Source: Kushneria pakistanensis
Lineage (GTDB): Bacteria; Pseudomonadota; Gammaproteobacteria; Pseudomonadales; Halomonadaceae
Direction: 5' to 3'
Assembly: GCF_014652795.1 (NCBI RefSeq)
Contig: NZ_BMZM01000003.1
Coordinates: 620,001-684,000, forward strand
Length of the DNA stretch: 64,000 bases
This document shows positions 1 through 64,000 of this stretch, piece by piece. Under the pieces are notes generated by a model, which worked only from the letters and a program-made list of their open reading frames with translations, was not told the origin of the DNA and did no database searches. The position numbers and the translations under genes are program-made. Numbering within the stretch: the first letter of the stretch is position 1; each line of letters starts with the position of its first letter.

Positions 1-1158
1 TTTGATTCCGATGTCTATCAGGATGCCAGTTCGCCGGTCACGGTGGCACTGGGACAGGACATCGGCGGCAACCCGGTCGTGGCCAATCTGAACAAGATGC
101 CGCACCTGCTGGTGGCCGGTACTACCGGCTCGGGTAAATCGGTGGGCGTCAACGCCATGCTGATCTCAATGCTTTTGAAGGCCACGCCTGACGAAGTGCG
201 CATGATCATGGTCGATCCCAAGATGCTGGAGCTGTCAGTGTATGACGGCATTCCTCATCTGCTGGCCCCGGTCGTGACCGACATGAAGGAAGCGGCCAAC
301 GCCCTGCGCTGGTGCGTGGCGGAGATGGAGCGTCGCTACAAGCTGATGGCGGCCATGGGCGTGCGTAACCTGGCCGGCTTCAATGCACGTATCGATGAAG
401 CCTCCGCCGCCGGCGCCCAGATTGCCGACCCGCTATGGGAGCCGCAGCCCTGGGAGATGCATGAGCAGCCGCCAGTGCTCGAAAAGCTGCCCTATATCGT
501 GGTGGTGATTGATGAGTTTGCCGACATGTTCATGATCGTGGGCAAAAAGGTTGAAGAGCTGATTGCCCGTATTGCCCAGAAGGCGCGTGCGGCCGGCATT
601 CACCTGATTCTGGCCACACAGCGTCCCTCGGTGGATGTGGTGACCGGCCTGATCAAGGCCAACATCCCGACGCGCATGGCCTTTCAGGTCTCCTCGCGCA
701 TCGATTCACGCACGATTCTGGATCAGGGCGGTGCCGAACATCTGCTCGGGCATGGTGACATGCTCTATCTGCCCGCCGGTGCCGGTATCCCGATGCGCGT
801 GCACGGCGCCTTTGTAGACGATGATGAGGTGCATCGCGTGGTCGATGACTGGAAGCGTCGCGGTGAACCCGAGTATATCGATGAAATTCTCTCCGGCGGC
901 GTGTCGGCCGATGCCCTGGCAGGACTTGAAGCCGAGGGAGAGGGTAGCGACGATCCGGAGCAGGACGCGCTTTACGATGAAGCAGTGGCCTACGTGACCG
1001 AATCACGTCGCGCATCGATCTCTTCGGTCCAGCGACGTTTCAAGATTGGCTACAATCGCGCCGCCCGACTCGTCGAGGCCATGGAAATGGCCGGCGTGGT
1101 GTCCTCCATGGGCAGTAACGGCGCCAGAGAGGTGCTGGCCTCGCCGCCGGCACACTGA
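1..1158 (+). CDS. ftsK: DNA translocase FtsK, C-terminal part (5' end cut by window)
   Basis: This is the motor and DNA-reading end of FtsK, the septum-anchored hexameric ATPase that pumps chromosome ends through the closing septum and activates XerCD at dif. The reading frame is open from base 1 ([20 protein letters not shown]), so the membrane domain and linker lie upstream of the window. Visible motifs are Walker A (GTTGSGKS, about bases 118-141), Walker B ([10 protein letters not shown], near base 500) and the motor-domain ATQRPS motif near base 620. A winged-helix gamma domain that reads KOPS sites ends the protein ([19 protein letters not shown]). The order ftsK-lolA-rarA is conserved in gammaproteobacteria. 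Identification is secure; only the start is missing. Confidence 0.97.
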
Positions 1159-1167
1159 CGGCACTGT

Positions 1168-1193
1168 CTCGCTGAATCTTAAGTTTCAGCGAG
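1168..1193 (+). terminator. Hairpin after ftsK, no U-tract
   Basis: A perfect 9-bp inverted repeat (CTCGCTGAA / TTCAGCGAG) with an 8-base loop starts 9 bases after the ftsK stop. No run of T follows it, so it may stabilise the mRNA end or attenuate read-through into lolA rather than act as an intrinsic terminator. Confidence 0.4.
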
Positions 1194-1273
1194 GCGGATG
1201 ATAGAACCTGCCGCCCGGTGGCAGGTCAAAGGGACACCACGGCACGCTCTGCCAACAAGGACAGGATGTTTTG

Positions 1274-1936
1274 ATGACACTGATGACTCATGGCCGTAAA
1301 AGCCTCGCCCGTACACTGGGTCTGACCGGCGCTGCTCTCATGGCGGCCTGCATGACACTGCCGGCCCAGGCGGCCTCCAGCGATGCCGAACGACTGACGT
1401 CACTGCTGCAACCGCTCAAGACCTATTCGGCCGATTTCAATCAGCAGGTCGCCAGCGGTGGCGGCAGCCTGCAGGATGCCAGCGGCCATATGTGGCTCTC
1501 GCGTCCCGGGCGCTTCAACTGGGAAGTCTCCGACCCCTATCGCCAGACCGTGGTCTCCGACGGGCAAAAGGTTTATCTCTATGACCCCGATCTCGAGCAG
1601 GTGAGCATTCGCCCGCTGGATCAGCGCGTGACCCATACGCCGGCACTGCTGCTCTCCGGTCAGGCCAGCGAACTGACCGAGAACTACAATGTGTCGCGTC
1701 GCCAGCAGGGGACCACCGAGTTCTTTGCGCTCTCACCGCGCTCCAATGACATCCTGTTCGAATCGCTGGAGCTGGTGTTCAACAATGAGCGACTTTCGGG
1801 CATCGATCTGACCGATGGCACCGGCCAGCGTACGGAAATCTCGTTTCGCAATATCGAGGTCAATCCCGATATCAGCGCCTCGCAGTTTCAGTTCGAGATC
1901 CCTGAAGGGGCTGACGTGATGCGCGAAGGCAACTGA
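1274..1936 (+). CDS. lolA: Outer-membrane lipoprotein carrier protein LolA
   Basis: LolA is the periplasmic chaperone that takes lipoproteins from the LolCDE exporter and hands them to LolB in the outer membrane. The 220-residue product has a Sec signal peptide with a hydrophobic core about residues 14-30 and a likely cut after AQA. The mature part has the family pattern: YSADFNQQV near the start, then GHMWLSRPGRFNWEVSDPYRQTVVSD and the GQKVYLYDPDLEQV strand. An ATG at 1274 sits 8 bases after an AGG, which is better spaced than the TTG one codon earlier. It lies between ftsK and rarA, the usual context. Confidence 0.95.
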   Translation: MTLMTHGRKSLARTLGLTGAALMAACMTLPAQAASSDAERLTSLLQPLKTYSADFNQQVASGGGSLQDASGHMWLSRPGRFNWEVSDPYRQTVVSDGQKVYLYDPDLEQVSIRPLDQRVTHTPALLLSGQASELTENYNVSRRQQGTTEFFALSPRSNDILFESLELVFNNERLSGIDLTDGTGQRTEISFRNIEVNPDISASQFQFEIPEGADVMREGN

Positions 1937-1993
1937 TTGATATCGCGTTATCTGCCATGATGAGGGCATGACCCGCAAGGAGGTGCCTTCCTC

Positions 1994-3343
1994 ATGAGTG
2001 ACCTGTTTGATCGTGACGCGCCGCCCGGGCAACCCCTGGCGGCGCGTCTGCGTCCGGCCCGGCTTGAAGACTATATCGGCCAGTCACATCTGCTGGGGCC
2101 GGATCGCCCTTTGACGCGTGCGCTGGCGCGCGATCAGCTTTATTCGATGATCCTGTGGGGGCCGCCCGGGGTGGGCAAGACTACCCTGGCACGCCTGATT
2201 GCCGGCTATACCCGGTCACACTTTGCCACGCTCTCGGCCGTGTCGGCAGGCGTCAAGGAGATTCGCGCTGCCGCCTTTGAAGCGCAGCAGCGCGGTCAGA
2301 GCGGGCAGCGTACACTGCTGTTCGTCGATGAGGTGCATCGCTTCAACAAGGCGCAGCAGGATGCCTTTCTGCCCTGGGTTGAAGAGGGCGTGTTCACGTT
2401 TGTCGGCGCCACCACCGAAAATCCTTCCTTTGAGCTCAACAATGCACTGCTCTCGCGGGCGCGCGTTCATGTACTCAAGCCCTTGAGTGTGGAAGAGCTG
2501 CGCCAGGTGATTGACCGGGCGCTGATCGAGCCTGCCGGTCTGGGCGACGCCGGTATCGAGGCACCAGACAGCGTGCGTGATCTTCTGGCGCAGGCCGCTG
2601 ATGGTGATGCGCGTCGGGCGCTCAATCTGCTGGAGATCGCCGCCGACATGGCCGAGGCCGGGCGTGACGGCGAGGCGCCGACGCTATCGCAGGCCGTCAT
2701 CGAGGAGGTGCTGGGGGAGAGCACTCGGCGTCTCGACCGCGGCGGCGATCTCTTTTATGACCAGGTTTCAGCGCTGCACAAGTCGGTGCGCGGCAGTGCG
2801 CCGGATGCCGCCCTCTACTGGTACTGTCGCATGCTCGATGGCGGCGCGGACCCGCTCTACATTGCCCGTCGTGTAGTCCGCATGGCCAGCGAGGAAATCG
2901 GCAATGCCGACCCCCGGGCGCTGCGTCTGGCGCTTGATGGCTGGGAGGTGCAGGAGCGTCTGGGCAGTCCGGAAGGCGAGCTTGCCGTGGCCCAGGCCAT
3001 TCTCTATATCGCCAGTGCCCCGAAAAGCAACGCCGCCTATGTCGCCTATAACCAGGCGCGAGCGCATGTGGCGTCCACGCCCGGGCATGATGTTCCGGTC
3101 CACCTGCGCAATGCGCCAACCTCCCTGATGAAATCGCTGGGCCATGGACATGAGTATCGCTATGCCCATGATGAGCCTCATGCCTACGCGGCCGGTGAAA
3201 CCTACTTTCCCGAACCGCTTGAAGGAACGCGTTACTACCGGCCGGTCGATCGCGGGCTGGAAAAACGCATCGCCGAAAAGCTTGACTGGCTGGAAGGGCT
3301 TGATCAGGCTGCGACGCATCGACGCAGCGGCGAATCATCATGA
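1994..3343 (+). CDS. rarA: Replication-associated recombination protein A (RarA/MgsA AAA+ ATPase)
   Basis: RarA is a clamp-loader-like AAA+ ATPase that acts at stalled replication forks and interacts with SSB. The 449-residue length is normal. Walker A (GPPGVGKT) is at about residues 56-63 and Walker B (DEVH) at 112-115. The sensor-like [20 protein letters not shown] stretch follows, then the C-terminal tetramerisation half ([22 protein letters not shown]). Translation is set by a very strong Shine-Dalgarno sequence, AAGGAGGT, ten bases before the ATG. It closes the conserved ftsK-lolA-rarA block. Confidence 0.96.
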
Positions 3344-3537
3344 GAAAGTATTAACGTTCGAGGGGCGTCATCTCATGCCCGTCATGGCGGGATCGAGGCC
3401 GGGGCGGGCGCCGGCGCAGGTGGTCAGGCTGTGGCGGGTATTAAATTTTCTGAACCCTGTATGCGACCAAAGTAAGTGGCAGGTGCTCTCAAAAAGCACA
3501 AGACTGGTAGCTCGTCAAATTTGCCGGAGACGCCGCC

Positions 3538-4089
3538 ATGCTCAAGTTGACCCAGCTTCGCCAGGACCATGCGCATATGGCACGACTGCTTCATGTACTG
3601 TCGCTGCAGCATCGTTATCTTGTGACCGGAGAGCGCCCCAGCTTTCGTCTGATGCGTGAAGCCTGTGATTACATCATGGACTACATGGATGACTACATCG
3701 TGCCGCTGGAAACGCTTTGCGGCAATCGCCTGACCGAGCGCGGGGCGCATACCGGTCAGGAAATCTGTGAGCTGGCCGGTGAGTATCATGAACTCAAGCA
3801 GCGCCTGAGGCATCTGGCCGACGATCTCGATAATATCCTGATGGATGCCATCATGCCCATGACGCTGTTTGGTGAGCGCCTCAAGGCCTATCTGGACGCG
3901 CATCGCCATGTGCTGCGCATGGAGCGTGAGCATCTGTTTCCGCTGCTTGATGCCAGCCTCAATGAAGAGGAGTACGTTGAGTTGCGTGATGCGCTGCCGC
4001 TGCAGGCACGTACGCAGCTGATGCGTCTGCAACAGGAATATCCGGACCTCTATGCGGAGTTTCGTGAGGTTCGTCCGGCGGTGGCCTGA
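3538..4089 (+). CDS. Hemerythrin-like helical-bundle protein with incomplete metal site
   Basis: The 183-residue product resembles the bacterial hemerythrin HHE family, four-helix bundles that bind a di-iron centre and sense or carry oxygen or NO. Visible elements are the opening LRQDHAHMARLL (H11), EYHELKQRL (H84) and HRHVLRMEREHLFP (H124, E129/E131). The hallmark second-helix motif HHPKE reads IVPLE (residues 54-58), so two expected histidines are I54 and V55 while E58 remains. It may therefore bind one metal, bind differently, or be structural. It has no membrane segments or signal peptide. It stands alone, followed by a strong terminator. The fold call is good; iron binding is doubtful. 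Confidence 0.75.
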   Translation: MLKLTQLRQDHAHMARLLHVLSLQHRYLVTGERPSFRLMREACDYIMDYMDDYIVPLETLCGNRLTERGAHTGQEICELAGEYHELKQRLRHLADDLDNILMDAIMPMTLFGERLKAYLDAHRHVLRMEREHLFPLLDASLNEEEYVELRDALPLQARTQLMRLQQEYPDLYAEFREVRPAVA

Positions 4090-4130
4090 GTGCACATCCG
4101 GCATCCCCGGCAGATGACAGTACAAACATG

Positions 4131-4165
4131 AGCGGGGCGGCATTCACATGCCGCCCCGCTTTTTC
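4131..4165 (+). terminator. Rho-independent terminator after the hemerythrin-like gene
   Basis: A GC-rich stem, AGCGGGGCGGCAT / ATGCCGCCCCGCT, with a short loop is followed by TTTTT. It lies between the + strand hemerythrin-like gene and the converging - strand DsrE-like gene and would mainly end the former. Confidence 0.88.
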
Positions 4166-4202
4166 ATGCCAGCATCTTTATGACAGTGCCGGACAGTAGG
4201 AA

Positions 4203-4787
4203 CTACAGACGCTCGTAGGCGTAACCTTCATTGCCATAAATGGCCAGTGTGCTGAGCGCTGAAGGCGTAATGTCGATCTCTTCATTGACCTCGTCATCAG
4301 CGATTTTCCAGTGGTTGAGCACCTGCCCGCATACTCGGACATGAACGCCGGCTTCCTTCAGGGCACTGACCAGCGCCACGTTGGGGTTTTCGATTCCGAA
4401 CCACTTTTCATAAACGCTGGAAGTCACGACACTGCGGGTCGCGTCACCGTGGATGATGGCCACAAAATCCAGGTGCTCCAGCGGTACGCCGGCCTCGGCA
4501 AAGACATTGACCGCGCGTGCCACGCGCATCAAACCGGGATTGATGGTACGTGGATCATCGCTGCCACTGACCACATCAAAGATGACATGGTAATGCTTGC
4601 TGGGGTCAGGCACATCGACCGTGTCATGACGCTCGGCGATGCCGCCAAATTTCTCTATGGCCGGATAGCGTACATGATCAAGGCCTGTTGCCGGCTTGCG
4701 AGGAATGGCGGCAGCAAAGAGCACCATAAGCACGGCTGCGAACACGAGTGCCGCCAGCATCCAGTACCGCTTGAGAAGAGTCAGCAT
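4203..4787 (-). CDS. Membrane-anchored DsrE-family protein
   Basis: The 194-residue protein has an N-terminal hydrophobic segment (about residues 8-27) with a positively charged front, consistent with a signal anchor or uncleaved signal. The rest matches the DsrE/DsrF-like fold (YHVIFDVVSG, NVFAEAGVPLEHLDFVAIIHGDAT, VALVSALKEAGVHVRVCGQVL, GNEGYAYERL). C153 is at the place where DsrE-type sulfur-transfer proteins carry the active cysteine. Cytoplasmic relatives move sulfur in tRNA thiolation or sulfur oxidation. An envelope location suggests a different or unknown role. No other sulfur-relay gene is adjacent. Confidence 0.8.
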   Translation of the reverse strand: MLTLLKRYWMLAALVFAAVLMVLFAAAIPRKPATGLDHVRYPAIEKFGGIAERHDTVDVPDPSKHYHVIFDVVSGSDDPRTINPGLMRVARAVNVFAEAGVPLEHLDFVAIIHGDATRSVVTSSVYEKWFGIENPNVALVSALKEAGVHVRVCGQVLNHWKIADDEVNEEIDITPSALSTLAIYGNEGYAYERL

Positions 4788-5031
4788 GTAGGGTCCCTGA
4801 AACGAGAAAAGTGATGTCCGTATGGAGAGGTTACCTGGTGGCGTAACGTTCGAGGTATAGCCGACAGGGCGTCAGGAGTCTATAGCATGCGTCATGACGC
4901 CACCATGTCACGATGGTGCAAGGTCGCGGCAGGCGCCATCAGGACTTGAGCTGCGATGGGCAGGCGCTACACTGGCGGCCTTTTCAATCATGCCCGTTAT
5001 CGTTCGTGACGGCCGGATCAGGTATTTCACA

Positions 5032-6165
5032 TTGAGCGTACCCGTCGTTAATCCCGACCAGTACTCTGCGCAGCTTGAGGCCAAGCGTCAGCGCATCATC
5101 GATCAGTTCGCCCGTTTCAGGGCGCCGACACTTGAGGTCTTTGCCTCCCCGGCCAGCCATTACCGCATGCGCTGTGAGTTTCGCCTGTGGCATGAGGGCG
5201 ATGATCTCTTTCATGCCATGTTTGATGCCGACCCCAGTACGCGTGATGGCAAGAAGACGGTGCGAATGGATCAGTACCCGGTCGCGAGTCGGCGTATCAA
5301 TGCGCTGATGACGCAACTGCTTGATGCCATCCGGGACAGTCATGTGCTGCGTCATCGTCTTTTTCAGGTCGAATATCTCACCACCCGGCAGGGTGAGGCG
5401 CTGGTCACGCTGGTCTATCATCGAAAGCTTGATGATGCCTGGGAGCAGGCCGCCCGTGCGCTCGAGAAGACACTTGATGCCGCCATCATTGGCCGGTCGC
5501 GCAAGCAGCGTCTGGTGCTGACGCGTGAATCGGTCACCGAGCATCTCAACGTGGCCGGGCGCGTGTTCAGCTATCAGCAGGTCGAAAACAGCTTCACCCA
5601 GCCCAACGCCGACATTGCGGAAAGCATGCTCAACTGGGCGCGCGAAGTGACACAGGGCGAAGAGGGCCAGCGCCGTGAGACCGATCTGGTCGAGCTTTAC
5701 TGTGGCAACGGCAATTTCACGATCGCCCTGGCAGACAATTTTCGTCGCGTGGTGGCCACCGAGATTTCGCGCACGTCGGTGGCCTCGGCCCAGCACAACC
5801 TGGCACTCAACGGCATCGACAACGTACACGTGGCACGCATGTCGAGCGAGGAATTTGCCCAGGCGCTGTCAGGTGAGAAAACGGGGCGGCGTGTCAGTGA
5901 CATGCAGCTTGAAACCCATGACTTCTCGACCGTGCTGGTCGATCCGCCGCGGGCGGGGCTGGACGCGCAAAGCTGCGAACAGATCGCCCGCTTCGATGAC
6001 ATCGTCTACATCTCCTGCAACCCGGATACGCTTGAAACCAATCTCGAGCAGCTGGGGCGTACCCACGAGATTCATCGCTTTGCGCTCTTTGATCAGTTTC
6101 CCTATACCCATCACTGTGAGTGCGGTGTGCTGTTGAAGCGTCGTCAGATGCCAAGCGGCGTCTGA
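5032..6165 (+). CDS. trmA: tRNA (uracil-5-)-methyltransferase TrmA
   Basis: TrmA uses SAM to make ribothymidine at position 54 of tRNAs (and U341 of tmRNA). Family signatures are SHYRMRCEFRLWHEGDDL near the N-terminus, QVENSFTQPNA, the SAM site LVELYCGNGNFTIALA, VDPPRAGLD, the catalytic cysteine in YISCNPDTLETN, and the closing FDQFPYTHHCECGVLLKR. The open frame begins at 4894, but homology with E. coli TrmA begins around NPDQYSAQLEAKRQR. A TTG at 5032 sits 9 bases after ATCAGG and is the favoured start (377 residues). An ATG at 4990 is the alternative. The product call is very sure; the start is moderately sure. Confidence 0.95.
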   Translation: MSVPVVNPDQYSAQLEAKRQRIIDQFARFRAPTLEVFASPASHYRMRCEFRLWHEGDDLFHAMFDADPSTRDGKKTVRMDQYPVASRRINALMTQLLDAIRDSHVLRHRLFQVEYLTTRQGEALVTLVYHRKLDDAWEQAARALEKTLDAAIIGRSRKQRLVLTRESVTEHLNVAGRVFSYQQVENSFTQPNADIAESMLNWAREVTQGEEGQRRETDLVELYCGNGNFTIALADNFRRVVATEISRTSVASAQHNLALNGIDNVHVARMSSEEFAQALSGEKTGRRVSDMQLETHDFSTVLVDPPRAGLDAQSCEQIARFDDIVYISCNPDTLETNLEQLGRTHEIHRFALFDQFPYTHHCECGVLLKRRQMPSGV

Positions 6166-6365
6166 TATCGACAGCACGCTTGCGTTGCGGCGCTTTTCCC
6201 CATGCCATGCCGATAGAAGCATTGAAGCCGGCGTGCCCATGCCTGATGGTCATGGGGCATGATGAAAATGCGCATACAGTAGGGATAAAGCGTTGACTGA
6301 ACTAGGATGTCACTGTGGTCATCCCATCAGGATGCGTAGGCATTTGCGGTACGCGAGGAGAATCG

Positions 6366-9300
6366 ATGCAGAGTACAGTGCCGGATAACAAGGAAGACTT
6401 TTTCAAAGCGCTCGAGACGCTGCTGGACGAGCGTCTGGCGCCCGAGCAAGCGCGCGATATCAGCGCCTTTGCGCGTCACTATTACGCGGCGGCCAGCCAT
6501 GAGGATCTGCGCGAGCGCCATTTTGAAGATCTTTATGGCGCCACGCTGTCCACCTGGTTTTTCCTGCAGCAGCGTGAAAGGGCAGATCGTCCTCGGGTGC
6601 GCGTGTTCAATCCCGAATACGAGGAGCATGGCTGGCAGACGACCCATACCGTTGTCGAAGTGCTCAGTCCGGACATGTCGTTTCTCGTCGACTCGGTGCG
6701 CATCGAGCTCAATCGTTGCGGGTTTACCGTTCACTCTATCCTCAACTCGGTGATTGCCACCGAGCGCGATGATGATCAGAAACTGATTCGCTTTACCCCG
6801 CCGCGCGCCTCTGATGCGCCCTCGACCCGTGAGTCGATCATCTATATCGAGATCGATCGACACTCCGACCCCGCCATGCTCAATGAACTCAGGGACAACA
6901 TCCTTGATGTGTTGACCGATGTGCGTGCTGCCGTGGGCGATTTCGAGGCCATGCGTGATCAGGCGCGCGCCGCACTGGAGGAAATGCGTTCGCGTCAGCC
7001 CCAGAATGCGGCCTCACGCGATGTTGATGAAGCCCGCGACTTTCTGGCATGGCTTCTGGATGATCACTTTACCTTTCTGGGCTTTGAAGAGTACGTGCTG
7101 GAAGACCGGGACGGCCATCCCCAGCTGGTGCGCTCGAACGACAGCGAGCTTGGGGTGCTGAAACTCGATACCCCGCGATACAGCGAAGAGCCTCAGCAGT
7201 TCAGCGCAGATGCCGAGGAAGCGGGGGAATATGTTCTGATTCCCGAGCTGATTTCCTTTGCCAAGAGCGCCTGGCCATCGCGCATTCACCGTCCCAGTTA
7301 CCCGGACTACATCATTGTCGAGCGTCACAATGAAAAGGGCGAGGTGATCGGTGAGCGGCGTTTTCTGGGGCTCTATACGCTGTCGGTCTACAACGAACGC
7401 CCGGTCAACATCCCGGTGCTGCGTCGCAAGATCGATGCTGTCATCAGCACCTCGGGCGTTGATCCGGCCGGGCACAACGGCAAGCAGCTTCAGCAGATTC
7501 TGGAAGTCTATCCGCGCGATGAGCTGTTCCAGATGGGGACAGACGACCTGTGTCGTACGGCGCTGGGCATTCTGAGCATGCGTGAGCGTCGCCGCGTGCG
7601 GCTCTTTATTCGCGAGGATCGTTCAGGACGCTTCTATTCCTGTCTGGTGTATGTCCCGCGTGACGTGTTCTCGACCGATCTGCGACTGCGTATTCAGAAC
7701 ATGCTCTGTGAAGAGCTCGATGCCAGTTTTGGCGATTTCAATACCTATCTTTCCGAGTCGGTACTGGCGCGCATTCAACTGGTCCTGCGCTTTAATCGCG
7801 ATACGCCGGTCACCTACGACAATCGCGCACTGGAGCAGAAGGTCATTGCCATTGCCCGCGGCTGGCGTGACGATCTGCACGACGCGCTGGTGGAAGGCTA
7901 TGGCGAAGAGCCTGCCAATCGATTGATGGAGCGCTACCGCGACGCCTTCCCGAGCAGCTACCGGGAAGACTTCACGGCACGGACCGCCATCTACGATATC
8001 GGCCACATGGAAAGTCTGGACGATGCAAGCGCAATCGGCCTGAGCCTTTATCGTCAGGCGGAGCATGAAAGCGACGTCAATCTGAAGCTCTTTCATCGCA
8101 ACCGACCGGTGCCGCTGTCCGATGTGCTGCCGATGCTGGAACACATGGGACTGCGAGTCATCAGCGAACGGCCCTATGAGATCGAACGCACCGATAATGT
8201 GCTCTGGATTCACGACTTCAATCTGGAGACCTCCGGGCGTGAGCCGGTCGATCTGCACGGCATGCGGGACAACTTCATCGATGCCTTCAAGCGTATCTGG
8301 TCAGGTGCCGCCGAGAGTGACAGCTTTAACCGCCTGATCACGTCAGCGAAGCTGGACTGGCGCGAGGTGGCGATGCTGCGGGCCTATGCGCGCTATCTCA
8401 AGCAGGTGCGCTTTGGCCTGTCACAGGACTATATCGCCACGGCGCTGACCCAGCATGCCGGAATCACCCGTGAACTGGTGGCCCTGTTTCGACACCGGTT
8501 TGATCCGCAGGCCTCACGTGATGACAGCGAGGCCAAAAGGATTCGTGAGCGTATCGAGGCCTGGCTGGAAGAGGTCACCAGCCTCAACGATGATCAGCTG
8601 ATTCGCCGCTATATGGAGCTGATTGACGCCACGCTGCGCACCAACTATTTCCAGCCGGCGGCCGATGGCGGCCCCAGGTCCTATATCTCCTTCAAGCTGG
8701 CGCCGCGTCAGATCAGCGATGTGCCACGCCCGCGTCCGCTGTATGAAATCTTTGTCTACTCGCCGCGCATGGAAGGGGTGCATCTGCGTACCACCAATAT
8801 TGCACGTGGTGGCATGCGCTGGTCCGATCGCTTCGAGGATTTTCGTACCGAAATTCTGGGGCTGGTCAAGGCGCAGCATGTGAAGAACTCGGTCATCGTG
8901 CCCAGCGGTGCCAAGGGTGGCTTTATCTGCAAGCAGGCGCCGGTCGGTGGCAGTCGCGAAGAGATCCAGAAGGAGGGCATTGCCTGCTATCAGATTTTGA
9001 TTCGTGGCATGCTCGATATCACCGATAACCTGATCGACAAACAGGTCGTACCGCCCGAGCATGTTGTGCGTCATGACGGGGACGACCCCTATCTGGTGGT
9101 GGCCGCCGACAAGGGCACGGCTACCTTCTCCGATATCGCCAACGCGCTGGCACAGGAATACAACTTCTGGCTGGGTGATGCCTTCGCTTCCGGCGGCAAG
9201 CACGGCTATGACCACAAGGCCATGGCGATCACTGCGCGCGGCGCCTGGGAGGCGGTCAAGCGTCACTTCCGCGAGCTGGGGCTCAATACCCAGAAGGATC

Positions 9301-11210
9301 CCTTTACTGTCATCGGTGTGGGTGACATGGCCGGCGACGTATTTGGTAACGGCATGCTGCTGTCCGAGCAGATTCAGCTGGTGGCCGCCTTCAACCATCG
9401 CCATATCTTTATCGATCCTGACCCGGACTGTGCGGCATCCTTCAAGGAACGCCAGCGTATGTTTGGTCTGGCCGCGTCCAGCTGGGAGGATTACGACAGA
9501 TCGCTGATCAGCCAGGGCGGCGGTATCTTCTCGCGCGATGCGAAGTCGATCGAGATTACCGATGCCATGAAGTCCCGCTTCGGGATCAAGTCATCGCGCA
9601 TGGCGCCTGCCGAGCTGATCAATGCGCTGTTGAAGGCAAAAGTGGATCTGCTCTGGAACGGCGGCATCGGCACCTACGTCAAGTCCAGCCAGGAAAGTCA
9701 CGCCGATGTGGGTGACAAGGCCAACGATACGCTGCGTGTCAATGGCAGCGAGCTTGGCTGTCGCGTGATTGGTGAGGGCGGTAATCTGGGGGTCACTCAG
9801 CTCGGACGTCGCGAGGCGGCCCAGCACGGCGTACGCCTGAATACCGACTTCATCGATAACGCCGGTGGCGTGAATTGCTCCGACCATGAGGTCAATATCA
9901 AGATCCTGCTTGATGAAGTGGTCTCGCGTGGCGACATGACCGGCAAGCAGCGTAACGATCTGCTGGCGCAGATGACCGATGAGGTGGCCGAGCTGGTGGT
10001 GGATGACAACTATCGCCAGACCCAGGCACTCTCCCTGTCACGACTGCTGTCGGCGGAAAACCTCGGACCCTACCGACGCTTTATCCGTGATCTGGAAGAG
10101 ACCGGCCAGCTTGATCGTGAGCTGGAGGCGCTACCGGATGATGCCACGCTGGCCGCGCGCGCCGAACGGGGCGAGGGACTGACCCATCCGGAGCTCTCGT
10201 CACTGATTTCGCATGCCAAGATTGATCTCAAGGGTCTGCTGATGGCGTCGGAGGTGCCCAATGAGCCGGGCATCGTCGATCATGCCGAGCGCGCCTTCCC
10301 GGCCACGCTGGTATCACGTTACGGCGAGGAGATCGCCAGTCACCGGCTGCGTCATCAGATTGTGGCGACCAAGGTGGCAGGGGATGTGATCAATCACATG
10401 GGCATTCCGTTCGTGCGCCGGCTGATGGATATTACCGGCACCAGCGCCGGTGAGGTCGTTCGCGCCTATGTCATGGCCCGCGACAGCTTCGGGCTGGAAT
10501 CGCTGTGGGAGCAGATCGAGGCACTGGATACGCAGGTCGATGCTGCCATTCAGTACGACATGATGCTCGCACTGGTGCGCCTGCTGCGTCGTGCCACGCG
10601 CTATTTCCTGCGCTATCACATGCAGGCTAATGCCGAAGAGGTGGTCGAGCAGTACGCGCCTGACCTTGCCCGCCTTCAGGAGAACATTGGTGAAAGGCTG
10701 CGGGGCGAGGCGCAGCGTCAGTGTCTGGCACTGCGTGATCGTTATGTCGAGGCCGGTGCGCCACAGGCACTCGCCGAGCGTGTGGCTGCCACTGAAAGCC
10801 TTTATGCCGGGCTGGGTATCATCGATACGGCGCGACTGACCGAAGTATCGCTGGAGCGGGTCGCCGATACCTACTATCTCATCGGCGAGCGCCTCTCGCT
10901 GCCCTGGATGCTGGAGCAGGTCAATCGCCTTGAGGTGAACGACAGCTGGCAGACGATCGCGCGGGAAGCCCTTCGCGACGATCTGGATCGTCAGCAGCTG
11001 ACGCTGGCAGCAAGCGTCCTGCGCAGTGAAGAGTGCCAGGATGTCGATAGCTGCGTCGAGCAGTGGATGGAGCAGCACAAGGCGCCCGTCAAGCGCTGGT
11101 GTGCGCTGCTGGAAGAAGTTCACTCCAGCGACGAGCTGGGCTATGCGCTCTTCACGGTTGCCGTGAGGGCACTTGGTGAGCTTTCAGAGCGTCCTCCTTC
11201 CGCGGCGTAA
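6366..11210 (+). CDS. gdhB: NAD-specific glutamate dehydrogenase (large, GDH-160/180 class)
   Basis: This 1614-residue enzyme belongs to the giant NAD-dependent glutamate dehydrogenases that oxidise glutamate to 2-oxoglutarate and ammonia, mainly for amino-acid catabolism. The long N-terminal half carries ACT-like regulatory segments (for example residues around [19 protein letters not shown]). The catalytic core lies about residues 800-1200, with [29 protein letters not shown], the lysine motif VPSGAKGGF, and the dinucleotide region [20 protein letters not shown]. A long helical C-terminal region follows. The ATG at 6366 directly follows AGGAGAATCG and is preferred over the longer frame from 6315. 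A terminator follows, so it is monocistronic. Confidence 0.96.
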   Translation: [1614 protein letters not shown]

Positions 11211-11250
11211 TCAGCGCAGCAGGCGCCGGCCTGCCGTGATCGAAGCATCC

Positions 11251-11279
11251 ACGCCGCCCCCCGGGGCGGCGTTTCTTTT
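11251..11279 (+). terminator. Rho-independent terminator after gdhB
   Basis: The stem ACGCCGCCCC / GGGGCGGCGT with a tiny loop is followed by TTCTTTT. It separates the glutamate dehydrogenase gene from the MOSC-protein gene. Confidence 0.85.
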
Positions 11280-11324
11280 ATGTTACATTGACGCCCACCC
11301 GTTCTGGACACTGGATGGTTGCTC

Positions 11325-12149
11325 ATGACGCCCTGCATCAGCTCATTGCATATTTACCCGGTAAAATCGCTGGCCGGCATCGACCTGCGCGAGTCACTGT
11401 TGACTGCCGAGGGGCTGGCCCACGATCGACGCTGGGTCATTACCGACGAGAATGGCGATTTCATGACCCAGCGAAGCTGCACGCGCATGGCCACCCTGAT
11501 CCCCGCCATCGATCAGCATCATCTGATTCTTGAAGCGCCGGACGGGCGTCATCTTTTCATTTCGCTCGCCCCGCCCGAAGTGGCGCCTTCACGCGTGCGC
11601 ATCTTTGGCACCGAGTGTCAGGGGCTTGATGAAGGCGATGAGGCAGCGCAGTGGCTGAGCGACTTTTTTGAGCGGCCCGTCAGGCTCAAGCGTGTACCCC
11701 GGGACAACCAGCGCCGTGTCAGCCCCGAGCGTCTGGGCGAGCATGTGGCCCATACCGGCTTTGCCGATGGCTATCCGCTGCTGGTGGCGTCAATGACGTC
11801 ACTGGCCGCGCTCAATGCCCGGCTGGCGGCACGCACCCTGCCGACGATCCCCATGTCGCGCTTTCGACCCAATATTGTCATCAATGGGGCGCCGGCCTTT
11901 GCCGAGCATGACAGCGAAACGCTGACAGGTGAGTACCTGTCTCTTTGGCTGTGCAAGCCCTGCGAACGCTGCCGTATTACCACCATCAATCAGAGCAGCG
12001 GTGAGATTGCCGTGCCGGGAGAGCCGTTGAAAACGTTGATGACGATGGATCATGTGCCGGGCGCTGGCGCCTTTTTTGGCGAAAACGCCGTCATCATGGA
12101 GGGTGCCGGGCAATACCTTCATACCGGTATGCCAGTGAGCATGCGCTAG
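11325..12149 (+). CDS. ycbX: MOSC-domain protein, YcbX-like
   Basis: The 274-residue protein has the MOSC N-terminal beta-barrel (ISSLHIYPVKSLAGIDL, GLAHDRRWVITDENGDF, MTQR) and then the MOSC core, with the family cysteine region LWLCKPCERCRITTINQSSGE. In E. coli, YcbX is a molybdenum-cofactor enzyme that reduces N-hydroxylated base analogues. The longer E. coli YcbX has an added 2Fe-2S ferredoxin domain; this protein ends after MOSC and so must rely on a separate electron donor. Start: the ATG at 11325 lies 6 bases after GGATGG; a TTG at 11319 is less likely. It sits just upstream of pyrD-rmf-rlmKL, as in E. coli. Confidence 0.85.
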   Translation: MTPCISSLHIYPVKSLAGIDLRESLLTAEGLAHDRRWVITDENGDFMTQRSCTRMATLIPAIDQHHLILEAPDGRHLFISLAPPEVAPSRVRIFGTECQGLDEGDEAAQWLSDFFERPVRLKRVPRDNQRRVSPERLGEHVAHTGFADGYPLLVASMTSLAALNARLAARTLPTIPMSRFRPNIVINGAPAFAEHDSETLTGEYLSLWLCKPCERCRITTINQSSGEIAVPGEPLKTLMTMDHVPGAGAFFGENAVIMEGAGQYLHTGMPVSMR

Positions 12150-12264
12150 TCAAAACCATCGCCAAATACGCAGGCTTTGTTATGCTGTGGCCGTTTTGCT
12201 GACCGGCGGCGACCACAACTGCTGTCTGCATCGGTATCAATGGATCATTCCAACGAGAGACATC

Positions 12265-13443
12265 ATGAAAAATACAATCTTGTATCTGGCACTGGGGATG
12301 GGCGTAGGGCTTGGCACTCTCTCGGGGCAGGTACTGGCTGCAAAGAGCCCGGCGCTCGAGCGGGCCGAGCAGGCCGCAGGCCAGGTCGATATCTCCGATG
12401 CCATTCAGCGCGATACGGATTCCATGAGCCGGTCCATGTACCTGGGCTCAAAGCCGGTGTCGCATGATTTCGATGTCAAGCAGGGTGGGGAGTACATCAT
12501 TGAGGCGCGTGCCTTCCACGGCACATCGGGGCTTTATGAGGTCAACGCCGAGCTTCGTGATGATGCCGGTCAGACACTGGCCTCGGCCAGCGGCAACAAC
12601 CAGACCAACGGCCTGATGATCCGTCATGAGCTGGCACCGGGCACCTATCATGTGGTAATTACCGGTCAGAACCGCAGCCCGGCGCGAGATCAGACCCAGT
12701 CCGTGACCGTCTCCGTACAGCAGGCCGATGCCAGCGTGCGTGGCGAGGGGCTGGCCGATGCCAGTCGCATCGAACGACTGGGGCCTGCGCAGGCAGCCAC
12801 CGGTGTCAACAATGCCAATGCACCGGCACGGCTGGGGCGCGATGGTGCCGTTCAGGGCGATGCGACTGCTGCCGGCGTCGGCGCCTCGCAGCGCAGTGCC
12901 AGCGCAACAGCCGGCCCCGGTGAGACACGTCCCGAGCCCGGCCCTTCTGGCAGGGCACTGGAGCATGCCGCCCAGTCAGTAACTGCCGAAGAGGGCGAGG
13001 GCCTGACGGCAGGGCAGGGAGACATTAATGCCGCCCGCAACAGCCAGCAGGTCGATACGGCCGGGAGCAGTGACGCGCGTCCGGCGCAGCAGACAGCGCC
13101 GGCTGACAATGACGCTTCCCCCATTCGTGAGCGCATCCTGCGTGACGTGCCCATGCGCACCAACGGGGAAGTTCTCAGGTTTGAAGTGGTTTCTGCCGGC
13201 ACCGTGACCGTTGACAGCTTCACGATGGATTCCAGCGGTAACTACCGTATTTCCGGTGAGCTGCTCGACAGCGATGGCAACGTGGTGGCCAGTGACAGCG
13301 GCAGCGGCTTCCAGGGCGATTTCCATCTGCGTGAATCCCTTGAGCCCGGCATCTACAGCGTGCGCGTACGCGGTCAGAAGTTCGGCGGCGTGCGTGGCGG
13401 TGCCAACAACTTCACGCTGCGTGTGGAACAGCCTGGCGAATAA
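12265..13443 (+). CDS. Secreted protein with two similar beta-sandwich-type domains
   Basis: I do not recognise a named family. The 392-residue product has a Sec signal peptide (MKNTILYLALGMGVGLG, likely cut after VLA). A first domain (about residues 50-155) contains EYIIEARAFHGTSGLYEVNAEL and APGTYHVVITGQ. A low-complexity Ala/Gly/Gln/Pro-rich linker spans about residues 160-285. A second domain (about 290-390) has parallel features: NYRISGELLDSDGNVVASDSG and LEPGIYSVRVRGQKFGG. The repeated pattern resembles bacterial pre-peptidase C-terminal (PPC) domains (inference). It is periplasmic or exported, with no protease domain and no membrane anchor. The ATG at 12265 follows GAGAGA; the frame upstream of it is not supported. 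Confidence 0.7.
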   Translation: MKNTILYLALGMGVGLGTLSGQVLAAKSPALERAEQAAGQVDISDAIQRDTDSMSRSMYLGSKPVSHDFDVKQGGEYIIEARAFHGTSGLYEVNAELRDDAGQTLASASGNNQTNGLMIRHELAPGTYHVVITGQNRSPARDQTQSVTVSVQQADASVRGEGLADASRIERLGPAQAATGVNNANAPARLGRDGAVQGDATAAGVGASQRSASATAGPGETRPEPGPSGRALEHAAQSVTAEEGEGLTAGQGDINAARNSQQVDTAGSSDARPAQQTAPADNDASPIRERILRDVPMRTNGEVLRFEVVSAGTVTVDSFTMDSSGNYRISGELLDSDGNVVASDSGSGFQGDFHLRESLEPGIYSVRVRGQKFGGVRGGANNFTLRVEQPGE

Positions 13444-13454
13444 CCCATCATCTA

Positions 13455-13477
13455 CAGGCCCGGGTGGTGGCCCGGGC
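13455..13477 (+). terminator. GC-rich hairpin between the secreted-protein gene and pyrD
   Basis: The perfect repeat GGCCCGGG ... CCCGGGCC with a six-base loop begins about 12 bases after the upstream stop. It lacks a T-run, so it could be a weak terminator or an mRNA-stabilising structure ahead of pyrD. Confidence 0.4.
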
Positions 13478-13509
13478 CAGGTCAATCTCTCCTCAAGGAC
13501 ATGCCCCAC

Positions 13510-14532
13510 ATGTACAAGGCCGCTCGTGCGCTGTTGTTTCGTCTCGACCCTGAAACGGCTCATGATCTGACGCTGTCGTCTCTGGCGTTGGCGCATCGCC
13601 TTCACATGCAGCGTGTGCTGGCAGCGCCCATGATAGAAGATCCCGTCACGCTGATGGGGCTTCGCTTTGCCAATCGGGTCGGGTTGTCAGCCGGGCTGGA
13701 CAAGAATGCCGAGCACCTCGATGCCCTGGGGGCGCTGGGGTTTGGCTTTGTGGAAGTCGGCACGGTCACACCGCGTGCCCAGTCGGGCAACCCAAAACCC
13801 AGACTTTTTCGACTGCCCGAGCAGGGCGCCATTATCAATCGTATGGGATTCAACAATCAGGGCGTCGATCAGCTCATCGCCAACGTTGCCCGTAGCCGTT
13901 ATGACGGCGTGATTGGTATCAACATCGGCAAGAACCTGACCACGCCGGTCGAGCAGGCCGTGGATGATTACATGACTTGTCTGCGCGCCGTGCATGGCCA
14001 CGCCCATTATGTGACTGTCAATATTTCCTCACCCAACACCCCGGGGCTTCGAAGCCTGCAGTTTGGCGAGCAGCTCAATGCGCTGCTGTCAGCGCTGCAG
14101 CAGGAGAACCGGATGCTCAATCAGCGTCATGGTCGACAGGTGCCGCTGGCCGTCAAGATTGCGCCGGACATGAGCGAGCCGGAAACGGATCTGGTGGCCG
14201 AGTGCCTCAGGGCCTGCCATATCGAGGCGGTCATTGGCACCAATACCACCGTCAGCCGTGAGGGGATTGCGGGTAGTGTCCATGCCGACGAAGCCGGTGG
14301 CCTGTCTGGCCGTCCTGTAAGAGAGGCATCCACTACCATTGTCAGACGCTTGCGTGAGAAGCTGGCGGATATCACCATCATCGGCGTCGGCGGTATCGAT
14401 AGTGGCGAGGCCGCACTGGAAAAGCGTCGCGCAGGTGCCGATCTGGTACAGCTTTACAGTGGATTGATCTATGAAGGTCCGGCGCTGGTGGGACAATGCG
14501 CCAGAGCTCTACGGGAAGCGCATACCTTATAG
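13510..14532 (+). CDS. pyrD: Dihydroorotate dehydrogenase (quinone), class 2
   Basis: PyrD oxidises dihydroorotate to orotate in pyrimidine synthesis, passing electrons through FMN to quinone at the inner membrane. The N-terminal amphipathic helix (MYKAARALLFRLDPETAHDLTL) marks the membrane-associated class 2. Key motifs are GLSAGLDKNAEHLD, GFGFVEVGTVTPRAQSGNP, NRMGFNNQG and NISSPNTPGLR (which supplies the catalytic serine), then AVKIAPDM, IGTNTT and the phosphate-binding GVGGIDSG. The 340-residue length is normal. The ATG at 13510 lies 10 bases after AAGGA; the in-frame ATG at 13501 is too close. It converges with rmf. Confidence 0.97.
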   Translation: MYKAARALLFRLDPETAHDLTLSSLALAHRLHMQRVLAAPMIEDPVTLMGLRFANRVGLSAGLDKNAEHLDALGALGFGFVEVGTVTPRAQSGNPKPRLFRLPEQGAIINRMGFNNQGVDQLIANVARSRYDGVIGINIGKNLTTPVEQAVDDYMTCLRAVHGHAHYVTVNISSPNTPGLRSLQFGEQLNALLSALQQENRMLNQRHGRQVPLAVKIAPDMSEPETDLVAECLRACHIEAVIGTNTTVSREGIAGSVHADEAGGLSGRPVREASTTIVRRLREKLADITIIGVGGIDSGEAALEKRRAGADLVQLYSGLIYEGPALVGQCARALREAHTL

Positions 14533-14629
14533 AACGTCAGAGAATGGAAGGGTTTTATTCAAGACCGGGCACGTTGCCACGCACCCGGATGTCATGCCAT
14601 ACGATGAATTCAATGCTGCCGATGGAGGG

Positions 14630-14839
14630 TCAGTTCGCTGCCATCGGATTGACGTGCAGACCCGAGACCCCTGTCATACCGGACCATTGTGCTTCACGGC
14701 CTTCACGCCAGCCGCTCATCCAGGACTCGCGCATTTCGATACCCTGACTGGGACAGTCATCTCTGGAACGTCCGGTGACGCCGGCCTTGTAACCACTAAC
14801 ATAGGCTTTCTGGAAGGGATCACGTTTCTGTCTTTTCAT
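14630..14839 (-). CDS. rmf: Ribosome modulation factor RMF
   Basis: RMF binds 70S ribosomes in stationary phase and helps form inactive 100S dimers. The 69-residue product matches the E. coli protein closely at the start (MKRQKRDPFQKAYVSGYKAG, then GRSRDDCP and ESWMSGWREGREAQ) but carries a C-terminal extension of about 14 residues. The start at 14839 follows GAGGTTATCCA, a good ribosome-binding site, so the six-residue upstream extension in the frame is not used. It is convergent with pyrD and divergent from rlmKL, in the same chromosomal neighbourhood as in enterobacteria. Regulation by growth phase is expected from the family, not visible here. Confidence 0.95.
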   Translation of the reverse strand: MKRQKRDPFQKAYVSGYKAGVTGRSRDDCPSQGIEMRESWMSGWREGREAQWSGMTGVSGLHVNPMAAN

Positions 14840-15037
14840 TGGATAACCTCGCTTCACACAAATAGTGTTTCTTCCCGTGACAGTGGCAATGCCGCTACCA
14901 CGAGGGTCGTAGGTTGACAGCGGTCGTGCAGTATTTCGTAGCTACCCTTATACCTTTACAGCAGCCGAGAGGCGCTGTCGAAAATCGTTTTCATCTAAGC
15001 AAATTGCTCATTAATCTTTTCAGGAATATGACACCGC

Positions 15038-17251
15038 ATGATGCCTTCCAGCACTGAACATTCACCGGATACGGCTCATGAGGAGCTCTCCTTTCTGGCC
15101 ACCTGTCCGCGCAGCATGGAAACCCTGCTGGCCGATGAGCTGACAGGGCTTGGCGCCAGGGTTGCGCGTACCAGTGTCTCAAGCGTCCATGGCAGTGCCA
15201 GCCGTGAAGTGCTTTACCGCCTGTGTCTTTGGTCACGCCTGGCCAATCGCATCATTCTGGTGGCCGGTCGTTTCGAGGATGTGGAGGATGCCCCGGCGCT
15301 GGTAGCAGCCTCCAACAGTATCGAGTGGGAGACAATGATCGCCCCCGGTGCCAGTCTGCGGGTCGATTTTCACGGTGAAAGTGCCCAGATTCGCCACACC
15401 CGTTTCGGGGCCCAGTGCGTCAAGGATGGCGTGGTGGATCGCTTTCAGGATCACGGTCTGGCGCGCCCGACCATCGACCCGGGCGCGGCGGATCTGCGCC
15501 TTTACGCGCATCTGCACCGGGGGCGGCTGGTGCTGGGAATCGACCTTTCCGGCGACAGCCTGCACCTGCGTGGCTATCGGCTGGAGGGCGCCAGTGCACC
15601 GCTTAAGGAGAACCTGGCCGCGGCACTGCTGGTACGTGCCGACTGGCCGGCGCGCGCAGCGAAAGGGGAAAGCCTTTTCGATCCGATGTGCGGCTCGGGG
15701 ACCCTGCTGATCGAGGCCGCGCTGATGGCCTGTGATGTGGCCCCCAACCTGGCACGCGAGCGCTTTGGCTTTCACGGCTGGGTCGGGCATGACGAGACAC
15801 AGTGGCAGGAAGTCCACGGCGAGGCTGCCCATCGAGCGCGCGTTGGCCTGCGTGAGTGCCGACTTTCAATCTGCGGTCGTGATCACAACCTGCGCGCGAT
15901 GGAAGCGGCGCGTGCCAATGCCGGTCGTGCCGGTGTTAAATCACTGATCCAGATTGAGCATGCCGATGCGCTGTCAGCGCCTCCCGCGATGGCGCCGGGT
16001 CTTGTGATCACCAACCCGCCCTATGGGGAACGTCTGGGCGAACTGCCGGCGCTGATCAGTCTTTATCAAGGGCTGGGGGCGCTGTTGCGCGAGCATTTTG
16101 TCGGCTGGTCGGTAGCGCTTTTGACCGGTGACCCGAAGCTTGGCCACCGGCTGGGCATGAAGGCCCATCGTCAGTACGCCTTCAAAAACGGCAGTCTTGA
16201 TACCAAACTTCTGCTGATCGATGTGCACGAGCGTGTGCGCTCGGAAAAGCCCGAGCAGGCGCCGAGCGCCACAAAGGGTAATGAAGAAGCTGGCGCCGTG
16301 ACCCATTCCGCCGGCGCGCAGATGTTTGCCAACCGTCTCAGAAAAAACCAGAAACGTTTGTCAAAATGGCTCAAGCGCTCCGGGGTTGAATGCTACCGGC
16401 TTTACGATGCCGACATGCCCGAATACGCACTTGCCATCGATATTTATGGCGCCTGGGTGCACGTGCAGGAGTACGCAGCGCCACGCTCGATCGATGCTGA
16501 TCAGGCCGAGCGCCGCCTGCTGGAGGCGATTGGCGTGCTGCCGGAAGTGCTCGGTGTCGCGGCGGATTATATCTTCCTGAAGCGGCGTGAACGCCAGTCG
16601 GGCCGGGCGCAATACGAGCGACGTGACAGCTCCGGGCAGCGTTTTCAGGTCAATGAAGGCAGTGCCAGACTCTGGGTCAACCTGCGCGACTATCTGGATA
16701 CCGGACTGTTTCTCGATCATCGGCCCGTGCGCCGCTGGTTGTTTGAGAATGCTGCCGACAAGCGGGTGCTCAATCTGTTTTGCTATACCGCCACGGCCAG
16801 CGTTCAGGCTGCGCTGGGCGGGGCACGCGAGAGTCTGAGCATCGACATGTCCAATACCTATCTGGGCTGGGCCGAAGACAATTTCCGGCTCAATCGACTC
16901 GACATGTCACGTCATCGCCTGATGCGTGAGGACTGCATGGCCTGGCTTGAAAGAACGGGGCCGCAGTTTGATCTCATCTTCATGGACCCGCCGACGTTTT
17001 CCAATTCCAAGAAGATGGACAGCGTGCTGGATATTCAGCGCGACCATGCTCACATGATCGAGCGCGCCATGGCGCATCTGACACCGACAGGCACGCTGTT
17101 GTTCTCCAACAACCTGCGGCGTTTCCAGATGGATGAGAGCGTCAACGCACGCTTTGAGGTGAAGGCGCTGTCAAAACAGATGCTGGACCCCGATTTCGAG
17201 CGGCGCCCGGATATTCATCACGTCTATCAGATTCGTCACCGCATTGCCTAG
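15038..17251 (+). CDS. rlmL: Bifunctional 23S rRNA methyltransferase RlmKL (m2G2445 / m7G2069)
   Basis: This 737-residue fusion methylates two guanines of 23S rRNA. The N-terminal half has the THUMP domain (FLATCPRSMETLLADEL) followed by the RlmL methyltransferase, with the SAM site FDPMCGSGTLLIEAA and catalytic motif ITNPPYGERLG (about residue 327). The C-terminal half is RlmK, with ANRLRKNQKRLSKWLKRSGVECYRLYDADMPEYALAID, the SAM site VLNLFCYTATASVQAA and DLIFMDPPTFSNSKKM. Its stop codon overlaps, on the opposite strand, that of the small WGR gene within one CTAG. Confidence 0.96.
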   Translation: MMPSSTEHSPDTAHEELSFLATCPRSMETLLADELTGLGARVARTSVSSVHGSASREVLYRLCLWSRLANRIILVAGRFEDVEDAPALVAASNSIEWETMIAPGASLRVDFHGESAQIRHTRFGAQCVKDGVVDRFQDHGLARPTIDPGAADLRLYAHLHRGRLVLGIDLSGDSLHLRGYRLEGASAPLKENLAAALLVRADWPARAAKGESLFDPMCGSGTLLIEAALMACDVAPNLARERFGFHGWVGHDETQWQEVHGEAAHRARVGLRECRLSICGRDHNLRAMEAARANAGRAGVKSLIQIEHADALSAPPAMAPGLVITNPPYGERLGELPALISLYQGLGALLREHFVGWSVALLTGDPKLGHRLGMKAHRQYAFKNGSLDTKLLLIDVHERVRSEKPEQAPSATKGNEEAGAVTHSAGAQMFANRLRKNQKRLSKWLKRSGVECYRLYDADMPEYALAIDIYGAWVHVQEYAAPRSIDADQAERRLLEAIGVLPEVLGVAADYIFLKRRERQSGRAQYERRDSSGQRFQVNEGSARLWVNLRDYLDTGLFLDHRPVRRWLFENAADKRVLNLFCYTATASVQAALGGARESLSIDMSNTYLGWAEDNFRLNRLDMSRHRLMREDCMAWLERTGPQFDLIFMDPPTFSNSKKMDSVLDIQRDHAHMIERAMAHLTPTGTLLFSNNLRRFQMDESVNARFEVKALSKQMLDPDFERRPDIHHVYQIRHRIA

Positions 17252-17529
17252 CGGGCATCGAGCAGCGAGAGCTGACGTACGGCATCCCGGGCCTCCGGGG
17301 TGTCGTCGCTGGTTTCAAGCACGCGTGAAAAACCGCGCAGGCGCTGGATATGATCCACGTCGCTGACCCAGGTCATGGCCTGGGCGTAGTCTTCGGCCAG
17401 CGCGTGCTGAATCCCCCCGTAGGCGGTCCCGATCTGCCCCCAGGCGCGGACAAAGATCCAGTCGCCGAACATGTCCTGGTGAACATGCACCAGCACGTAG
17501 TCATGTTCGCTTTCCCAGCGGATGATCAA
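17248..17529 (-). CDS. Small stand-alone WGR-type domain protein
   Basis: The 93-residue product consists almost wholly of one WGR-like fold: IRWESEHDYVLVHVHQDMFG, then DWIFVRAWGQIGTAYGG, then an alpha-helical SYEEGL-type segment (here EDYAQAMTWVSDVDHIQRLRGF). WGR domains bind DNA or nucleic-acid ends in PARPs and also occur as single-domain bacterial proteins of unknown role. A TTG start at 17529 sits 7 bases after AGGAG, which argues against the longer frame from 17631. The stop shares the CTAG tetranucleotide with the rlmKL stop, so the two genes converge with a 4-base overlap. Confidence 0.75.
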   Translation of the reverse strand: MIIRWESEHDYVLVHVHQDMFGDWIFVRAWGQIGTAYGGIQHALAEDYAQAMTWVSDVDHIQRLRGFSRVLETSDDTPEARDAVRQLSLLDAR

Positions 17530-17694
17530 GACAGCGCTCCTGTGTAGTATGGAATACGAAGAAGGTAAGGGCAGTGACGCCGACAGGGCGCAGATTGTAA
17601 CGGTCACGGACATTTCAACAAAGCAGGGCATACCGGCAGTTGTCTGAAGGCCGGTGCGTTATTCATTCATGGCAGTGCAGGTATCGATCGAATC

Positions 17695-18849
17695 ATGCGT
17701 ATTGTGGCAGATGAGAACATTCCGCTGGCCGAGGCCTTTTTCGCGGATTACGGCGAACTGGTACGGCTGCCCGGACGTGAGATGACCCGTGAGCAGGTGC
17801 GTGACGCCGATATCCTGCTGGTACGCTCGGTGACGCGTGTCAACGCCGAGCTGCTGGAAGGCTCGCGCGTGAAATTCGTGGGGACGGCGACCATCGGGCG
17901 TGATCACGTGGATCAGGACTGGCTGGCCAACCAGGGCATTGGTTTTGCCAGCGCGCCGGGCTGCAACGCCGACTCGGTAGGCGATTATGTGATCTCGACG
18001 CTTTTGCTCCTTGGCGAGCAGGATGGTGTGGCACTGACGGATCGCGTGGTTGGCGTTGTGGGCGCCGGCAATGTGGGTGGCCGACTGCTCGAGCGTCTTC
18101 GTTCGCTGGGCATTCGCTGTCTGGTCTGTGATCCACCGCGCGCCGAGCGGGAAGGCAATGAAGGCTTTATCAGCCTTGAGACGCTGATTGAGCAGGCCGA
18201 TGTTGTCTGTGTGCATACGCCGCTGATTCGGGGTGGGGAGCATCCTACCCATCATCTCCTGAGCGAGCAGCATATCGAGGCGCTGCGCTCTGATCAGATC
18301 CTGATCAGTGCCGGGCGGGGTGATTGTGTGGATGGTCAGGCACTCAGGGCGCGCCTTGAGCGTGATCCTGATCTGCGCGTGGTGCTTGATGTGTGGGAAA
18401 ACGAGCCTGATATCGATGAGGCGCTGTATCGGCTGGCCGCCATCGCCACCCCCCACATTGCCGGCTACAGCCTGGATGGCAAGCTGCGGGGAACTGAGAT
18501 GCTGTATCAGGCCATGAGCCGTCATTTTGGTCTGCCGGTGCGCAAGCGACTGGGACAGCTCAAGCCGGAGAACTGGCTGCGCCGTATCGCCATCTCTCGT
18601 CGCGCGCCCCCACAGGAAGCGCTGCTGCTGTGTACGCGAACCTGCTATGACGTGCGCCGAGATGCGCTGCTGTTTGAGCGCTACCGGCGCCAGTACGGCA
18701 TGGCAAAAGGGTTTGACCTGATGCGGCGGGAGTATCCGACACGCCGGGAGTTTTCGACACTGCGCGTGGAGCTCAAGCACAGTGCCGGTGCGGTCAGGGA
18801 AGTGCTGGAAAATGCCGGCTTTGCCATTCGCGCGCCACGCAAGTCATGA
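17695..18849 (+). CDS. pdxB: Erythronate-4-phosphate dehydrogenase
   Basis: PdxB carries out the second step of pyridoxal-5'-phosphate synthesis, NAD-linked oxidation of 4-phosphoerythronate. The 384-residue protein has the D-2-hydroxyacid dehydrogenase layout. The N-terminal catalytic strand is RIVADENIPLAEAFF, and the substrate motif is LLVRSVTRVNAELL. The Rossmann motif is GVVGAGNVGGRLLERL (about residues 118-133), followed by VCVHTPLIRGGEHPTHHLL, the catalytic-region arginine in SAGRGDCVD, and the histidine in TPHIAGYSLDGKLRGTEM. A PdxB-specific C-terminal dimerisation domain follows. It is a single gene. Confidence 0.96.
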   Translation: MRIVADENIPLAEAFFADYGELVRLPGREMTREQVRDADILLVRSVTRVNAELLEGSRVKFVGTATIGRDHVDQDWLANQGIGFASAPGCNADSVGDYVISTLLLLGEQDGVALTDRVVGVVGAGNVGGRLLERLRSLGIRCLVCDPPRAEREGNEGFISLETLIEQADVVCVHTPLIRGGEHPTHHLLSEQHIEALRSDQILISAGRGDCVDGQALRARLERDPDLRVVLDVWENEPDIDEALYRLAAIATPHIAGYSLDGKLRGTEMLYQAMSRHFGLPVRKRLGQLKPENWLRRIAISRRAPPQEALLLCTRTCYDVRRDALLFERYRRQYGMAKGFDLMRREYPTRREFSTLRVELKHSAGAVREVLENAGFAIRAPRKS

Positions 18850-18897
18850 CTGATTTGATTCACGCTGCGTTACACCACGCCTGATAGCAGCAGTTTA

Positions 18898-18933
18898 ATG
18901 CCAGATGCCGGTTGATTCCGGCATTTCTGGTAT
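18898..18933 (+). terminator. Imperfect hairpin downstream of pdxB
   Basis: ATGCCAGATGCCGG pairs with CCGGCATTTCTGGTAT around a TTGATT loop, with one bulge. It lies 49 bases after the pdxB stop and before the GNAT gene. No T-run follows, so terminator activity is uncertain. Confidence 0.4.
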
Positions 18934-18970
18934 TACGATGGCGTTCTCCCTCGCTTCGACAGACAGGTCC

Positions 18971-19603
18971 ATGTCCCGAAATATTCAATACAGACCCGCT
19001 ACTGCCGACGACTTTGCAGGCGTCGTCGATATCTTTATGACCAGCATGAATGTTGCCATTTTCACTGCGGTCACGGACCCGGAAGCACTTCGCCATATGG
19101 CCACGCTGTTTCTGGCAAAGGACTTTCAAAAGGCCAACTACATTCAGGTGGCAGAGGTCGATGAGACCCTTTGCGGCGTTTTGATCGGCACGACCGAGAA
19201 GGTCTCACAATCGGCCCTCGAGTTTAATGCCGAACCCTGGGTCGAAGCCTCTGAAGAAGCTCTAAAACGAACGGCGGCCGGGCGTCAGGTGCTGCACGAT
19301 CTGGAGGGCAGTAGTGACCCCACCTTGATGCCAAAATCTACCGTTTTGTCTGACTGCGACAGCGAGCTGGTGTTTTTCAGCTCAGCACTTGGACATCGCC
19401 GCTGTGGTATAGGCTCGCAGCTGGTCAGGAACTTCGAGGCGTTTTTGAAGGCCTGTGGCGCCCGAAAGTATTATCTTTACTCCGATAGCCTATGCACGTA
19501 TCAGTTTTACGATAACAACGGCTATCAGCGAGTGGAGCAAAAGCAAAATACGTTTGATCCCTGCATTGAGAACTACACCTATACCAAAAAGGTTAACGAA
19601 TAA
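18971..19603 (+). CDS. GNAT-family N-acetyltransferase
   Basis: The 210-residue protein starts IQYRPATADDFAGVVDIF, typical of GNAT enzymes that move an acetyl group from acetyl-CoA to an amine. The acetyl-CoA pyrophosphate loop appears as GHRRCGIGSQLVRNFE (about residues 141-156), and the C-terminal YSDSLCTYQFYDNNGYQRVEQ is the usual last strand-helix pair. The substrate cannot be told. Codon use looks more A/T-rich than its neighbours (inference by eye), so transfer is possible. The ATG at 18971 lies after CAGGT; the frame upstream of it is not convincing. Confidence 0.85.
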   Translation: MSRNIQYRPATADDFAGVVDIFMTSMNVAIFTAVTDPEALRHMATLFLAKDFQKANYIQVAEVDETLCGVLIGTTEKVSQSALEFNAEPWVEASEEALKRTAAGRQVLHDLEGSSDPTLMPKSTVLSDCDSELVFFSSALGHRRCGIGSQLVRNFEAFLKACGARKYYLYSDSLCTYQFYDNNGYQRVEQKQNTFDPCIENYTYTKKVNE

Positions 19604-19721
19604 CGCCCGGGTGATATGAGATCTTGGTGCTGCTGATAGTGTGTTTCTGATGCCGTGCGATGGTATGAATCATCGTGAGAGAATCAGCGCTGCTTAATAG
19701 ATTGCAGCAGATGACGACAGC

Positions 19722-19752
19722 AAAAGGGGCTCGCCATGTGGCGAGCCCCTTT
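19722..19752. terminator. Bidirectional terminator between the GNAT gene and htpX
   Basis: The hairpin GGGGCTCGCC / GGCGAGCCCC has a four-base loop, AAAA on its left and TTTT on its right. It can therefore end transcription from both converging genes. Confidence 0.9.
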
Positions 19753-19785
19753 TATGGAATGCCGGGTGGTGTTTCCCGACTTCTG

Positions 19786-20688
19786 TTATTGCTGGTAGGC
19801 CGCTTTTTTCAGTGCCGCGATTCGATCATCCAGCGGCGGGTGGCTGGCAAAGAGCCTTTCCATGAGCTTGCGTGTCTGACCGGTCGTGATGGCAAAGGCC
19901 GTCAGGGAATCCGGCATCTGATCAGGCATGTTCTGCTGCGCCTTGAGGCGTGCCAGCGCATTGATCATGGCGCCACTGCCGGCAAGTCTTGCACCGGCTT
20001 CATCGGCGCGGTACTCACGATAGCGCGAGAACCAGGCGACGATAATGGAGGCGACCAGACCGAACACGATCTCCAGCACCATCACCACTGCAAAGTAACC
20101 CATGAAACCCAGACCGCCGCCCTCGTCATCACGACGCAGGAAGCTGTCCAGCACCTGGGCGACGATACGGGCAAAGAACATCACGAAGGTGTTGAGCACG
20201 CCCTGAATCAATGACAGGGTGACCATGTCACCGTTGGCCACGTGGCCGATCTCATGACCCAGAACGGCACGCACTTCCTCGGGACGCATCTGATTGAGAA
20301 GCCCGGCCGAGACGCATACCAGCGCGTCGTTCTTGTTCCAGCCGGTGGCAAAGGCGTTGGCCTGCTGCGCCGGAAAGATACCCACTTCAGGCATTTTGAT
20401 ACCGGCATCACGGGAAAGCTCGGCTACGGTGTCATAAAGCCACTGCTCGTTGGCATTGCTCGGGCGATCAATGATCTGGGCACGGGTGCTCATCTTTGCC
20501 ATCTTCTTGGACAGCAGCAGCGATACCAGTGAGCCCGCCATGCCAAACACAAAGCAGAATATCAGCAGCGAAGTCAGGTTGAGCCCGCTGCCGGCAAGGT
20601 AACTCTCTACGCCCAACAGGCGCAGCGTAATGCTTGCCACCAGCACTACTGCCAGGTTGGTGGCAAGAAAGAGGACAATCCTCATCAT
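19786..20688 (-). CDS. htpX: Membrane zinc metalloprotease HtpX
   Basis: HtpX is an M48 inner-membrane protease that, with FtsH, removes damaged membrane proteins. The 300-residue product has two N-terminal membrane segments ([22 protein letters not shown] and [19 protein letters not shown]). The zinc motif HEIGH is in [16 protein letters not shown], two further membrane segments lie about residues 140-200, and the third ligand is in YRADEAGA. The start at 20688 (MMRIVLF) follows GGAG and matches the E. coli N-terminus; the 23-residue upstream extension is rejected. Confidence 0.96.
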
Positions 20689-20822
20689 GACCGGTGGTCT
20701 CCATAGGGGTGATACGTCAATCGGTAGCCCGTCCATCGGGACCGCAGGGGTCACCAACGACAGCCCTTAGATAAGTGCTGTCGCCGGGAGTTTCAATCGC
20801 GCCTTAAGAATCGTTTAGGTGA

Positions 20823-22043
20823 TCAGGCCTGACGACGCCGCGCCAGAAAGCGCCCAAGACGCTCGATGGCATCTTCAAGCTGTTCCGCCCATGGCAGGGT
20901 CACGATGCGTAGATGATCGGGCGTCGGCCAGTTGAAGGCCGTGCCCTGTACCAGCAGCATCTTTTCCTCAAGCAGCAGATCCAGCACCAGCTGCTGGTCA
21001 TCCCTGATGTCATACATCGCCGGGTCAAGGCGGGGGAACATGTAGAGCGCCCCGCGTGGCTTGACGCAGCTGACCCCGGGGATGGTGTTGAGTTTCTCCC
21101 AGGCAGCGTCACGCTGGGCCAGCAGGCGGCCGCCGGGCAGGATCAGGTCGTTGATCGATTGATAGCCACCCAGTGCGGTCTGGATGGCGTGCTGTGCCGG
21201 CACATTGGCACACAAGCGCATGGAGGCGAGCATGTCCAGTCCCTGAATGTAGTCACGGGCATGACGCTTTTCGCCCGAAACGATCATCCAGCCGGAGCGA
21301 AAGCCGGCGCAGCGATAGCTCTTGGAGAGCCCGTTCATGGTGATGATCAAAAGATCATCCGCCAGCGACGCCGTCGGGGTGTGGATGGCACCGTCGTAGA
21401 GGATCTTGTCATAGATCTCATCGGAAAAGACGATCAGGCCATGCTCGCGTGCGACCTGCAGCACGTTTTCGATCACCTGGGGTGAGTAAACGGCGCCGGT
21501 CGGGTTGTTGGGATTGATCAGGACGATTGCCTTGGTGCGAGCGGTGACCTTTTGACGAATATCCTCGATATTCGGCTCCCAGTCCTGATTCTCGTCGCAG
21601 AGATAGTGCACGGCCTGACCGCTGGCGAGATTGACGGCCGCCGTCCAGAGCGGATAGTCGGGGGCAGGGACCAGCACCTCGTCGCTGTCATCAAGCAGTG
21701 CCTGCATGGCCATGACGATCAGCTCGGAAACGCCATTGCCGACATAGATGTCTTCGATGCCCACGCCTTCCACGCGATTGCGCTGGCACTCCTGCATGAT
21801 CGCCTTGCGGGCCGAATAGAGCCCCTTGGAATCGCAGTAGCCCTGGGCCGTGGGCAGATTGCGCATGACATCCTGCAGGATTTCTTCGGGCGCCTCAAAG
21901 CCAAAGGGCGCGGGGTTACCGATATTGAGCTTCAGGATGCGATGCCCCTCATCCTCGAGCCTTTTGGCGTGCTCAAGTACCGGACCGCGAATGTCATAGG
22001 AAACGTGGTCTAGCTTGTGGGATTTTCTGATCGGCGTGGTCAT
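20823..22043 (-). CDS. alaA: Glutamate-pyruvate aminotransferase AlaA-like
   Basis: This is a fold-type I, class I/II PLP aminotransferase. Closest recognisable relatives are AlaA enzymes that make alanine from pyruvate and glutamate. The 406-residue protein begins IRKSHKLDHVSYDIRGPV. It has the substrate motif LKLNIGNPAPFGFEAP, then PAPDYPLWTAAV and VLINPNNPTGAVY. The PLP lysine lies in TMNGLSKSYRCAGFRSGWM, and a phosphate-binding arginine in the C-terminal LRIVTLP. The start at 22043 gives the family N-terminus; the frame to 22157 is extra. The pairing with htpX and msrB is seen in pseudomonads. Confidence 0.92.
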   Translation of the reverse strand: MTTPIRKSHKLDHVSYDIRGPVLEHAKRLEDEGHRILKLNIGNPAPFGFEAPEEILQDVMRNLPTAQGYCDSKGLYSARKAIMQECQRNRVEGVGIEDIYVGNGVSELIVMAMQALLDDSDEVLVPAPDYPLWTAAVNLASGQAVHYLCDENQDWEPNIEDIRQKVTARTKAIVLINPNNPTGAVYSPQVIENVLQVAREHGLIVFSDEIYDKILYDGAIHTPTASLADDLLIITMNGLSKSYRCAGFRSGWMIVSGEKRHARDYIQGLDMLASMRLCANVPAQHAIQTALGGYQSINDLILPGGRLLAQRDAAWEKLNTIPGVSCVKPRGALYMFPRLDPAMYDIRDDQQLVLDLLLEEKMLLVQGTAFNWPTPDHLRIVTLPWAEQLEDAIERLGRFLARRRQA

Positions 22044-22212
22044 GCTGCTCAAGGGATCCGCTGAAATGAAAGGGAGACAGCCATCGATCGGGAAAGCGGC
22101 GTCCGACGTAGCTGCCATAACCATGAAAATGACGGACATCGCATGGATGCCTGTCATTTCAGCATACCGCGGCGTCTGCCCGTGATGCTATCGCCGTATC
22201 ACGAGACTGACA

Positions 22213-23133
22213 TCACTGCTCGGCAGGCGTGTCATCGTCGAGAAAGGTTTCGCCTTTGTTGAAGCGTTCACGCTCGGCACGCATGGCCTCGAGGCCTGCT
22301 TCATCGGGAATGTCGGCAGGTGTTTCCAGCGTGATGGGTCCCAGCTTGCCGCCGCGCAGATCCATCAGCAGCACCTCGGCACCACGATGCATGTCGACCT
22401 CGCCGCCGGCACGCAGGCCACCTCGACGCGTGGCAATCTCGCGCACGATGGATTCCCCGGTATCGCCGAAGGTTTCCAGCTTGTAGCGCGATCTGAGTGC
22501 CTCGGGGTAGCGCTCGGCCAGCGCCAGGGCTGCCACGGAGGCCACGTCGACATATTCAAGCGCGGTGTCGCGAATGGCGCCGCTGGCGGCCAGCCGATAG
22601 GCACTGTTTTGATCCTCGATACGCGGCCAGAGCACGCCGGGCGTGTCGGTAAGGGCAATGCGCTGGCCGATGCGGATCTTCTGCTGACGCTTGGTGACGG
22701 CCGGCTCATTGCCCGTTTTGGCAATTTTCTTGCCGGCAAGCGTGTTGATCAGCGTGGATTTGCCCACGTTGGGGATGCCCATCACCATGACGCGTACATC
22801 GCGGTCTTCACGAATATGACCGGCCAACTCATGGCAGAGCTTGTAGAGTGGCTTGAGCGCTCGGGTGTCGGTTGTGACCACTGCCATGGCGCGTACGTCA
22901 GGCTGGGCGTCAAAGTGTTCGATCCATTCCTGGGTTCTGGCGGGATCTGCCAGATCGGCACGAGACAGCAGTTTCAGCGAAGGCTTGTGACGAATGAGGC
23001 CGGCCAGCATGGGGTTGGCGCTGGAGTAGGGCAGGCGCGCATCCAGTACTTCAATGACCACATCAATTTCGGGCAGGGCTTCGCTGATCTGGCGTCTGGC
23101 CTTGTTCATATGCCCCGGGAACCAGCCCAGCAT
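22213..23133 (-). CDS. rbgA: Ribosome biogenesis GTPase YlqF/RbgA-like
   Basis: This 306-residue protein is a circularly permuted GTPase. G4 (LLSRADLADP) comes before G1 (MGIPNVGKSTLIN) and G3 (DTPGVLWP), the order of the RbgA/YlqF family that helps mature the large ribosomal subunit. The N-terminus MLGWFPGHMNKARRQI is a family signature. A C-terminal helical domain follows. In gammaproteobacteria its role is less studied than in Bacillus. It lies downstream of msrB on the same strand, separated by a strong inverted repeat, and so may be transcribed separately. Confidence 0.9.
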   Translation of the reverse strand: MLGWFPGHMNKARRQISEALPEIDVVIEVLDARLPYSSANPMLAGLIRHKPSLKLLSRADLADPARTQEWIEHFDAQPDVRAMAVVTTDTRALKPLYKLCHELAGHIREDRDVRVMVMGIPNVGKSTLINTLAGKKIAKTGNEPAVTKRQQKIRIGQRIALTDTPGVLWPRIEDQNSAYRLAASGAIRDTALEYVDVASVAALALAERYPEALRSRYKLETFGDTGESIVREIATRRGGLRAGGEVDMHRGAEVLLMDLRGGKLGPITLETPADIPDEAGLEAMRAERERFNKGETFLDDDTPAEQ

Positions 23134-23166
23134 AAGTCTCTCCTGTTGCCATGCAGTTTGGCGGGC

Positions 23167-23201
23167 ACACTGCGCGCACCGCGATCGTGGCCGCGCAGTG
23201 T
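23167..23201 (-). terminator. Perfect 10-bp inverted repeat between msrB and rbgA
   Basis: ACACTGCGCG and CGCGCAGTGT flank a 15-base centre (bases 23177-23191), itself nearly palindromic around CGATCG. It lies in the 124-bp gap downstream of msrB and upstream of rbgA. No T-run follows on the - strand, so it is either a hairpin terminator of unusual form or a protein-binding operator. Confidence 0.4.
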
Positions 23202-23257
23202 ACCCTGTCAGACGTCAATGCCGAAGCGGGCTGCAGGGTGATGATGATGCGACAGGT

Positions 23258-23656
23258 CTACTCGCCCTGATGAAAGGTCATGGCGACCGAGTTGATGCAG
23301 TAGCGAAGCCCGGTCGTATCACGCGGGCCATCCGGAAAGACATGGCCCAGATGGGCATCACAGCGACGGCAGGTCACCTCGATGCGGCGCATGCCGTGGC
23401 TTTCATCGACATGTTCTTCCAGAGCTGCATCGGCCAGCGGTCGATCAAAGCTTGGCCAGCCGCAGTGAGACTCGAACTTGTGCTCGTTTTCAAACAGCGG
23501 CGCGTTGCAGCAGACGCAGTGATAAACCCCCTGGACGGGCTCTACCTGATAGTCACCGGTATAGGGGCGCTCGGTGCCCGCCTGGCGAGTCACGCGATAC
23601 TGCTCATCGGTAAGCGCTTCGCGCCATTCACTGTCGCTTTTATGTACCTTTTTCAT
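23258..23656 (-). CDS. msrB: Peptide-methionine (R)-S-oxide reductase MsrB
   Basis: MsrB repairs the R-isomer of methionine sulfoxide in oxidised proteins. The 132-residue protein has the two zinc CxxC pairs (CVCCNAP and [12 protein letters not shown]), the substrate motif [12 protein letters not shown] and the catalytic cysteine in [13 protein letters not shown]. It is a single-domain form with no signal peptide and no MsrA fusion. It forms a leftward group with rbgA, alaA and htpX. The start is supported by GAGGACTTC upstream of the ATG. Confidence 0.96.
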
Positions 23657-23818
23657 GAAGTCCTCCTCGGTCCCTGTTCATGCCGGTCAGTCATGCCAGC
23701 TCTGCGGTGGCGGTGGCGCGGACAGGCAGGCATCCTAGCAGGATAGGACGAACCATGCCTGTCCGTGAGGGTGACATGATCAGGGCGAGGCGGCTACAGC
23801 GCTGCGCTGACGTTTCGC

Positions 23819-25552
23819 CTACAGGCTCGCAGCGCCGCCATCACTTCGTGGATCGTGGGCGCTTTCCAGCAGGCCATCCGGGTGGTGCACGATGGCGCCG
23901 GCGTGTCCCATGGTATCGGTAAAGGTCTCGGGCAGGACTTCCACGTCGTGACCGGCCTGACTGAGCGCATCCACCAGGGGCGTGTAGACCCGTGATTCCA
24001 GCTTCAGGTTGGTGCTGTTCTCTCCCCAGGTCCGCCCCAGTAGCCAGCGCGGTGCCGCAATGGCCTGCTGCAGGGGCATGTTATGCATGGCGTAGCGAGA
24101 GTAAATGGCCGCCTGGGTCTGCGGCTGGCCTTCACCGCCCATGGTGCCATACACCATGGTGCGTCCGTCTTTGAAGCGCGCCAGCGCCGGGTTAAGGGTA
24201 TGAAACGGTTTGCGTCCCGGGGCAAGGCTTCGAAGGTCTTCAGGATCCAGCGAGAAGCTGATGCCCCGGTTTTGCCACAGCACGCCGCTTTCAGGCAGCA
24301 CCACGCCGCTGCCGAACTCCCAGTAAAGGCTTTGAATAAAGCTCACCGCGCGGCCTTCGCTGTCTACCGTACCCATCCAGATGGTATCTCCCGGTTCAGG
24401 AGTGTGCGGCCAGGCCATGGCCTTTTGCGGGTCAATGGCCGCGGCTTCCTGATCAAGCCGCTCAGCACTTAGAAGCGTCTGGAGGTTTGTCGTCATGCGC
24501 TCGGGATGGGTGATGTAGCGATCACGCAGCAAAAAGGCGCGTTTGGTGGATTCAATCAATCCGTGCAGATGCGCAAAGCCTTCGCCGCTGTCGACATTGA
24601 GCCGGTCATAGAGGGCCAGGATCATCAGTGAGGCCATGCCCTGGGTAGGGGCGGGCAGGTTATAGAGGGTGGCGTCCTTTAGCGCTACCTCAAGAGGGGC
24701 CACGACCTGTGCCTGATAATTATGAAAGTCCTGTAGACGCAGGGGGCTGCCCAGCGATTCAAGATCCCTTGCCATGCTTTGGGCCAGCTCGCCGCGGTAG
24801 AAATCATCAAGTCCGGCGCTGGCAAGACGACGCAGTGTGGTAGCCAGACGCGGCTGGCGCAGGCGCTGGCCTTCACGTGGTATTTCGCCATCAAGCAAAA
24901 AGGATGCATTGAATCCGGGGCTTTGTGACAGGCGCTCGATATGCTGGCGTGTCAGTGCTTCCTGACTCCTGGATACGGCGATGCCCTGTTCACCGTAGCG
25001 AATGGCGTCATCCAGAATGGTGCTCAGAGGTAGAGGCGTGCCCCAGTCTGCACCAATATCGAGCGCCTTCTGCCAGCCGCTAACGGTACCGGCCATGGTC
25101 AGGGCAGATGTCGGGCCACGTTCCGGGATACTTGAACGGCCGGCATAGAAATCGGTCGTAGCCAGCTGTGCTGCGCTGCCACAGGCATCGATGGCAACCG
25201 GTGTCTTGCCGGGCTCATGAATCAGCCAGAAGCCATCGCCGCCCAGCGCATTCATGTGAGGGTAGGCCACCGCGATGGCGGCTGCCGCTGCTACCATGGC
25301 CTCGATCGCATTGCCGCCCTGTTTGAGAACATCGCGTCCGGCACTGGCCGCCAGATGGTGCGGTGCGACACAGCTGCCGCCGCCGTAGCTTCGTTGCGTA
25401 TTGAAGGCGGCATCGGGCTGAAAGGCTGTGGTGGCCTGGTCGTTCTGATCCTCCTGTGGCCGGGCATGAGCCATATGAGGCAGTCCCAGGGCAAGACCTG
25501 CCGTGGTGGATACTGCTGTAGCACTTAAAAATCTGCGACGTGTAAATGGCAT
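23819..25552 (-). CDS. Gamma-glutamyltransferase-family Ntn hydrolase with Tat signal
   Basis: The 577-residue protein belongs to the self-cleaving gamma-glutamyltranspeptidase/cephalosporin acylase-like family. The N-terminus has a twin-arginine signal (FTRRRFLSATAVSTTAGLALG), so it is exported folded. The large-subunit motif GGNAIEAMVAAAAAIAV is near residue 70. The expected autocleavage threonine is in PEPGDTIWMGTVDSEGRAVSF, followed by EFGSGVVLPESGVLWQNRG. The latter resembles the YwrD-type branch more than classical Ggt. Substrate is unknown: glutathione, gamma-glutamyl peptides or another amide. The start at 25552 is chosen because it opens directly into the Tat motif. Confidence 0.88.
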   Translation of the reverse strand: MPFTRRRFLSATAVSTTAGLALGLPHMAHARPQEDQNDQATTAFQPDAAFNTQRSYGGGSCVAPHHLAASAGRDVLKQGGNAIEAMVAAAAAIAVAYPHMNALGGDGFWLIHEPGKTPVAIDACGSAAQLATTDFYAGRSSIPERGPTSALTMAGTVSGWQKALDIGADWGTPLPLSTILDDAIRYGEQGIAVSRSQEALTRQHIERLSQSPGFNASFLLDGEIPREGQRLRQPRLATTLRRLASAGLDDFYRGELAQSMARDLESLGSPLRLQDFHNYQAQVVAPLEVALKDATLYNLPAPTQGMASLMILALYDRLNVDSGEGFAHLHGLIESTKRAFLLRDRYITHPERMTTNLQTLLSAERLDQEAAAIDPQKAMAWPHTPEPGDTIWMGTVDSEGRAVSFIQSLYWEFGSGVVLPESGVLWQNRGISFSLDPEDLRSLAPGRKPFHTLNPALARFKDGRTMVYGTMGGEGQPQTQAAIYSRYAMHNMPLQQAIAAPRWLLGRTWGENSTNLKLESRVYTPLVDALSQAGHDVEVLPETFTDTMGHAGAIVHHPDGLLESAHDPRSDGGAASL

Positions 25553-25701
25553 CAGGCACCCGTGATTCATGAATGAACATTACTGGATGCAAAAAACGCG
25601 CCATATATCAGTCTTGTAGGGCTGTATGTTACTCAGGGGGATGGTCTTGCACCTTCATGAGGGCAGAATCAAAAAAGTGATCTTCATTTGCAGTCACATG
25701 C

Positions 25702-25730
25702 TTGACACGATTTCGGTGCATGGGTAATAT
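25702..25730 (+). promoter_or_regulatory. Strong sigma-70 promoter of the tRNA array
   Basis: TTGACA (25702-25707) and TAATAT (25725-25730) are separated by exactly 17 bases. The downstream GCGCGCC is a GC-rich discriminator of the kind found at stringently controlled stable-RNA promoters. The first tRNA begins 31 bases after the -10 box. Confidence 0.85.
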
Positions 25731-25761
25731 GCGCGCCACTCGGTGAGGCGAACCGGACTAC

Positions 25762-25837
25762 GTCCCATTCGTCTAGTGGTCCAGGACACCGCCCTTTCAC
25801 GGCGGTAACAGGGGTTCGAACCCCCTATGGGACGCCA
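25762..25837 (+). tRNA. tRNA-Glu (UUC), copy 1
   Basis: A complete cloverleaf: acceptor GTCCCAT / ATGGGAC, anticodon stem CCGCC / GGCGG around loop CTTTCAC (anticodon TTC), and T-arm AGGGG TTCGAAC CCCCT. The 3' CCA is encoded. First member of the array. Confidence 0.97.
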
Positions 25838-25859
25838 CTTCGCTTCATTGATGACCGGT

Positions 25860-25934
25860 GCGGGAATAGCTCAGTGGTAGAGCATCGCCTTGCCAAGGCG
25901 AGGGTCGGGAGTTCGAATCTCCTTTCCCGCTCCA
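25860..25934 (+). tRNA. tRNA-Gly (GCC), copy 1
   Basis: Acceptor GCGGGAA / TTCCCGC, anticodon stem CGCCT / AGGCG with loop TTGCCAA (anticodon GCC), T-loop TTCGAAT and encoded CCA. It is 22 bases downstream of tRNA-Glu copy 1 and only 4 bases before copy 2. Confidence 0.97.
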
Positions 25935-25938
25935 ATGC

Positions 25939-26014
25939 GTCCCATTCGTCTAGTGGTCCAGGACACCGCCCTTTCACGGCGGTAACAGGGGTTCGAACCC
26001 CCTATGGGACGCCA
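25939..26014 (+). tRNA. tRNA-Glu (UUC), copy 2
   Basis: The sequence is identical to tRNA-Glu copy 1 across all 76 bases, including CCA. With the following Gly gene it forms the second unit of a tandem Glu-Gly duplication. Confidence 0.97.
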
Positions 26015-26031
26015 CTTCATCTTGTCGATAT

Positions 26032-26106
26032 GCGGGAATAGCTCAGTGGTAGAGCATCGCCTTGCCAAGGCGAGGGTCGGGAGTTCGAATCTCCTTTCCC
26101 GCTCCA
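26032..26106 (+). tRNA. tRNA-Gly (GCC), copy 2
   Basis: The sequence is identical to tRNA-Gly copy 1 across 75 bases, with encoded CCA. It is followed by the 147-bp stretch that holds a truncated Gly copy. Confidence 0.97.
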
Positions 26107-26253
26107 ATTTGGTAGCGCAAGTCAGGTAGCATGGGTCGTGAGCTGGAACGCCAGCGCGGTCGATCTCCTTTCCCGCTCCAGTTCGACAGCTTGCTCAGGG
26201 TACAGGATTTAGCGGGGTTCCCGTTGGATCGATCATGTTACCTGCTCCAGTGT
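26107..26253 (+). pseudogene. Degenerate tRNA-Gly copy (3' remnant) in the array
   Basis: Bases 26163-26180 repeat the last 18 bases of tRNA-Gly exactly (ATCTCCTTTCCCGCTCCA), preceded by TCG where the intact gene has TCGA, but no acceptor 5' strand, D-arm or anticodon arm can be built upstream. A weaker second echo (CCTGCTCCAG) ends at 26250. The likely origin is decay or unequal recombination of a third Glu-Gly unit. No intact RNA is expected from it. Confidence 0.6.
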
Positions 26254-26329
26254 GTCCCATTCGTCTAGTGGTCCAGGACACCGCCCTTTCACGGCGGTAA
26301 CAGGGGTTCGAACCCCCTATGGGACGCCA
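26254..26329 (+). tRNA. tRNA-Glu (UUC), copy 3
   Basis: The sequence is identical to the other two tRNA-Glu genes over 76 bases. It is the last member of the array and has no Gly partner after it. Confidence 0.97.
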
Positions 26330-26659
26330 TCTTTCCTGTTTCCCTCATACCATGCTTGTCATGTTGGCATGCCACATGGGCCACTGTATGCCCATGAATT
26401 CGCGTGTCTGGCATCTGCTTTTTTGTAGCTGAACAGTGCTGTCCCCCGTGTGTTCGACTATCATTGCTGCCTGGCAATACGCATCCCTGTCAGTGTTTCG
26501 TAACGGCGCTTCGACACAAGATGCTTTCATTTCAACGCCCTGGTGTCGGGCGTCTTCCCATCGCCGCCTTTTTCTGCCCTGTTATCACCGGGGTGAGGTA
26601 GCTCGCCTTCTGATGCGTGCATTTGCGGCGATATTTCCGATCGTCATGGAGTTTTGACT
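26330..26659. other. Intergenic region without a convincing gene (330 bp)
   Basis: This stretch lies between the tRNA array and the ABC ATPase gene. Open frames here are short, lack ribosome-binding sites and show no family features. It presumably holds the array terminator and the exporter promoter, but I cannot point to a clear hairpin with a T-run. Confidence 0.5.
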
Positions 26660-27610
26660 GTGCATGCTGCCCTCTCCATAAGAGGCCTGACCAAGGTTTA
26701 CGACAACAGTTTTCATGCCCTCAAGGGTATCGATCTCGAAGTCCCGCAGGGAGATTTCTTTGCACTGCTGGGGCCCAACGGGGCCGGCAAGTCCACAACG
26801 CTGGGTGTAGTCAGTTCGCTGGTAAGAAAGACATCAGGTGACGTCTCGATTTACGGCATCGACGTTGATCGTGATTTTGCCCGTGCGCGCTATCATCTCG
26901 GCGTGGTGCCTCAGGAGTTCAACTTCAATCAGTTTGAAAAGGTTGAAGATATTGTGCTGACCCAGGCCGGCTACTACGGTATCCCACGCCGTCAGGCCAT
27001 GGATCGTGCCCATCAGCTGCTGGAAGATCTCGGGCTCTGGGACAAGCGCCATGATGCCGCGCGCATGCTTTCCGGTGGCATGAAGCGACGCCTGATGATT
27101 GCGCGTGCCCTGATCCATCGCCCGCGACTTCTGATTCTCGATGAGCCCACTGCCGGCGTGGATATCGAGCTGCGCCGCAGCATGTGGGAATACATGAAGC
27201 GCATCAATGAGCAGGAAGGCACCACCATCATTCTGACCACGCATTATCTGGAAGAGGCTGAAAGTCTGTGTCGCAATATCGCCATCATCAATCACGGTGA
27301 AATTGTGCATAACACCAGCATGCGGGATCTGCTGGGGCAGCTCACTCGGGAAACCTTTGTACTGGATCTGGCAGCACCGGTAGCGCAGTGTCCGGTCATT
27401 GAGGGGTTCGATGTGGAAAGACTTGATGAACGCCAGCTGTCACTGTCCATCGACAAGGGACAGCACATCAATGACGCCTTTGCCCGCCTGAGTGAGCAAC
27501 ACATAGAAGTGCTGTCGATGCGCAACCGTGCCAACCGGCTGGAGGAGCTGTTCGTGCGCATGGTGGAAGGCAGCAACAATACAGAAGGGCAGCAGGGGGG
27601 GATTCGCTGA
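26660..27610 (+). CDS. ABC-2 type exporter, ATP-binding protein (YadG-like)
   Basis: The 316-residue ATPase has Walker A (LLGPNGAGKSTTLG, about residues 35-48), the Q-loop in VVPQEFNFN, the signature LSGGMKRRLMIARAL, Walker B (LLILDEPTAGVD) and the switch histidine in LTTHYLEEAE. The C-terminal extension is typical of YadG and drug-export relatives. A GTG at 26660 is 8 bases after GGAG and is favoured over the TTG at 26654. The stop overlaps the permease start by one base (TGATG), so the two are translationally coupled. The substrate is unknown. Confidence 0.92.
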   Translation: MHAALSIRGLTKVYDNSFHALKGIDLEVPQGDFFALLGPNGAGKSTTLGVVSSLVRKTSGDVSIYGIDVDRDFARARYHLGVVPQEFNFNQFEKVEDIVLTQAGYYGIPRRQAMDRAHQLLEDLGLWDKRHDAARMLSGGMKRRLMIARALIHRPRLLILDEPTAGVDIELRRSMWEYMKRINEQEGTTIILTTHYLEEAESLCRNIAIINHGEIVHNTSMRDLLGQLTRETFVLDLAAPVAQCPVIEGFDVERLDERQLSLSIDKGQHINDAFARLSEQHIEVLSMRNRANRLEELFVRMVEGSNNTEGQQGGIR

Positions 27611-28383
27611 TGAACGCTCAACAGATGGCGATCGCGTTATGGACCATCGTGCGCAGCGAAATTCGCCGCTTCATGCGTATATGGCCGCAGACCCTTTTGC
27701 CGCCGTCCATTACCATGACCATGTATTTCATCATCTTCGGCAACCTGATTGGCTCGCGTGTCGGCCAGATGGATGGCGTGGACTACATGGACTATATCGT
27801 GCCCGGACTGGTCATGATGTCGATCATTACCAATAGCTACTCCAACGTGGCCTCCTCGTTTTTTGGCAGCAAGTTTCAGCGTAGCGTTGAAGAGATGATC
27901 ATCTCGCCCATGCCCAACTGGCTGGTCCTGACAGGCTTTGTCATTGGCGGTTCTGCGCGTGGGTTGGCAGTAGGCATCATCGTGACGACTGTATCGCTCT
28001 TTTTTACCGATCTTGATATTCAGCATCCCATTCTGACAGTGCTGGTCGTGATCATGACCGCCGTACTCTTTTCCATTGGCGGCTTTATCAACGCGCTGCT
28101 GGGCAAGAAGTTTGATGATATCTCGATCGTGCCCATCTTCGTGCTTACACCGCTGACTTATCTGGGGGGCGTGTTCTATTCGATTCACATGCTGCCCGAG
28201 TTCTGGCAGAAGGTTTCCTTGATCAACCCGATTCTGTATATGGTCAACACCTTCCGATACGGTATTCTTGGCGTTTCCGATATCAATGTTGGCGTAGCAG
28301 TCGGGGCAATTGCGGTCTTTATCGTAATTTTCTTTATCGTGGCCATGTGGCTGCTGCGCCGTGGCAAGGGGCTACGTAGCTGA
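27610..28383 (+). CDS. ABC-2 type exporter, permease (YadH-like)
   Basis: This 257-residue inner-membrane protein has the ABC-2 permease layout of six membrane segments. The first follows SEIRRFMRIWPQTLLPPSITMTMYF; later ones include VLTGFVIGGSARGLAVGIIV, LTVLVVIMTAVLFSIGGFINALLG and IAVFIVIFFIVAMWLLRRGKG. The ABC-2 signature region LTYLGGVFYSIHMLPEFWQ is present. It pairs with the ATPase upstream to form a homodimeric exporter. Its stop (TGA) directly abuts the queF ATG, suggesting a single transcript. Confidence 0.92.
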   Translation: MNAQQMAIALWTIVRSEIRRFMRIWPQTLLPPSITMTMYFIIFGNLIGSRVGQMDGVDYMDYIVPGLVMMSIITNSYSNVASSFFGSKFQRSVEEMIISPMPNWLVLTGFVIGGSARGLAVGIIVTTVSLFFTDLDIQHPILTVLVVIMTAVLFSIGGFINALLGKKFDDISIVPIFVLTPLTYLGGVFYSIHMLPEFWQKVSLINPILYMVNTFRYGILGVSDINVGVAVGAIAVFIVIFFIVAMWLLRRGKGLRS

Positions 28384-29208
28384 ATGAGCGACGACCTGAA
28401 AGATGCGCCACTGGGACAGACCAGTGCCTACATCACCGAGTATGACCCGTCACTGCTTTATCCCATCGCGCGTAGTGCCAACCGGGCGTCGCTGGATCTT
28501 GACGAGGATGATCTGCCCTTTGAGGGTGAAGACGAGTGGCAGGCCTTTGAGCTGTCGTGGCTGACGCCTACCGGCAAGCCCGTGGTGGCCATTGCGCGCT
28601 TTCGGGTGCCTGCCAGTTCGAGTTTTCTGATCGAATCCAAGTCGTGGAAGCTTTATCTCAACAGCTTCAACCAGACCCGGTTTGCCTCCTCGGTTGAAGT
28701 GCGCCGGGTGCTTCGGCAGGATCTGTCGCGTGTGGTGGATGCCGAAGTGGAAGTCACGCTGTTTGGCGTGGATGACATAGCATTGGCGCCCGGACGTCTG
28801 CCTGGCATCTGTCTTGATGATCTGGACGTGGAGGTTGATACCTATCAGCCCGACCCGGAGCTCATCATTACCGACAGCGATATCATTGAAGAGACCGTGC
28901 ACTCGCACCTGCTCAAGTCCAACTGTCCGGTCACCGGTCAGCCGGACTGGGGCAGCGTGTTGATCCGCTACCGGGGGCCGGCACTGGATCACCACGCACT
29001 GCTGGCCTATATCATCTCCTTTCGCGAGCATCAGGAGTTTCATGAGCACTGCGTCGAGCGCATGTTCATGGACATTCTGCGTGAGGCCGAACCGGATCAG
29101 CTGCTGGTCATGGCGCGCTACGTGCGCCGCGGCGGGCTGGATATCAGCCCCTGGCGGGCGCTGCCCGGCGAGACACCCATCAAGACAATGCGTCTGATGC
29201 GCCAGTGA
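28384..29208 (+). CDS. queF: NADPH-dependent 7-cyano-7-deazaguanine reductase QueF
   Basis: QueF reduces preQ0 to preQ1, the only known biological nitrile-to-amine reduction, for queuosine in tRNA. The 274-residue length marks the long (YqcD) form. The N-terminal half contains the NADPH-related LTPTGKPVVAIARFRVPASSSFLIESKSWKLYLNSF. The catalytic cysteine lies in LLKSNCPVTGQPDWGSV and the acid in SFREHQEFHEHCVERMFMDI. It begins on the base after the permease stop. Upstream queuosine genes are not in the window. Confidence 0.96.
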   Translation: MSDDLKDAPLGQTSAYITEYDPSLLYPIARSANRASLDLDEDDLPFEGEDEWQAFELSWLTPTGKPVVAIARFRVPASSSFLIESKSWKLYLNSFNQTRFASSVEVRRVLRQDLSRVVDAEVEVTLFGVDDIALAPGRLPGICLDDLDVEVDTYQPDPELIITDSDIIEETVHSHLLKSNCPVTGQPDWGSVLIRYRGPALDHHALLAYIISFREHQEFHEHCVERMFMDILREAEPDQLLVMARYVRRGGLDISPWRALPGETPIKTMRLMRQ

Positions 29209-29222
29209 AGCGGGAGCTAGAC

Positions 29223-29783
29223 ATGGATGCCATGGCATTGCTGCTGGATCGTCAGTCACACGGCAAGCTGGAGGCGCCTGCCCCCTCGGCAGAGCAGATG
29301 GAGATGATCTATCGCGCCGCGCTGCGGGCGCCGGATCATGGCGAGCTGCGTCCCTGGCGTTTTATCGAGTACAGCGGGCAGGGGCGAGAGACACTTGGGG
29401 AAATATTCGCTGGTGCCGAGCTCGAGGATAACCCTGACGTCAGTGATAAAACGCTTGAAAAGGCGCGCGGCAAGCCACTGCGTGCTCCTTTTGTGATTGC
29501 CGTCATAGCCGCAGTAAAAGCCGATAAAAAGGTGCCGCGTATCGAGCAGGTCGTGTCGGCCGGCTGCGCTGCCCATGCCATGTTGTATGCCGCGCACGCA
29601 CAGGGACTGGGCGCCATGTGGCGCACCGGTGATGTTGTCTATCATCAGCACGTGCGAAAGGCACTGCGGCTCGAGCATGATGATGAGCTGGTGGGCTTTT
29701 TATATCTGGGGCACTGCGCCCGCGGTGACCGCGACATCAGAACGCTTGACCCCGCCGACTTTATCGAGCGTGTCGAGGGCTGA
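29223..29783 (+). CDS. Nitroreductase-family protein (YdjA-like)
   Basis: The 186-residue protein is a short FMN-dependent nitroreductase-fold enzyme: LLLDRQSHGKLEAPAPS, then RAALRAPDHGELRPWRFIEYSG (FMN-binding, typical of YdjA), AGCAAHAMLYAAHAQGLGAMWRTG and VGFLYLGHC. E. coli YdjA is a homodimer whose natural substrate is not settled. The ATG at 29223 lies 7 bases after GGGAG, so translation starts 15 bases after the queF stop, most likely in the same operon. Confidence 0.88.
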   Translation: MDAMALLLDRQSHGKLEAPAPSAEQMEMIYRAALRAPDHGELRPWRFIEYSGQGRETLGEIFAGAELEDNPDVSDKTLEKARGKPLRAPFVIAVIAAVKADKKVPRIEQVVSAGCAAHAMLYAAHAQGLGAMWRTGDVVYHQHVRKALRLEHDDELVGFLYLGHCARGDRDIRTLDPADFIERVEG

Positions 29784-29795
29784 GGTCATCAGTGC

Positions 29796-29824
29796 TTGCA
29801 ATTAACGGGCCATCATGTCAGGAT
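29796..29824 (+). promoter_or_regulatory. Possible promoter of tRNA-Ser
   Basis: TTGCAA (29796-29801) and CAGGAT (29819-29824) are 17 bases apart with a GC-rich GTGCGCC after. The -10 box is a poor match to consensus. A perfect 7-bp hairpin (CGCAGAC AA GTCTGCG, 29837-29852) lies in the leader before the tRNA. Confidence 0.35.
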
Positions 29825-29865
29825 GTGCGCCGTTCTCGCAGACAAGTCTGCGCGGATGACAATGC

Positions 29866-29953
29866 GGAGGGGTGTCCGAGTGGTCGAAGGAGCACGCCTG
29901 GAAAGTGTGTAAGTCGCAAGGCTTCGAGGGTTCGAATCCCTCCCCCTCCGCCA
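29866..29953 (+). tRNA. tRNA-Ser (GGA)
   Basis: An 88-base class II tRNA: acceptor GGAGGGG / CCCCTCC, anticodon GGA in the loop CTGGAAA, a long variable arm, T-loop TTCGAAT and encoded CCA. It is a single gene downstream of the queF operon and has its own terminator. Confidence 0.96.
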
Positions 29954-29966
29954 CGAATTCAGAATC

Positions 29967-29990
29967 AGCCGGCTCTCGAGCCGGCTTTTT
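29967..29990 (+). terminator. Rho-independent terminator after tRNA-Ser
   Basis: The stem AGCCGGCT / AGCCGGCT (self-complementary arms GCCGGC) with a CTCG-type loop is followed by TTTTT, 14 bases after the tRNA CCA end. Confidence 0.9.
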
Positions 29991-30230
29991 CATGTCTAAA
30001 AATGGCGTGAGGCAACAGGTGATTCCCGGCTCGCAATGAAGGGCAGGGCGCTCTGATCAGCAATCGGTCAATGCTTCGCTTCAAAATGCAAAGGGGAATC
30101 AGGCCAATGTCTGGTTTTCCTTTCTCGTTTTTTATGGGCATTCGTTCGATGCCGATAGTGCAACAAAGCCATCTTTCCTGTGGGGCGTTTCGGGTCCATG
30201 CTTGATGCTGGAATCACATCAGGAGAGACC

Positions 30231-30527
30231 ATGCGCTATTACTTCAATTACCAGTATCTTCCCAAAGGCGCTGAGCAGCCTGTCGACACGGGCGACGCTG
30301 TCCGTATTACCGATGAGCAGACAGCAAAGCCGCCGACGCTGCCTGACGTAGGCGATTATGTACAAATCAATTATTTCAGGGCGGAGGATGAAATCCTCTC
30401 GGGCAGGGTGAAAAGTCGTCTCTTTAGATACCTGGTAAGCGATGAAGACCCCGACCTTCATCAGTGTTTGGTCAATATTGTTGTTGAAGAGACGGACGAT
30501 GATTGGGGAAAGCTCATAAAGGAATAG
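30231..30527 (+). CDS. Hypothetical protein, 98 residues
   Basis: I do not recognise this family. The product is a small acidic soluble protein beginning MRYYFNYQYLPKGAEQPVDTG, with a likely beta-rich core (DYVQINYF, LSGRVKSRLFRYLV, CLVNIVVEET). It has no signal peptide, membrane segment or cysteine motif. An AGGAGAGACC ribosome-binding site before the ATG at 30231 and a terminator-like hairpin after the stop support it as a real single gene. The surrounding DNA is more A/T-rich than the window average. Confidence 0.65.
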   Translation: MRYYFNYQYLPKGAEQPVDTGDAVRITDEQTAKPPTLPDVGDYVQINYFRAEDEILSGRVKSRLFRYLVSDEDPDLHQCLVNIVVEETDDDWGKLIKE

Positions 30528-30546
30528 TCTTTCATGAGACTTCCGG

Positions 30547-30575
30547 GCGTTCAGTGACTCGCTGAGCGCTTTTTT
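30547..30575 (+). terminator. Terminator after the small hypothetical gene
   Basis: GCGTTCAG pairs with CTGAGCGC (one G-T pair) around a 7-base loop and is followed by TTTTTT. It overlaps the 3' end of the converging acuI gene by two bases. Confidence 0.7.
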
Positions 30576-31593
30576 ATGGTTCGGCGTCTGCTCTGTTTCC
30601 AGCGGCCTGGCCGTTGACATTGACCACCAGTCGCCCGCGAATCCTGCCAGATAAAAGCTCATCTGCGGCATCGATGGTCTCGGAGAGCGTCACTTCTCTG
30701 GTCATGGTGTCGAGCATGTCGGTATCGACTTCCTGCGCCAGCCTTGTCCAGGCCTCCCGGCGCTGCGCCTGCGGTCTTGTCACGCTATTGATACCCAGAA
30801 GGGTTACTCCTCTCAGGATGAACGGCGCTACGGTACCCGGAAAATTTAGTCCCTGAGCCAGGCCGCAGGCGGCCACCAGGCCATCTTCCCGGGTATGAGC
30901 ACAGGCATTGGCCAGCGTATGGCTGCCTACCGAATCGATGACGCCGGCCCAGCGTGTCTTTCCCAGTGGTCGGCCCTGACTGGCCAGTTCATCACGGTGA
31001 ATAATCTCCGAGGCACCCAGCGCCTTGAGATAATGCTGCTCTTCAGGTCGGCCAGTCGCGGCAATGACGCGATAGCCGCTTCGTGCCAGAAACATGATGG
31101 CAAAAGAGCCCACGCCGCCGCTGGCACCGGTCACTAGCACATCGCCCTTGTGGGGTGTCAGACCATGGCGTTCAAGCGTCATGAGGCTCAGCATGGCCGT
31201 ATAGCCGGCCGTGCCGATCGACATGGCCTGTCTTGCATTCAGGTTTTCGGGTAAGGGTGTCAGCCACTGTGATGACAGCCGTGCCTTCTGCGCCAGCCCG
31301 CCCCAGTGGCTTTCGCCGACCCCCCAGCCATTGACCAGCACACGATCACCGGGAGACCAGTCTGCGCTGTCGCTGTGTTCCACCACGCCTGCAAGGTCAA
31401 TGCCCGGCACCATTGGAAAATGGCGCACGATCGATCCCTTGCCCGTGATGGCAAGCGCGTCCTTGTAATTGAGCGTGCTCCAGTCGATACGCACCTGCAC
31501 ATCGCCCTCGGGAAGTGCCTCGGGGGCCATTTCAGTGAGCGCTGTATCCATTGATTGATCTTCTGCCCTGCGTATCAAGATGGCATTGAACAT
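30574..31593 (-). CDS. acuI: Acrylyl-CoA reductase / YhdH-type zinc-less quinone oxidoreductase (AcuI family)
   Basis: The 339-residue medium-chain dehydrogenase/reductase has an N-terminal GroES-like part (DWSTLNYKDALAITGKG, MVPGIDLAGVVEHSD, PGDRVLVNGWGVGESHWGGLA) and the NADPH-binding loop VTGASGGVGSFAIMFLAR. It lacks structural zinc cysteines, as AcuI and YhdH do. AcuI reduces toxic acryloyl-CoA to propionyl-CoA, a step in DMSP or 3-hydroxypropionate metabolism in marine bacteria. No dedicated DMSP-cleavage gene is nearby, so general detoxification is possible. The family call is firm; the exact substrate is inferred. Confidence 0.88.
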   Translation of the reverse strand: MFNAILIRRAEDQSMDTALTEMAPEALPEGDVQVRIDWSTLNYKDALAITGKGSIVRHFPMVPGIDLAGVVEHSDSADWSPGDRVLVNGWGVGESHWGGLAQKARLSSQWLTPLPENLNARQAMSIGTAGYTAMLSLMTLERHGLTPHKGDVLVTGASGGVGSFAIMFLARSGYRVIAATGRPEEQHYLKALGASEIIHRDELASQGRPLGKTRWAGVIDSVGSHTLANACAHTREDGLVAACGLAQGLNFPGTVAPFILRGVTLLGINSVTRPQAQRREAWTRLAQEVDTDMLDTMTREVTLSETIDAADELLSGRIRGRLVVNVNGQAAGNRADAEP

Positions 31594-31863
31594 CGATCTC
31601 TCCTTTATGGGATGCCTGAAACCGGAGCAAATTGTTGTGCGAACATGAGAATACGGCTCTCACACCATGTGCCTGTCGCCGACTGGCATTCAGAGCGTAC
31701 CATCGTGAGAAGCGGTGGGTGCTGCAAGCATCGCCTTTTGGCTTTGAAAACAACAGACGTGGTTATTGGTTATGGCCGGCATTCCCCCTCTGGAGAATGC
31801 CATGAGTGTGGCAGATGAGATTGATGGTGAGCAGGCCCTTCGAAGGTAACGCTTTGTATGTCT

Positions 31864-31877
31864 TTGACGTATATCAA
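31864..31877. promoter_or_regulatory. FNR/Anr-like box
   Basis: TTGAC-GTAT-ATCAA matches the FNR/Anr consensus TTGAT-N4-ATCAA at nine of ten positions. It lies about 270 bases upstream of acuI, further than a usual activator site, so its target is unclear. Confidence 0.35.
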
Positions 31878-32013
31878 ATACTGCTAAAGCAAATATCGGA
31901 CACTGAGTGGTGAGCAGGAAGCTCGGACGGTCACGGAAAACCTTCTGCACAGGGATGTGCTCACTTTCATGCCTGATCATGTGTAATCGCCACGCATTGG
32001 CTTTTTCAGACAT

Positions 32014-32050
32014 AAAAAAAGGCCGGCTGCGAGGGGTGCGTGGCCGGCCT
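32014..32050 (-). terminator. Rho-independent terminator of the acyltransferase gene
   Basis: Read on the - strand, the stem AGGCCGGC / GCCGGCCT (14-15 base loop) is followed by a run of seven T. It lies about 140 bases after the acyltransferase stop. Confidence 0.75.
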
Positions 32051-32190
32051 GAAATTTCGTTACGGCTATTCGCCGCTAACGTGATCGCTATTGTTACATA
32101 AAATGTTTCTTTGAGTAACTTAAAGTTTACTTCAGAGCCTGCTCTGATATGTGCCTATCCTGCCTCGTATTTTCTCCCATGGTGGCCCGA

Positions 32191-33462
32191 TCAAACCCGG
32201 CCATGAAACAGGTCGGAGTGGCTGCGTCGAGGCTTGTTCAGGAGTCGTTCCTGGATGGCCGTTCGCGTGCGGTTGACCAGCTGCTCCTGAAAAAGTACGC
32301 AGACGATCACGACGCCGGCCAGGAAGAGCGGATACATCCAGAGCTCCCGTGTTTGTTCACCTGCCAGATTCAACAGGGACGTTACTGAAACAGGCGCCTG
32401 TGTTGTCAGCATCTCGATCGCGCCCAGGATCAACTTTTCAATTTTTGAAGAGATCATGTTGAGTGGGGTATGCAGGGCGAAGATGGACAGCGAGGCCACG
32501 CCCAGGCGTGTGGCAAGCCTTGCCTGCGCTGTATCACTTGCCGGCTGAAACCAGGCGCACATTAGAACCAGCAGCAGCTGGGAGGGCAGCAGCAGGCCGT
32601 TATGCAGCAGGTAATACCAGCCACCGCGAACTTCAGCATGGATCCAGGCGCTCAAGGCGAAACAACCCACGATGAAGGCCAGCGAGGCAATCGTGCCACG
32701 TGTGCTGAAAAGCGCTGCCATCAGCAGTTTGTGGCGCAGATAGACCTGATGCAGTACCACGCCTGCCAGAAACTCTGGCAAACGAAGCAATGGGTTACGA
32801 TGCATGATGCCATGTGCCACTACATTGTCATTGGTACCTGTGAGAAACATGTATAGCGCCGGCAGGGCATAGATAAGCCCAATGGCGACAAGGGCCAGCA
32901 GGGGGCGGCGCACGCGTGCCAGTGCCGGCCCAATGAAGGGGAATACGAGGTAAAAGAAAAACAGGGCTGACAACGACCAGGTGGCAAAGTTGAAGGTGGT
33001 ATAAAACGGGCTCCATGCGTGCAGTAGGCTGACATGCAGCAGGAGGTTGCTCACAAAGCCACTCATGCCGAGCATGTGAGAGGCCATGCTGCCGCCTTCT
33101 GCCCAGTCGTTGGTATTGGGAGTGACCGTAATCTGCGACATGCTGCCTGCATTAATCACGACCAGCGGCAGGACAATGATCAGCGCCAGAATATGGATGG
33201 GGTACAGCGAGGCAAAGCGTTTGATCCAGAAGCGCTTGTAGTTGAGATCGCGCCCTTCGTTTCTGCCGATATAAACATGGGCCAACAAAAAGCCGGACAG
33301 CACGAAAAAGGTGCTCGTGGAATAAAAGCCCAGACTCATGCTGCTATAAATCCACTGCACGGCTCTGATATCGCCATATTCCTTGAGTGTGTGAAAAAGC
33401 ACCAGGTAGATCGCCAGCGCGAAACGCAGCCAGTCCAGAGCAATAAATTTTTCCCGAGGCAT
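32191..33462 (-). CDS. Acyltransferase family 3 membrane protein (OafA/YrhL-like)
   Basis: The 423-residue protein has about ten membrane segments and starts with the family signature LDWLRFALAIYLVLFHTLKEYG, in which the histidine is catalytic. GFLLAHVY and HTPLNMISS are further family motifs. Members O-acetylate surface sugars such as O-antigen, capsule or peptidoglycan-linked glycans. No sugar-synthesis gene is adjacent, so the acceptor is unknown. The upstream region is A/T-rich, unlike neighbouring genes, so the locus may be horizontally acquired (inference). Confidence 0.9.
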   Translation of the reverse strand: MPREKFIALDWLRFALAIYLVLFHTLKEYGDIRAVQWIYSSMSLGFYSTSTFFVLSGFLLAHVYIGRNEGRDLNYKRFWIKRFASLYPIHILALIIVLPLVVINAGSMSQITVTPNTNDWAEGGSMASHMLGMSGFVSNLLLHVSLLHAWSPFYTTFNFATWSLSALFFFYLVFPFIGPALARVRRPLLALVAIGLIYALPALYMFLTGTNDNVVAHGIMHRNPLLRLPEFLAGVVLHQVYLRHKLLMAALFSTRGTIASLAFIVGCFALSAWIHAEVRGGWYYLLHNGLLLPSQLLLVLMCAWFQPASDTAQARLATRLGVASLSIFALHTPLNMISSKIEKLILGAIEMLTTQAPVSVTSLLNLAGEQTRELWMYPLFLAGVVIVCVLFQEQLVNRTRTAIQERLLNKPRRSHSDLFHGRV

Positions 33463-33812
33463 ATAACATTCCCTGTTGGGCTTATGAGGACGGGGAGTCT
33501 GCGAGAATGTTACTTAATGATGTTTTAAGTCATTTATCGTAACTCTCAAAGAGCCACGTTAACCGATAGCCTGACGTATATGAACGATTGCTCTGTGCCA
33601 TGTTGATCGTATGGTGGCGGGCCTTAAGGCTGATATAAAAGGCTCAGCATATCGGCATAATGGCAGGAGGGTTCATAGCGTCCTGCTATCAGGATCCGCG
33701 GGTGACCAGTTGTGGCAAGAGGCAGGAAACAGGCACCTTTGTTAGACTCCTTGTCACGATAGTGACGTAGTCGGGCCTGCGGCCTGATTGGCAACGAGAC
33801 GGGAGCGCGACA
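33463..33812. other. Divergent intergenic region (350 bp)
   Basis: This region separates the acyltransferase gene (-) from gnd (+). The part near the acyltransferase start is A/T-rich. On the gnd side there is a short dyad GTCAC GATA GTGAC at 33753-33766 and a GGGAG ribosome-binding site before the gnd GTG start. No small gene is supported. Confidence 0.5.
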
Positions 33813-34808
33813 GTGAAACTAGGAATTGTTGGTCTTGGCAGAATGGGTGGCAATATTGCACGCCGTCTGATGGACGCCGGTCACGAATGCACCGTGTTCG
33901 ATACCAGCGACAAGGCAAGAGAGGCGCTGCAGCAGGACGGCGCTGAAAGCGCAGACTCGTTGCAGGCGCTGGTGGAAGGACTGCCCGCGCCGCGCAGCAT
34001 CTGGTTGATGCTGCCGGCAGGAGATATTACCGAAACCACTATCAGTCAGCTGTCTGACATGCTTGAGCCGGGCGATACCTTGATCGAGGGCGGCAATGCC
34101 TTTTTCAAGGACGATGTGCGTCGCGCTCGCGAACTTCGTCAAAAGGATCTGCATTACGTCGATGTTGGCGTTTCCGGCGGTGTCTGGGGGCGTGAGCGTG
34201 GTTATTGCCTGATGATCGGTGGTGAGAAGGAGATCGTTGAAGGGCTTGATCCCATCTTTGCAACCCTGGCGCCGGGTGCCGGCGATATCGACAAGACCCC
34301 CGGGCGAGAAGCCGAGCGCTTTGATCCTCGTGCTGAAGTGGGCTATCTACACTGCGGTCCGGTAGGTTCCGGTCACTTCGTCAAGATGGTTCATAACGGT
34401 ATCGAATACGGCATGATGCAGGCTTATGCCGAAGGCTTTGATATCCTCAAGAACCGCAACCTCGAGACCCTGCCTGAAGATGAGCGTTATGATCTTGATC
34501 TGGCCGATATAGCCGAGCTGTGGCGTCGCGGCAGCGTCATCTCTTCCTGGCTGTTGGATCTGACCTCGATTGCCCTGTCTGAAGATCATGACCTGGAACA
34601 GTACACCGGCAAGGTCAATGATTCCGGCGAAGGCCGCTGGACGATCGAGGCGGCGATCGAAGAAGCCGTACCTGCCAGCGTGTTGACCAGCGCGCTCTTT
34701 ACGCGGTTTCGTTCGCGAAGCGATAATACCTACGGTGAGAAGCTGTTGTCTGCCATGCGCCAGCAGTTCGGTGGTCACGTGGAAACGCCCATGTCACCCA
34801 CCAAATAA
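33813..34808 (+). CDS. gnd: 6-phosphogluconate dehydrogenase, decarboxylating (short GndA/YqeC type)
   Basis: The 331-residue enzyme oxidises 6-phosphogluconate to ribulose-5-phosphate and CO2. The N-terminal NAD(P) site is [24 protein letters not shown]. Substrate motifs are [45 protein letters not shown], and the catalytic lysine region [27 protein letters not shown]. It is shorter than the 470-residue Gnd of enterobacteria; this short form is often NAD-preferring. It uses a GTG start and is followed directly by a terminator. Confidence 0.92.
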
Positions 34809-34830
34809 ATCTGGCACGTATTTAACGAAG

Positions 34831-34863
34831 AGGGGCCGCTTTTGCGGCCCCTTTCTCTTTTTT
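34831..34863 (+). terminator. Rho-independent terminator after gnd
   Basis: AGGGGCCGC / GCGGCCCCT with a TTTT loop is followed by a T/C-rich run ending TTTTTT. It isolates gnd from the next gene. Confidence 0.88.
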
Positions 34864-34890
34864 GATCTAAAACGGGAATCTAAAAAGCGA

Positions 34891-36072
34891 ATGAATCACT
34901 GGGATGTAGTGATCATCGGTGCCGGCGCCGCAGGCATGATGTGCGCTCTTCAGGCAGGTTATCGCGGCAAGAGCGTATTGTTGCTCGATCACGTCAAACG
35001 CCCCGGCAAGAAAATTCTGATGTCAGGTGGCGGGCGGTGCAATTTCACCAATATGGCCACCGCCCCAGGCCATTTTTTCTCGCGTAACCCGCATTTCACC
35101 ATTTCAGCGCTCAAACGCTACACGCCAGGTGATTTTGTGGACATGGTAGAGCGTCACGGTATAGAACCCGTCGAAAAGGCGCCCGGCCAGCTGTTCTGTG
35201 CTGATTCAAGTCAGCCCATCGTGGATATGCTTTTAACCGAGTGTCAGTGGGCCGGCGTAGAACTCAGACTGTCTACTGCCATTGAGCACGTCGATGTCAA
35301 TGAGGCAGGGGTGCAACTGTCGACTTCCAATGGGCAAGTGCTGGCTGACAAGCTGGTCGTCGCCACCGGCGGTCTTTCCATTCCAACGCTTGGGGCTACC
35401 GGATTTGCCTATGATATTGCCCGCCAGTATGGTCTTGACGTCGTAACACCTCGACCGGCGCTGGTACCGTTTACCCTGGATGTGCCATGGAAGGAGCGCA
35501 TGGCAGCACTGTCGGGTGTATCGGCATCGACCATCGTGCAATGCGGCGACGGTCGCTATCGGGATGCGACATTGCTGACCCATCGCGGGCTTTCGGGTCC
35601 GGCCATCCTGCAGGCGTCAAGTCACTGGCAGGGGGGAGAAGAGGTCCGTATCAACTGGCTGCCTGAGGTGGACGACCTGTCTGCAACGCTCAAGGGTGTA
35701 CGCCAGGACGCGCCCAAAAGAACGCTTGGCGGCTGGCTGGGTGAACACCTGCCCAAAAGACTGGCGCAGGCGCTGGAAGAATGGCTGGGACTTTCCGGCA
35801 TTATGGCGGATTACAGTAATCAAAAGCTTGATGCGCTTGCCAGGCAGATCACGGATTTTACGATCAAGCCGGCAGGAACGGAAGGGTGGCGTACGGCAGA
35901 GGTCACCATGGGGGGGATCGATACCCGGGCCATTTCGTCAAAGAGCTTTGCCGTCAATGACCGGCCAAGGCTGCACTTTATCGGGGAGGCGCTTGATGTC
36001 ACCGGGCAGCTGGGAGGATTCAACTTTCAATGGGCTTGGGCTTCAGGATATGCCTGTGCGCAGGCGCTTTAA
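34891..36072 (+). CDS. BaiN/YhiN-family FAD-dependent oxidoreductase
   Basis: The 393-residue flavoprotein has the Rossmann FAD motif DVVIIGAGAAGMMCALQAGYRGKSVLLLD at its N-terminus, followed by the family motif KRPGKKILMSGGGRCNFTN. Later elements are LVVATGGLSIPTLGATGFAYDIA, the TMGGIDTRAI segment and the closing GEALDVTGQLGGFNFQWAWASG. Cellular roles are poorly known; one member reduces bile-acid intermediates. An ATG at 34891 gives the family N-terminus, so the longer frame from 34735 reading through the gnd terminator is rejected. Confidence 0.9.
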   Translation: MNHWDVVIIGAGAAGMMCALQAGYRGKSVLLLDHVKRPGKKILMSGGGRCNFTNMATAPGHFFSRNPHFTISALKRYTPGDFVDMVERHGIEPVEKAPGQLFCADSSQPIVDMLLTECQWAGVELRLSTAIEHVDVNEAGVQLSTSNGQVLADKLVVATGGLSIPTLGATGFAYDIARQYGLDVVTPRPALVPFTLDVPWKERMAALSGVSASTIVQCGDGRYRDATLLTHRGLSGPAILQASSHWQGGEEVRINWLPEVDDLSATLKGVRQDAPKRTLGGWLGEHLPKRLAQALEEWLGLSGIMADYSNQKLDALARQITDFTIKPAGTEGWRTAEVTMGGIDTRAISSKSFAVNDRPRLHFIGEALDVTGQLGGFNFQWAWASGYACAQAL

Positions 36073-36086
36073 TACCTGCGCACAGG
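36053..36086. repeat. Perfect 12-bp inverted repeat over a stop codon
   Basis: CCTGTGCGCAGG and CCTGCGCACAGG flank a 10-base loop that contains the TAA of the oxidoreductase gene. It lies between converging genes and lacks T-runs; see findings. Confidence 0.75.
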
Positions 36087-36114
36087 AAAAGGGCACCTTC
36101 ATATGGACTTTCGA

Positions 36115-36396
36115 TCAGCGCCCAATCATCTTTTTGGCACGTCGCGCCATGGTGTAGGCGACGATCGAGCGTTTGAGCATTCTGCCCACTCGACCCTTGC
36201 TGCGTGAAAGCATGGTCACGAGAACGCCAGAGCCCAGCAGGATCGGGCCCTTGTAACGAGCAAGCTGCTGCCACCCCTGATCGATCGGCGCTGTGGCTTC
36301 ATGCCAGTCACGTACAGCGCTCGTTATCTGGAGGCGTTCCTGCATGATGCGCTGTTCAAAGCGATGGCGCCGGGCTGCCAGTTCATCTTTCTTCAT
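36115..36396 (-). CDS. yqjK: YqjK-like protein
   Basis: The 93-residue basic protein (MKKDELAARRHRFEQRIMQERL) has a long N-terminal helix, a short hydrophobic segment (YKGPILLGSGVLVTMLS) and an Arg/Lys-rich tail. This fits YqjK, the third member of the E. coli yqjDEK cluster; its function is unknown. The start at 36396 follows GGAGAACGGC and lies within the end of yqjE, a 14-base overlap, so translation is probably coupled. The longer frame upstream of it is not used. Confidence 0.75.
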   Translation of the reverse strand: MKKDELAARRHRFEQRIMQERLQITSAVRDWHEATAPIDQGWQQLARYKGPILLGSGVLVTMLSRSKGRVGRMLKRSIVAYTMARRAKKMIGR

Positions 36397-36808
36397 GCCG
36401 TTCTCCCACACGGGTGTGGTCGATGCGCGTTTGATCCAGCAGTTCCTTGTCTTCGCTAAAGCGTGCAAGCGTCGAGCGCAAAAGGCTTGGTTCTCGCGAG
36501 ATGGCGCGCACACGTAGCGATACCAGAAGTCCTGACAGAATCAGGATGCCAGCCGCGATACCGATAGCCAGCAGGCGATGGTCCTGCCAGAAGGCCACAA
36601 TGATCAACAGCATCAGCATGCCGATGCCGAAGGCAAACAGCAGCAGCGCAATGCCTGACAGCAGAAGCAGCGAAAAAAGCCTTGCGCGTTCTTCCTGAAG
36701 CTCGATAACGGCAAGACGCAGACGCGTCTCACCGGTATCCAGAAGATTTTTCAGAAGTCGCCGCGCGGCCAGGATAACGCGTTCGGCTGGGCCGCTACCG
36801 GAAGACAT
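36383..36808 (-). CDS. yqjE: YqjE-like membrane protein (phage holin family 6 fold)
   Basis: The 141-residue protein has an N-terminal soluble helix (ERVILAARRLLKNLLDTGETRLRLAVIELQEER) and two membrane segments (FSLLLLSGIALLLFAFGIGMLMLLIIVAF and LLAIGIAAGILILSGLLVSLRV), the layout of the YqjE/holin-6 family. It is not expected to be a lysis protein; the family occurs in chromosomal stress operons. Its start overlaps the upstream gene stop by one base (TGATG), so the three genes form an operon transcribed leftward. Confidence 0.85.
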   Translation of the reverse strand: MSSGSGPAERVILAARRLLKNLLDTGETRLRLAVIELQEERARLFSLLLLSGIALLLFAFGIGMLMLLIIVAFWQDHRLLAIGIAAGILILSGLLVSLRVRAISREPSLLRSTLARFSEDKELLDQTRIDHTRVGERHEER

Positions 36809-37134
36809 CAGCTGCGACCGAGAATCAGGCCTACCACGACACCCAGTGCTGCACCGTAGCCGACACTTTTCCAGGGGTTGCTGCGTACATATTCATCAGC
36901 ACATTCCAGGCTGTCCTGCGCCTGATGGCGAACGCGCTCACCGCTGGCCGCCAGGCGTGCGCGGGTCTCTTCAAGCTTTGCTTCTGCGCGCTCACGAAGG
37001 CGAGCGACATTTTCACGAGAATCATCGGCAGTCGCCTGCATCAGTTCCTCGATTGTGCTGGAAAGCTGACGCAGATCCTCGCGCAGCTGTTCCTGGCTTT
37101 CGCTGTCATTCCCCTTGATAGGCTTCATGGCCAT
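36808..37134 (-). CDS. yqjD: YqjD/ElaB/DUF883-type ribosome-associated membrane protein
   Basis: The 108-residue protein has a long heptad-like charged helix (LREDLRQLSSTIEELMQ, ARLRERAEAKLEETRARLA) and a C-terminal tail anchor with glycine-zipper features (SNPWKSVGYGAALGVVVGLILGRS). E. coli YqjD binds ribosomes at the inner membrane in stationary phase and slows growth. The start at 37134 (MAMKPI) follows GGAGAG; the frame from 37155 is too early. It is the first gene of the yqjD-yqjE-yqjK operon. Confidence 0.88.
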   Translation of the reverse strand: MAMKPIKGNDSESQEQLREDLRQLSSTIEELMQATADDSRENVARLRERAEAKLEETRARLAASGERVRHQAQDSLECADEYVRSNPWKSVGYGAALGVVVGLILGRS

Positions 37135-37227
37135 GCTATGTCTCTCCGTTGACAATAAGGTTGCCTCATCATCATAACAGCCTGGGCGTTAGCTTCAATG
37201 TAAAGACATTACGTTTTGATTAACGCA

Positions 37228-38133
37228 TCAAAGGGTATCCGGTATACCCAGAAATGACGTGTTGAGTGAAAAGCCAATGCCGATTCGCCGATTGTAGTGA
37301 TTGTAATCAATCATGCTTTCACCATAGCCCTCGTAATACTGCACCATCCCCCTGATCTTGCCATGAAGCGGAAAGGAGTAATCCAGCTGGTTGCCAAAAT
37401 GCCCCTTGGCAGGATTGCCACGAGTTAAAAGCGTGACTTCGTGCTGATTATCGAACAGATAACCCACCGTAATATCGGCGTATCCGACATAGTCTTCGAT
37501 ATCGGGATTGTCATCATTGCTGCTGGATTCAGGGATGCGCCAGAAGGGCGCCACTGACAGGGTCAGTTTGCCTTTTTGCCAGATGCTGTCCACATAGATG
37601 CGGTTCCAGCTGCGTGACAGCGGGTCGGAGCGCCCGTTGGACTGATGCAGTAGCCCGACCCGGTTGGCCGTATTGTTCCAGCCGCCCAGATCATAGTCGT
37701 TGTCAAAGCTTAAAAAGATTTCCGGCTCGTAGTTGGTCTCACGAAAGGGAGACGAGGCGTCAGCATTGTAGGCCTGCCACCAGGAGCGCTGGGTATAGGC
37801 GAAATAGAGATCACCATTGTCGCCAAAGATGTTGTCCAGAAGACCTACCTTGACGCTGAACTGGAATTTCACCTCACCGCGATCAACCCCGGCCTCGTCG
37901 ATTTCCTTGAAGTCCTTGGCATTGGGGCGGCTGTTATAGGTGTAAGGCATCAGATAGTTGCGCTTGTACACCGTAATGGCCACGGGGTTCATCATGGCCT
38001 GCCGTTCCAGTGCCTGGCGATTGCGCTCCTGGCCGAGCGTATCATCGCTGTTGGTGTCAGCATGGGCCAGCGGAGTGATCATCAGCGTGCATGGCAGCAG
38101 AGCCAGCAACAGACGTTGAACACGATGAGTCAT
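37228..38133 (-). CDS. pldA: Outer-membrane phospholipase A
   Basis: PldA is a 12-stranded outer-membrane barrel that hydrolyses phospholipids misplaced in the outer leaflet; it is Ca-dependent and active as a dimer. The 301-residue precursor has a signal peptide (MTHRVQRLLLALLPCTLMITPLAHA). The catalytic motif HQSNGRSDPLSRSWNR supplies His, Ser and Asn. Beta-strand patterns include VKFQFSVKVGLL, DLYFAYTQRSWWQ and GHFGNQLDYSFPLHGKIRGMVQYYEGYGES. The start at 38133 opens at the signal peptide; the frame from 38178 is longer than needed. It is divergent from mscK. Confidence 0.95.
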   Translation of the reverse strand: MTHRVQRLLLALLPCTLMITPLAHADTNSDDTLGQERNRQALERQAMMNPVAITVYKRNYLMPYTYNSRPNAKDFKEIDEAGVDRGEVKFQFSVKVGLLDNIFGDNGDLYFAYTQRSWWQAYNADASSPFRETNYEPEIFLSFDNDYDLGGWNNTANRVGLLHQSNGRSDPLSRSWNRIYVDSIWQKGKLTLSVAPFWRIPESSSNDDNPDIEDYVGYADITVGYLFDNQHEVTLLTRGNPAKGHFGNQLDYSFPLHGKIRGMVQYYEGYGESMIDYNHYNRRIGIGFSLNTSFLGIPDTL

Positions 38134-38343
38134 AGAGATCCATTCCAGAGGTGACAGACGTCGTGATGAGCTTATCATGGCGCCCTGAATTCGACATGCC
38201 CCATGATGGGGTGCGCCCTGCCGAGATGACCGTGATTATCGGCAGCCTTGAGTAGCGTTTTAGTTATTTCCTGGTAGATCGATATTATGTCTGCGCAGGA
38301 AGTTCTAATCCAGAGATGTTCATTCATGTGAGGTATGGCCAGC

Positions 38344-41300
38344 ATGGTAAAGCCTGTCAGGGTCTTGGCGTGCCAAGGCATGCTGTTTTTAACGATATTG
38401 ATGCTCTTTTTGGTGGCACCCCGGGCACTGGCCGGTGAGCAGGGCATACCGTCTCGTCAATCCATTGATGAGCAGATAAGGCAGTTTGAAGGCAATGATC
38501 CCCAGAGTGCGGCTGACCAGCAGGTGCTGGAGACGCTGAACAGAACACGTGAAGCGCTGGAGGCACTGAGTAATACGCAAAGGGAACAGGCAGCGCTGGA
38601 AGATCGGGTCAATCGGGCCGATCAACAGCGCCGTCAGTACCAGGATCAGCTGCAGGGAATGGAGAGTGATCGCGCGCTGGACAGCGAAACACTGGGCAGA
38701 AGTTCGCTTGAGCAGCTTGAGCAACGACTGGGGAGCACCGTCGAGGATCTCAAGCGGCAACAGGAGCAGCTTGGTGAGGTCTCGCGTGCATTGATCAGCG
38801 CCCAGACCCTGCCGGAACGGGTGCAGGCCACCATCAGTGATGCGCGACGTGAGCAGCAGCAGCTCAATGATTCGCTGGATTCAGGCGATGGCGGCGCCCC
38901 GAGCAATGAGCGCCAACAGCTGGTGAACGTCCGTATGGCGCTGCTGGATGCCCGAATCGAGCTGGGCCAGCGCCAGCTGGCCAACAGCACGATACTGCGT
39001 GACGTCAACCAGATGCACCGAGAGCTTCTGGCGCGCCAGATCGATATCAACCAGAACGCGCTGCTGGTGCTGCAGGAGGCCATCAATCAAAAGCGTCGGG
39101 ATGCTTCCGAACAGGCCATCGCCGAGGCGGCTCACGTTGGTGACAACGACCGGATCAGCAATCCGGTGGTAGACGAGGCGAGAGCCCAGAATCGGGCGCT
39201 GGCCCAGGAGCTTTTGCACACGACTGATCGCGCCAACACCATGATTCGTGATGGCATCAATACCCGGGCCCGGCTTGAACAGGTGCGTCAGGTCGAGCGC
39301 ACGCTCAATGAGCAGATCGAAGCATTGCGTGGCAGCCTTTTGTTGTCACGGGTGCTGCGCCAGCAGCGCGGGTCGCTGCCGGATGTCCAGAGCCAGCACA
39401 GCCTGCAGGAGGAGATTGGTGATCTGCGTCTGCGCCAGTTTGATATCGGTCAGTCACGCCAGGCACTGGCCAATCCGTCGCGCTATATCGAGGAGCATCT
39501 CCAGGACGAGGACCCGCTGACCGGTCAGACACGCCAGGTACTGCTTCAGACACTGGAGATGCGTCGGGATCTGCTGGATCAGCTGGACCGGGAGTACGGC
39601 AATCTGCTGAGTCGGGCCATCGATGTGCAGCTCAACCAGCAGCAGCTTCTGGATATCAGCCGTTCGGTGCGCGATACCATCGAAGAGCAGCTTTTCTGGG
39701 TCGCCAACGGCCAGCCGCTGGGATTGACATGGCTTGGTGATCTTCCGGAGCGCCTTGGACAACAGCTGTTCGGTGGTCAGTGGTTTCAGAGTCTGGGGTC
39801 GCTATGGGCAATGCCTTCACCACGTGCGTTGCTGGCCGTTCCCATTCTGATCATGGCCGGGCTGATGGCCTTTTTCCGTCGTCGCATCAAGGCCTACCTG
39901 CTGGAGCTGCACAATCAGATCGGTCGTCTCAAGCGTGATACGCAGCTGCACACGCCCCGAGCAATCGTGCTCAACCTCATTCTCTCCTCCACGACCCCGC
40001 TAATACTTTTGGCAGTGGGTATTGCCCTGTGGCTGGGCGGTGAAGGGCTCGCCGTCTCGTTTGGTCGAGCGCTGCTGCAACTGGCGCTTGCCCTGCAGGT
40101 CTTCGGTCTTATTCGACGTCTGCTGGTGCCTGATGGGGTGGCAACACGCCATTTTCACTGGCCCGCATCCTACGTTGACCGACTACGGCGCAATATATTC
40201 TGGATGGGCTGCAGTGTGGCGCCGGTGGTCATGGTAGCCAGTATCGCCGAGCAGGCCGACAGTCGGCTGGCGGATCAGCCGCTGGCACTGCTGGTCATGC
40301 TGGTGGGCCTGATGGGCATGAGCGTTTTCATGCTGCGCCTGATTCTTGCCCACGTGCCATGGATGGGCGTGCGCCTTTTCCGGCTGCTGCTGGGTGTCAC
40401 GCTTGCCATGGTGCCGCTGGCGCTGATCGGCATGATTCTTTTTGGCTACGAGTACACGGCGCTGCGCCTGTGCGGCCGCTTCATTCTGACGCTTTATATT
40501 CTGGCGCTGTGGCTTTTGGTCGAGGCCAGCGTGGTGCGCGGGCTGGCCGTAGCCGCGCGGCGTCTGGCGTATCGCCGTGCGGTGACGCGTCGGCGTGCTC
40601 AGGGGCGTGACAGTGCTGCCGAAAGCGGTGTAGATGTGGTCGAGGAGCCACCGCTGGATATGGAGCAGGTCAATCAGCAGTCGCTGCGCCTGTCCAAACT
40701 CATTTTGTTTTTGATCTTTATCAGCGTGTTGTATCTGGTCTGGGCCGACCTTCTGGGGGTGCTCTCCTATCTGGACAACGTCAATATTGGTCAGATCAGC
40801 GAAAGCGATGCGGCTGGCGGTGTCGTCAACGTGGTCACGCTGGCCGATGTGCTGACCGCACTGTTCATCCTTGGATTAATGATGATCATGGCGCGCAATC
40901 TGCCAGGGCTTCTGGAAGTCATGGTGCTCTCTCGGCTCAATCTCAAGCAGGGCAGTGCCTACGCGGTTACCTCCTTGCTGTCCTACACCATTATCGGTAC
41001 CGGGATCGTGGCGGCATTGGGCACGCTTGGCGTGACCTGGGACAAGCTGCAGTGGCTGGTGGCCGCCCTGTCACTCGGTCTGGGTTTTGGCTTGCAGGAG
41101 ATTTTTGCCAACTTCATTTCGGGTCTGATCATCCTGTTTGAACGGCCTATCCGTATTGGCGATACCATCACGCTGGGCAACCTGCACGGTACGGTCAGCC
41201 GGATTCGCATCCGCGCCACCACGGTCACGGATTTTGATCGCAAGGAGATCATCATCCCCAACAAGACCTTCGTTATCGATCAGCTGATCAACTGGTCGCT

Positions 41301-41739
41301 GAGCGATAACATTACGCGGGTGGTACTGACTTTCGGCGTGGCACACGGTACCGATCTCGACCTGGCTCATCGCATCCTGCGCCGCATTGCCGACGAGCAC
41401 CCGAAGGTACTGGCCGACCCCGAGCCTCAAGTGTTCTGCATGGCCTATAGTCAGAGCGCCTTCAACTTCGAGCTGCGCGTGTTCGTCAACGAATTGGTCG
41501 ACCGACTGGTGGTCACCGACGAGATCAACCGTCGAGTCGATGCCGAGTTCAAGTCCAACAAGCTGCGCGTGGCCTTTCAGCAGATGGATGTCTGGCTGCA
41601 CAACGAAGACGGCGAGAAGCGTCTGGTACAGCAAAAAGCAGCGAAGGACGGCCGTCCGTCACCTCATGCCAGCAATGCGCACGATGGTGATCCGGGCGAC
41701 GCTTCATCGGGTGATGCGCCCTCTGCAGAAATCCCCTGA
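38344..41739 (+). CDS. mscK: Large mechanosensitive channel MscK (KefA) family
   Basis: This 1131-residue protein protects against osmotic downshock. A signal peptide (CQGMLFLTILMLFLVAPRALA) leads into a periplasmic coiled-coil region rich in Q, E and R, about residues 30-460. A membrane domain of about eight segments follows. The C-terminal MscS pore is AALSLGLGFGLQEIFANFISGLIILFERP, and the beta domain is RIGDTITLGNLHGTVSRIRIRATTVTDFDRKEIIIPN. The ATG at 38344 has better spacing from GTGAGG than the one at 38335. The C-terminal tail is disordered. Such channels are common in halotolerant bacteria. Confidence 0.94.
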   Translation: MVKPVRVLACQGMLFLTILMLFLVAPRALAGEQGIPSRQSIDEQIRQFEGNDPQSAADQQVLETLNRTREALEALSNTQREQAALEDRVNRADQQRRQYQDQLQGMESDRALDSETLGRSSLEQLEQRLGSTVEDLKRQQEQLGEVSRALISAQTLPERVQATISDARREQQQLNDSLDSGDGGAPSNERQQLVNVRMALLDARIELGQRQLANSTILRDVNQMHRELLARQIDINQNALLVLQEAINQKRRDASEQAIAEAAHVGDNDRISNPVVDEARAQNRALAQELLHTTDRANTMIRDGINTRARLEQVRQVERTLNEQIEALRGSLLLSRVLRQQRGSLPDVQSQHSLQEEIGDLRLRQFDIGQSRQALANPSRYIEEHLQDEDPLTGQTRQVLLQTLEMRRDLLDQLDREYGNLLSRAIDVQLNQQQLLDISRSVRDTIEEQLFWVANGQPLGLTWLGDLPERLGQQLFGGQWFQSLGSLWAMPSPRALLAVPILIMAGLMAFFRRRIKAYLLELHNQIGRLKRDTQLHTPRAIVLNLILSSTTPLILLAVGIALWLGGEGLAVSFGRALLQLALALQVFGLIRRLLVPDGVATRHFHWPASYVDRLRRNIFWMGCSVAPVVMVASIAEQADSRLADQPLALLVMLVGLMGMSVFMLRLILAHVPWMGVRLFRLLLGVTLAMVPLALIGMILFGYEYTALRLCGRFILTLYILALWLLVEASVVRGLAVAARRLAYRRAVTRRRAQGRDSAAESGVDVVEEPPLDMEQVNQQSLRLSKLILFLIFISVLYLVWADLLGVLSYLDNVNIGQISESDAAGGVVNVVTLADVLTALFILGLMMIMARNLPGLLEVMVLSRLNLKQGSAYAVTSLLSYTIIGTGIVAALGTLGVTWDKLQWLVAALSLGLGFGLQEIFANFISGLIILFERPIRIGDTITLGNLHGTVSRIRIRATTVTDFDRKEIIIPNKTFVIDQLINWSLSDNITRVVLTFGVAHGTDLDLAHRILRRIADEHPKVLADPEPQVFCMAYSQSAFNFELRVFVNELVDRLVVTDEINRRVDAEFKSNKLRVAFQQMDVWLHNEDGEKRLVQQKAAKDGRPSPHASNAHDGDPGDASSGDAPSAEIP

Positions 41740-41745
41740 TCGTTG

Positions 41746-42516
41746 TCAGGAGGGGGTGCGTGTGGCATGCATTAAAAACTCCCGATTGCCGTCGCCTCCG
41801 GTAATCGGGCTGTCGCCCCAGTATTGCAGGCTGAATCCGGTCTGCTCGCAGCACATACGCAGGCGCGTCTCGACCTGATCAAAGTGGCGCGCATCACGCA
41901 CGATACCGCCGCTGCCAATCTGTTCGGGGGAAAGTTCAAACTGCGGCTTGACCAGACTGAGCAGGTGCGCACCGGCCGGTAGCAGCCGTGCCAGTTCGGG
42001 CAGAATCAGCGTCTGGGAAATGAACGATACATCCATGACCGCGCCTGCAATGCCGTCAGGTGCCAGCGCCATGATCTGCTCGGTCGGCAGCTGGCGAGCA
42101 TTGACACCTTCCAGACAGTGCACACGGCTGTCCTCACGCAGCATAGGATCCAGCTGGCCGTGACCGACCTCGATGCCAATCACGCGTGCTGCGCCGTGAT
42201 GGAGCAGACAGTCGGTAAACCCGCCCGTCGACTGACCTACATCCAGCAGGGTGAGGTCCTGAGGCGTTATGCCGGTTGCAGCCAGCAGCGCCTCAAGCTT
42301 GAGGCCCGCACGCGAGACGTAGCGTTCCTCGGGGTCCTCCACGACATGAAACCGGCTCTCTTCGGGCAGTTTTTCCCCGGGTCGGGTCAGGGTGCGCGGC
42401 TGGCCATCCCCCATCAGTTGTACCCGTCCATGGCGAATCAGACGCTGGGCGCGCGTGCGTGAACGTACCAGTGCCTGCGCGACCAGAAGCTGATCGACAC
42501 GTACCATCCTGCTCAT
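41746..42516 (-). CDS. tlyA: TlyA-family rRNA 2'-O-methyltransferase
   Basis: The 256-residue protein has an N-terminal S4 RNA-binding domain (VRVDQLLVAQALVRSRTRAQRLIRHGRV) and an FtsJ-like methyltransferase. The latter includes YVSRAGLKLEALL, the SAM site LLDVGQSTGGFTDCLLHHGAARVIGIEVGHGQL, the DVSFIS motif and KPQFEL. TlyA proteins methylate 16S/23S cytidines and affect capreomycin sensitivity; older names call it haemolysin. Its stop lies 6 bases from the converging mscK stop. The gene upstream on the same strand is the binding-protein operon, separated by 62 bp. Confidence 0.92.
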   Translation of the reverse strand: MSRMVRVDQLLVAQALVRSRTRAQRLIRHGRVQLMGDGQPRTLTRPGEKLPEESRFHVVEDPEERYVSRAGLKLEALLAATGITPQDLTLLDVGQSTGGFTDCLLHHGAARVIGIEVGHGQLDPMLREDSRVHCLEGVNARQLPTEQIMALAPDGIAGAVMDVSFISQTLILPELARLLPAGAHLLSLVKPQFELSPEQIGSGGIVRDARHFDQVETRLRMCCEQTGFSLQYWGDSPITGGDGNREFLMHATRTPS

Positions 42517-42578
42517 GTTGATGTCCTGCGATGCAAGGGTTGCGAGGCCTGCGCGATCGGCAGGACCCTTTGGAAAAC

Positions 42579-43688
42579 CTATTCTACCGTGCCTTCGACA
42601 ATGTTCGGAGCAGCGATGCTGCGGGTATCAAAGATGGTCTGCCAGCGATCCAGCAGCGCTTCGCGCTTGAGCGGGTCAATCAGCGCTAAAAGTCCCGGGG
42701 TCAATTGGATGGGCTCAAGTGAGTCATCTGGCGACGTGGCGCCTTCGAAGGCCAGGAGCGGACTGCCCAGCGGTGTTCGGGTCGTCATGATCTGCTGACC
42801 CTGCCTTGAGGTGATAAAGGTCAGAAAGCGTCTGGCCATCTCGGGGTGCGGAGCGTTCATCGGAATCAATGCCAGGCGCTGCAATGCCAGGGCGTAATCG
42901 GTCGGCACCTGCATTGCCAGGTCGGGATGATCCTGAACGGCGCGGCGAGCATAGGAGCCCATCAGGTTGTAGCCGATCAGGTAACGGCCCTCGATCAACC
43001 CTTCAAGCATGTCCGCGGTGGAATCCAGCAGCTGCGTATCGGCCTCGCCCATGGCATCAAACAGTGCCCAGGCTTCCGTCGAGCGTGCCACATCCTGAGC
43101 CACGGCCATGAAGCCGGTCGGGCTTCGAGCGGGGTCATAGGTGGCCACACGTCCTGTCAGCGCCGTGTTTTTTTGATTCAAAAGCGCCAGAAGGCCTGCG
43201 TGATCTTCGGGCGGGGGAGCAATATCGGCCAGCTCCCGACGATAGACCATCACCAGCGGTTCATGGGTCAGTCCGATCAGCTCATCGCGCCAGCGAGCGC
43301 TTTCCGGCCAGTCAGGGTTGATAACGCCACTGCCCAGCGGCTGGGCATATCCGGCGTTGGCCAGCTGATACTGCTGCGCCATGGCAGAGGACATCAAAAG
43401 GTCGACGTTGGGCGGCACCGTGGCAGGCTGGGGGCGTTCGCCGCGAGAGGCGTCGTGATAGTGCAGCGTGATCTGTGGGTAGCGCTGATGAAAGGCCTCA
43501 AGCACCGGGCGCAGGATATCGGCTTCTACCACGCCCTGTATGTTGAGGGTTTCGTTGCCCTGACCCTGAAATCGAAGATTACCTTCAATGGACAGTGAAG
43601 GCTCGGCGGCACTGGCAGTCGTGGCAAGCGTTATTACTGACCATGCCACCAACATGAGGCGGTAACAGTAACGGCAGGGCTTGAGCAT
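42579..43688 (-). CDS. Periplasmic solute-binding protein of the Fe(III)/2-aminoethylphosphonate-like class
   Basis: The 369-residue protein has a signal peptide (CYRLMLVAWSVITLATTASAAE) and a type II periplasmic-binding fold (LNIQGVVEADILRPVLEAFHQRYPQITLHYHDASRG, VDLLMSSAMAQQYQLANAGYAQPL, THEPLVMVYRRELAD, ALIPMNAPHPEMARRFLTFITSRQGQQIM). It belongs to the SBP class used for ferric iron and phosphonates. Its start overlaps the histidine-kinase stop by one base, and no permease or ATPase gene is nearby. The role is more likely ligand sensing for the kinase (as in PgtC/PgtB-like systems) than uptake (inference). Confidence 0.85.
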   Translation of the reverse strand: MLKPCRYCYRLMLVAWSVITLATTASAAEPSLSIEGNLRFQGQGNETLNIQGVVEADILRPVLEAFHQRYPQITLHYHDASRGERPQPATVPPNVDLLMSSAMAQQYQLANAGYAQPLGSGVINPDWPESARWRDELIGLTHEPLVMVYRRELADIAPPPEDHAGLLALLNQKNTALTGRVATYDPARSPTGFMAVAQDVARSTEAWALFDAMGEADTQLLDSTADMLEGLIEGRYLIGYNLMGSYARRAVQDHPDLAMQVPTDYALALQRLALIPMNAPHPEMARRFLTFITSRQGQQIMTTRTPLGSPLLAFEGATSPDDSLEPIQLTPGLLALIDPLKREALLDRWQTIFDTRSIAAPNIVEGTVE

Positions 43689-45055
43689 CAGGTCATTTCT
43701 CCGGGCAGATGCAGGCCGATCATGAACCCACCGCCGGGCAGGTGATGCATGACAATGGTTCCCCCATGGGCACGTGCCACGCCGTCGGCAATCGCCAGTC
43801 CCAGTCCGCTGCCGGGCCCCTGTTCCTGGCAGCGGTGAAACGGGCGCAGGACATCGTCCTGTTCGCCATTGTTGATCCCCGGGCCATCATCCTCGACATG
43901 AATCACGCTGTTAGCGGCATCAATGCCCACGGTCACCCGGGAGCGCGCGTAACGCAGGGCATTGTCGATCAGGTTGCTCAATGCCTCTTCCAGCTGCCAG
44001 CGATTGCCAGCGACAGACAGCTCGGGACAGGGCTCGGCAAGGCCCAGATCGATGCCGTTTTTGTCAGCCACGGGCAGAAATCGCACCAGCGTCTCGCGTG
44101 CCAGGGTCGCCAGCGCCACCGGCTGTCGTGTCAGGGGGGCCTCTGGCGAATGAAGACGTGTTAATGACAGGAGCTGCTCGGCCAGACGGGTGGCACGGTG
44201 CGTTCCGGCCTGTATTTCCTGTAGTGCCTGATGCCAGTGGGCACTGTCCTGGCTGCGAAGGGCCAGCTCTGCGCTGGCGGCAATGCCGGCAAGCGGTGTG
44301 CGCAGTTGATGAGAAGCGTCACCAATGAAGCGTTGTTCATGGATGCGCACCTGGCGCTGACGTGCCAGCAGGGCGTTGAGTGCGGCGAGAAGCTCTTCAA
44401 GCTCACGCGGCACCCTCACATGGATGGGAGAGAGATCATGTGCCGTGCGAGCCTTGAGTCGCCTGCGCAGCTGTTTCAGCGGGCGCAGTGCCAGGCGCAG
44501 GGTCATCAAAAGCCCTGCCACGGCCAGCGCCACAATGCCGGCCAGACGCAGGCTGCTGTCGCGAAAAAGCTGCCAGGTCATGGCGTGCCGTGCTTCCAGC
44601 GTATGGGCGACCAGCAGCGCGTAGGGCGCGCGGTTGTGCCAGCCCGTCAGGCGAGCGCCCAGGGCGCCCACGCGTAACGACAATCCATTGAAGGTGGCCG
44701 AACTGGTCTGAAAGCTTCCCGTGGCCGGCAGGTCCTGGATCAGTGCGACCAGAGCGGCATTGCCGCTGACGAGGTGCCCCTCGCGGTCGATGAGAGCATA
44801 AAAAACGCGCTCATCGCCGTGCGGAGCCAGCATGTTCAGTGCCGAGGCCGGTACATCGAACCAGAGGCGATCGTTGCGCCAGCTCACATGATCACTCATG
44901 ACCTGAGCCGCTGAGGCCAGCAGTCGATCGTAGGCGCGATCGGCGCTGCGCTGTGCACTGTACCAGGACTGAAGCAGCAGCAGGGTGCAGGTCAGTAACA
45001 GCAGCAGGGAAAGTCCGCCCAGCAGGCGACGATGAAGACTGGCGGCCGACACCAT
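43688..45055 (-). CDS. Sensor histidine kinase, TctE/2CSK_N type
   Basis: The 455-residue kinase has two membrane segments (LLGGLSLLLLLTCTLLLL and LRLAGIVALAVAGLLMTL). They enclose a periplasmic sensor of about 130 residues that resembles the 2CSK_N domain of TctE-like kinases. A HAMP-like linker follows (LRPLKQLRRRLKART), then the H-box FIGDASHQLRTPLAGI, the N-box NLIDNALRYARS and the G-boxes VEDDGPGI and GSGLGLAIADGVARAHGG. It lies between its response regulator (3-base gap) and the binding protein (1-base overlap), so the three are made together. Confidence 0.92.
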   Translation of the reverse strand: MVSAASLHRRLLGGLSLLLLLTCTLLLLQSWYSAQRSADRAYDRLLASAAQVMSDHVSWRNDRLWFDVPASALNMLAPHGDERVFYALIDREGHLVSGNAALVALIQDLPATGSFQTSSATFNGLSLRVGALGARLTGWHNRAPYALLVAHTLEARHAMTWQLFRDSSLRLAGIVALAVAGLLMTLRLALRPLKQLRRRLKARTAHDLSPIHVRVPRELEELLAALNALLARQRQVRIHEQRFIGDASHQLRTPLAGIAASAELALRSQDSAHWHQALQEIQAGTHRATRLAEQLLSLTRLHSPEAPLTRQPVALATLARETLVRFLPVADKNGIDLGLAEPCPELSVAGNRWQLEEALSNLIDNALRYARSRVTVGIDAANSVIHVEDDGPGINNGEQDDVLRPFHRCQEQGPGSGLGLAIADGVARAHGGTIVMHHLPGGGFMIGLHLPGEMT

Positions 45056-45058
45056 GAT

Positions 45059-45727
45059 TCAACGCAGCTCCAGACGATAGCCCATGCCGCGCACGGTGCG
45101 TATATGGATGTCACTGCCTTCAAGACGTCGGCGCAGGCGGTGGATGTAGACCTCCAGGGCGTTGTCCCGCAGGCTGTCGTCACCGCCAAAGGCTTCTGCC
45201 ATCAGATCGGCGCGGCTGATGACCTTCTCGGCATGGCGCAGCAGACAGGCCATCAGCCGCAGCTCCCGGGTCGGCAGCTCCATAACGGTCTGGTTGAGTT
45301 CAAGGCGCTGGGTAGGTACGTGCAGGGCAAGCTGGCCCAGTTTCAGCGTATCGGAGGCCGTCGGTCGCGCGCGGCGCAAAAGTGCACGCACCCGGGCCTC
45401 GAACTCGCTGAGCGAGAAGGGCTTGGTGAGATAGTCATCGGCGCCCAGATCAAGGCCTTCCACACGATCCTCGATCGAGGCGCGCGCCGTCAGGATCAGC
45501 ACGGGCGTGTGAGTGTCATGTCGGCGCAGCGTGGCCAGCACCTCAAGGCCGCTGCAGTGGGGCAGGTTCAGATCCAGAATCACCAGATCGAGCTGTCGAC
45601 GCGTGGCGAGATGATCACAGGCATGATCACCGCGCGTGATGACGTCCAGCTGATCATCATATTCGAGCAGCAGTGTTTCAAGAGTCTGTGCCAGCAGCAC
45701 GTCATCTTCGATGAGCAGTAGCGCCAT
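45059..45727 (-). CDS. OmpR/TctD-type response regulator
   Basis: The 222-residue protein has a receiver domain (MALLLIEDDVLLAQTLETLL), the phosphorylated aspartate in LVILDLNLPHCSGL near residue 51, and the conserved threonine and lysine in LILTARAS and DYLTKPFSLSEFEARV. A winged-helix DNA-binding domain follows (ELPTRELRLMACLLRHAEKVISRADLMAE, YIHRLRRRLEGSDIHIRTVRGMGYRL). It is the first gene of the three-gene operon and probably regulates other targets. No operator could be identified. Confidence 0.93.
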   Translation of the reverse strand: MALLLIEDDVLLAQTLETLLLEYDDQLDVITRGDHACDHLATRRQLDLVILDLNLPHCSGLEVLATLRRHDTHTPVLILTARASIEDRVEGLDLGADDYLTKPFSLSEFEARVRALLRRARPTASDTLKLGQLALHVPTQRLELNQTVMELPTRELRLMACLLRHAEKVISRADLMAEAFGGDDSLRDNALEVYIHRLRRRLEGSDIHIRTVRGMGYRLELR

Positions 45728-45816
45728 GAAGGCTCCGCAGCGACTGAACGGGAGGGGGTTAGTCTACCCTGGTCGGTCGCTTCATCACGACTGTCCCCAA
45801 CCTGCCGTGCCATCGC

Positions 45817-45846
45817 TTGCGATAAAGGCAGGCGTGCTGGTAAGAT
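45817..45846 (+). promoter_or_regulatory. Likely ffs promoter
   Basis: TTGCGA and TAAGAT are separated by 18 bases, with a GCGCGCT discriminator. The RNA begins about 65 bases after the -10 box, which implies a processed leader. Confidence 0.4.
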
Positions 45847-45910
45847 GCGCGCTCGGTTGATCGGGGGCTGGCCAGCGGCCGGTAAATATCCTGCCCTGAC
45901 ATCCGATGAT

Positions 45911-46023
45911 GGTGACCCTTGATGGTCCTCTCGCAACGCGATATCGCGAACCCCGCCAGGCCCGGAAGGGAGCAACGGTAGTGATGGAGGCGTGTGCCGG
46001 GATGTGGCTGTTGAGGGTCGCCA
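45911..46023 (+). ncRNA. ffs: 4.5S signal-recognition-particle RNA
   Basis: The conserved tip of bacterial SRP RNA is clear: the CAGGCCCGGAAGGGAGCA stretch and the GTGTGCCGGGATGTGGCT arm, which binds Ffh. The outer ends pair (GGTGACCC / GGGTCGCC) to close the hairpin. The RNA guides Ffh to signal peptides. It lies just upstream of dnaX, the same arrangement as in pseudomonads. End positions are estimated from pairing, give or take a few bases. Confidence 0.92.
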
Positions 46024-46277
46024 CCCTCCAGTCTTTCAGTGTCTTCCCCGTTTTGTTATCCGATGCCTGCCTTCCCTGTATGGCACCTTTTTGCTGTTTC
46101 AGCGATAAGGGGCAGATCAACATGGCCCTGGATATTCCATCGACGCTTTCATGACAGGGATCGATTGGCGCCTGCATACCCAGTCGATAGAATGGTCGGC
46201 CTATCCATCGGTTCGACGCCCCTTTCGATTTTCCAACGTCGATACTTCACCGCTTTGACTACAGGCTATAGCGCTGC

Positions 46278-48434
46278 ATGAGCTATCAGGTACTGGCCCG
46301 CAAATGGCGGCCGCGCACATTTCATGAGCTGGTAGGGCAGGAGCATGTCAGTCGTGCGCTGGTCAACGCGCTTGATCAGGGGCGGCTACATCATGCCTAT
46401 CTGTTTACCGGAACGCGCGGGGTGGGCAAGACCACGCTGGCACGCATTCTGGCCAAGTGCCTGAACTGTGAAACCGGCGTGACCTCACGACCGTGCGGGC
46501 AGTGCCAGACCTGTTGCGATATCGATCAGGGCCGGTTTGTCGATCTGATCGAAGTGGATGCCGCCTCTCGTACCCGCGTGGAAGACACCCGGGAGCTGCT
46601 CGACAACGTGCAGTATGCGCCCACCCAGGGGCGCTACAAGGTGTATCTCATCGATGAGGTACACATGCTCTCGACGCACAGCTTCAATGCGCTGTTGAAA
46701 ACGCTTGAAGAGCCGCCCCCGCATGTCAGGTTCCTGCTGGCGACCACCGACCCGCAGAAGCTGCCTATCACGGTGCTGTCGCGCTGCCTGCAGTTTGCCC
46801 TGAAACGCATGACGCCCGAGCGCATTGTCGAGCATCTCGGCCACGTCCTTGCCCAGGAACAGACTGCCTTTGATACCGCGGCGCTCTGGCTGCTGGGGCG
46901 CGCCGCCGACGGCTCCATGCGTGACGCCATGTCACTGACCGACCAGGCCATTGCCTTTGGCCACGGTGAAGTGCGTGAAAATGACGTCATTGCCATGCTC
47001 GGGACCCTCGATCATCGCCAGATTCTGGCGCTGGTCGAGTCACTGGCGGGTGGCGATGCTGCAGACGTGTTGGCGCGGGTGGCCCAGCTGGCCGAGCAGG
47101 GCCCGGATTTTGCCGGTGTACTTGATGCCCTGTGTGGCGTGTTTCACCGTCTGGCGATTGCGCAGATGGTGCCGGCGGCACTGGATAATGCCCAGGGTGA
47201 TCGCGAGACACTGATTGAGCTTGCGGCACATTTTACCCCCGAGGACGTGCAGCTTTACTACCAGATTGGGTTGAACGGCCGCGGCGATATGGACAACGCG
47301 CCCGAGCAGCGAACAGCGCTTGAAATGACACTGCTGCGCATGCTCGCCTTCCGGCCGCAGGGTGCGCCGGCGCCGGAGCACAAGCCGCTACCGATCCGGG
47401 CCGAGACGTCTTCCTCTACATCGACGGCACCGTCGACGACCGATGACGCAGCATCGCAGAAGGCATCTGCTGACGCTGCTCCGGTCTCAAACAGCTCACA
47501 GCCACATGCCCCTGCCCAGGGCGAATCGGTGACGGCCGAAACACCGACAGCACCTGTTGAGCAGCGTCAGGTTGAACCCTCTGCTGCTCCAGAGCCCGCG
47601 CCGCCCTGGAATGATGACGACGCAGGCGTTTCGCTGGTCAGTGCGCCCGAGAGCGCCGCCTATGGTGAGGCCTTGCAGGAAGAGGTGGGTGAGGCTGCGC
47701 CTGCAGATATTGTGCAACCGGCGGTGACCCCGGATGCACCGGCAGTACCGGATACACGCCAGTCGCTGACGGATAATGCTTCTGCCCGGATGACCGTAAC
47801 GCCGACAGTGGATGAGCCTGCAGCAGATGATGAGCAGGACGATGCGCTCGACGAGTACATGAACGAAGCACTCGGCGACAACGCCGCCGGCCAGGCGCTG
47901 GAGGCAATGGTCGAAGGGCTCTGCGATCAATCCTCGCCGGATGAGGCCGACACATCAGCGACGGACGATACGCCGGCCTCCGAGGGTATCAGTACCCTGC
48001 CGGTCGAAGCCGATCACACGCCACTTGATAACGTCCGCTGGCTTGAACTCTTTCCTGGGCTGGGGCTTTCCGGGATGACCGCCAATCTGGTAGCCAACTG
48101 CGTTGTGCACCATGATGATGGTCACCATCTCGGGATGTGGCTGCATCACTCCCAGAGCGCCATGAATGCAGAAGTGCATCGTGAGCGCCTTGAAAAGGCC
48201 CTGACGGCACGAGGGCTTTCGCGCCGGGTCGCCATTGAGGTGGGTGACATTGATGAACATATCGAAACGCCGGCCCGGCGCCGTGCCCGACTGGAAAAGG
48301 CACGATTGCAGCGCGCCATTGAAGCCTTGCGTGATGACCCACATATTCAGTCTCTACAGGAAGTCTTCGGTGCCCGCCTGCTTGAGCGCAGTGTGACCTC
48401 GTTTGAGCAGGATGATGCTGGCAGCGGCAGCTGA
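46278..48434 (+). CDS. dnaX: DNA polymerase III subunit tau (gamma/tau, DnaX)
   Basis: The 718-residue clamp-loader ATPase starts [23 protein letters not shown]. It has Walker A ([15 protein letters not shown], about residue 45), a four-cysteine zinc module (CLNCETG, CGQC, CC), Walker B ([11 protein letters not shown]) and the sensor-1 SRC motif (TVLSRCLQF). A long Ala/Thr/Pro/Asp-rich linker spans about residues 365-580, and the tau-specific C-terminal domain closes the protein. No A-AAA-AAG-type slippery heptamer is visible, so a frameshifted gamma product as in E. coli is not indicated. It starts the dnaX-ybaB-recR group. Confidence 0.96.
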
Positions 48435-48484
48435 ACGTAGATATCGATAACGGTTTGATTCAACGACTCTCAAGGAAGGCAATC

Positions 48485-48811
48485 ATGTTCAAGGGTGGCA
48501 TGGGTAACCTGATGAAGCAGGCTCAGGAAATGCAGGACAAGATGCAAAAGGTTCAGGAAGAGATTGCTGATACCGAAGTGCATGGCGAGTCCGGTGCCGG
48601 CATGGTCAAGGTGACCATGAATGGTCGACACGACGTCACCTCGATCGAACTTGATCCGGCCATCATGCAGGAAGAGAAGGAATTTCTTGAAGACCTGCTG
48701 GCGGCTGCCGTCAATGATGCCGTGCGCAAGGTGGAAGTCAACTCGCGCACTAAAATGGAAGAAGCCACGCAGGGGCTTAACCTGCCGCCTGGCTTCAAGA
48801 TGCCGTTCTAG
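48485..48811 (+). CDS. ybaB: Nucleoid-associated protein YbaB/EbfC
   Basis: This 108-residue dimeric DNA-binding protein matches the family over its whole length: [60 protein letters not shown], ending [10 protein letters not shown]. The true start at 48485 follows AAGGAAGGCAATC; the ten-residue upstream extension is not used. It sits between dnaX and recR, the near-universal arrangement; 14 bases separate it from recR. Confidence 0.96.
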
Positions 48812-48825
48812 GATACGCAGCATTC

Positions 48826-49437
48826 ATGGCGACCTTTTCACCCCTGATCGACCGTTTGCTCGAAACGCTGCGCGTGCTGCCAGGCGTCGGGCCTCGTACC
48901 GCACAGCGCATGGCCTTTCATCTGCTGGAGCGTGACCGCGAGGGCGGACGTCGGCTGGCGTACGTGCTGGGCGAGGCGCTTGAGAACGTGGGCTACTGCG
49001 AGCGCTGTCGTAACCTGACGGAAAGTCATCTTTGCAGTATCTGCGAGGATACGCGCCGTGATGATCGTGCCCTGTGTGTGGTGGAGTCTCCGGCCGATCT
49101 TCTGGCCATTGAGGAGGCCGGCGGTTTTCGCGGGCGTTACTTTGTGCTCCATGGGCACCTTTCGCCCATCGATGGTATTGGTCCGGGTGATCTGGGGCTG
49201 GATCAGCTTGAGGCGCTGGTGCATCAACAGCAGATAGAAGAGCTGATTCTGGCCACCAATCCCACGGTGGAGGGCGAGGCGACCGCGCATTATATCGCCG
49301 AGCAGCTTCGCGCGCTGGGCGTGCGCTGCTCGCGTCTGGCCTATGGCGTTCCGATGGGGGGCGAGCTTGAGTATGTCGATGGCGGTACGCTGTCACGCGC
49401 CTTCATGGGACGTCAGCCCTTTGGCGAGCAGGGCTAG
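48826..49437 (+). CDS. recR: Recombination protein RecR
   Basis: RecR works with RecF and RecO to load RecA on single-stranded gaps. The 203-residue protein has the helix-hairpin-helix [20 protein letters not shown], a four-cysteine zinc finger (CERC, then CSIC), a Toprim domain ([26 protein letters not shown]) and the Walker-like end [24 protein letters not shown] perfect terminator follows, so rnd is transcribed separately. Confidence 0.97.
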
Positions 49438-49486
49438 AAGCCGTTGCAACAAAAGCGCCTGTGTGAATACGAGCATCCTGGATGCG

Positions 49487-49516
49487 ACAAGCCGCCGTGC
49501 GGCTTGTTTTATTTTA
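49487..49516 (+). terminator. Rho-independent terminator after recR
   Basis: ACAAGCCGC / GCGGCTTGT with a CGT loop is followed by TTTATTTTA. It marks the end of the dnaX-ybaB-recR transcript. Confidence 0.9.
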
Positions 49517-49563
49517 TGACCTGCTGGCACCTGTGCCGGCCGGCCGCAGTAGACGGAATGGCT

Positions 49564-50718
49564 ATGCCCACTGATGTAACCTGGCACTTTATTGATACCG
49601 AAGAGGCGCTTGAGCGCGCCTGCGCAGATCTCGCCACCCGCGAGGTGATCGGTGTGGACACCGAGTTCATGCGTGAAACGACCTTCTATCCGGTGCCTGC
49701 ACTGATTCAGTTGGGCGATGCCGAGGTGGTCTACCTGATCGACCCGACCGTGGTGGCGCCCACCGCTTCCCTGCGCACACTGCTGGGTGATGAAGGGCCC
49801 CTGAAGATCTTGCATGCCTGCGGTGAGGACATGGAGATCTTCATGCACTGGACAGGGGACGTACCTTCTCCGATCGTGGATACCCAGCTGGCGCATGCCC
49901 TGCTGGGGGAGGAAAGCTCCATCAGTTATCAGCGGTTGGTGGATCACTGGGAGCAGCAGCATGTGCCCAAGGGAGAAACCCGCTCCAACTGGCTGCAACG
50001 CCCCTTGAGCGAGGAGCAGTGCCGCTATGCAGCGCTGGACGTGGTCTGGCTGTCATCAATCTGGCAGCGCCAGCAGATACCTCTTCGCGAGCAGGGCCGT
50101 CTTGCGTGGTTGCTTGAGGACTGTCATGCACTGGTCGAGGCAGCACGAGGCGTGCGTGATGATGAGCGCTGGTATCTGCGTCATCGCAATGCCTGGCGGC
50201 TCGAGCCGCGTCAACTGGCGGCCTTTCAGCGCCTGTGCGTCTGGCGGGAACGTGCCGTACGCGAGCGAAATCTGCCGCGTAACTGGCTGGCAAGCGATGC
50301 CATTCTGATGGAGATCGCGGCGGCATTGCCGGGTAATCGCTATGAGCTTTCCCGGATCGATGGCATCAAGCCTTCCCTGATCAAGCGCGAGGGTGACACG
50401 CTTTTGGCACTGATTCAGGAAGCGATGATGCTTGATGAATCCGTGCTGCCTACCGTACTGCCTTCCCCTGTCAGTGACGCCTACAAAAAGCGCATGAAGG
50501 CGCTGAAGGCTGCAGTCAGTGATCGTGCTCGTGAACTGTCACTTCCCTCCGAAGTGCTGGTGACCCGTCGTGAGCTTGAGCGCTGGATCAGTGCCGATCT
50601 TCAGCACACTGACTGGCCCAGCCTGAGCGGCTGGCGTGGCGATGTCCTCAATGACGCTCTGGCATCGGCACTGTCAAAAAATGAGCGTGCTCCAGTCTCT
50701 GCTCCTGATAAGCGCTGA
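49564..50718 (+). CDS. rnd: Ribonuclease D
   Basis: RNase D trims 3' ends of tRNA precursors and other small RNAs. The 384-residue enzyme has the DEDD exonuclease motifs: D and E in VIGVDTEFMRETTF, D in LHACGEDMEIFM, and Y/D in CRYAALDVVWL. HRDC domains follow (RNLPRNWLASDAILMEIA). The ATG at 49564 lies 7 bases after ACGGA; the neighbouring ATG at 49558 is also possible. The long frame from 49444 runs through the recR terminator and is rejected. It precedes ycgL and ycgN, as in pseudomonads. Confidence 0.95.
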   Translation: MPTDVTWHFIDTEEALERACADLATREVIGVDTEFMRETTFYPVPALIQLGDAEVVYLIDPTVVAPTASLRTLLGDEGPLKILHACGEDMEIFMHWTGDVPSPIVDTQLAHALLGEESSISYQRLVDHWEQQHVPKGETRSNWLQRPLSEEQCRYAALDVVWLSSIWQRQQIPLREQGRLAWLLEDCHALVEAARGVRDDERWYLRHRNAWRLEPRQLAAFQRLCVWRERAVRERNLPRNWLASDAILMEIAAALPGNRYELSRIDGIKPSLIKREGDTLLALIQEAMMLDESVLPTVLPSPVSDAYKKRMKALKAAVSDRARELSLPSEVLVTRRELERWISADLQHTDWPSLSGWRGDVLNDALASALSKNERAPVSAPDKR

Positions 50719-50745
50719 GACCACCATGCCCCTGTGGAGAACACC

Positions 50746-51054
50746 ATGACCCCAACACCGTTACTGTGTCAGATCTACAAGAGTCCGCGACAGGAAGAGA
50801 TGTTTCTGTATGTGGATCGTACGCGTGGGCTGGAAGTGGTGCCTCAGGAGCTGCTGGCAGGTTTTGGGACCCCGCAATCCATCATGATGATGGTCATGAC
50901 GCCGGAGCGAACGCTGGCCCGCGTGGATACCGAACAGGTCATCACGGCACTGAAGGAAAAGGGCTATTACTTGCAGATGCCCCCCGGCGGTGATGCGCGA
51001 TCACGTGACCTTGCCTTTGACGTCAGCGATCATGCTGCTGATCAGGCGCGCTGA
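50746..51054 (+). CDS. ycgL: YcgL-domain protein
   Basis: The 102-residue protein matches the YcgL family: LLCQIYKSPRQEEMFLYVDRTRGLEVVPQELLAGFG, then VMTPERTLARVD and the closing GYYLQMPPGG. The family function is unknown; it is a small cytoplasmic alpha/beta protein usually beside rnd. Start at 50746 after GGAGAACACC. It is in an operon with rnd upstream and ycgN 20 bases downstream. Confidence 0.92.
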   Translation: MTPTPLLCQIYKSPRQEEMFLYVDRTRGLEVVPQELLAGFGTPQSIMMMVMTPERTLARVDTEQVITALKEKGYYLQMPPGGDARSRDLAFDVSDHAADQAR

Positions 51055-51074
51055 TAGACGTTTCAGGAGTCAGC

Positions 51075-51521
51075 ATGCGTGAGCGATTCTGGGAAAGATT
51101 TCCGCTGGAGGCCCTGACGCCCCAGGAATGGGAGGCCGTCTGCGATGGCTGCGGACAGTGTTGTCTGGTCAGGCTTGAAGATGAAGAAAATCAGGAGATC
51201 GTGACGTTGTCGGTGGCCTGTCGTCTTTTTGATACAAAAGACTGTCGCTGCAGTGATTACGAGCATCGCTTTGACAAGGTGCCGGACTGTCTACAGCTCA
51301 CTCCGGAGCGCGCTCGGGCATTCCACTGGCTGCCCGAGACCTGTGGCTATCGGCGTCTGGCGCAGTCAAAACCGCTGCCCAAATGGCATCCTCTGCGCAG
51401 CGGCGATTTGTCAGGTGCACGCCGCGCCGGGATCAGCATGCATGGCATGGCCGTCAGTGAGGCGGTGGTTCCCGAGAGTGACTATGAGGATTACATCATT
51501 GCCGTAATCCCCTGCCAGTAG
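51075..51521 (+). CDS. ycgN: YcgN-family cysteine-cluster protein
   Basis: The 148-residue protein (UPF0260/YcgN family) has a cysteine cluster likely to bind metal: CDGCGQCCLVRLED, then ACRLFDTKDCRCSDYEHR and PDCLQLTPE. It ends EDYIIAVIPCQ. The molecular role is not established. It is downstream of ycgL with a terminator after it, forming the end of the rnd-ycgL-ycgN operon. Confidence 0.92.
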   Translation: MRERFWERFPLEALTPQEWEAVCDGCGQCCLVRLEDEENQEIVTLSVACRLFDTKDCRCSDYEHRFDKVPDCLQLTPERARAFHWLPETCGYRRLAQSKPLPKWHPLRSGDLSGARRAGISMHGMAVSEAVVPESDYEDYIIAVIPCQ

Positions 51522-51570
51522 CGCCCGGGAAGGGCAGCATTGGCGCGCTGTATCGGCCTGGCAGAAAAGG

Positions 51571-51603
51571 GGCACGCTTTCGTCATGAAGCGTGCCTTTT
51601 GTT
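51571..51603 (+). terminator. Rho-independent terminator after ycgN
   Basis: GGCACGCTT / AAGCGTGCC with an eight-base loop is followed by TTTTGTT. It lies between ycgN (+) and the converging oligopeptidase B gene. Confidence 0.85.
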
Positions 51604-51631
51604 CGATCAGGCTGCCGATGTTTGAGTAGTA

Positions 51632-53725
51632 TCAGCCGTCCTGCGCTGGCGTGTCAGGTGACAGAGTGCCCTGTGACAGCCCCAGCGCCCACAGGATAAA
51701 GGCATCCTGTCGGGCCACATCGCGCCAGGCGTGAAAGCGTCCCGAGGCGCCGCCGTGGCCGGCACTCATGTCGGTGCGCAGCAGTACCGGACCGCGGGCG
51801 CTATCAAGCTCGATCAGGCGGGCATAAAGCTTGGCCGGCTCCCAGTAGGGCACGCGCGAATCGTGCCAGCTGCCCTGCAGATAGACGGCCGGCCATGGCG
51901 CCGGGACCAGATTGTTCAGCGGCGAATAGCCCTTGATGCGCCGATGGGCTTCAGGCTCCTCGGGATTGCCCCATTCGGTATATTCCGCAGTGGTCAGCGG
52001 CAGATCCGGATTTTCCATGGTGCGCAGGACATCGACAAAGGGCACATCCAGTACAGCAGCACAGAAGGCGTGAGGATCGAGATTCACGCTGGCCGCGACC
52101 AGTAGCCCGCCAGCACTGGCGCCGTAGGCGGCAATATGGTGCTCCTGTGCGATGCCGTGCTCGACCAGCACATTACGTGCCGCCAGAAAGTCGCGAAAGC
52201 TGTTTTCCTTGTGCTCCAGCTTGCCGGCCAGATACCAGGGCTCGCCGCGGTCTCCGCCGCCGCGCACATGGGCGACAGCAAAGGCACCACCGCGCGCCAG
52301 AAGCTCAAGGCGTGAAATCGAAAACCAGGGGTCAAGCGTCTGCCCGTAGGCGCCGTAGCCATAGAGCAGGGTCGGCAGCGGACCACGATCGATCAGATCG
52401 GCACGTGCCACCACCGAGACTGGTACACGCTCGCCATCAAAGGAGGTCGCCCAGAGTCGGCGGCAGGCCAGCTGTCCGGGTTGGAGATCGCCATAAATGG
52501 GCTGCTGGCGCAGCAGGCGTCGCTCTGCGCTGTCAATATTGAACTCGATCCAGCGTGGTGGCGTCGTAAAGGATTCTTCATGCAGACGAAGACAGCGCGT
52601 ATCGAAATGCGGCGTGTCGGCCAGTCCAAGACTGCAGGGCGTTTCAGGAATGGGCAGCCATTCATCGCGCGTCACGTCATGCTGCTCGTCAAGCTGCATC
52701 AGGCGCAGGTGGACCTGAGCACTGTCATGGTCACGCTCGGTCAGTACCAACCCCCAGGAAAAGGCATCCACATCTTCCAGGGTGGTATTGGCGCGATGCG
52801 CGATCATCGGCACCCATTGATCAGGTGCATACTCATCGGCGCGCTCAAGACAAAAGTGCACGGCGTTACGGTTGTGGAGCACATAAAACATGCCCGGGCG
52901 GTGATCGATGCCATACTCCACACCGGTTTCGCGCGGATGAAAGCAGCGTGGGGCCGTCTCTGGTGCAGTAGCGGGAACCAGGTGGCTCTCGCTGGTGTCC
53001 TTGGAAGCACTATGGATGACAAGCCATTCACGCGAACGGGTCTTGTCCAGTCCAACCCAGAACTCGACATCGGTTTCTTCAAACAGACAGACCGCTTCAT
53101 CATGGGCGCGATGACGCCGCCATACCGTGGCCGGGCGCTGGGTGGCGTCATAACGGGTAAAGAGTACCGTGGCGTTGTCTTCTGCCCAGCACAGGTCAGG
53201 CCCGATACCGCGCTCAAGACGGATGGTCTCGCCATCAGGTAGATGGCGCAGATAGAGATCAAAATACTCATTGCCCTGGGTATCCAGCGTCCAGGCCATC
53301 CACTGCTCGTCTTCGGACAGGGCGAGATCACCCAGTTCCATAAAGCTGCTGTGGCGGGAGAGTTCTTGCAGGTCAATCAGGCACTCATGACCACGGCGCT
53401 CAATATCCAGATGATCGAAGTCATCCCCGATCGGATGGCGCCAGAAGACCGGATAGTCAGCATCGGCTGCCGTCTCGCTCCAGTACACGAAATGATCAAA
53501 GGGCGTGGCCAGCCCCGTCACGGCCAGTTCTCGACGGGCAAGATGGCTGTCAAACAGGGTACGGGTGAGCGAATCGAGTGGTTCAAACCACTGATCACAT
53601 TCAAGGTTTACGGCTTCAAGAAACTCGGCCACCTCCTGGTGATCCCGGTTTTCAAGCCAGTGCCAGTGGGGATCTTCGACTTTCCTGAAGCGCGCAACCG
53701 GCGCGGGGGATGGATGTTCTTTCAT
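51632..53725 (-). CDS. ptrB: Oligopeptidase B (prolyl-oligopeptidase family S9)
   Basis: The 697-residue serine peptidase cleaves short peptides after basic residues. An N-terminal beta-propeller covers about residues 1-400. The alpha/beta-hydrolase domain follows: LLYGYGAYGQTLDPWFS, HVRGGGDRGEPWYLAGK, the nucleophile serine in AAYGASAGGLLVAASV, the aspartate in SWHDSRVPYWEPAKLYARL and the histidine in MSAGHGGASGRFHAWRD. There is no signal peptide, so it is cytoplasmic. It is divergent from the membrane/VWA/amidotransferase operon; only 51 bp separate the two starts. Confidence 0.95.
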   Translation of the reverse strand: MKEHPSPAPVARFRKVEDPHWHWLENRDHQEVAEFLEAVNLECDQWFEPLDSLTRTLFDSHLARRELAVTGLATPFDHFVYWSETAADADYPVFWRHPIGDDFDHLDIERRGHECLIDLQELSRHSSFMELGDLALSEDEQWMAWTLDTQGNEYFDLYLRHLPDGETIRLERGIGPDLCWAEDNATVLFTRYDATQRPATVWRRHRAHDEAVCLFEETDVEFWVGLDKTRSREWLVIHSASKDTSESHLVPATAPETAPRCFHPRETGVEYGIDHRPGMFYVLHNRNAVHFCLERADEYAPDQWVPMIAHRANTTLEDVDAFSWGLVLTERDHDSAQVHLRLMQLDEQHDVTRDEWLPIPETPCSLGLADTPHFDTRCLRLHEESFTTPPRWIEFNIDSAERRLLRQQPIYGDLQPGQLACRRLWATSFDGERVPVSVVARADLIDRGPLPTLLYGYGAYGQTLDPWFSISRLELLARGGAFAVAHVRGGGDRGEPWYLAGKLEHKENSFRDFLAARNVLVEHGIAQEHHIAAYGASAGGLLVAASVNLDPHAFCAAVLDVPFVDVLRTMENPDLPLTTAEYTEWGNPEEPEAHRRIKGYSPLNNLVPAPWPAVYLQGSWHDSRVPYWEPAKLYARLIELDSARGPVLLRTDMSAGHGGASGRFHAWRDVARQDAFILWALGLSQGTLSPDTPAQDG

Positions 53726-53776
53726 AATGTGCAGTGTAACATTGGTCGCTGTATTTAACCCGGAGGTATCAAGGGC

Positions 53777-54241
53777 GTGCTGATTTCAGACTCGATCCCA
53801 CTATTGTGGCTATGCTGGTTCGTACTATCCGTTATTGTGCTGGTCTGCGGCTATCTTGCCATTTCATTTCTGCCGCGCCTGCCTCGCTGGCTGATCGCCG
53901 GGGGGGTAGCAGGCATGCTCTGGATGCCGGCCTTCTTTTCAGTACCCGGTCCCGAGTCGGAGCTTGGCTATTCAGGCTGGGCCCCTTCGCTGATCGTCAC
54001 GGCTGTCGGCTTTCTACAGCATAACGGCGGTCAGGTCCTTTTTGGCGGCGTATTAATGGCCATCGGGGCGCTGCTGGGCATGCTGGTCACCTTCTTTATC
54101 GGCCGGCGTGGCCGACACGACAGTGAAGATGACGACCGCGCCGAGGGTACTCGGACACAGCGGCGTCCATCCGGCCGTGACCAGACACCTCGACGCAAGG
54201 ACAGTGCCCCGGCGCGTCGAGAACCTTCGCTCGGGAGATAG
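53777..54241 (+). CDS. Hypothetical small inner-membrane protein
   Basis: No family is recognised. The 154-residue protein has three hydrophobic segments (about residues 7-30, 37-55, and 84-110 with VLFGGVLMAIGALLGMLVTFFIG). A hydrophilic tail of about 45 residues rich in Arg, Asp and Ser (RRGRHDSEDDDRAEGTR) is probably cytoplasmic and disordered. A GTG start follows GGAGG with 10-base spacing. It is 6 bases upstream of the VWA gene and starts the operon, so a role with the VWA protein is plausible but unproven. Confidence 0.6.
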   Translation: MLISDSIPLLWLCWFVLSVIVLVCGYLAISFLPRLPRWLIAGGVAGMLWMPAFFSVPGPESELGYSGWAPSLIVTAVGFLQHNGGQVLFGGVLMAIGALLGMLVTFFIGRRGRHDSEDDDRAEGTRTQRRPSGRDQTPRRKDSAPARREPSLGR

Positions 54242-54246
54242 GCCCT

Positions 54247-56031
54247 ATGCTGTATCGGTGGCTGGTGACAGGTACATGGTTATTGCTGGCTCTGATGGTA
54301 CTGCCTGTACAGGCAGCGCCGCAGGACGGCACTGAACGGGGTGATGTTCGCCTGGCCATCGATGTGTCCGGCAGCATGAAGGACAACGATCCGGATAACC
54401 TGCGTGCCAGCGGCGTCCGTCTGATGGTGGATCTATTGCCCGACAATGTTCGCGCCGGGCTCTGGACCTTTGGTCAGCAGGTCGCCAATCCGCTGGCCAT
54501 GGAGGCCGTCAACGACCAGTGGCGCCAGCGTGCGCTCTCCGTGTTGCCGCAGCTGACCCGATACGAGCAGTTCACCGACCTTGAGTCAGCGCTGAATCTG
54601 GCCACACAGGATGTGACCAGCGATGGCCGCACGCATCTGATCGTGCTGACCGATGGTATGGTGGATGTACCTGCCATCAGCGACAAGCCGGCCCAGGATC
54701 GTGCCTCGCGCGAGCGCATCATCGAGACGCTCGCGCCGGATCTTGCCGAGCGTCATGTGGTCATTCATACCATTGCACTTTCGCGCAATGCCGATATTGA
54801 TCTGATGCGTGACATCTCGCAGCAGACCGGCGGACTTGCCTCGGTAGCCGAGGATTCGCGGGCGCTTCTGCGCTCCTTTCTTGATGTCCTCAATCAGGTG
54901 GCGCCACGTCAGCAGTTGCCGCTGGAAGATGGCCGGTTCCAAGTCGATGATCAGGTCCGTGAGTTTACGGCACTGATCTTTCATGATCGGGACGAAGGTC
55001 CGGTCACGCTGATCAGTCCCACCGGTGAGCGCCTGAGTATCGAGTCGCCGGGCGCCGCAAGCCGCTGGCGTCATGATGACCGCTATGAACTGATTACCGT
55101 GCCCGAGCCTGCTGCCGGGCAGTGGCGCATTGATGGGCCGGTGGGTGCAGGCTCACGTATCCTGATCGACTCAAAACTGCAATTGCGAAGTGGCAAAATA
55201 CCGGCCACATTGTACGAGCATTTCGATCTACCCTTGGAGGTCTGGCTGGAAGGTCAGCCCGATCAGGACGATGCCTCGGCGCAGAGACCTGCCGTAGATG
55301 CAGTGTTGCGAGGTGCCAACGGTGAGATCACCAGCGCTCGCCTGCCGCACGAGGCGGATGGACGTTACCGCGGGCGCCTTGAGCACATCAATCAGACAGG
55401 CAATGCCGAACTGGCCCTTCAGGCGCAAGGCGATGCCTTTGCGCGATTGTTGACCCGTAGCGTCAACGTTGTTCCGGCCATCGATGCCGCACTTTCCAGT
55501 GACCAGGCCTACATTACGCTGAGCGCAGCCCATCCTCGTCTGACGCGGGATAACACCCGTATCAATGCGCAGCTGCTGGGGGAAACGCTGAAGGTTACGC
55601 CGGTGGCGGAGAGTCGCTGGCGGGTCACGTTACCCGATACCCTGCCGGAGGAATCCGTATCGGTAGAGCTGACGGCCACGGTGGCCCTGGATGACCGGAT
55701 ACACGACGTCCCGCTGCCGCCGGTGGTGCTCAACCGTGAGGCGGCCACCAGCCTGTCCGGTGCCCGTCTTGATCGTGACACGATCAGCAGTGAAAAAATG
55801 GCGTCCCGTCAGGACGATGACGAGGAAGAACAGAGATGGTCACTGCAGCGCCTGTGGCAGCTGGCGCAGGATAACTGGCCGGCGGCCAGGGCGCAGGCCA
55901 TACAGTGGATGCAGGACCCGCGCGCGTGGTGGGTGGCCGCCGTCCTGGTATTGCTTTGTCTATTGCTTGCCTTCAGACGACGTCGCCTGCGACGTCAGCG
56001 TCCCCGACACAGGAGAGACCCGAGTGTGTGA
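54247..56031 (+). CDS. Membrane-anchored VWA-domain protein
   Basis: The 594-residue protein has a signal peptide (LVTGTWLLLALMVLPVQAA) and a von Willebrand A domain at about residues 33-220. Its MIDAS metal-binding motif is DVSGSMKDND (D39, S41, S43), with a further aspartate in LIVLTDGMVD. A long periplasmic beta-rich part follows, then a membrane segment (WWVAAVLVLLCLLLAF) and an Arg-rich cytoplasmic end. It resembles the TIGR03503-type family of unknown function. The stop lies inside the next gene's start, an 8-base overlap. Confidence 0.78.
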   Translation: MLYRWLVTGTWLLLALMVLPVQAAPQDGTERGDVRLAIDVSGSMKDNDPDNLRASGVRLMVDLLPDNVRAGLWTFGQQVANPLAMEAVNDQWRQRALSVLPQLTRYEQFTDLESALNLATQDVTSDGRTHLIVLTDGMVDVPAISDKPAQDRASRERIIETLAPDLAERHVVIHTIALSRNADIDLMRDISQQTGGLASVAEDSRALLRSFLDVLNQVAPRQQLPLEDGRFQVDDQVREFTALIFHDRDEGPVTLISPTGERLSIESPGAASRWRHDDRYELITVPEPAAGQWRIDGPVGAGSRILIDSKLQLRSGKIPATLYEHFDLPLEVWLEGQPDQDDASAQRPAVDAVLRGANGEITSARLPHEADGRYRGRLEHINQTGNAELALQAQGDAFARLLTRSVNVVPAIDAALSSDQAYITLSAAHPRLTRDNTRINAQLLGETLKVTPVAESRWRVTLPDTLPEESVSVELTATVALDDRIHDVPLPPVVLNREAATSLSGARLDRDTISSEKMASRQDDDEEEQRWSLQRLWQLAQDNWPAARAQAIQWMQDPRAWWVAAVLVLLCLLLAFRRRRLRRQRPRHRRDPSV

Positions 56032-56812
56032 GCTACTGGGCATGAGCGCCAATCAGCCGGTCAATACCGGTTTCAGCTGGCGTGGATTCAAGCACCGAGG
56101 CGGAGACAATGGTCCCCATCGGGATGGGTTCGGCATTGGCTTTTATCGTCGTGACGGCTATCACGATTTTCATGATGTGCGCGCGGCGATGGATTCACCG
56201 CTGGCGGAGCTGCTTGGTCGTGACAATATCCCGGCCCTGATCATGCTGGGCCATCTTCGCCATGCCAATGAAGGCAGCATTGAAATCCAGAACACCTATC
56301 CGTTTACGCGGGAAACGAAAGGACGGCGCTGGTGCTATACCATGCAGGGCCAGTTGGAAGGGTTTGAAGCGCTGAAACTTTCCGGTCGATTTACGCCACT
56401 GGGCACCACGGATGGCGAACACGCTTTCTGCTGGCTGCTTGATCAGCTGTCGGAAGAAGATTGCGACAATTCTTCCGCGGTCTGCGAACTGTTGCGCCAG
56501 TGTAGTGACCGACTGGCCCAAATGGGCGTTTTCAACATGATGCTCAGCGATGGCCGGACGCTTTATACCTACTGCAGCAAAAAAATGTGCTGGCTGACCC
56601 GGCGTGCGCCCTTCGGTACCGTGACCTCACTGGACAGCGGCGAGCATATTGACCTTGCTGAGAACTGTGATAGCGCCACGGTCTATACCCTGCTGGCAAC
56701 ATCGCCCCTGACCAGTGAGGCAGGCTGGCAGGACATGCATCCGGGGGAGGCGATGGCCTTTTGTGACGGCGAGCGGTGTGATGTCAGCACCCCGGAAGCC
56801 ATGACGGCCTGA
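56024..56812 (+). CDS. Class II glutamine amidotransferase (YafJ-like) with altered oxyanion motif
   Basis: The 262-residue protein matches YafJ over its full length: CELLGMSANQPVNTGFSW, RGGDNGPHRDGFGIGFY, GHLRHANEGSIEIQNTYPF and KGVFNM-like GVFNMMLSDGRTLY. Cys2 is the N-terminal nucleophile once fMet is removed. The GTG start at 56024 lies 7 bases after AGGAGA. The usual AHNGQL motif, where Asn and Gly form the oxyanion hole, reads TMQGQL here (in RRWCYTMQGQLEGF). Glutaminase activity may therefore be reduced or altered. It overlaps the VWA gene by 8 bases. The natural substrate of YafJ proteins is unknown. Confidence 0.88.
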   Translation: MCELLGMSANQPVNTGFSWRGFKHRGGDNGPHRDGFGIGFYRRDGYHDFHDVRAAMDSPLAELLGRDNIPALIMLGHLRHANEGSIEIQNTYPFTRETKGRRWCYTMQGQLEGFEALKLSGRFTPLGTTDGEHAFCWLLDQLSEEDCDNSSAVCELLRQCSDRLAQMGVFNMMLSDGRTLYTYCSKKMCWLTRRAPFGTVTSLDSGEHIDLAENCDSATVYTLLATSPLTSEAGWQDMHPGEAMAFCDGERCDVSTPEAMTA

Positions 56813-56838
56813 CGTTTGAAACGTCACTGATGGCTTAT

Positions 56839-56880
56839 CAAAAGGCGCCGCAGACACGGTCAATGTCTGCGGCGCCTTTT
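56839..56880. terminator. Bidirectional terminator between the amidotransferase gene and cysK
   Basis: AAAAGGCGCCGCAGACA pairs with TGTCTGCGGCGCCTTTTT around a 7-base loop, a perfect 12-bp GC-rich stem with A and T runs on both sides. It can end transcription from both converging genes. Confidence 0.93.
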
Positions 56881-56896
56881 TGAACTCAAGACTTTT

Positions 56897-57865
56897 TCAG
56901 CTCAGCTCTTCTTCGGTAAACATGCCTTCAAACAGCGCGGTAGAGAGATAGCGCTCGCCGCTGTCGGGCAGGATAACGGCGATGGCCTTGTCCCTGTAGG
57001 CCGGGTCTTCGGCCAGGCGCAGGGCGGCAACCATGGCGGCGCCACATGAAATGCCAACCAGCATGCCTTCCTCACGCATCAGACGGCGCGCCATGGCCAT
57101 GGCGTCTTCGCTGCTGACCGCTTCCACCTGATCGATATAATCCAGATCGAGATTGGCCGGAATGAAGTTGGCACCGATGCCCTGGATCTTGTGACCGGCA
57201 GGCGTAAGGTCTTCACCGCGCAGGCGCTGGCCGATGATGGGCGATTCAAGCGGCTCTACCGCCACGCTGTGAAGCGTCTTGCCCTTCGTCTTTTCGAAAT
57301 AGCGTGAAATGCCGGTAATGGTACCGCCGGTGCCGACGCCGGCGACCAGAACATCCAGGTCGCCATCGGTAGCGTCCCAGAGTTCGGGGCCGGTAGTCCT
57401 TTCATGAATCTCGGGGTTGGCCGGGTTTTCAAACTGCGCCGGCATGAAATAGCGCTCGGGCTCGGCATCGCGCAGCTCGGTGGCACGCTCCACGGCGCCT
57501 TTCATGCCACGCGCCGGTTCGGTCAACACCAGTTCGGCGCCCAGTGCCTTGAGCACCTTGCGACGCTCGATGCTCATCGAGGCCGGCATGGTCAGCTTGA
57601 CCTTGTAGCCGCGGGCGGCACCCACAAAGGCAAGTGCAATGCCGGTATTGCCGGAAGTGGGCTCGATGATCTCCATGCCGGGTTTGAGAGCGCCGCGCTT
57701 TTCGGCGTCCCAGATCATGTTGGCACCGATCCGGCACTTGACCGACAACGCTGGATTGCGCGATTCGAGCTTGGCATACACGCGAGGGTGATCGGTCAGA
57801 TGTCTGATCCTGACCAGTGGCGTCTGTCCGATTGTCTGGGAATTGTCTTCCAGAATCCTGCTCAT
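56897..57865 (-). CDS. cysK: Cysteine synthase A
   Basis: CysK makes cysteine from O-acetylserine and sulfide with PLP. The 322-residue protein closely matches E. coli Cys[18 protein letters not shown], the PLP lysine in [22 protein letters not shown], the substrate loop [27 protein letters not shown], the phosphate-binding [13 protein letters not shown] and the closing [16 protein letters not shown]. The start at 57865 follows GGAG; the 41-residue upstream frame has no similarity. A CysB-type activator site would be expected upstream but I could not identify one. Confidence 0.96.
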
Positions 57866-58053
57866 CGCGTGCTCCGTGTCAGTAGGCTGCCCACCATGGG
57901 CAGTGATAAAGGGATCTGTCTTATTTTGACGGGGGGGTTGACCTTCGTCGAGTCCTGGAAGCCTTCCGCCGCAGTGACAGGCTTTCATGCTATTTTAGGG
58001 TCTTTCCATGAAACGGTATTTGGCTGCAAGCGCCATGATGATCGGGAGAAGGC

Positions 58054-59742
58054 ATGAGCGAGATGAAGACGGCACCGGCACTGCTTGAAGGGCCAGCGCT
58101 TGAGAAGGATGACGGTTACCGGTCGATTCTCGACGTGTTTGAAAAAGCCTGTGCGCAGTATGCCGACCGCCCCGCCTTTACCTGTATGGGCAGTACGCTG
58201 ACCTACAAGGGCATGAAGGATCTGGTGGACCGCTTTGCGCACTGGATCATCACGCAGACCAGGATGTCGCCCGGTGATCGCCTGGCCATTGTGCTGCCCA
58301 ATCTGCTGCAGTATCCGGTGGCCGTGTTCGGCGCCTTGAAGGCCGGACTGGTCGTGGTGAACACCAATCCGCTCTATACCGCTGATGAAATGCATCACCA
58401 GTTTGCGGATGCCGGGGTGACCGGGGTAGTGATCTTTGCCCATATGGCCGACAAGCTGGAGGCTGTGCTCAAGCGCATGACGATTGAGCATGTCATCGTC
58501 ACCGAGGTGGCGGATCTGCATTCCTGGCCGTCGCGTCTCAAGTACAACCTTGGCGCGCGCTATATCGCCCGCCAGGTGCCGCGTTACCATCTGCCCAATG
58601 CCGTATCGATGCGTCAGGTCTTGAAGGGAAAGGGGCAGGTCGATGATCAGCGCTGGGGGCGCGATGATGATCTGGCCATCCTGCAATATACCGGCGGCAC
58701 GACCGGCACCCCCAAGGGTGCGATGCTGTCCCATGCCAACCTGGTAGCCAACATGCGCCAGACCGGAGAGGTGCTGGGCAGCGCCGTGACCCGTGGGCAG
58801 GAAACCATCATTGCACCGCTGCCGGTCTATCATATCTACACCTTCACCGTGAACTGCATGTTCGGCTGTGAAACCGGCAATCACAGCATTCTGATTCCCA
58901 ATCCGAAGGACCTTGACGGTTTCGTCAAGACGCTCGCCCAACAGCCCTTTTCCGCCTTTATCGGTCTCAATACGCTGTTTGCAGCGCTGTGCCGACGAGA
59001 GGATTTCAAAAAGCTGGATTTCAGTCACCTGAAGCTCAGTGTCTCCGGTGGCATGGCGCTCAATACCACCACGGCCAATCGCTGGTACGAGATTACCGGC
59101 TCTGCGGTGCTGGAAGGGTATGGCATGACCGAGACCTCACCGGTGGTGTGCGTCAATCCACCGGACAAAATTCAGCCCGGCGCAATCGGTCGACCGGTCG
59201 CCGGCACCCGACTGCAGGTGCTTGATGAAAACGACCAGCCGCTGGGTTATGACACGCCCGGGGAGCTGTGTGTGCAGGGGCCGCAGGTCATGAAGGGCTA
59301 CTGGAATTTGCCGGAAGAGACGGCCAAAACGCTTTTTGATGATGGTTGGGTCAGGTCAGGCGATATCGCCGTGCTGCAGCGAGACGGGTTTGTGCGCATC
59401 GTGGATCGCAAGAAGGACATGATCGTCAGCTCGGGCTTTAATGTGTACCCCAACGAAGTGGAAGATGTACTGCTTGGACATGAAGATGTTCATGAGGCCG
59501 CCGTGATTGGCGTGCCGGATGAAGACAGTGGTGAAAGTGTGGTCGCGTTCATTGTGCCGCGAAACGGGGCAAGTCTTGATTCCGAAGCACTGAAAAAATG
59601 GTGTCGGCGCGAGCTGACAGGTTACAAGGTGCCAAGACGATTCGAGTTTCGCGATCAGTTGCCGCGCAGCAATGTTGGCAAGGTGCTGCGCCGGGCACTG
59701 CGTGATGAGCTCTCAGGCGACAGCAGCCAGAACGCCTCCTGA
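58054..59742 (+). CDS. fadD: Long-chain fatty-acid-CoA ligase
   Basis: FadD activates fatty acids to acyl-CoA for beta-oxidation and membrane lipid synthesis, acting at the inner membrane. The 562-residue adenylate-forming enzyme has the P-loop-like motif ILQYTGGTTGTPKGAMLSHANL, the motif EGYGMTETSPVVCVNP and the aspartate motif GWVRSGDIAVLQRDGF. The hinge with its lysines is VDRKKDMIVSSGFNVYPNEVEDVL, and the catalytic lysine is near KVPRRFEFRDQLPRSNVGKVLRR. The ATG at 58054 follows GGGAGAAGGC. It is a single gene, divergent from cysK. Confidence 0.95.
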   Translation: MSEMKTAPALLEGPALEKDDGYRSILDVFEKACAQYADRPAFTCMGSTLTYKGMKDLVDRFAHWIITQTRMSPGDRLAIVLPNLLQYPVAVFGALKAGLVVVNTNPLYTADEMHHQFADAGVTGVVIFAHMADKLEAVLKRMTIEHVIVTEVADLHSWPSRLKYNLGARYIARQVPRYHLPNAVSMRQVLKGKGQVDDQRWGRDDDLAILQYTGGTTGTPKGAMLSHANLVANMRQTGEVLGSAVTRGQETIIAPLPVYHIYTFTVNCMFGCETGNHSILIPNPKDLDGFVKTLAQQPFSAFIGLNTLFAALCRREDFKKLDFSHLKLSVSGGMALNTTTANRWYEITGSAVLEGYGMTETSPVVCVNPPDKIQPGAIGRPVAGTRLQVLDENDQPLGYDTPGELCVQGPQVMKGYWNLPEETAKTLFDDGWVRSGDIAVLQRDGFVRIVDRKKDMIVSSGFNVYPNEVEDVLLGHEDVHEAAVIGVPDEDSGESVVAFIVPRNGASLDSEALKKWCRRELTGYKVPRRFEFRDQLPRSNVGKVLRRALRDELSGDSSQNAS

Positions 59743-59765
59743 ACTGGCGGGCGGTTGGCCGCCAG
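59743..59765 (+). terminator. Hairpin after fadD, no U-tract
   Basis: CTGGCGG pairs with CCGCCAG immediately after the fadD stop. No T-run follows; it may reduce read-through. Confidence 0.35.
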
Positions 59766-59826
59766 GGCCTGAATGGCGCTACAATAATGCCCCTGTTATC
59801 AGTATCTGAAACACCTTTCTCTCAGA

Positions 59827-59871
59827 CGGTCATGGCAGCACCATGACCGTTGTCACCACCGCCTCGGCGGT
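59827..59871 (+). promoter_or_regulatory. Two hairpins in the hrpA leader
   Basis: CGGTCATGG CAGCA CCATGACCG (59827-59849) is a perfect 9-bp hairpin. ACCGCC TC GGCGGT (59858-59871) is a second, adjacent one. They end about 20 bases before the TTG start and 10 bases before the GAGGG ribosome-binding site, so they could influence hrpA translation. Confidence 0.5.
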
Positions 59872-59892
59872 TTCAAAAGTCCAGAGGGTACC

Positions 59893-62800
59893 TTGAGCGA
59901 TAACGTGACTTACTCCGGTGAGTCGGCGCAGGAGGCGCTTGCATCCCTGCGTCGCCGCCTCGATGACGCGCTGATCAGCGATGCCATGACGCAGGGACAG
60001 CGGCTGGAACGTCTGGCCGGCCGCATTCGGCGCGGCCAGCCCGTGGATAAGGCCCTGAAGGATATCAATGCCCGGCTGACGCGCTCGACAGAACTGGTCA
60101 AACGGCGTCGCGATCAGCCGGTCACGCTTGAATATCCGCCGGAACTGCCGGTCGCCGAGCGTCGCGACGATATTTTAAAGGCCATTCGTGATCATCAGGT
60201 TGTGGTCGTGGCCGGCGAGACCGGTTCCGGCAAGACCACCCAGTTGCCCAAGATATGTCTGGAGCTGGGGCTTGGCGTTCGTGGCCTGATCGGCCATACC
60301 CAGCCACGCCGGCTGGCAGCACGCAGCGTGGCGCAGCGACTGGCGCAGGAAACGAGCACCTCGCTGGGCGGCGCCATCGGTTATCAGGTGCGCTTTACCG
60401 ATCAGACCGACCCGACCACCCGGGTCAAGCTGATGACCGACGGTATCCTGCTGGCCGAAACCCAGCATGATCCGCAGCTTTTACGCTATGACGCCATCAT
60501 CATTGATGAGGCACACGAGCGCAGTCTCAACATTGATTTCCTGATGGGGTATCTCAAGCGTCTGCTGGCGGAGCGCCCTGATCTCAAGGTCATCATTACC
60601 TCTGCCACCATCGATGTGGATCGCTTCTCGCGCCACTTCGGTCAACATCATGATGATGGCACCGTCACACCGGCGCCGGTGATCGAGGTTTCCGGGCGTA
60701 CCTATCCCGTGGAAACGCACTACCGTCCGCTGGTACGTGATGAGCGCGAGGAAGAGGACCAGACACTGCAGGAAGGCATCGTGGCGGCCGTCGAGGAGAT
60801 CAGCCGTATCGAGCGCGAAAAGCGCTGGTACACCGGACCGCGCGATATTCTGATCTTTCTGCCCGGCGAGCGCGAAATCCGTGAGACGGCCGATACGCTG
60901 CGGCGGCTTGAACTGCGTGATACGGAAGTGCTGCCGCTGTATGCGCGCCTTTCCAACAGTGAGCAAAACCGCGTTTTCGCTCCGCACACGGGGCGGCGTA
61001 TCGTGCTTTCCACCAACGTGGCGGAAACGTCGCTGACCGTGCCCGGCATTCGTTACGTGGTTGACCCGGGGCTGGTGCGCATCAGCCGCTACAGCTATCG
61101 CGCCAAGGTACAGCGCCTGCCGATCGAGCCGATCAGCCAGGCCAGTGCCGATCAGCGCCGTGGACGCTGTGGTCGTATTGCCGAGGGCGTGTGCATTCGC
61201 CTCTACAGCGAAGAGGACTATCTATCGCGTTCGGCCTATACCGAACCCGAAATCCAGCGTACCAACCTGGCCTCGGTCATTCTCTCCATGCTGTCACTCG
61301 GGCTGGGAGATATCGGCAAGTTTCCCTTTGTGGATGTGCCGGACAGTCGCTTTATCAAGGATGGCTTTCGACTGCTTTTCGAGCTCGGCGCCGTGGATGA
61401 GCGTCAGCATCTGACCAAAACCGGTTGCCAGCTGGCACGCCTGCCGATCGACCCACGACTGGCCCGCATGGTGCTGGCGGCCAGTGAGTTTGGCAGCCTG
61501 CGCGAGACACTGATCGTGGTCAGCGCGCTCTCCATCCAGGACCCGCGTGAGCGTCCGGCCGACAAGCGCGAGGCGGCCGATCAGAAGCATCGCCAGTGGC
61601 TGGACAAGGATTCCGATTTCACGGCTTGGATCAATCTGTGGCAGGGCTTTGAGGCCAGTCGCGCCGAGCTTTCGGGCAACCAGCTGCGGCGCTGGTGTCG
61701 CGATAACTACCTGAGCTATCTGCGTCTGCGCGAATGGCATGATACCTACCGCCAGCTCAAGCAGCTGACTCGTGAGCTGGCGCTGGTGGAAAACGAAGGG
61801 GAGCCAGATATTGCCCGACTGCATCAGGCGCTTCTGACCGGACTTTTATCCAATCTGGGGCTGCACGCCGGCTCGGACAAGGAGCCGCGGGAATATCTGG
61901 GGGCGCGCAACCGCAAGTTCATGATCCATCCGGGGTCCGGGCTTTCAAAGCGTACGCCCAAGTGGATCATGGCCGGTGAAATGGTCGAGACCACGCGTCT
62001 GTTTGCCCGACAGGTGGCTGCCATCCGCCCGGAGTGGATCGAGCCGCTGGCAGCACATCTGACCAAACGCAGCTACAGCGAGCCGCACTGGGAAATGAAG
62101 CGTGCTCAGGTCGTGGCTTATGAACAGGTCACCCTGTTTGGTCTGCCCATTGTGGCCCGGCGCAAGGTGCATTACGGGCCCATTGCGCCTCAGGAGTCGC
62201 GCGAGCTCTTTATCCGTCATGCGCTGGTGGAGGGGCAGTTCCAGACGAAGGGGGCATTTTTCGAGCACAACCGGGCGCTGATCGAGGAAGTCGAGGATCT
62301 CGAGGATCGCGCACGCCGCCGCGACATTCTGGTGGATGAACAAACGCTGTTTGAGTTTTATGATGCGCGCCTTCCGGCCGATATATACAACGGCAAGAGT
62401 TTCGAGCACTGGCGGCGCCATAGCGAACAGCACGATGGCAATATTCTGTTTCTTGATATGGAGACGCTGCTGGCGCGTGAAGCCAGCGAGGTCACCATCG
62501 AGCAGTATCCCGATACGCTCGAGCTGAGCTATCAGGGCGGTGGTATTCGTTATCCGCTCTCCTATCACTTTGCACCTGGTGAGCCGGATGATGGAGTAAC
62601 CATCACGGTGCCGGCTTCCATGCTGTCGACCCTGCCGGGTGAGCGGCTGGAGTGGCTGGTGCCAGGGCTTCGCCGCGACAAGGTGATCGCGCTGATGAAA
62701 TCACTGCCCAAGCAGTATCGCCGGCAGGTGGTGCCGATTCCGGATTGGGCGGATGCAGCGCTTTCAGCACTGACGCCCGGCAATGTATCGCTGACCTCGG

Positions 62801-63876
62801 CGCTGGCAGAGTTCTTGCGTCAGAAAACGGGCATTCGGCTCTCTGCCGACGAGTGGCGACCGGAGCAGCTGCCGGTGCATCTGATCATGAATATCCGCGT
62901 GGTAAACCATGACGGTCATGTGCTGGGAGAAGGGCGCGATCTGAATGCCCTGATCGAGCGTTTCGAGCGGGAAGCCGAGGCCGGCACGAAAGCCATGGCC
63001 GGGGATGCGCTGTCCCAGCAGGGCCTGACGCAGTTTCCGGCCGGCGAGCTGCCGCAGTCTCACGTGCGTGATCAGGCCGGCATCCGTGTCGAGGCCTGGC
63101 CGGCACTGGTGGATGAGGGTGACACGCTGGGAGTGACGCTTTTTGATCATCCCGACAAGGCGCACGAGCAGCATCGCCATGGCATCAAGCGACTGGCCAT
63201 GCGCCGCCTGCCGGATCAGGTTCGTTTTCTGGCGCGCGACCTGCCCGGTCTTGAGCGCTGTGTGCTGCTTTATGCCAATGTGGGTACCCGACGGGATCTG
63301 GTGGATGATTTCATTGAAGCCGTGTTTTTAAGGGTCTTTGCCTTTGATCCGCTACCACGTGATGAGGCGGCGTTTGAGGCGCGTCTTGATGGTGAGCGCG
63401 CGCGGCTGCATGAAACGGCCGAGACGCTCGTGGCACTGCTGGAGCGCATTCTCAAGCGTCATCTTGAGGTCAGCAAGGCGCTCAAGGGACGCGTGAGTTT
63501 TAATCTCGCCCTGAGCTGGAGCGATGTGCGTGCCCAGATGCAGCGTTTGATCCATCCCGGCTTTATCAGCGCTGCCGGAGAGTGGCTGACGCACTACCCA
63601 CGCTATATGGAAGCCGCCTTGATCCGGCTTGAAAAGGCGCCTCGAGAGGTGCGTCGTGATCAGCTGGCCATGGAGGAGGTCAACGATTTTCAGCGCCGGC
63701 TTGAGGAAAGGCGGCGCAGGAATGGAGCCATGTCAGCCCAGGATCAGACGCTTGAAACGTTTGGCTGGTGGCTTGAAGAGTTGCGAGTATCGCTGTTTGC
63801 TCAGCAGTTGGGAACACAGGCGCCGGTATCGACCAAGCGTCTGGAGCGTCAGTGGCAGGAGCTCACGGCTTCCTGA
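59893..63876 (+). CDS. hrpA: ATP-dependent RNA helicase HrpA
   Basis: The 1327-residue DEAH-box helicase has the family order. Motif I is VVAGETGSGKTTQLPK, Ia TQPRRLAARSVAQRLA, II IIIDEAHERSLNIDF and III ITSATIDV. Motif V is VLSTNVAETSLTVPGIRYVVDPGL and VI QRRGRCGRIAEG. HA2 and OB-fold-like domains and the long HrpA-specific C-terminal region follow. HrpA acts on stalled ribosomes and mRNA processing in E. coli. The TTG start at 59893 follows GAGGGTACC, a non-AUG start that may hold expression down. Confidence 0.96.
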   Translation: MSDNVTYSGESAQEALASLRRRLDDALISDAMTQGQRLERLAGRIRRGQPVDKALKDINARLTRSTELVKRRRDQPVTLEYPPELPVAERRDDILKAIRDHQVVVVAGETGSGKTTQLPKICLELGLGVRGLIGHTQPRRLAARSVAQRLAQETSTSLGGAIGYQVRFTDQTDPTTRVKLMTDGILLAETQHDPQLLRYDAIIIDEAHERSLNIDFLMGYLKRLLAERPDLKVIITSATIDVDRFSRHFGQHHDDGTVTPAPVIEVSGRTYPVETHYRPLVRDEREEEDQTLQEGIVAAVEEISRIEREKRWYTGPRDILIFLPGEREIRETADTLRRLELRDTEVLPLYARLSNSEQNRVFAPHTGRRIVLSTNVAETSLTVPGIRYVVDPGLVRISRYSYRAKVQRLPIEPISQASADQRRGRCGRIAEGVCIRLYSEEDYLSRSAYTEPEIQRTNLASVILSMLSLGLGDIGKFPFVDVPDSRFIKDGFRLLFELGAVDERQHLTKTGCQLARLPIDPRLARMVLAASEFGSLRETLIVVSALSIQDPRERPADKREAADQKHRQWLDKDSDFTAWINLWQGFEASRAELSGNQLRRWCRDNYLSYLRLREWHDTYRQLKQLTRELALVENEGEPDIARLHQALLTGLLSNLGLHAGSDKEPREYLGARNRKFMIHPGSGLSKRTPKWIMAGEMVETTRLFARQVAAIRPEWIEPLAAHLTKRSYSEPHWEMKRAQVVAYEQVTLFGLPIVARRKVHYGPIAPQESRELFIRHALVEGQFQTKGAFFEHNRALIEEVEDLEDRARRRDILVDEQTLFEFYDARLPADIYNGKSFEHWRRHSEQHDGNILFLDMETLLAREASEVTIEQYPDTLELSYQGGGIRYPLSYHFAPGEPDDGVTITVPASMLSTLPGERLEWLVPGLRRDKVIALMKSLPKQYRRQVVPIPDWADAALSALTPGNVSLTSALAEFLRQKTGIRLSADEWRPEQLPVHLIMNIRVVNHDGHVLGEGRDLNALIERFEREAEAGTKAMAGDALSQQGLTQFPAGELPQSHVRDQAGIRVEAWPALVDEGDTLGVTLFDHPDKAHEQHRHGIKRLAMRRLPDQVRFLARDLPGLERCVLLYANVGTRRDLVDDFIEAVFLRVFAFDPLPRDEAAFEARLDGERARLHETAETLVALLERILKRHLEVSKALKGRVSFNLALSWSDVRAQMQRLIHPGFISAAGEWLTHYPRYMEAALIRLEKAPREVRRDQLAMEEVNDFQRRLEERRRRNGAMSAQDQTLETFGWWLEELRVSLFAQQLGTQAPVSTKRLERQWQELTAS

Positions 63877-63926
63877 CTCTGGACTGATGACCGCTGGGCT
63901 GTACAGTGACCTGAAATCGGCTGACA

Positions 63927-64000
63927 ATGCGGCGTTTGGATTCTTTGCGCGCTATTGAAATCAGAGCGCAGTGGATGCAGCAAGGCAAGTGGTTGCCGCA
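63927..64000 (+). CDS. Possible start of a further gene (cut by window end)
   Basis: An ATG at 63927 opens a frame without stops to the window edge (MRRLDSLRAIEIRAQWMQQG, 24 residues visible). No good ribosome-binding site precedes it and no family is recognised, so this is only a candidate. Confidence 0.3.
   Translation, partial: MRRLDSLRAIEIRAQWMQQGKWLP

Follow-up and report, generated by a model that had tools for sequence, protein, structure and literature searches.

The window analysed here, a 64,000-nucleotide stretch of the Kushneria pakistanensis genome, carries a YafJ-family (GATase_4) gene, hereafter GAT, in whose product the His-Asn-Gly (H-N-G) motif of class II amidotransferases, including the oxyanion-hole Asn, is replaced by Met-Gln-Gly (MQG). 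The replacement is fixed in a clade of proteins from salt-loving Kushneria and two Salinicola species. Based on the sequence comparisons, we hold with about even confidence that the variant is a working but remodelled Ntn amidohydrolase with a repacked pocket and an altered substrate or rate. In class II amidotransferases, the HNG Asn is regarded as indispensable. A clade that occurs naturally, is kept by selection and lacks this Asn, set beside the Asn-bearing orthologs that sister genera carry at this locus, makes a ready comparison of Ntn active-site rebuilding, and the clade also offers a handle on the role of the widespread, uncharacterised YafJ family.

Active-site residues and predicted fold

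Translation from the GTG start at 56024 to the stop codon at 56810-56812 gives a 262-aa protein (MCELLGMSANQPV...GHLRHANEG...NTYPFTRETKGRRWCYTMQGQLEG...). Homologues start at MCEL, and a 373-aa ORF at 55691-56812 was set aside as a mere upstream extension of GAT. The sequence-only reading had called the product a full-length YafJ homologue with Cys2 and the arginine loop LRHANEG, and it was right on each count: both elements are found in the translated protein, Pfam GATase_4 (PF13230) matches residues 1-255 with 257.5 bits against a cut-off of 23, which places the protein in this family, and the closest solved structure by sequence is P. aeruginosa 1te5 (E 1.5e-56). Identity is 46% to E. coli YafJ, about 46-49% to other Halomonadaceae YafJ members and 83-90% to the nearest named loci (n=4), which are from Kushneria species. 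The gene and the residues discussed below are as follows.

56024-56812, + strand: variant GATase_4 (YafJ-family) gene (translation, PF13230, AlphaFold2, 1te5)
56027-56029, + strand: Cys2, retained, the expected nucleophile at the N-terminus once Met has been removed (C in 10/10 of the clade and 173/173 others reaching the position)
56129-56131, + strand: Phe36, a weak marker (F in all 10 clade members; among the 177 others, 163 have W and 14 have F)
56258-56260, + strand: Arg79, kept, equivalent of GFAT-1 Arg95, the substrate carboxylate Arg (alignment; mapping from PMC7000685)
56270-56272, + strand: Glu83, at the position of GFAT-1 His99 and new to the MQG clade (9/9 MQG members have E; mostly V, R or S in others)
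56297-56299, + strand: Tyr92, at the position of GFAT-1 His108 in the L-Glu pocket (Y in 10/10; H in 160 and Q in 17 of the 177 others)
56342-56350, + strand: Met107-Gln108-Gly109 replacing His-Asn-Gly, with Gln108 at the oxyanion-hole Asn position (MQG in 9/10, MHG in 1/10; HNG in 177/177 others)
56411-56416, + strand: Asp130, kept, and Gly131, which is Ser in 176/177 others (homologue alignment)

FAHNGQL in 1te5 corresponds to YTMQGQL here (codons 56336-56356), so that the altered motif described earlier is confirmed, with Asn replaced by Gln (Q108, CAG at 56345-56347) and His by Met. Had another Asn taken over the oxyanion position, the earlier claim would have fallen; no substitute Asn occurs in residues 103-111, the motif loop. 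At 16 positions the 177 other homologues are at least 99% invariant, and the MQG proteins retain 13 of these (C2, D34, H77, R79, N90, G109 and E132 among them) and lose exactly H107, N108 and S131, which are lost in all ten clade members. Measured against the hallmarks of class II amidotransferases, the clade has the N-terminal Cys nucleophile (Cys2) and the substrate Arg and Asp (R79 and D130) in 10/10 members, as it has Asn90, while the oxyanion Asn-Gly pair is reduced to Gly109 (10/10), with Gln (9/10) or His (1/10) at position 108. The N-terminal stretch MCELLGM is invariant among the MQG members. The single His108 protein comes from G018, a genome of another genus in the family, and shows the same three losses and, in addition, has Q at position 77, where His is otherwise invariant. 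A Trp36 to Phe change was unique to the clade in an 80-sequence set, but the 14 Phe-bearing homologues in the larger set weakened it as a clade-specific marker.

In the human GFAT-1 structure, Cys2, Asn123, Gly124, Arg95, Trp96, Thr98, His99 and His108 surround L-Glu, where Asn123 lies at the amino group of Cys2, and the L-Glu pocket holds His99, His108 and Gly124 (PMC7000685). Aligning the motifs RxAxxG, N-x-[HQ]-P-F and [HM]-[NQH]-G maps these residues, in the order given, to C2, 108, 109, 79, 80, 82, 83 and 92 of the variant, and alignments with PurF and EgtC support this register for the R motif and the HNG motif. Because GFAT-1 places the equivalents of 83, 92, 108 and 109 at Cys2/L-Glu, the changes cluster in the pocket. 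D130 we take to be the equivalent of GlmS Asp123, with the S131 position directly after it. The AlphaFold2 model of the variant (59 rows) has a pLDDT of 94.0 and a pTM of 0.91, with a pLDDT of 94.8 for an H-N-G ortholog (L008). A structure search with the variant model returned 1te5 as the best match (TM 0.81-0.83, E 1.8e-23), which identifies the Ntn class II fold; the next PDB matches were EgtC, apo and ligand-bound, and then GFAT-1/GlmS.

Distribution and single origin of the variant

GAT is present in 7 of the 10 Kushneria genomes, all reading [TI]MQGQL, and is absent from the other three (G002, G005 and G007). Salinicola aestuarinus reads AMQGQL and S. halophilus VMQGQL, both at about 66% identity to the window protein; taken together, the Kushneria and Salinicola proteins, 65-91% identical to that of the window, all read [TIAV]MQGQL. 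G018 reads VMHGQI. The 177 other distinct homologues, from Halomonadaceae plus the order and class searches, are mostly gammaproteobacterial and all carry H-N-G, down to 25-30% identity, although they are not independent data points and the sampling of distant GATase_4 groups is thin. Thus, to the earlier question whether Gln is clade-wide, the answer is yes for the GAT-bearing Kushneria and the two Salinicola and no for the remaining Halomonadaceae. A sequencing error or an isolated mutation is ruled out by the agreement between seven Kushneria genomes and two from Salinicola.

Searches at class level (369 genomes) and at order level (391 genomes) gave no match above 290 bits outside Kushneria, against more than 530 bits for Kushneria members, and therefore no further close members were found there; these counts and the E-values apply to the sampled genomes. 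No plasmid-borne relative exceeded 60% identity. The pattern Y-x-M-[QH]-G-Q, searched for at the DNA level, served for candidate finding only, as it also matched unrelated genes (e.g., a YRMQGQ conserved in genus g4). The idea that the variant is a paralog accompanying a normal YafJ was rejected in the variant-bearing genomes checked, each of which has one full-length GATase_4 match in the PF13230 search; the remaining matches in Kushneria, Salinicola and G018 are partial and lie within larger frames of 500-880 aa. One additional homologue, at 31% identity and reading HNG, occurs in G006. GAT is missing from many Halomonadaceae genera and seemingly from most other genomes of genus g4.

A simple reading would be that the variant and E. 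coli YafJ catalyze an identical reaction, Gln having substituted for Asn neutrally. The fold, the locus, the operon structure and most catalytic residues are indeed unaltered, but four or five pocket changes come together, and such an exchange is absent elsewhere because H-N-G (177/177) and S131 (176/177) hold down to 25-30% identity. We consider this reading very improbable.

In a tree built without the trait columns, the ten variant proteins form one clade with a long stem (SH-aLRT 98 and 99). These ten proteins represent about three genera and one origin, and the co-occurring changes therefore count as one evolutionary event rather than as repeated co-variation. The glutamine/gamma-glutamyl pocket would have been rebuilt once, in an ancestor shared by Kushneria, the G018 genus and part of Salinicola, and retained since. 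The free tree puts the variant clade outside the other Halomonadaceae; since a tree constrained to keep the Halomonadaceae in one group is better by 4 log units and is not rejected (p-AU 0.61), this odd placement is probably a long-branch effect. At the codon level, AAC (Asn) to CAC (His) to CAG (Gln) would be a short route, the His state being the one seen in G018, whose M-H-G ortholog (L130) is a possible intermediate state.

Selection and candidate chemistry

Between Kushneria species, GAT has a dN/dS of 0.08-0.13 (NG86), and neither a frameshift nor a stop was found in any of the 10 variant members; the variant protein is thus maintained under purifying selection. Its constraint is weaker than that of canonical YafJ: dN/dS is 0.03-0.07 for most close H-N-G pairs, and within Kushneria GAT is 83% identical vs 91% for FadD, whereas between H-N-G genera GAT is 83% identical vs 78% for FadD. 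The new pocket states are unchanged across Kushneria and Salinicola at about 66% identity. If the selected function had been lost in this lineage, the gene would be drifting and the pocket changes would be an early step to its loss. Its absence from 3 of the 10 Kushneria, which leaves a clean gene order, and from many Halomonadaceae genera fits such decay, as does evolution faster than in canonical relatives. However, the low dN/dS, the intact frames, the fixation of the derived pocket residues in Kushneria and Salinicola, and the conserved ribosome-binding site and overlap with the upstream gene largely refute it already, and we judge decay to be improbable.

Because the nucleophile, Arg, Asp and Gly are kept and Gln has a donor amide, we deem a working remodelled amidohydrolase the most likely explanation. 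Met1 would be removed and Cys2 would attack an amide, the tetrahedral intermediate being held by the Gly109 backbone NH and by the side-chain amide of Gln108 as a stand-in for Asn, while Arg79 and Asp130 would continue to grip an amino-acid-like head group. H92Y, H107M, N108Q, S131G and the new E83 may then alter the choice of amide or the speed of its cleavage. More tentatively, the clade may represent Ntn cysteine amidohydrolases in which Gln (His in the sister genus) for the oxyanion Asn is part of a coordinated pocket rebuild that serves a new substrate. The function of the variant probably differs from that of its relatives. The sequence-only reading had offered either a changed reaction or a lost glutaminase activity; the clade-wide loss of Asn and other pocket residues bears this out as far as sequence goes, which does not decide between the two.

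Papain, a cysteine hydrolase, forms its oxyanion hole with the side chain of Gln19 and a backbone NH (PMC8244254), and Gln108 possibly replaces Asn in the same way, though the fold is unrelated and the likeness is one of analogy only. In Cys-Ntn enzymes the oxyanion is stabilised by an Asn side chain, and for one of them, CBAH, computation put the cost of neutralising the oxyanion residue Asn82 at about 6 kcal/mol (PMC3289653); given this cost, and with Gln one methylene longer than Asn, the activity of the variant could be strongly reduced. Also against this reading, position 108 is His in G018, so that no single donor is required. In the papers searched, we found no study of an Asn-to-Gln change at the class II oxyanion position, and no functional study or activity for YafJ or close relatives.

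The serious rival, which ranks second after the remodelled amidohydrolase and which we regard as a real if tentative possibility, is that amide hydrolysis has been lost and that the protein survives as a pseudo-amidotransferase with a binding or regulatory role, still able to recognise a partner or a glutamine-like ligand. The clade lacks three residues that rank among the most invariant of the family, the oxyanion Asn included, position 108 is Gln or His, and constraint is relaxed (dN/dS about 0.1, against the lower values of most close H-N-G pairs). On the other hand, Cys2, the MCELLGM stretch, Arg79, Gly109 and Asp130 are still invariant in MQG members, and Gln and His at 108 both retain a hydrogen-bond-donating side chain.

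Among known systems, YafJ/GATase_4 proteins (1te5, E. coli YafJ) share full-length homology, fold, Cys2, Arg79, Asn90, Gly109 and Asp130 with the variant, and differ from it in H-N-G (M-Q-G in the variant, M-H-G in G018), TDSE (TDGE), NTHPF (NTYPF) and ANVG (ANEG). The ergothioneine amidohydrolase EgtC (4zfj, 4zfk, 4zfl) is the second-best structure match after 1te5 and has the same Ntn fold and Cys2, but is only about 16% identical in structural alignment, and the variant scores 29.5 bits against the 218.65 cut-off of the EgtC equivalog model TIGR03442. EgtC cleaves a gamma-glutamyl amide, 4zfl being the substrate complex. The glutaminase domains of GlmS/GFAT and PurF share the Ntn class II fold and the Arg/Asp/Gly pocket elements; unlike them, the variant has no synthase domain and its catalytic Asn is replaced. 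In the glutathione-degrading yeast Dug2p-Dug3p complex, the glutamine amidotransferase-type subunit Dug3 is reported to act on gamma-glutamyl bonds (PMC7617739); Dug3 needs Dug2, and its likeness to the variant lies in this reported activity. Since EgtC acts, and Dug2-Dug3 is reported to act, on gamma-glutamyl bonds, gamma-glutamyl compounds would be the first substrate candidates for the remodelled enzyme.

Gene order and neighbouring features

The surroundings of GAT comprise the following features.

53777-54241, + strand: gene for a small membrane protein of the same cluster, with a weak VTT-domain match below the Pfam cut-off (Pfam; synteny)
54247-56031, + strand: upstream gene for a VWA-domain membrane protein (PF00092), with an 8 bp overlap with GAT that is identical in H-N-G relatives
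56011-56015, + strand: AGGAG ribosome-binding site, 8 nt 5' of the GTG start, read from the sequence
56844-56881, no strand assigned: inverted repeat of 13 bp, flanked by runs of A and T, found by eye between GAT and the cysteine synthase gene that converges on it

The order rnd-ycgL-ycgN-S9 peptidase-VTT-like-VWA-GAT-cysM-fadD-hrpA is identical in the window and G018, and VWA-GAT-fadD is common to H-N-G genera; because of this match, the variant is the YafJ ortholog at its ancestral locus. With this gene order and the p-AU of 0.61 for a united Halomonadaceae, a horizontal import into Kushneria is unnecessary. In Salinicola (L128, L129) the variant GAT lies at another locus, in a region syntenic between both species, with the VWA homologue on a separate contig; relocation and transfer from a Kushneria-like donor are both possible. 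The loss of GAT in three Kushneria (L142, L143, L144) is clean, VWA being followed directly by cysM or fadD, which makes these strains natural knockouts.

The overlap of the GAT start with the VWA stop (56024-56031) reads GTGTGTGA (ATGTGTGA in relatives) and is conserved across Halomonadaceae. Kushneria, G018 and the twelve H-N-G loci examined all have the VWA stop 8 bp inside GAT ([A/G]TGTGTGA); the H-N-G proteins thus share both locus and overlap with the variant. The two genes are separable in both directions: three Kushneria retain VWA without GAT, and five H-N-G genomes of genus g11 have GAT with no VWA homologue found. The earlier suggestion that the protein changed by becoming a regulatory or binding partner of the VWA protein did not hold up, since H-N-G homologues share linkage and overlap equally; co-occurrence with VWA is not specific to the altered form, and a binding role, if there is one, does not have VWA as its specific reason. 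The overlap is ancestral and uninformative on the changed motif.

The AGGAG ribosome-binding site is kept in 7/7 GAT-bearing Kushneria. GAT starts with GTG in all seven and in the two Salinicola, and with ATG in G018 and nearly all others checked; GUGUG and AUGUG starts have been the subject of a study in E. coli (PMC9841429). Downstream of GAT, the inverted repeat at 56844-56881 is long and perfect. A pattern scan recovered a partial minus-strand version of it only, and it is probably a shared bidirectional terminator of GAT and the cysteine synthase gene.
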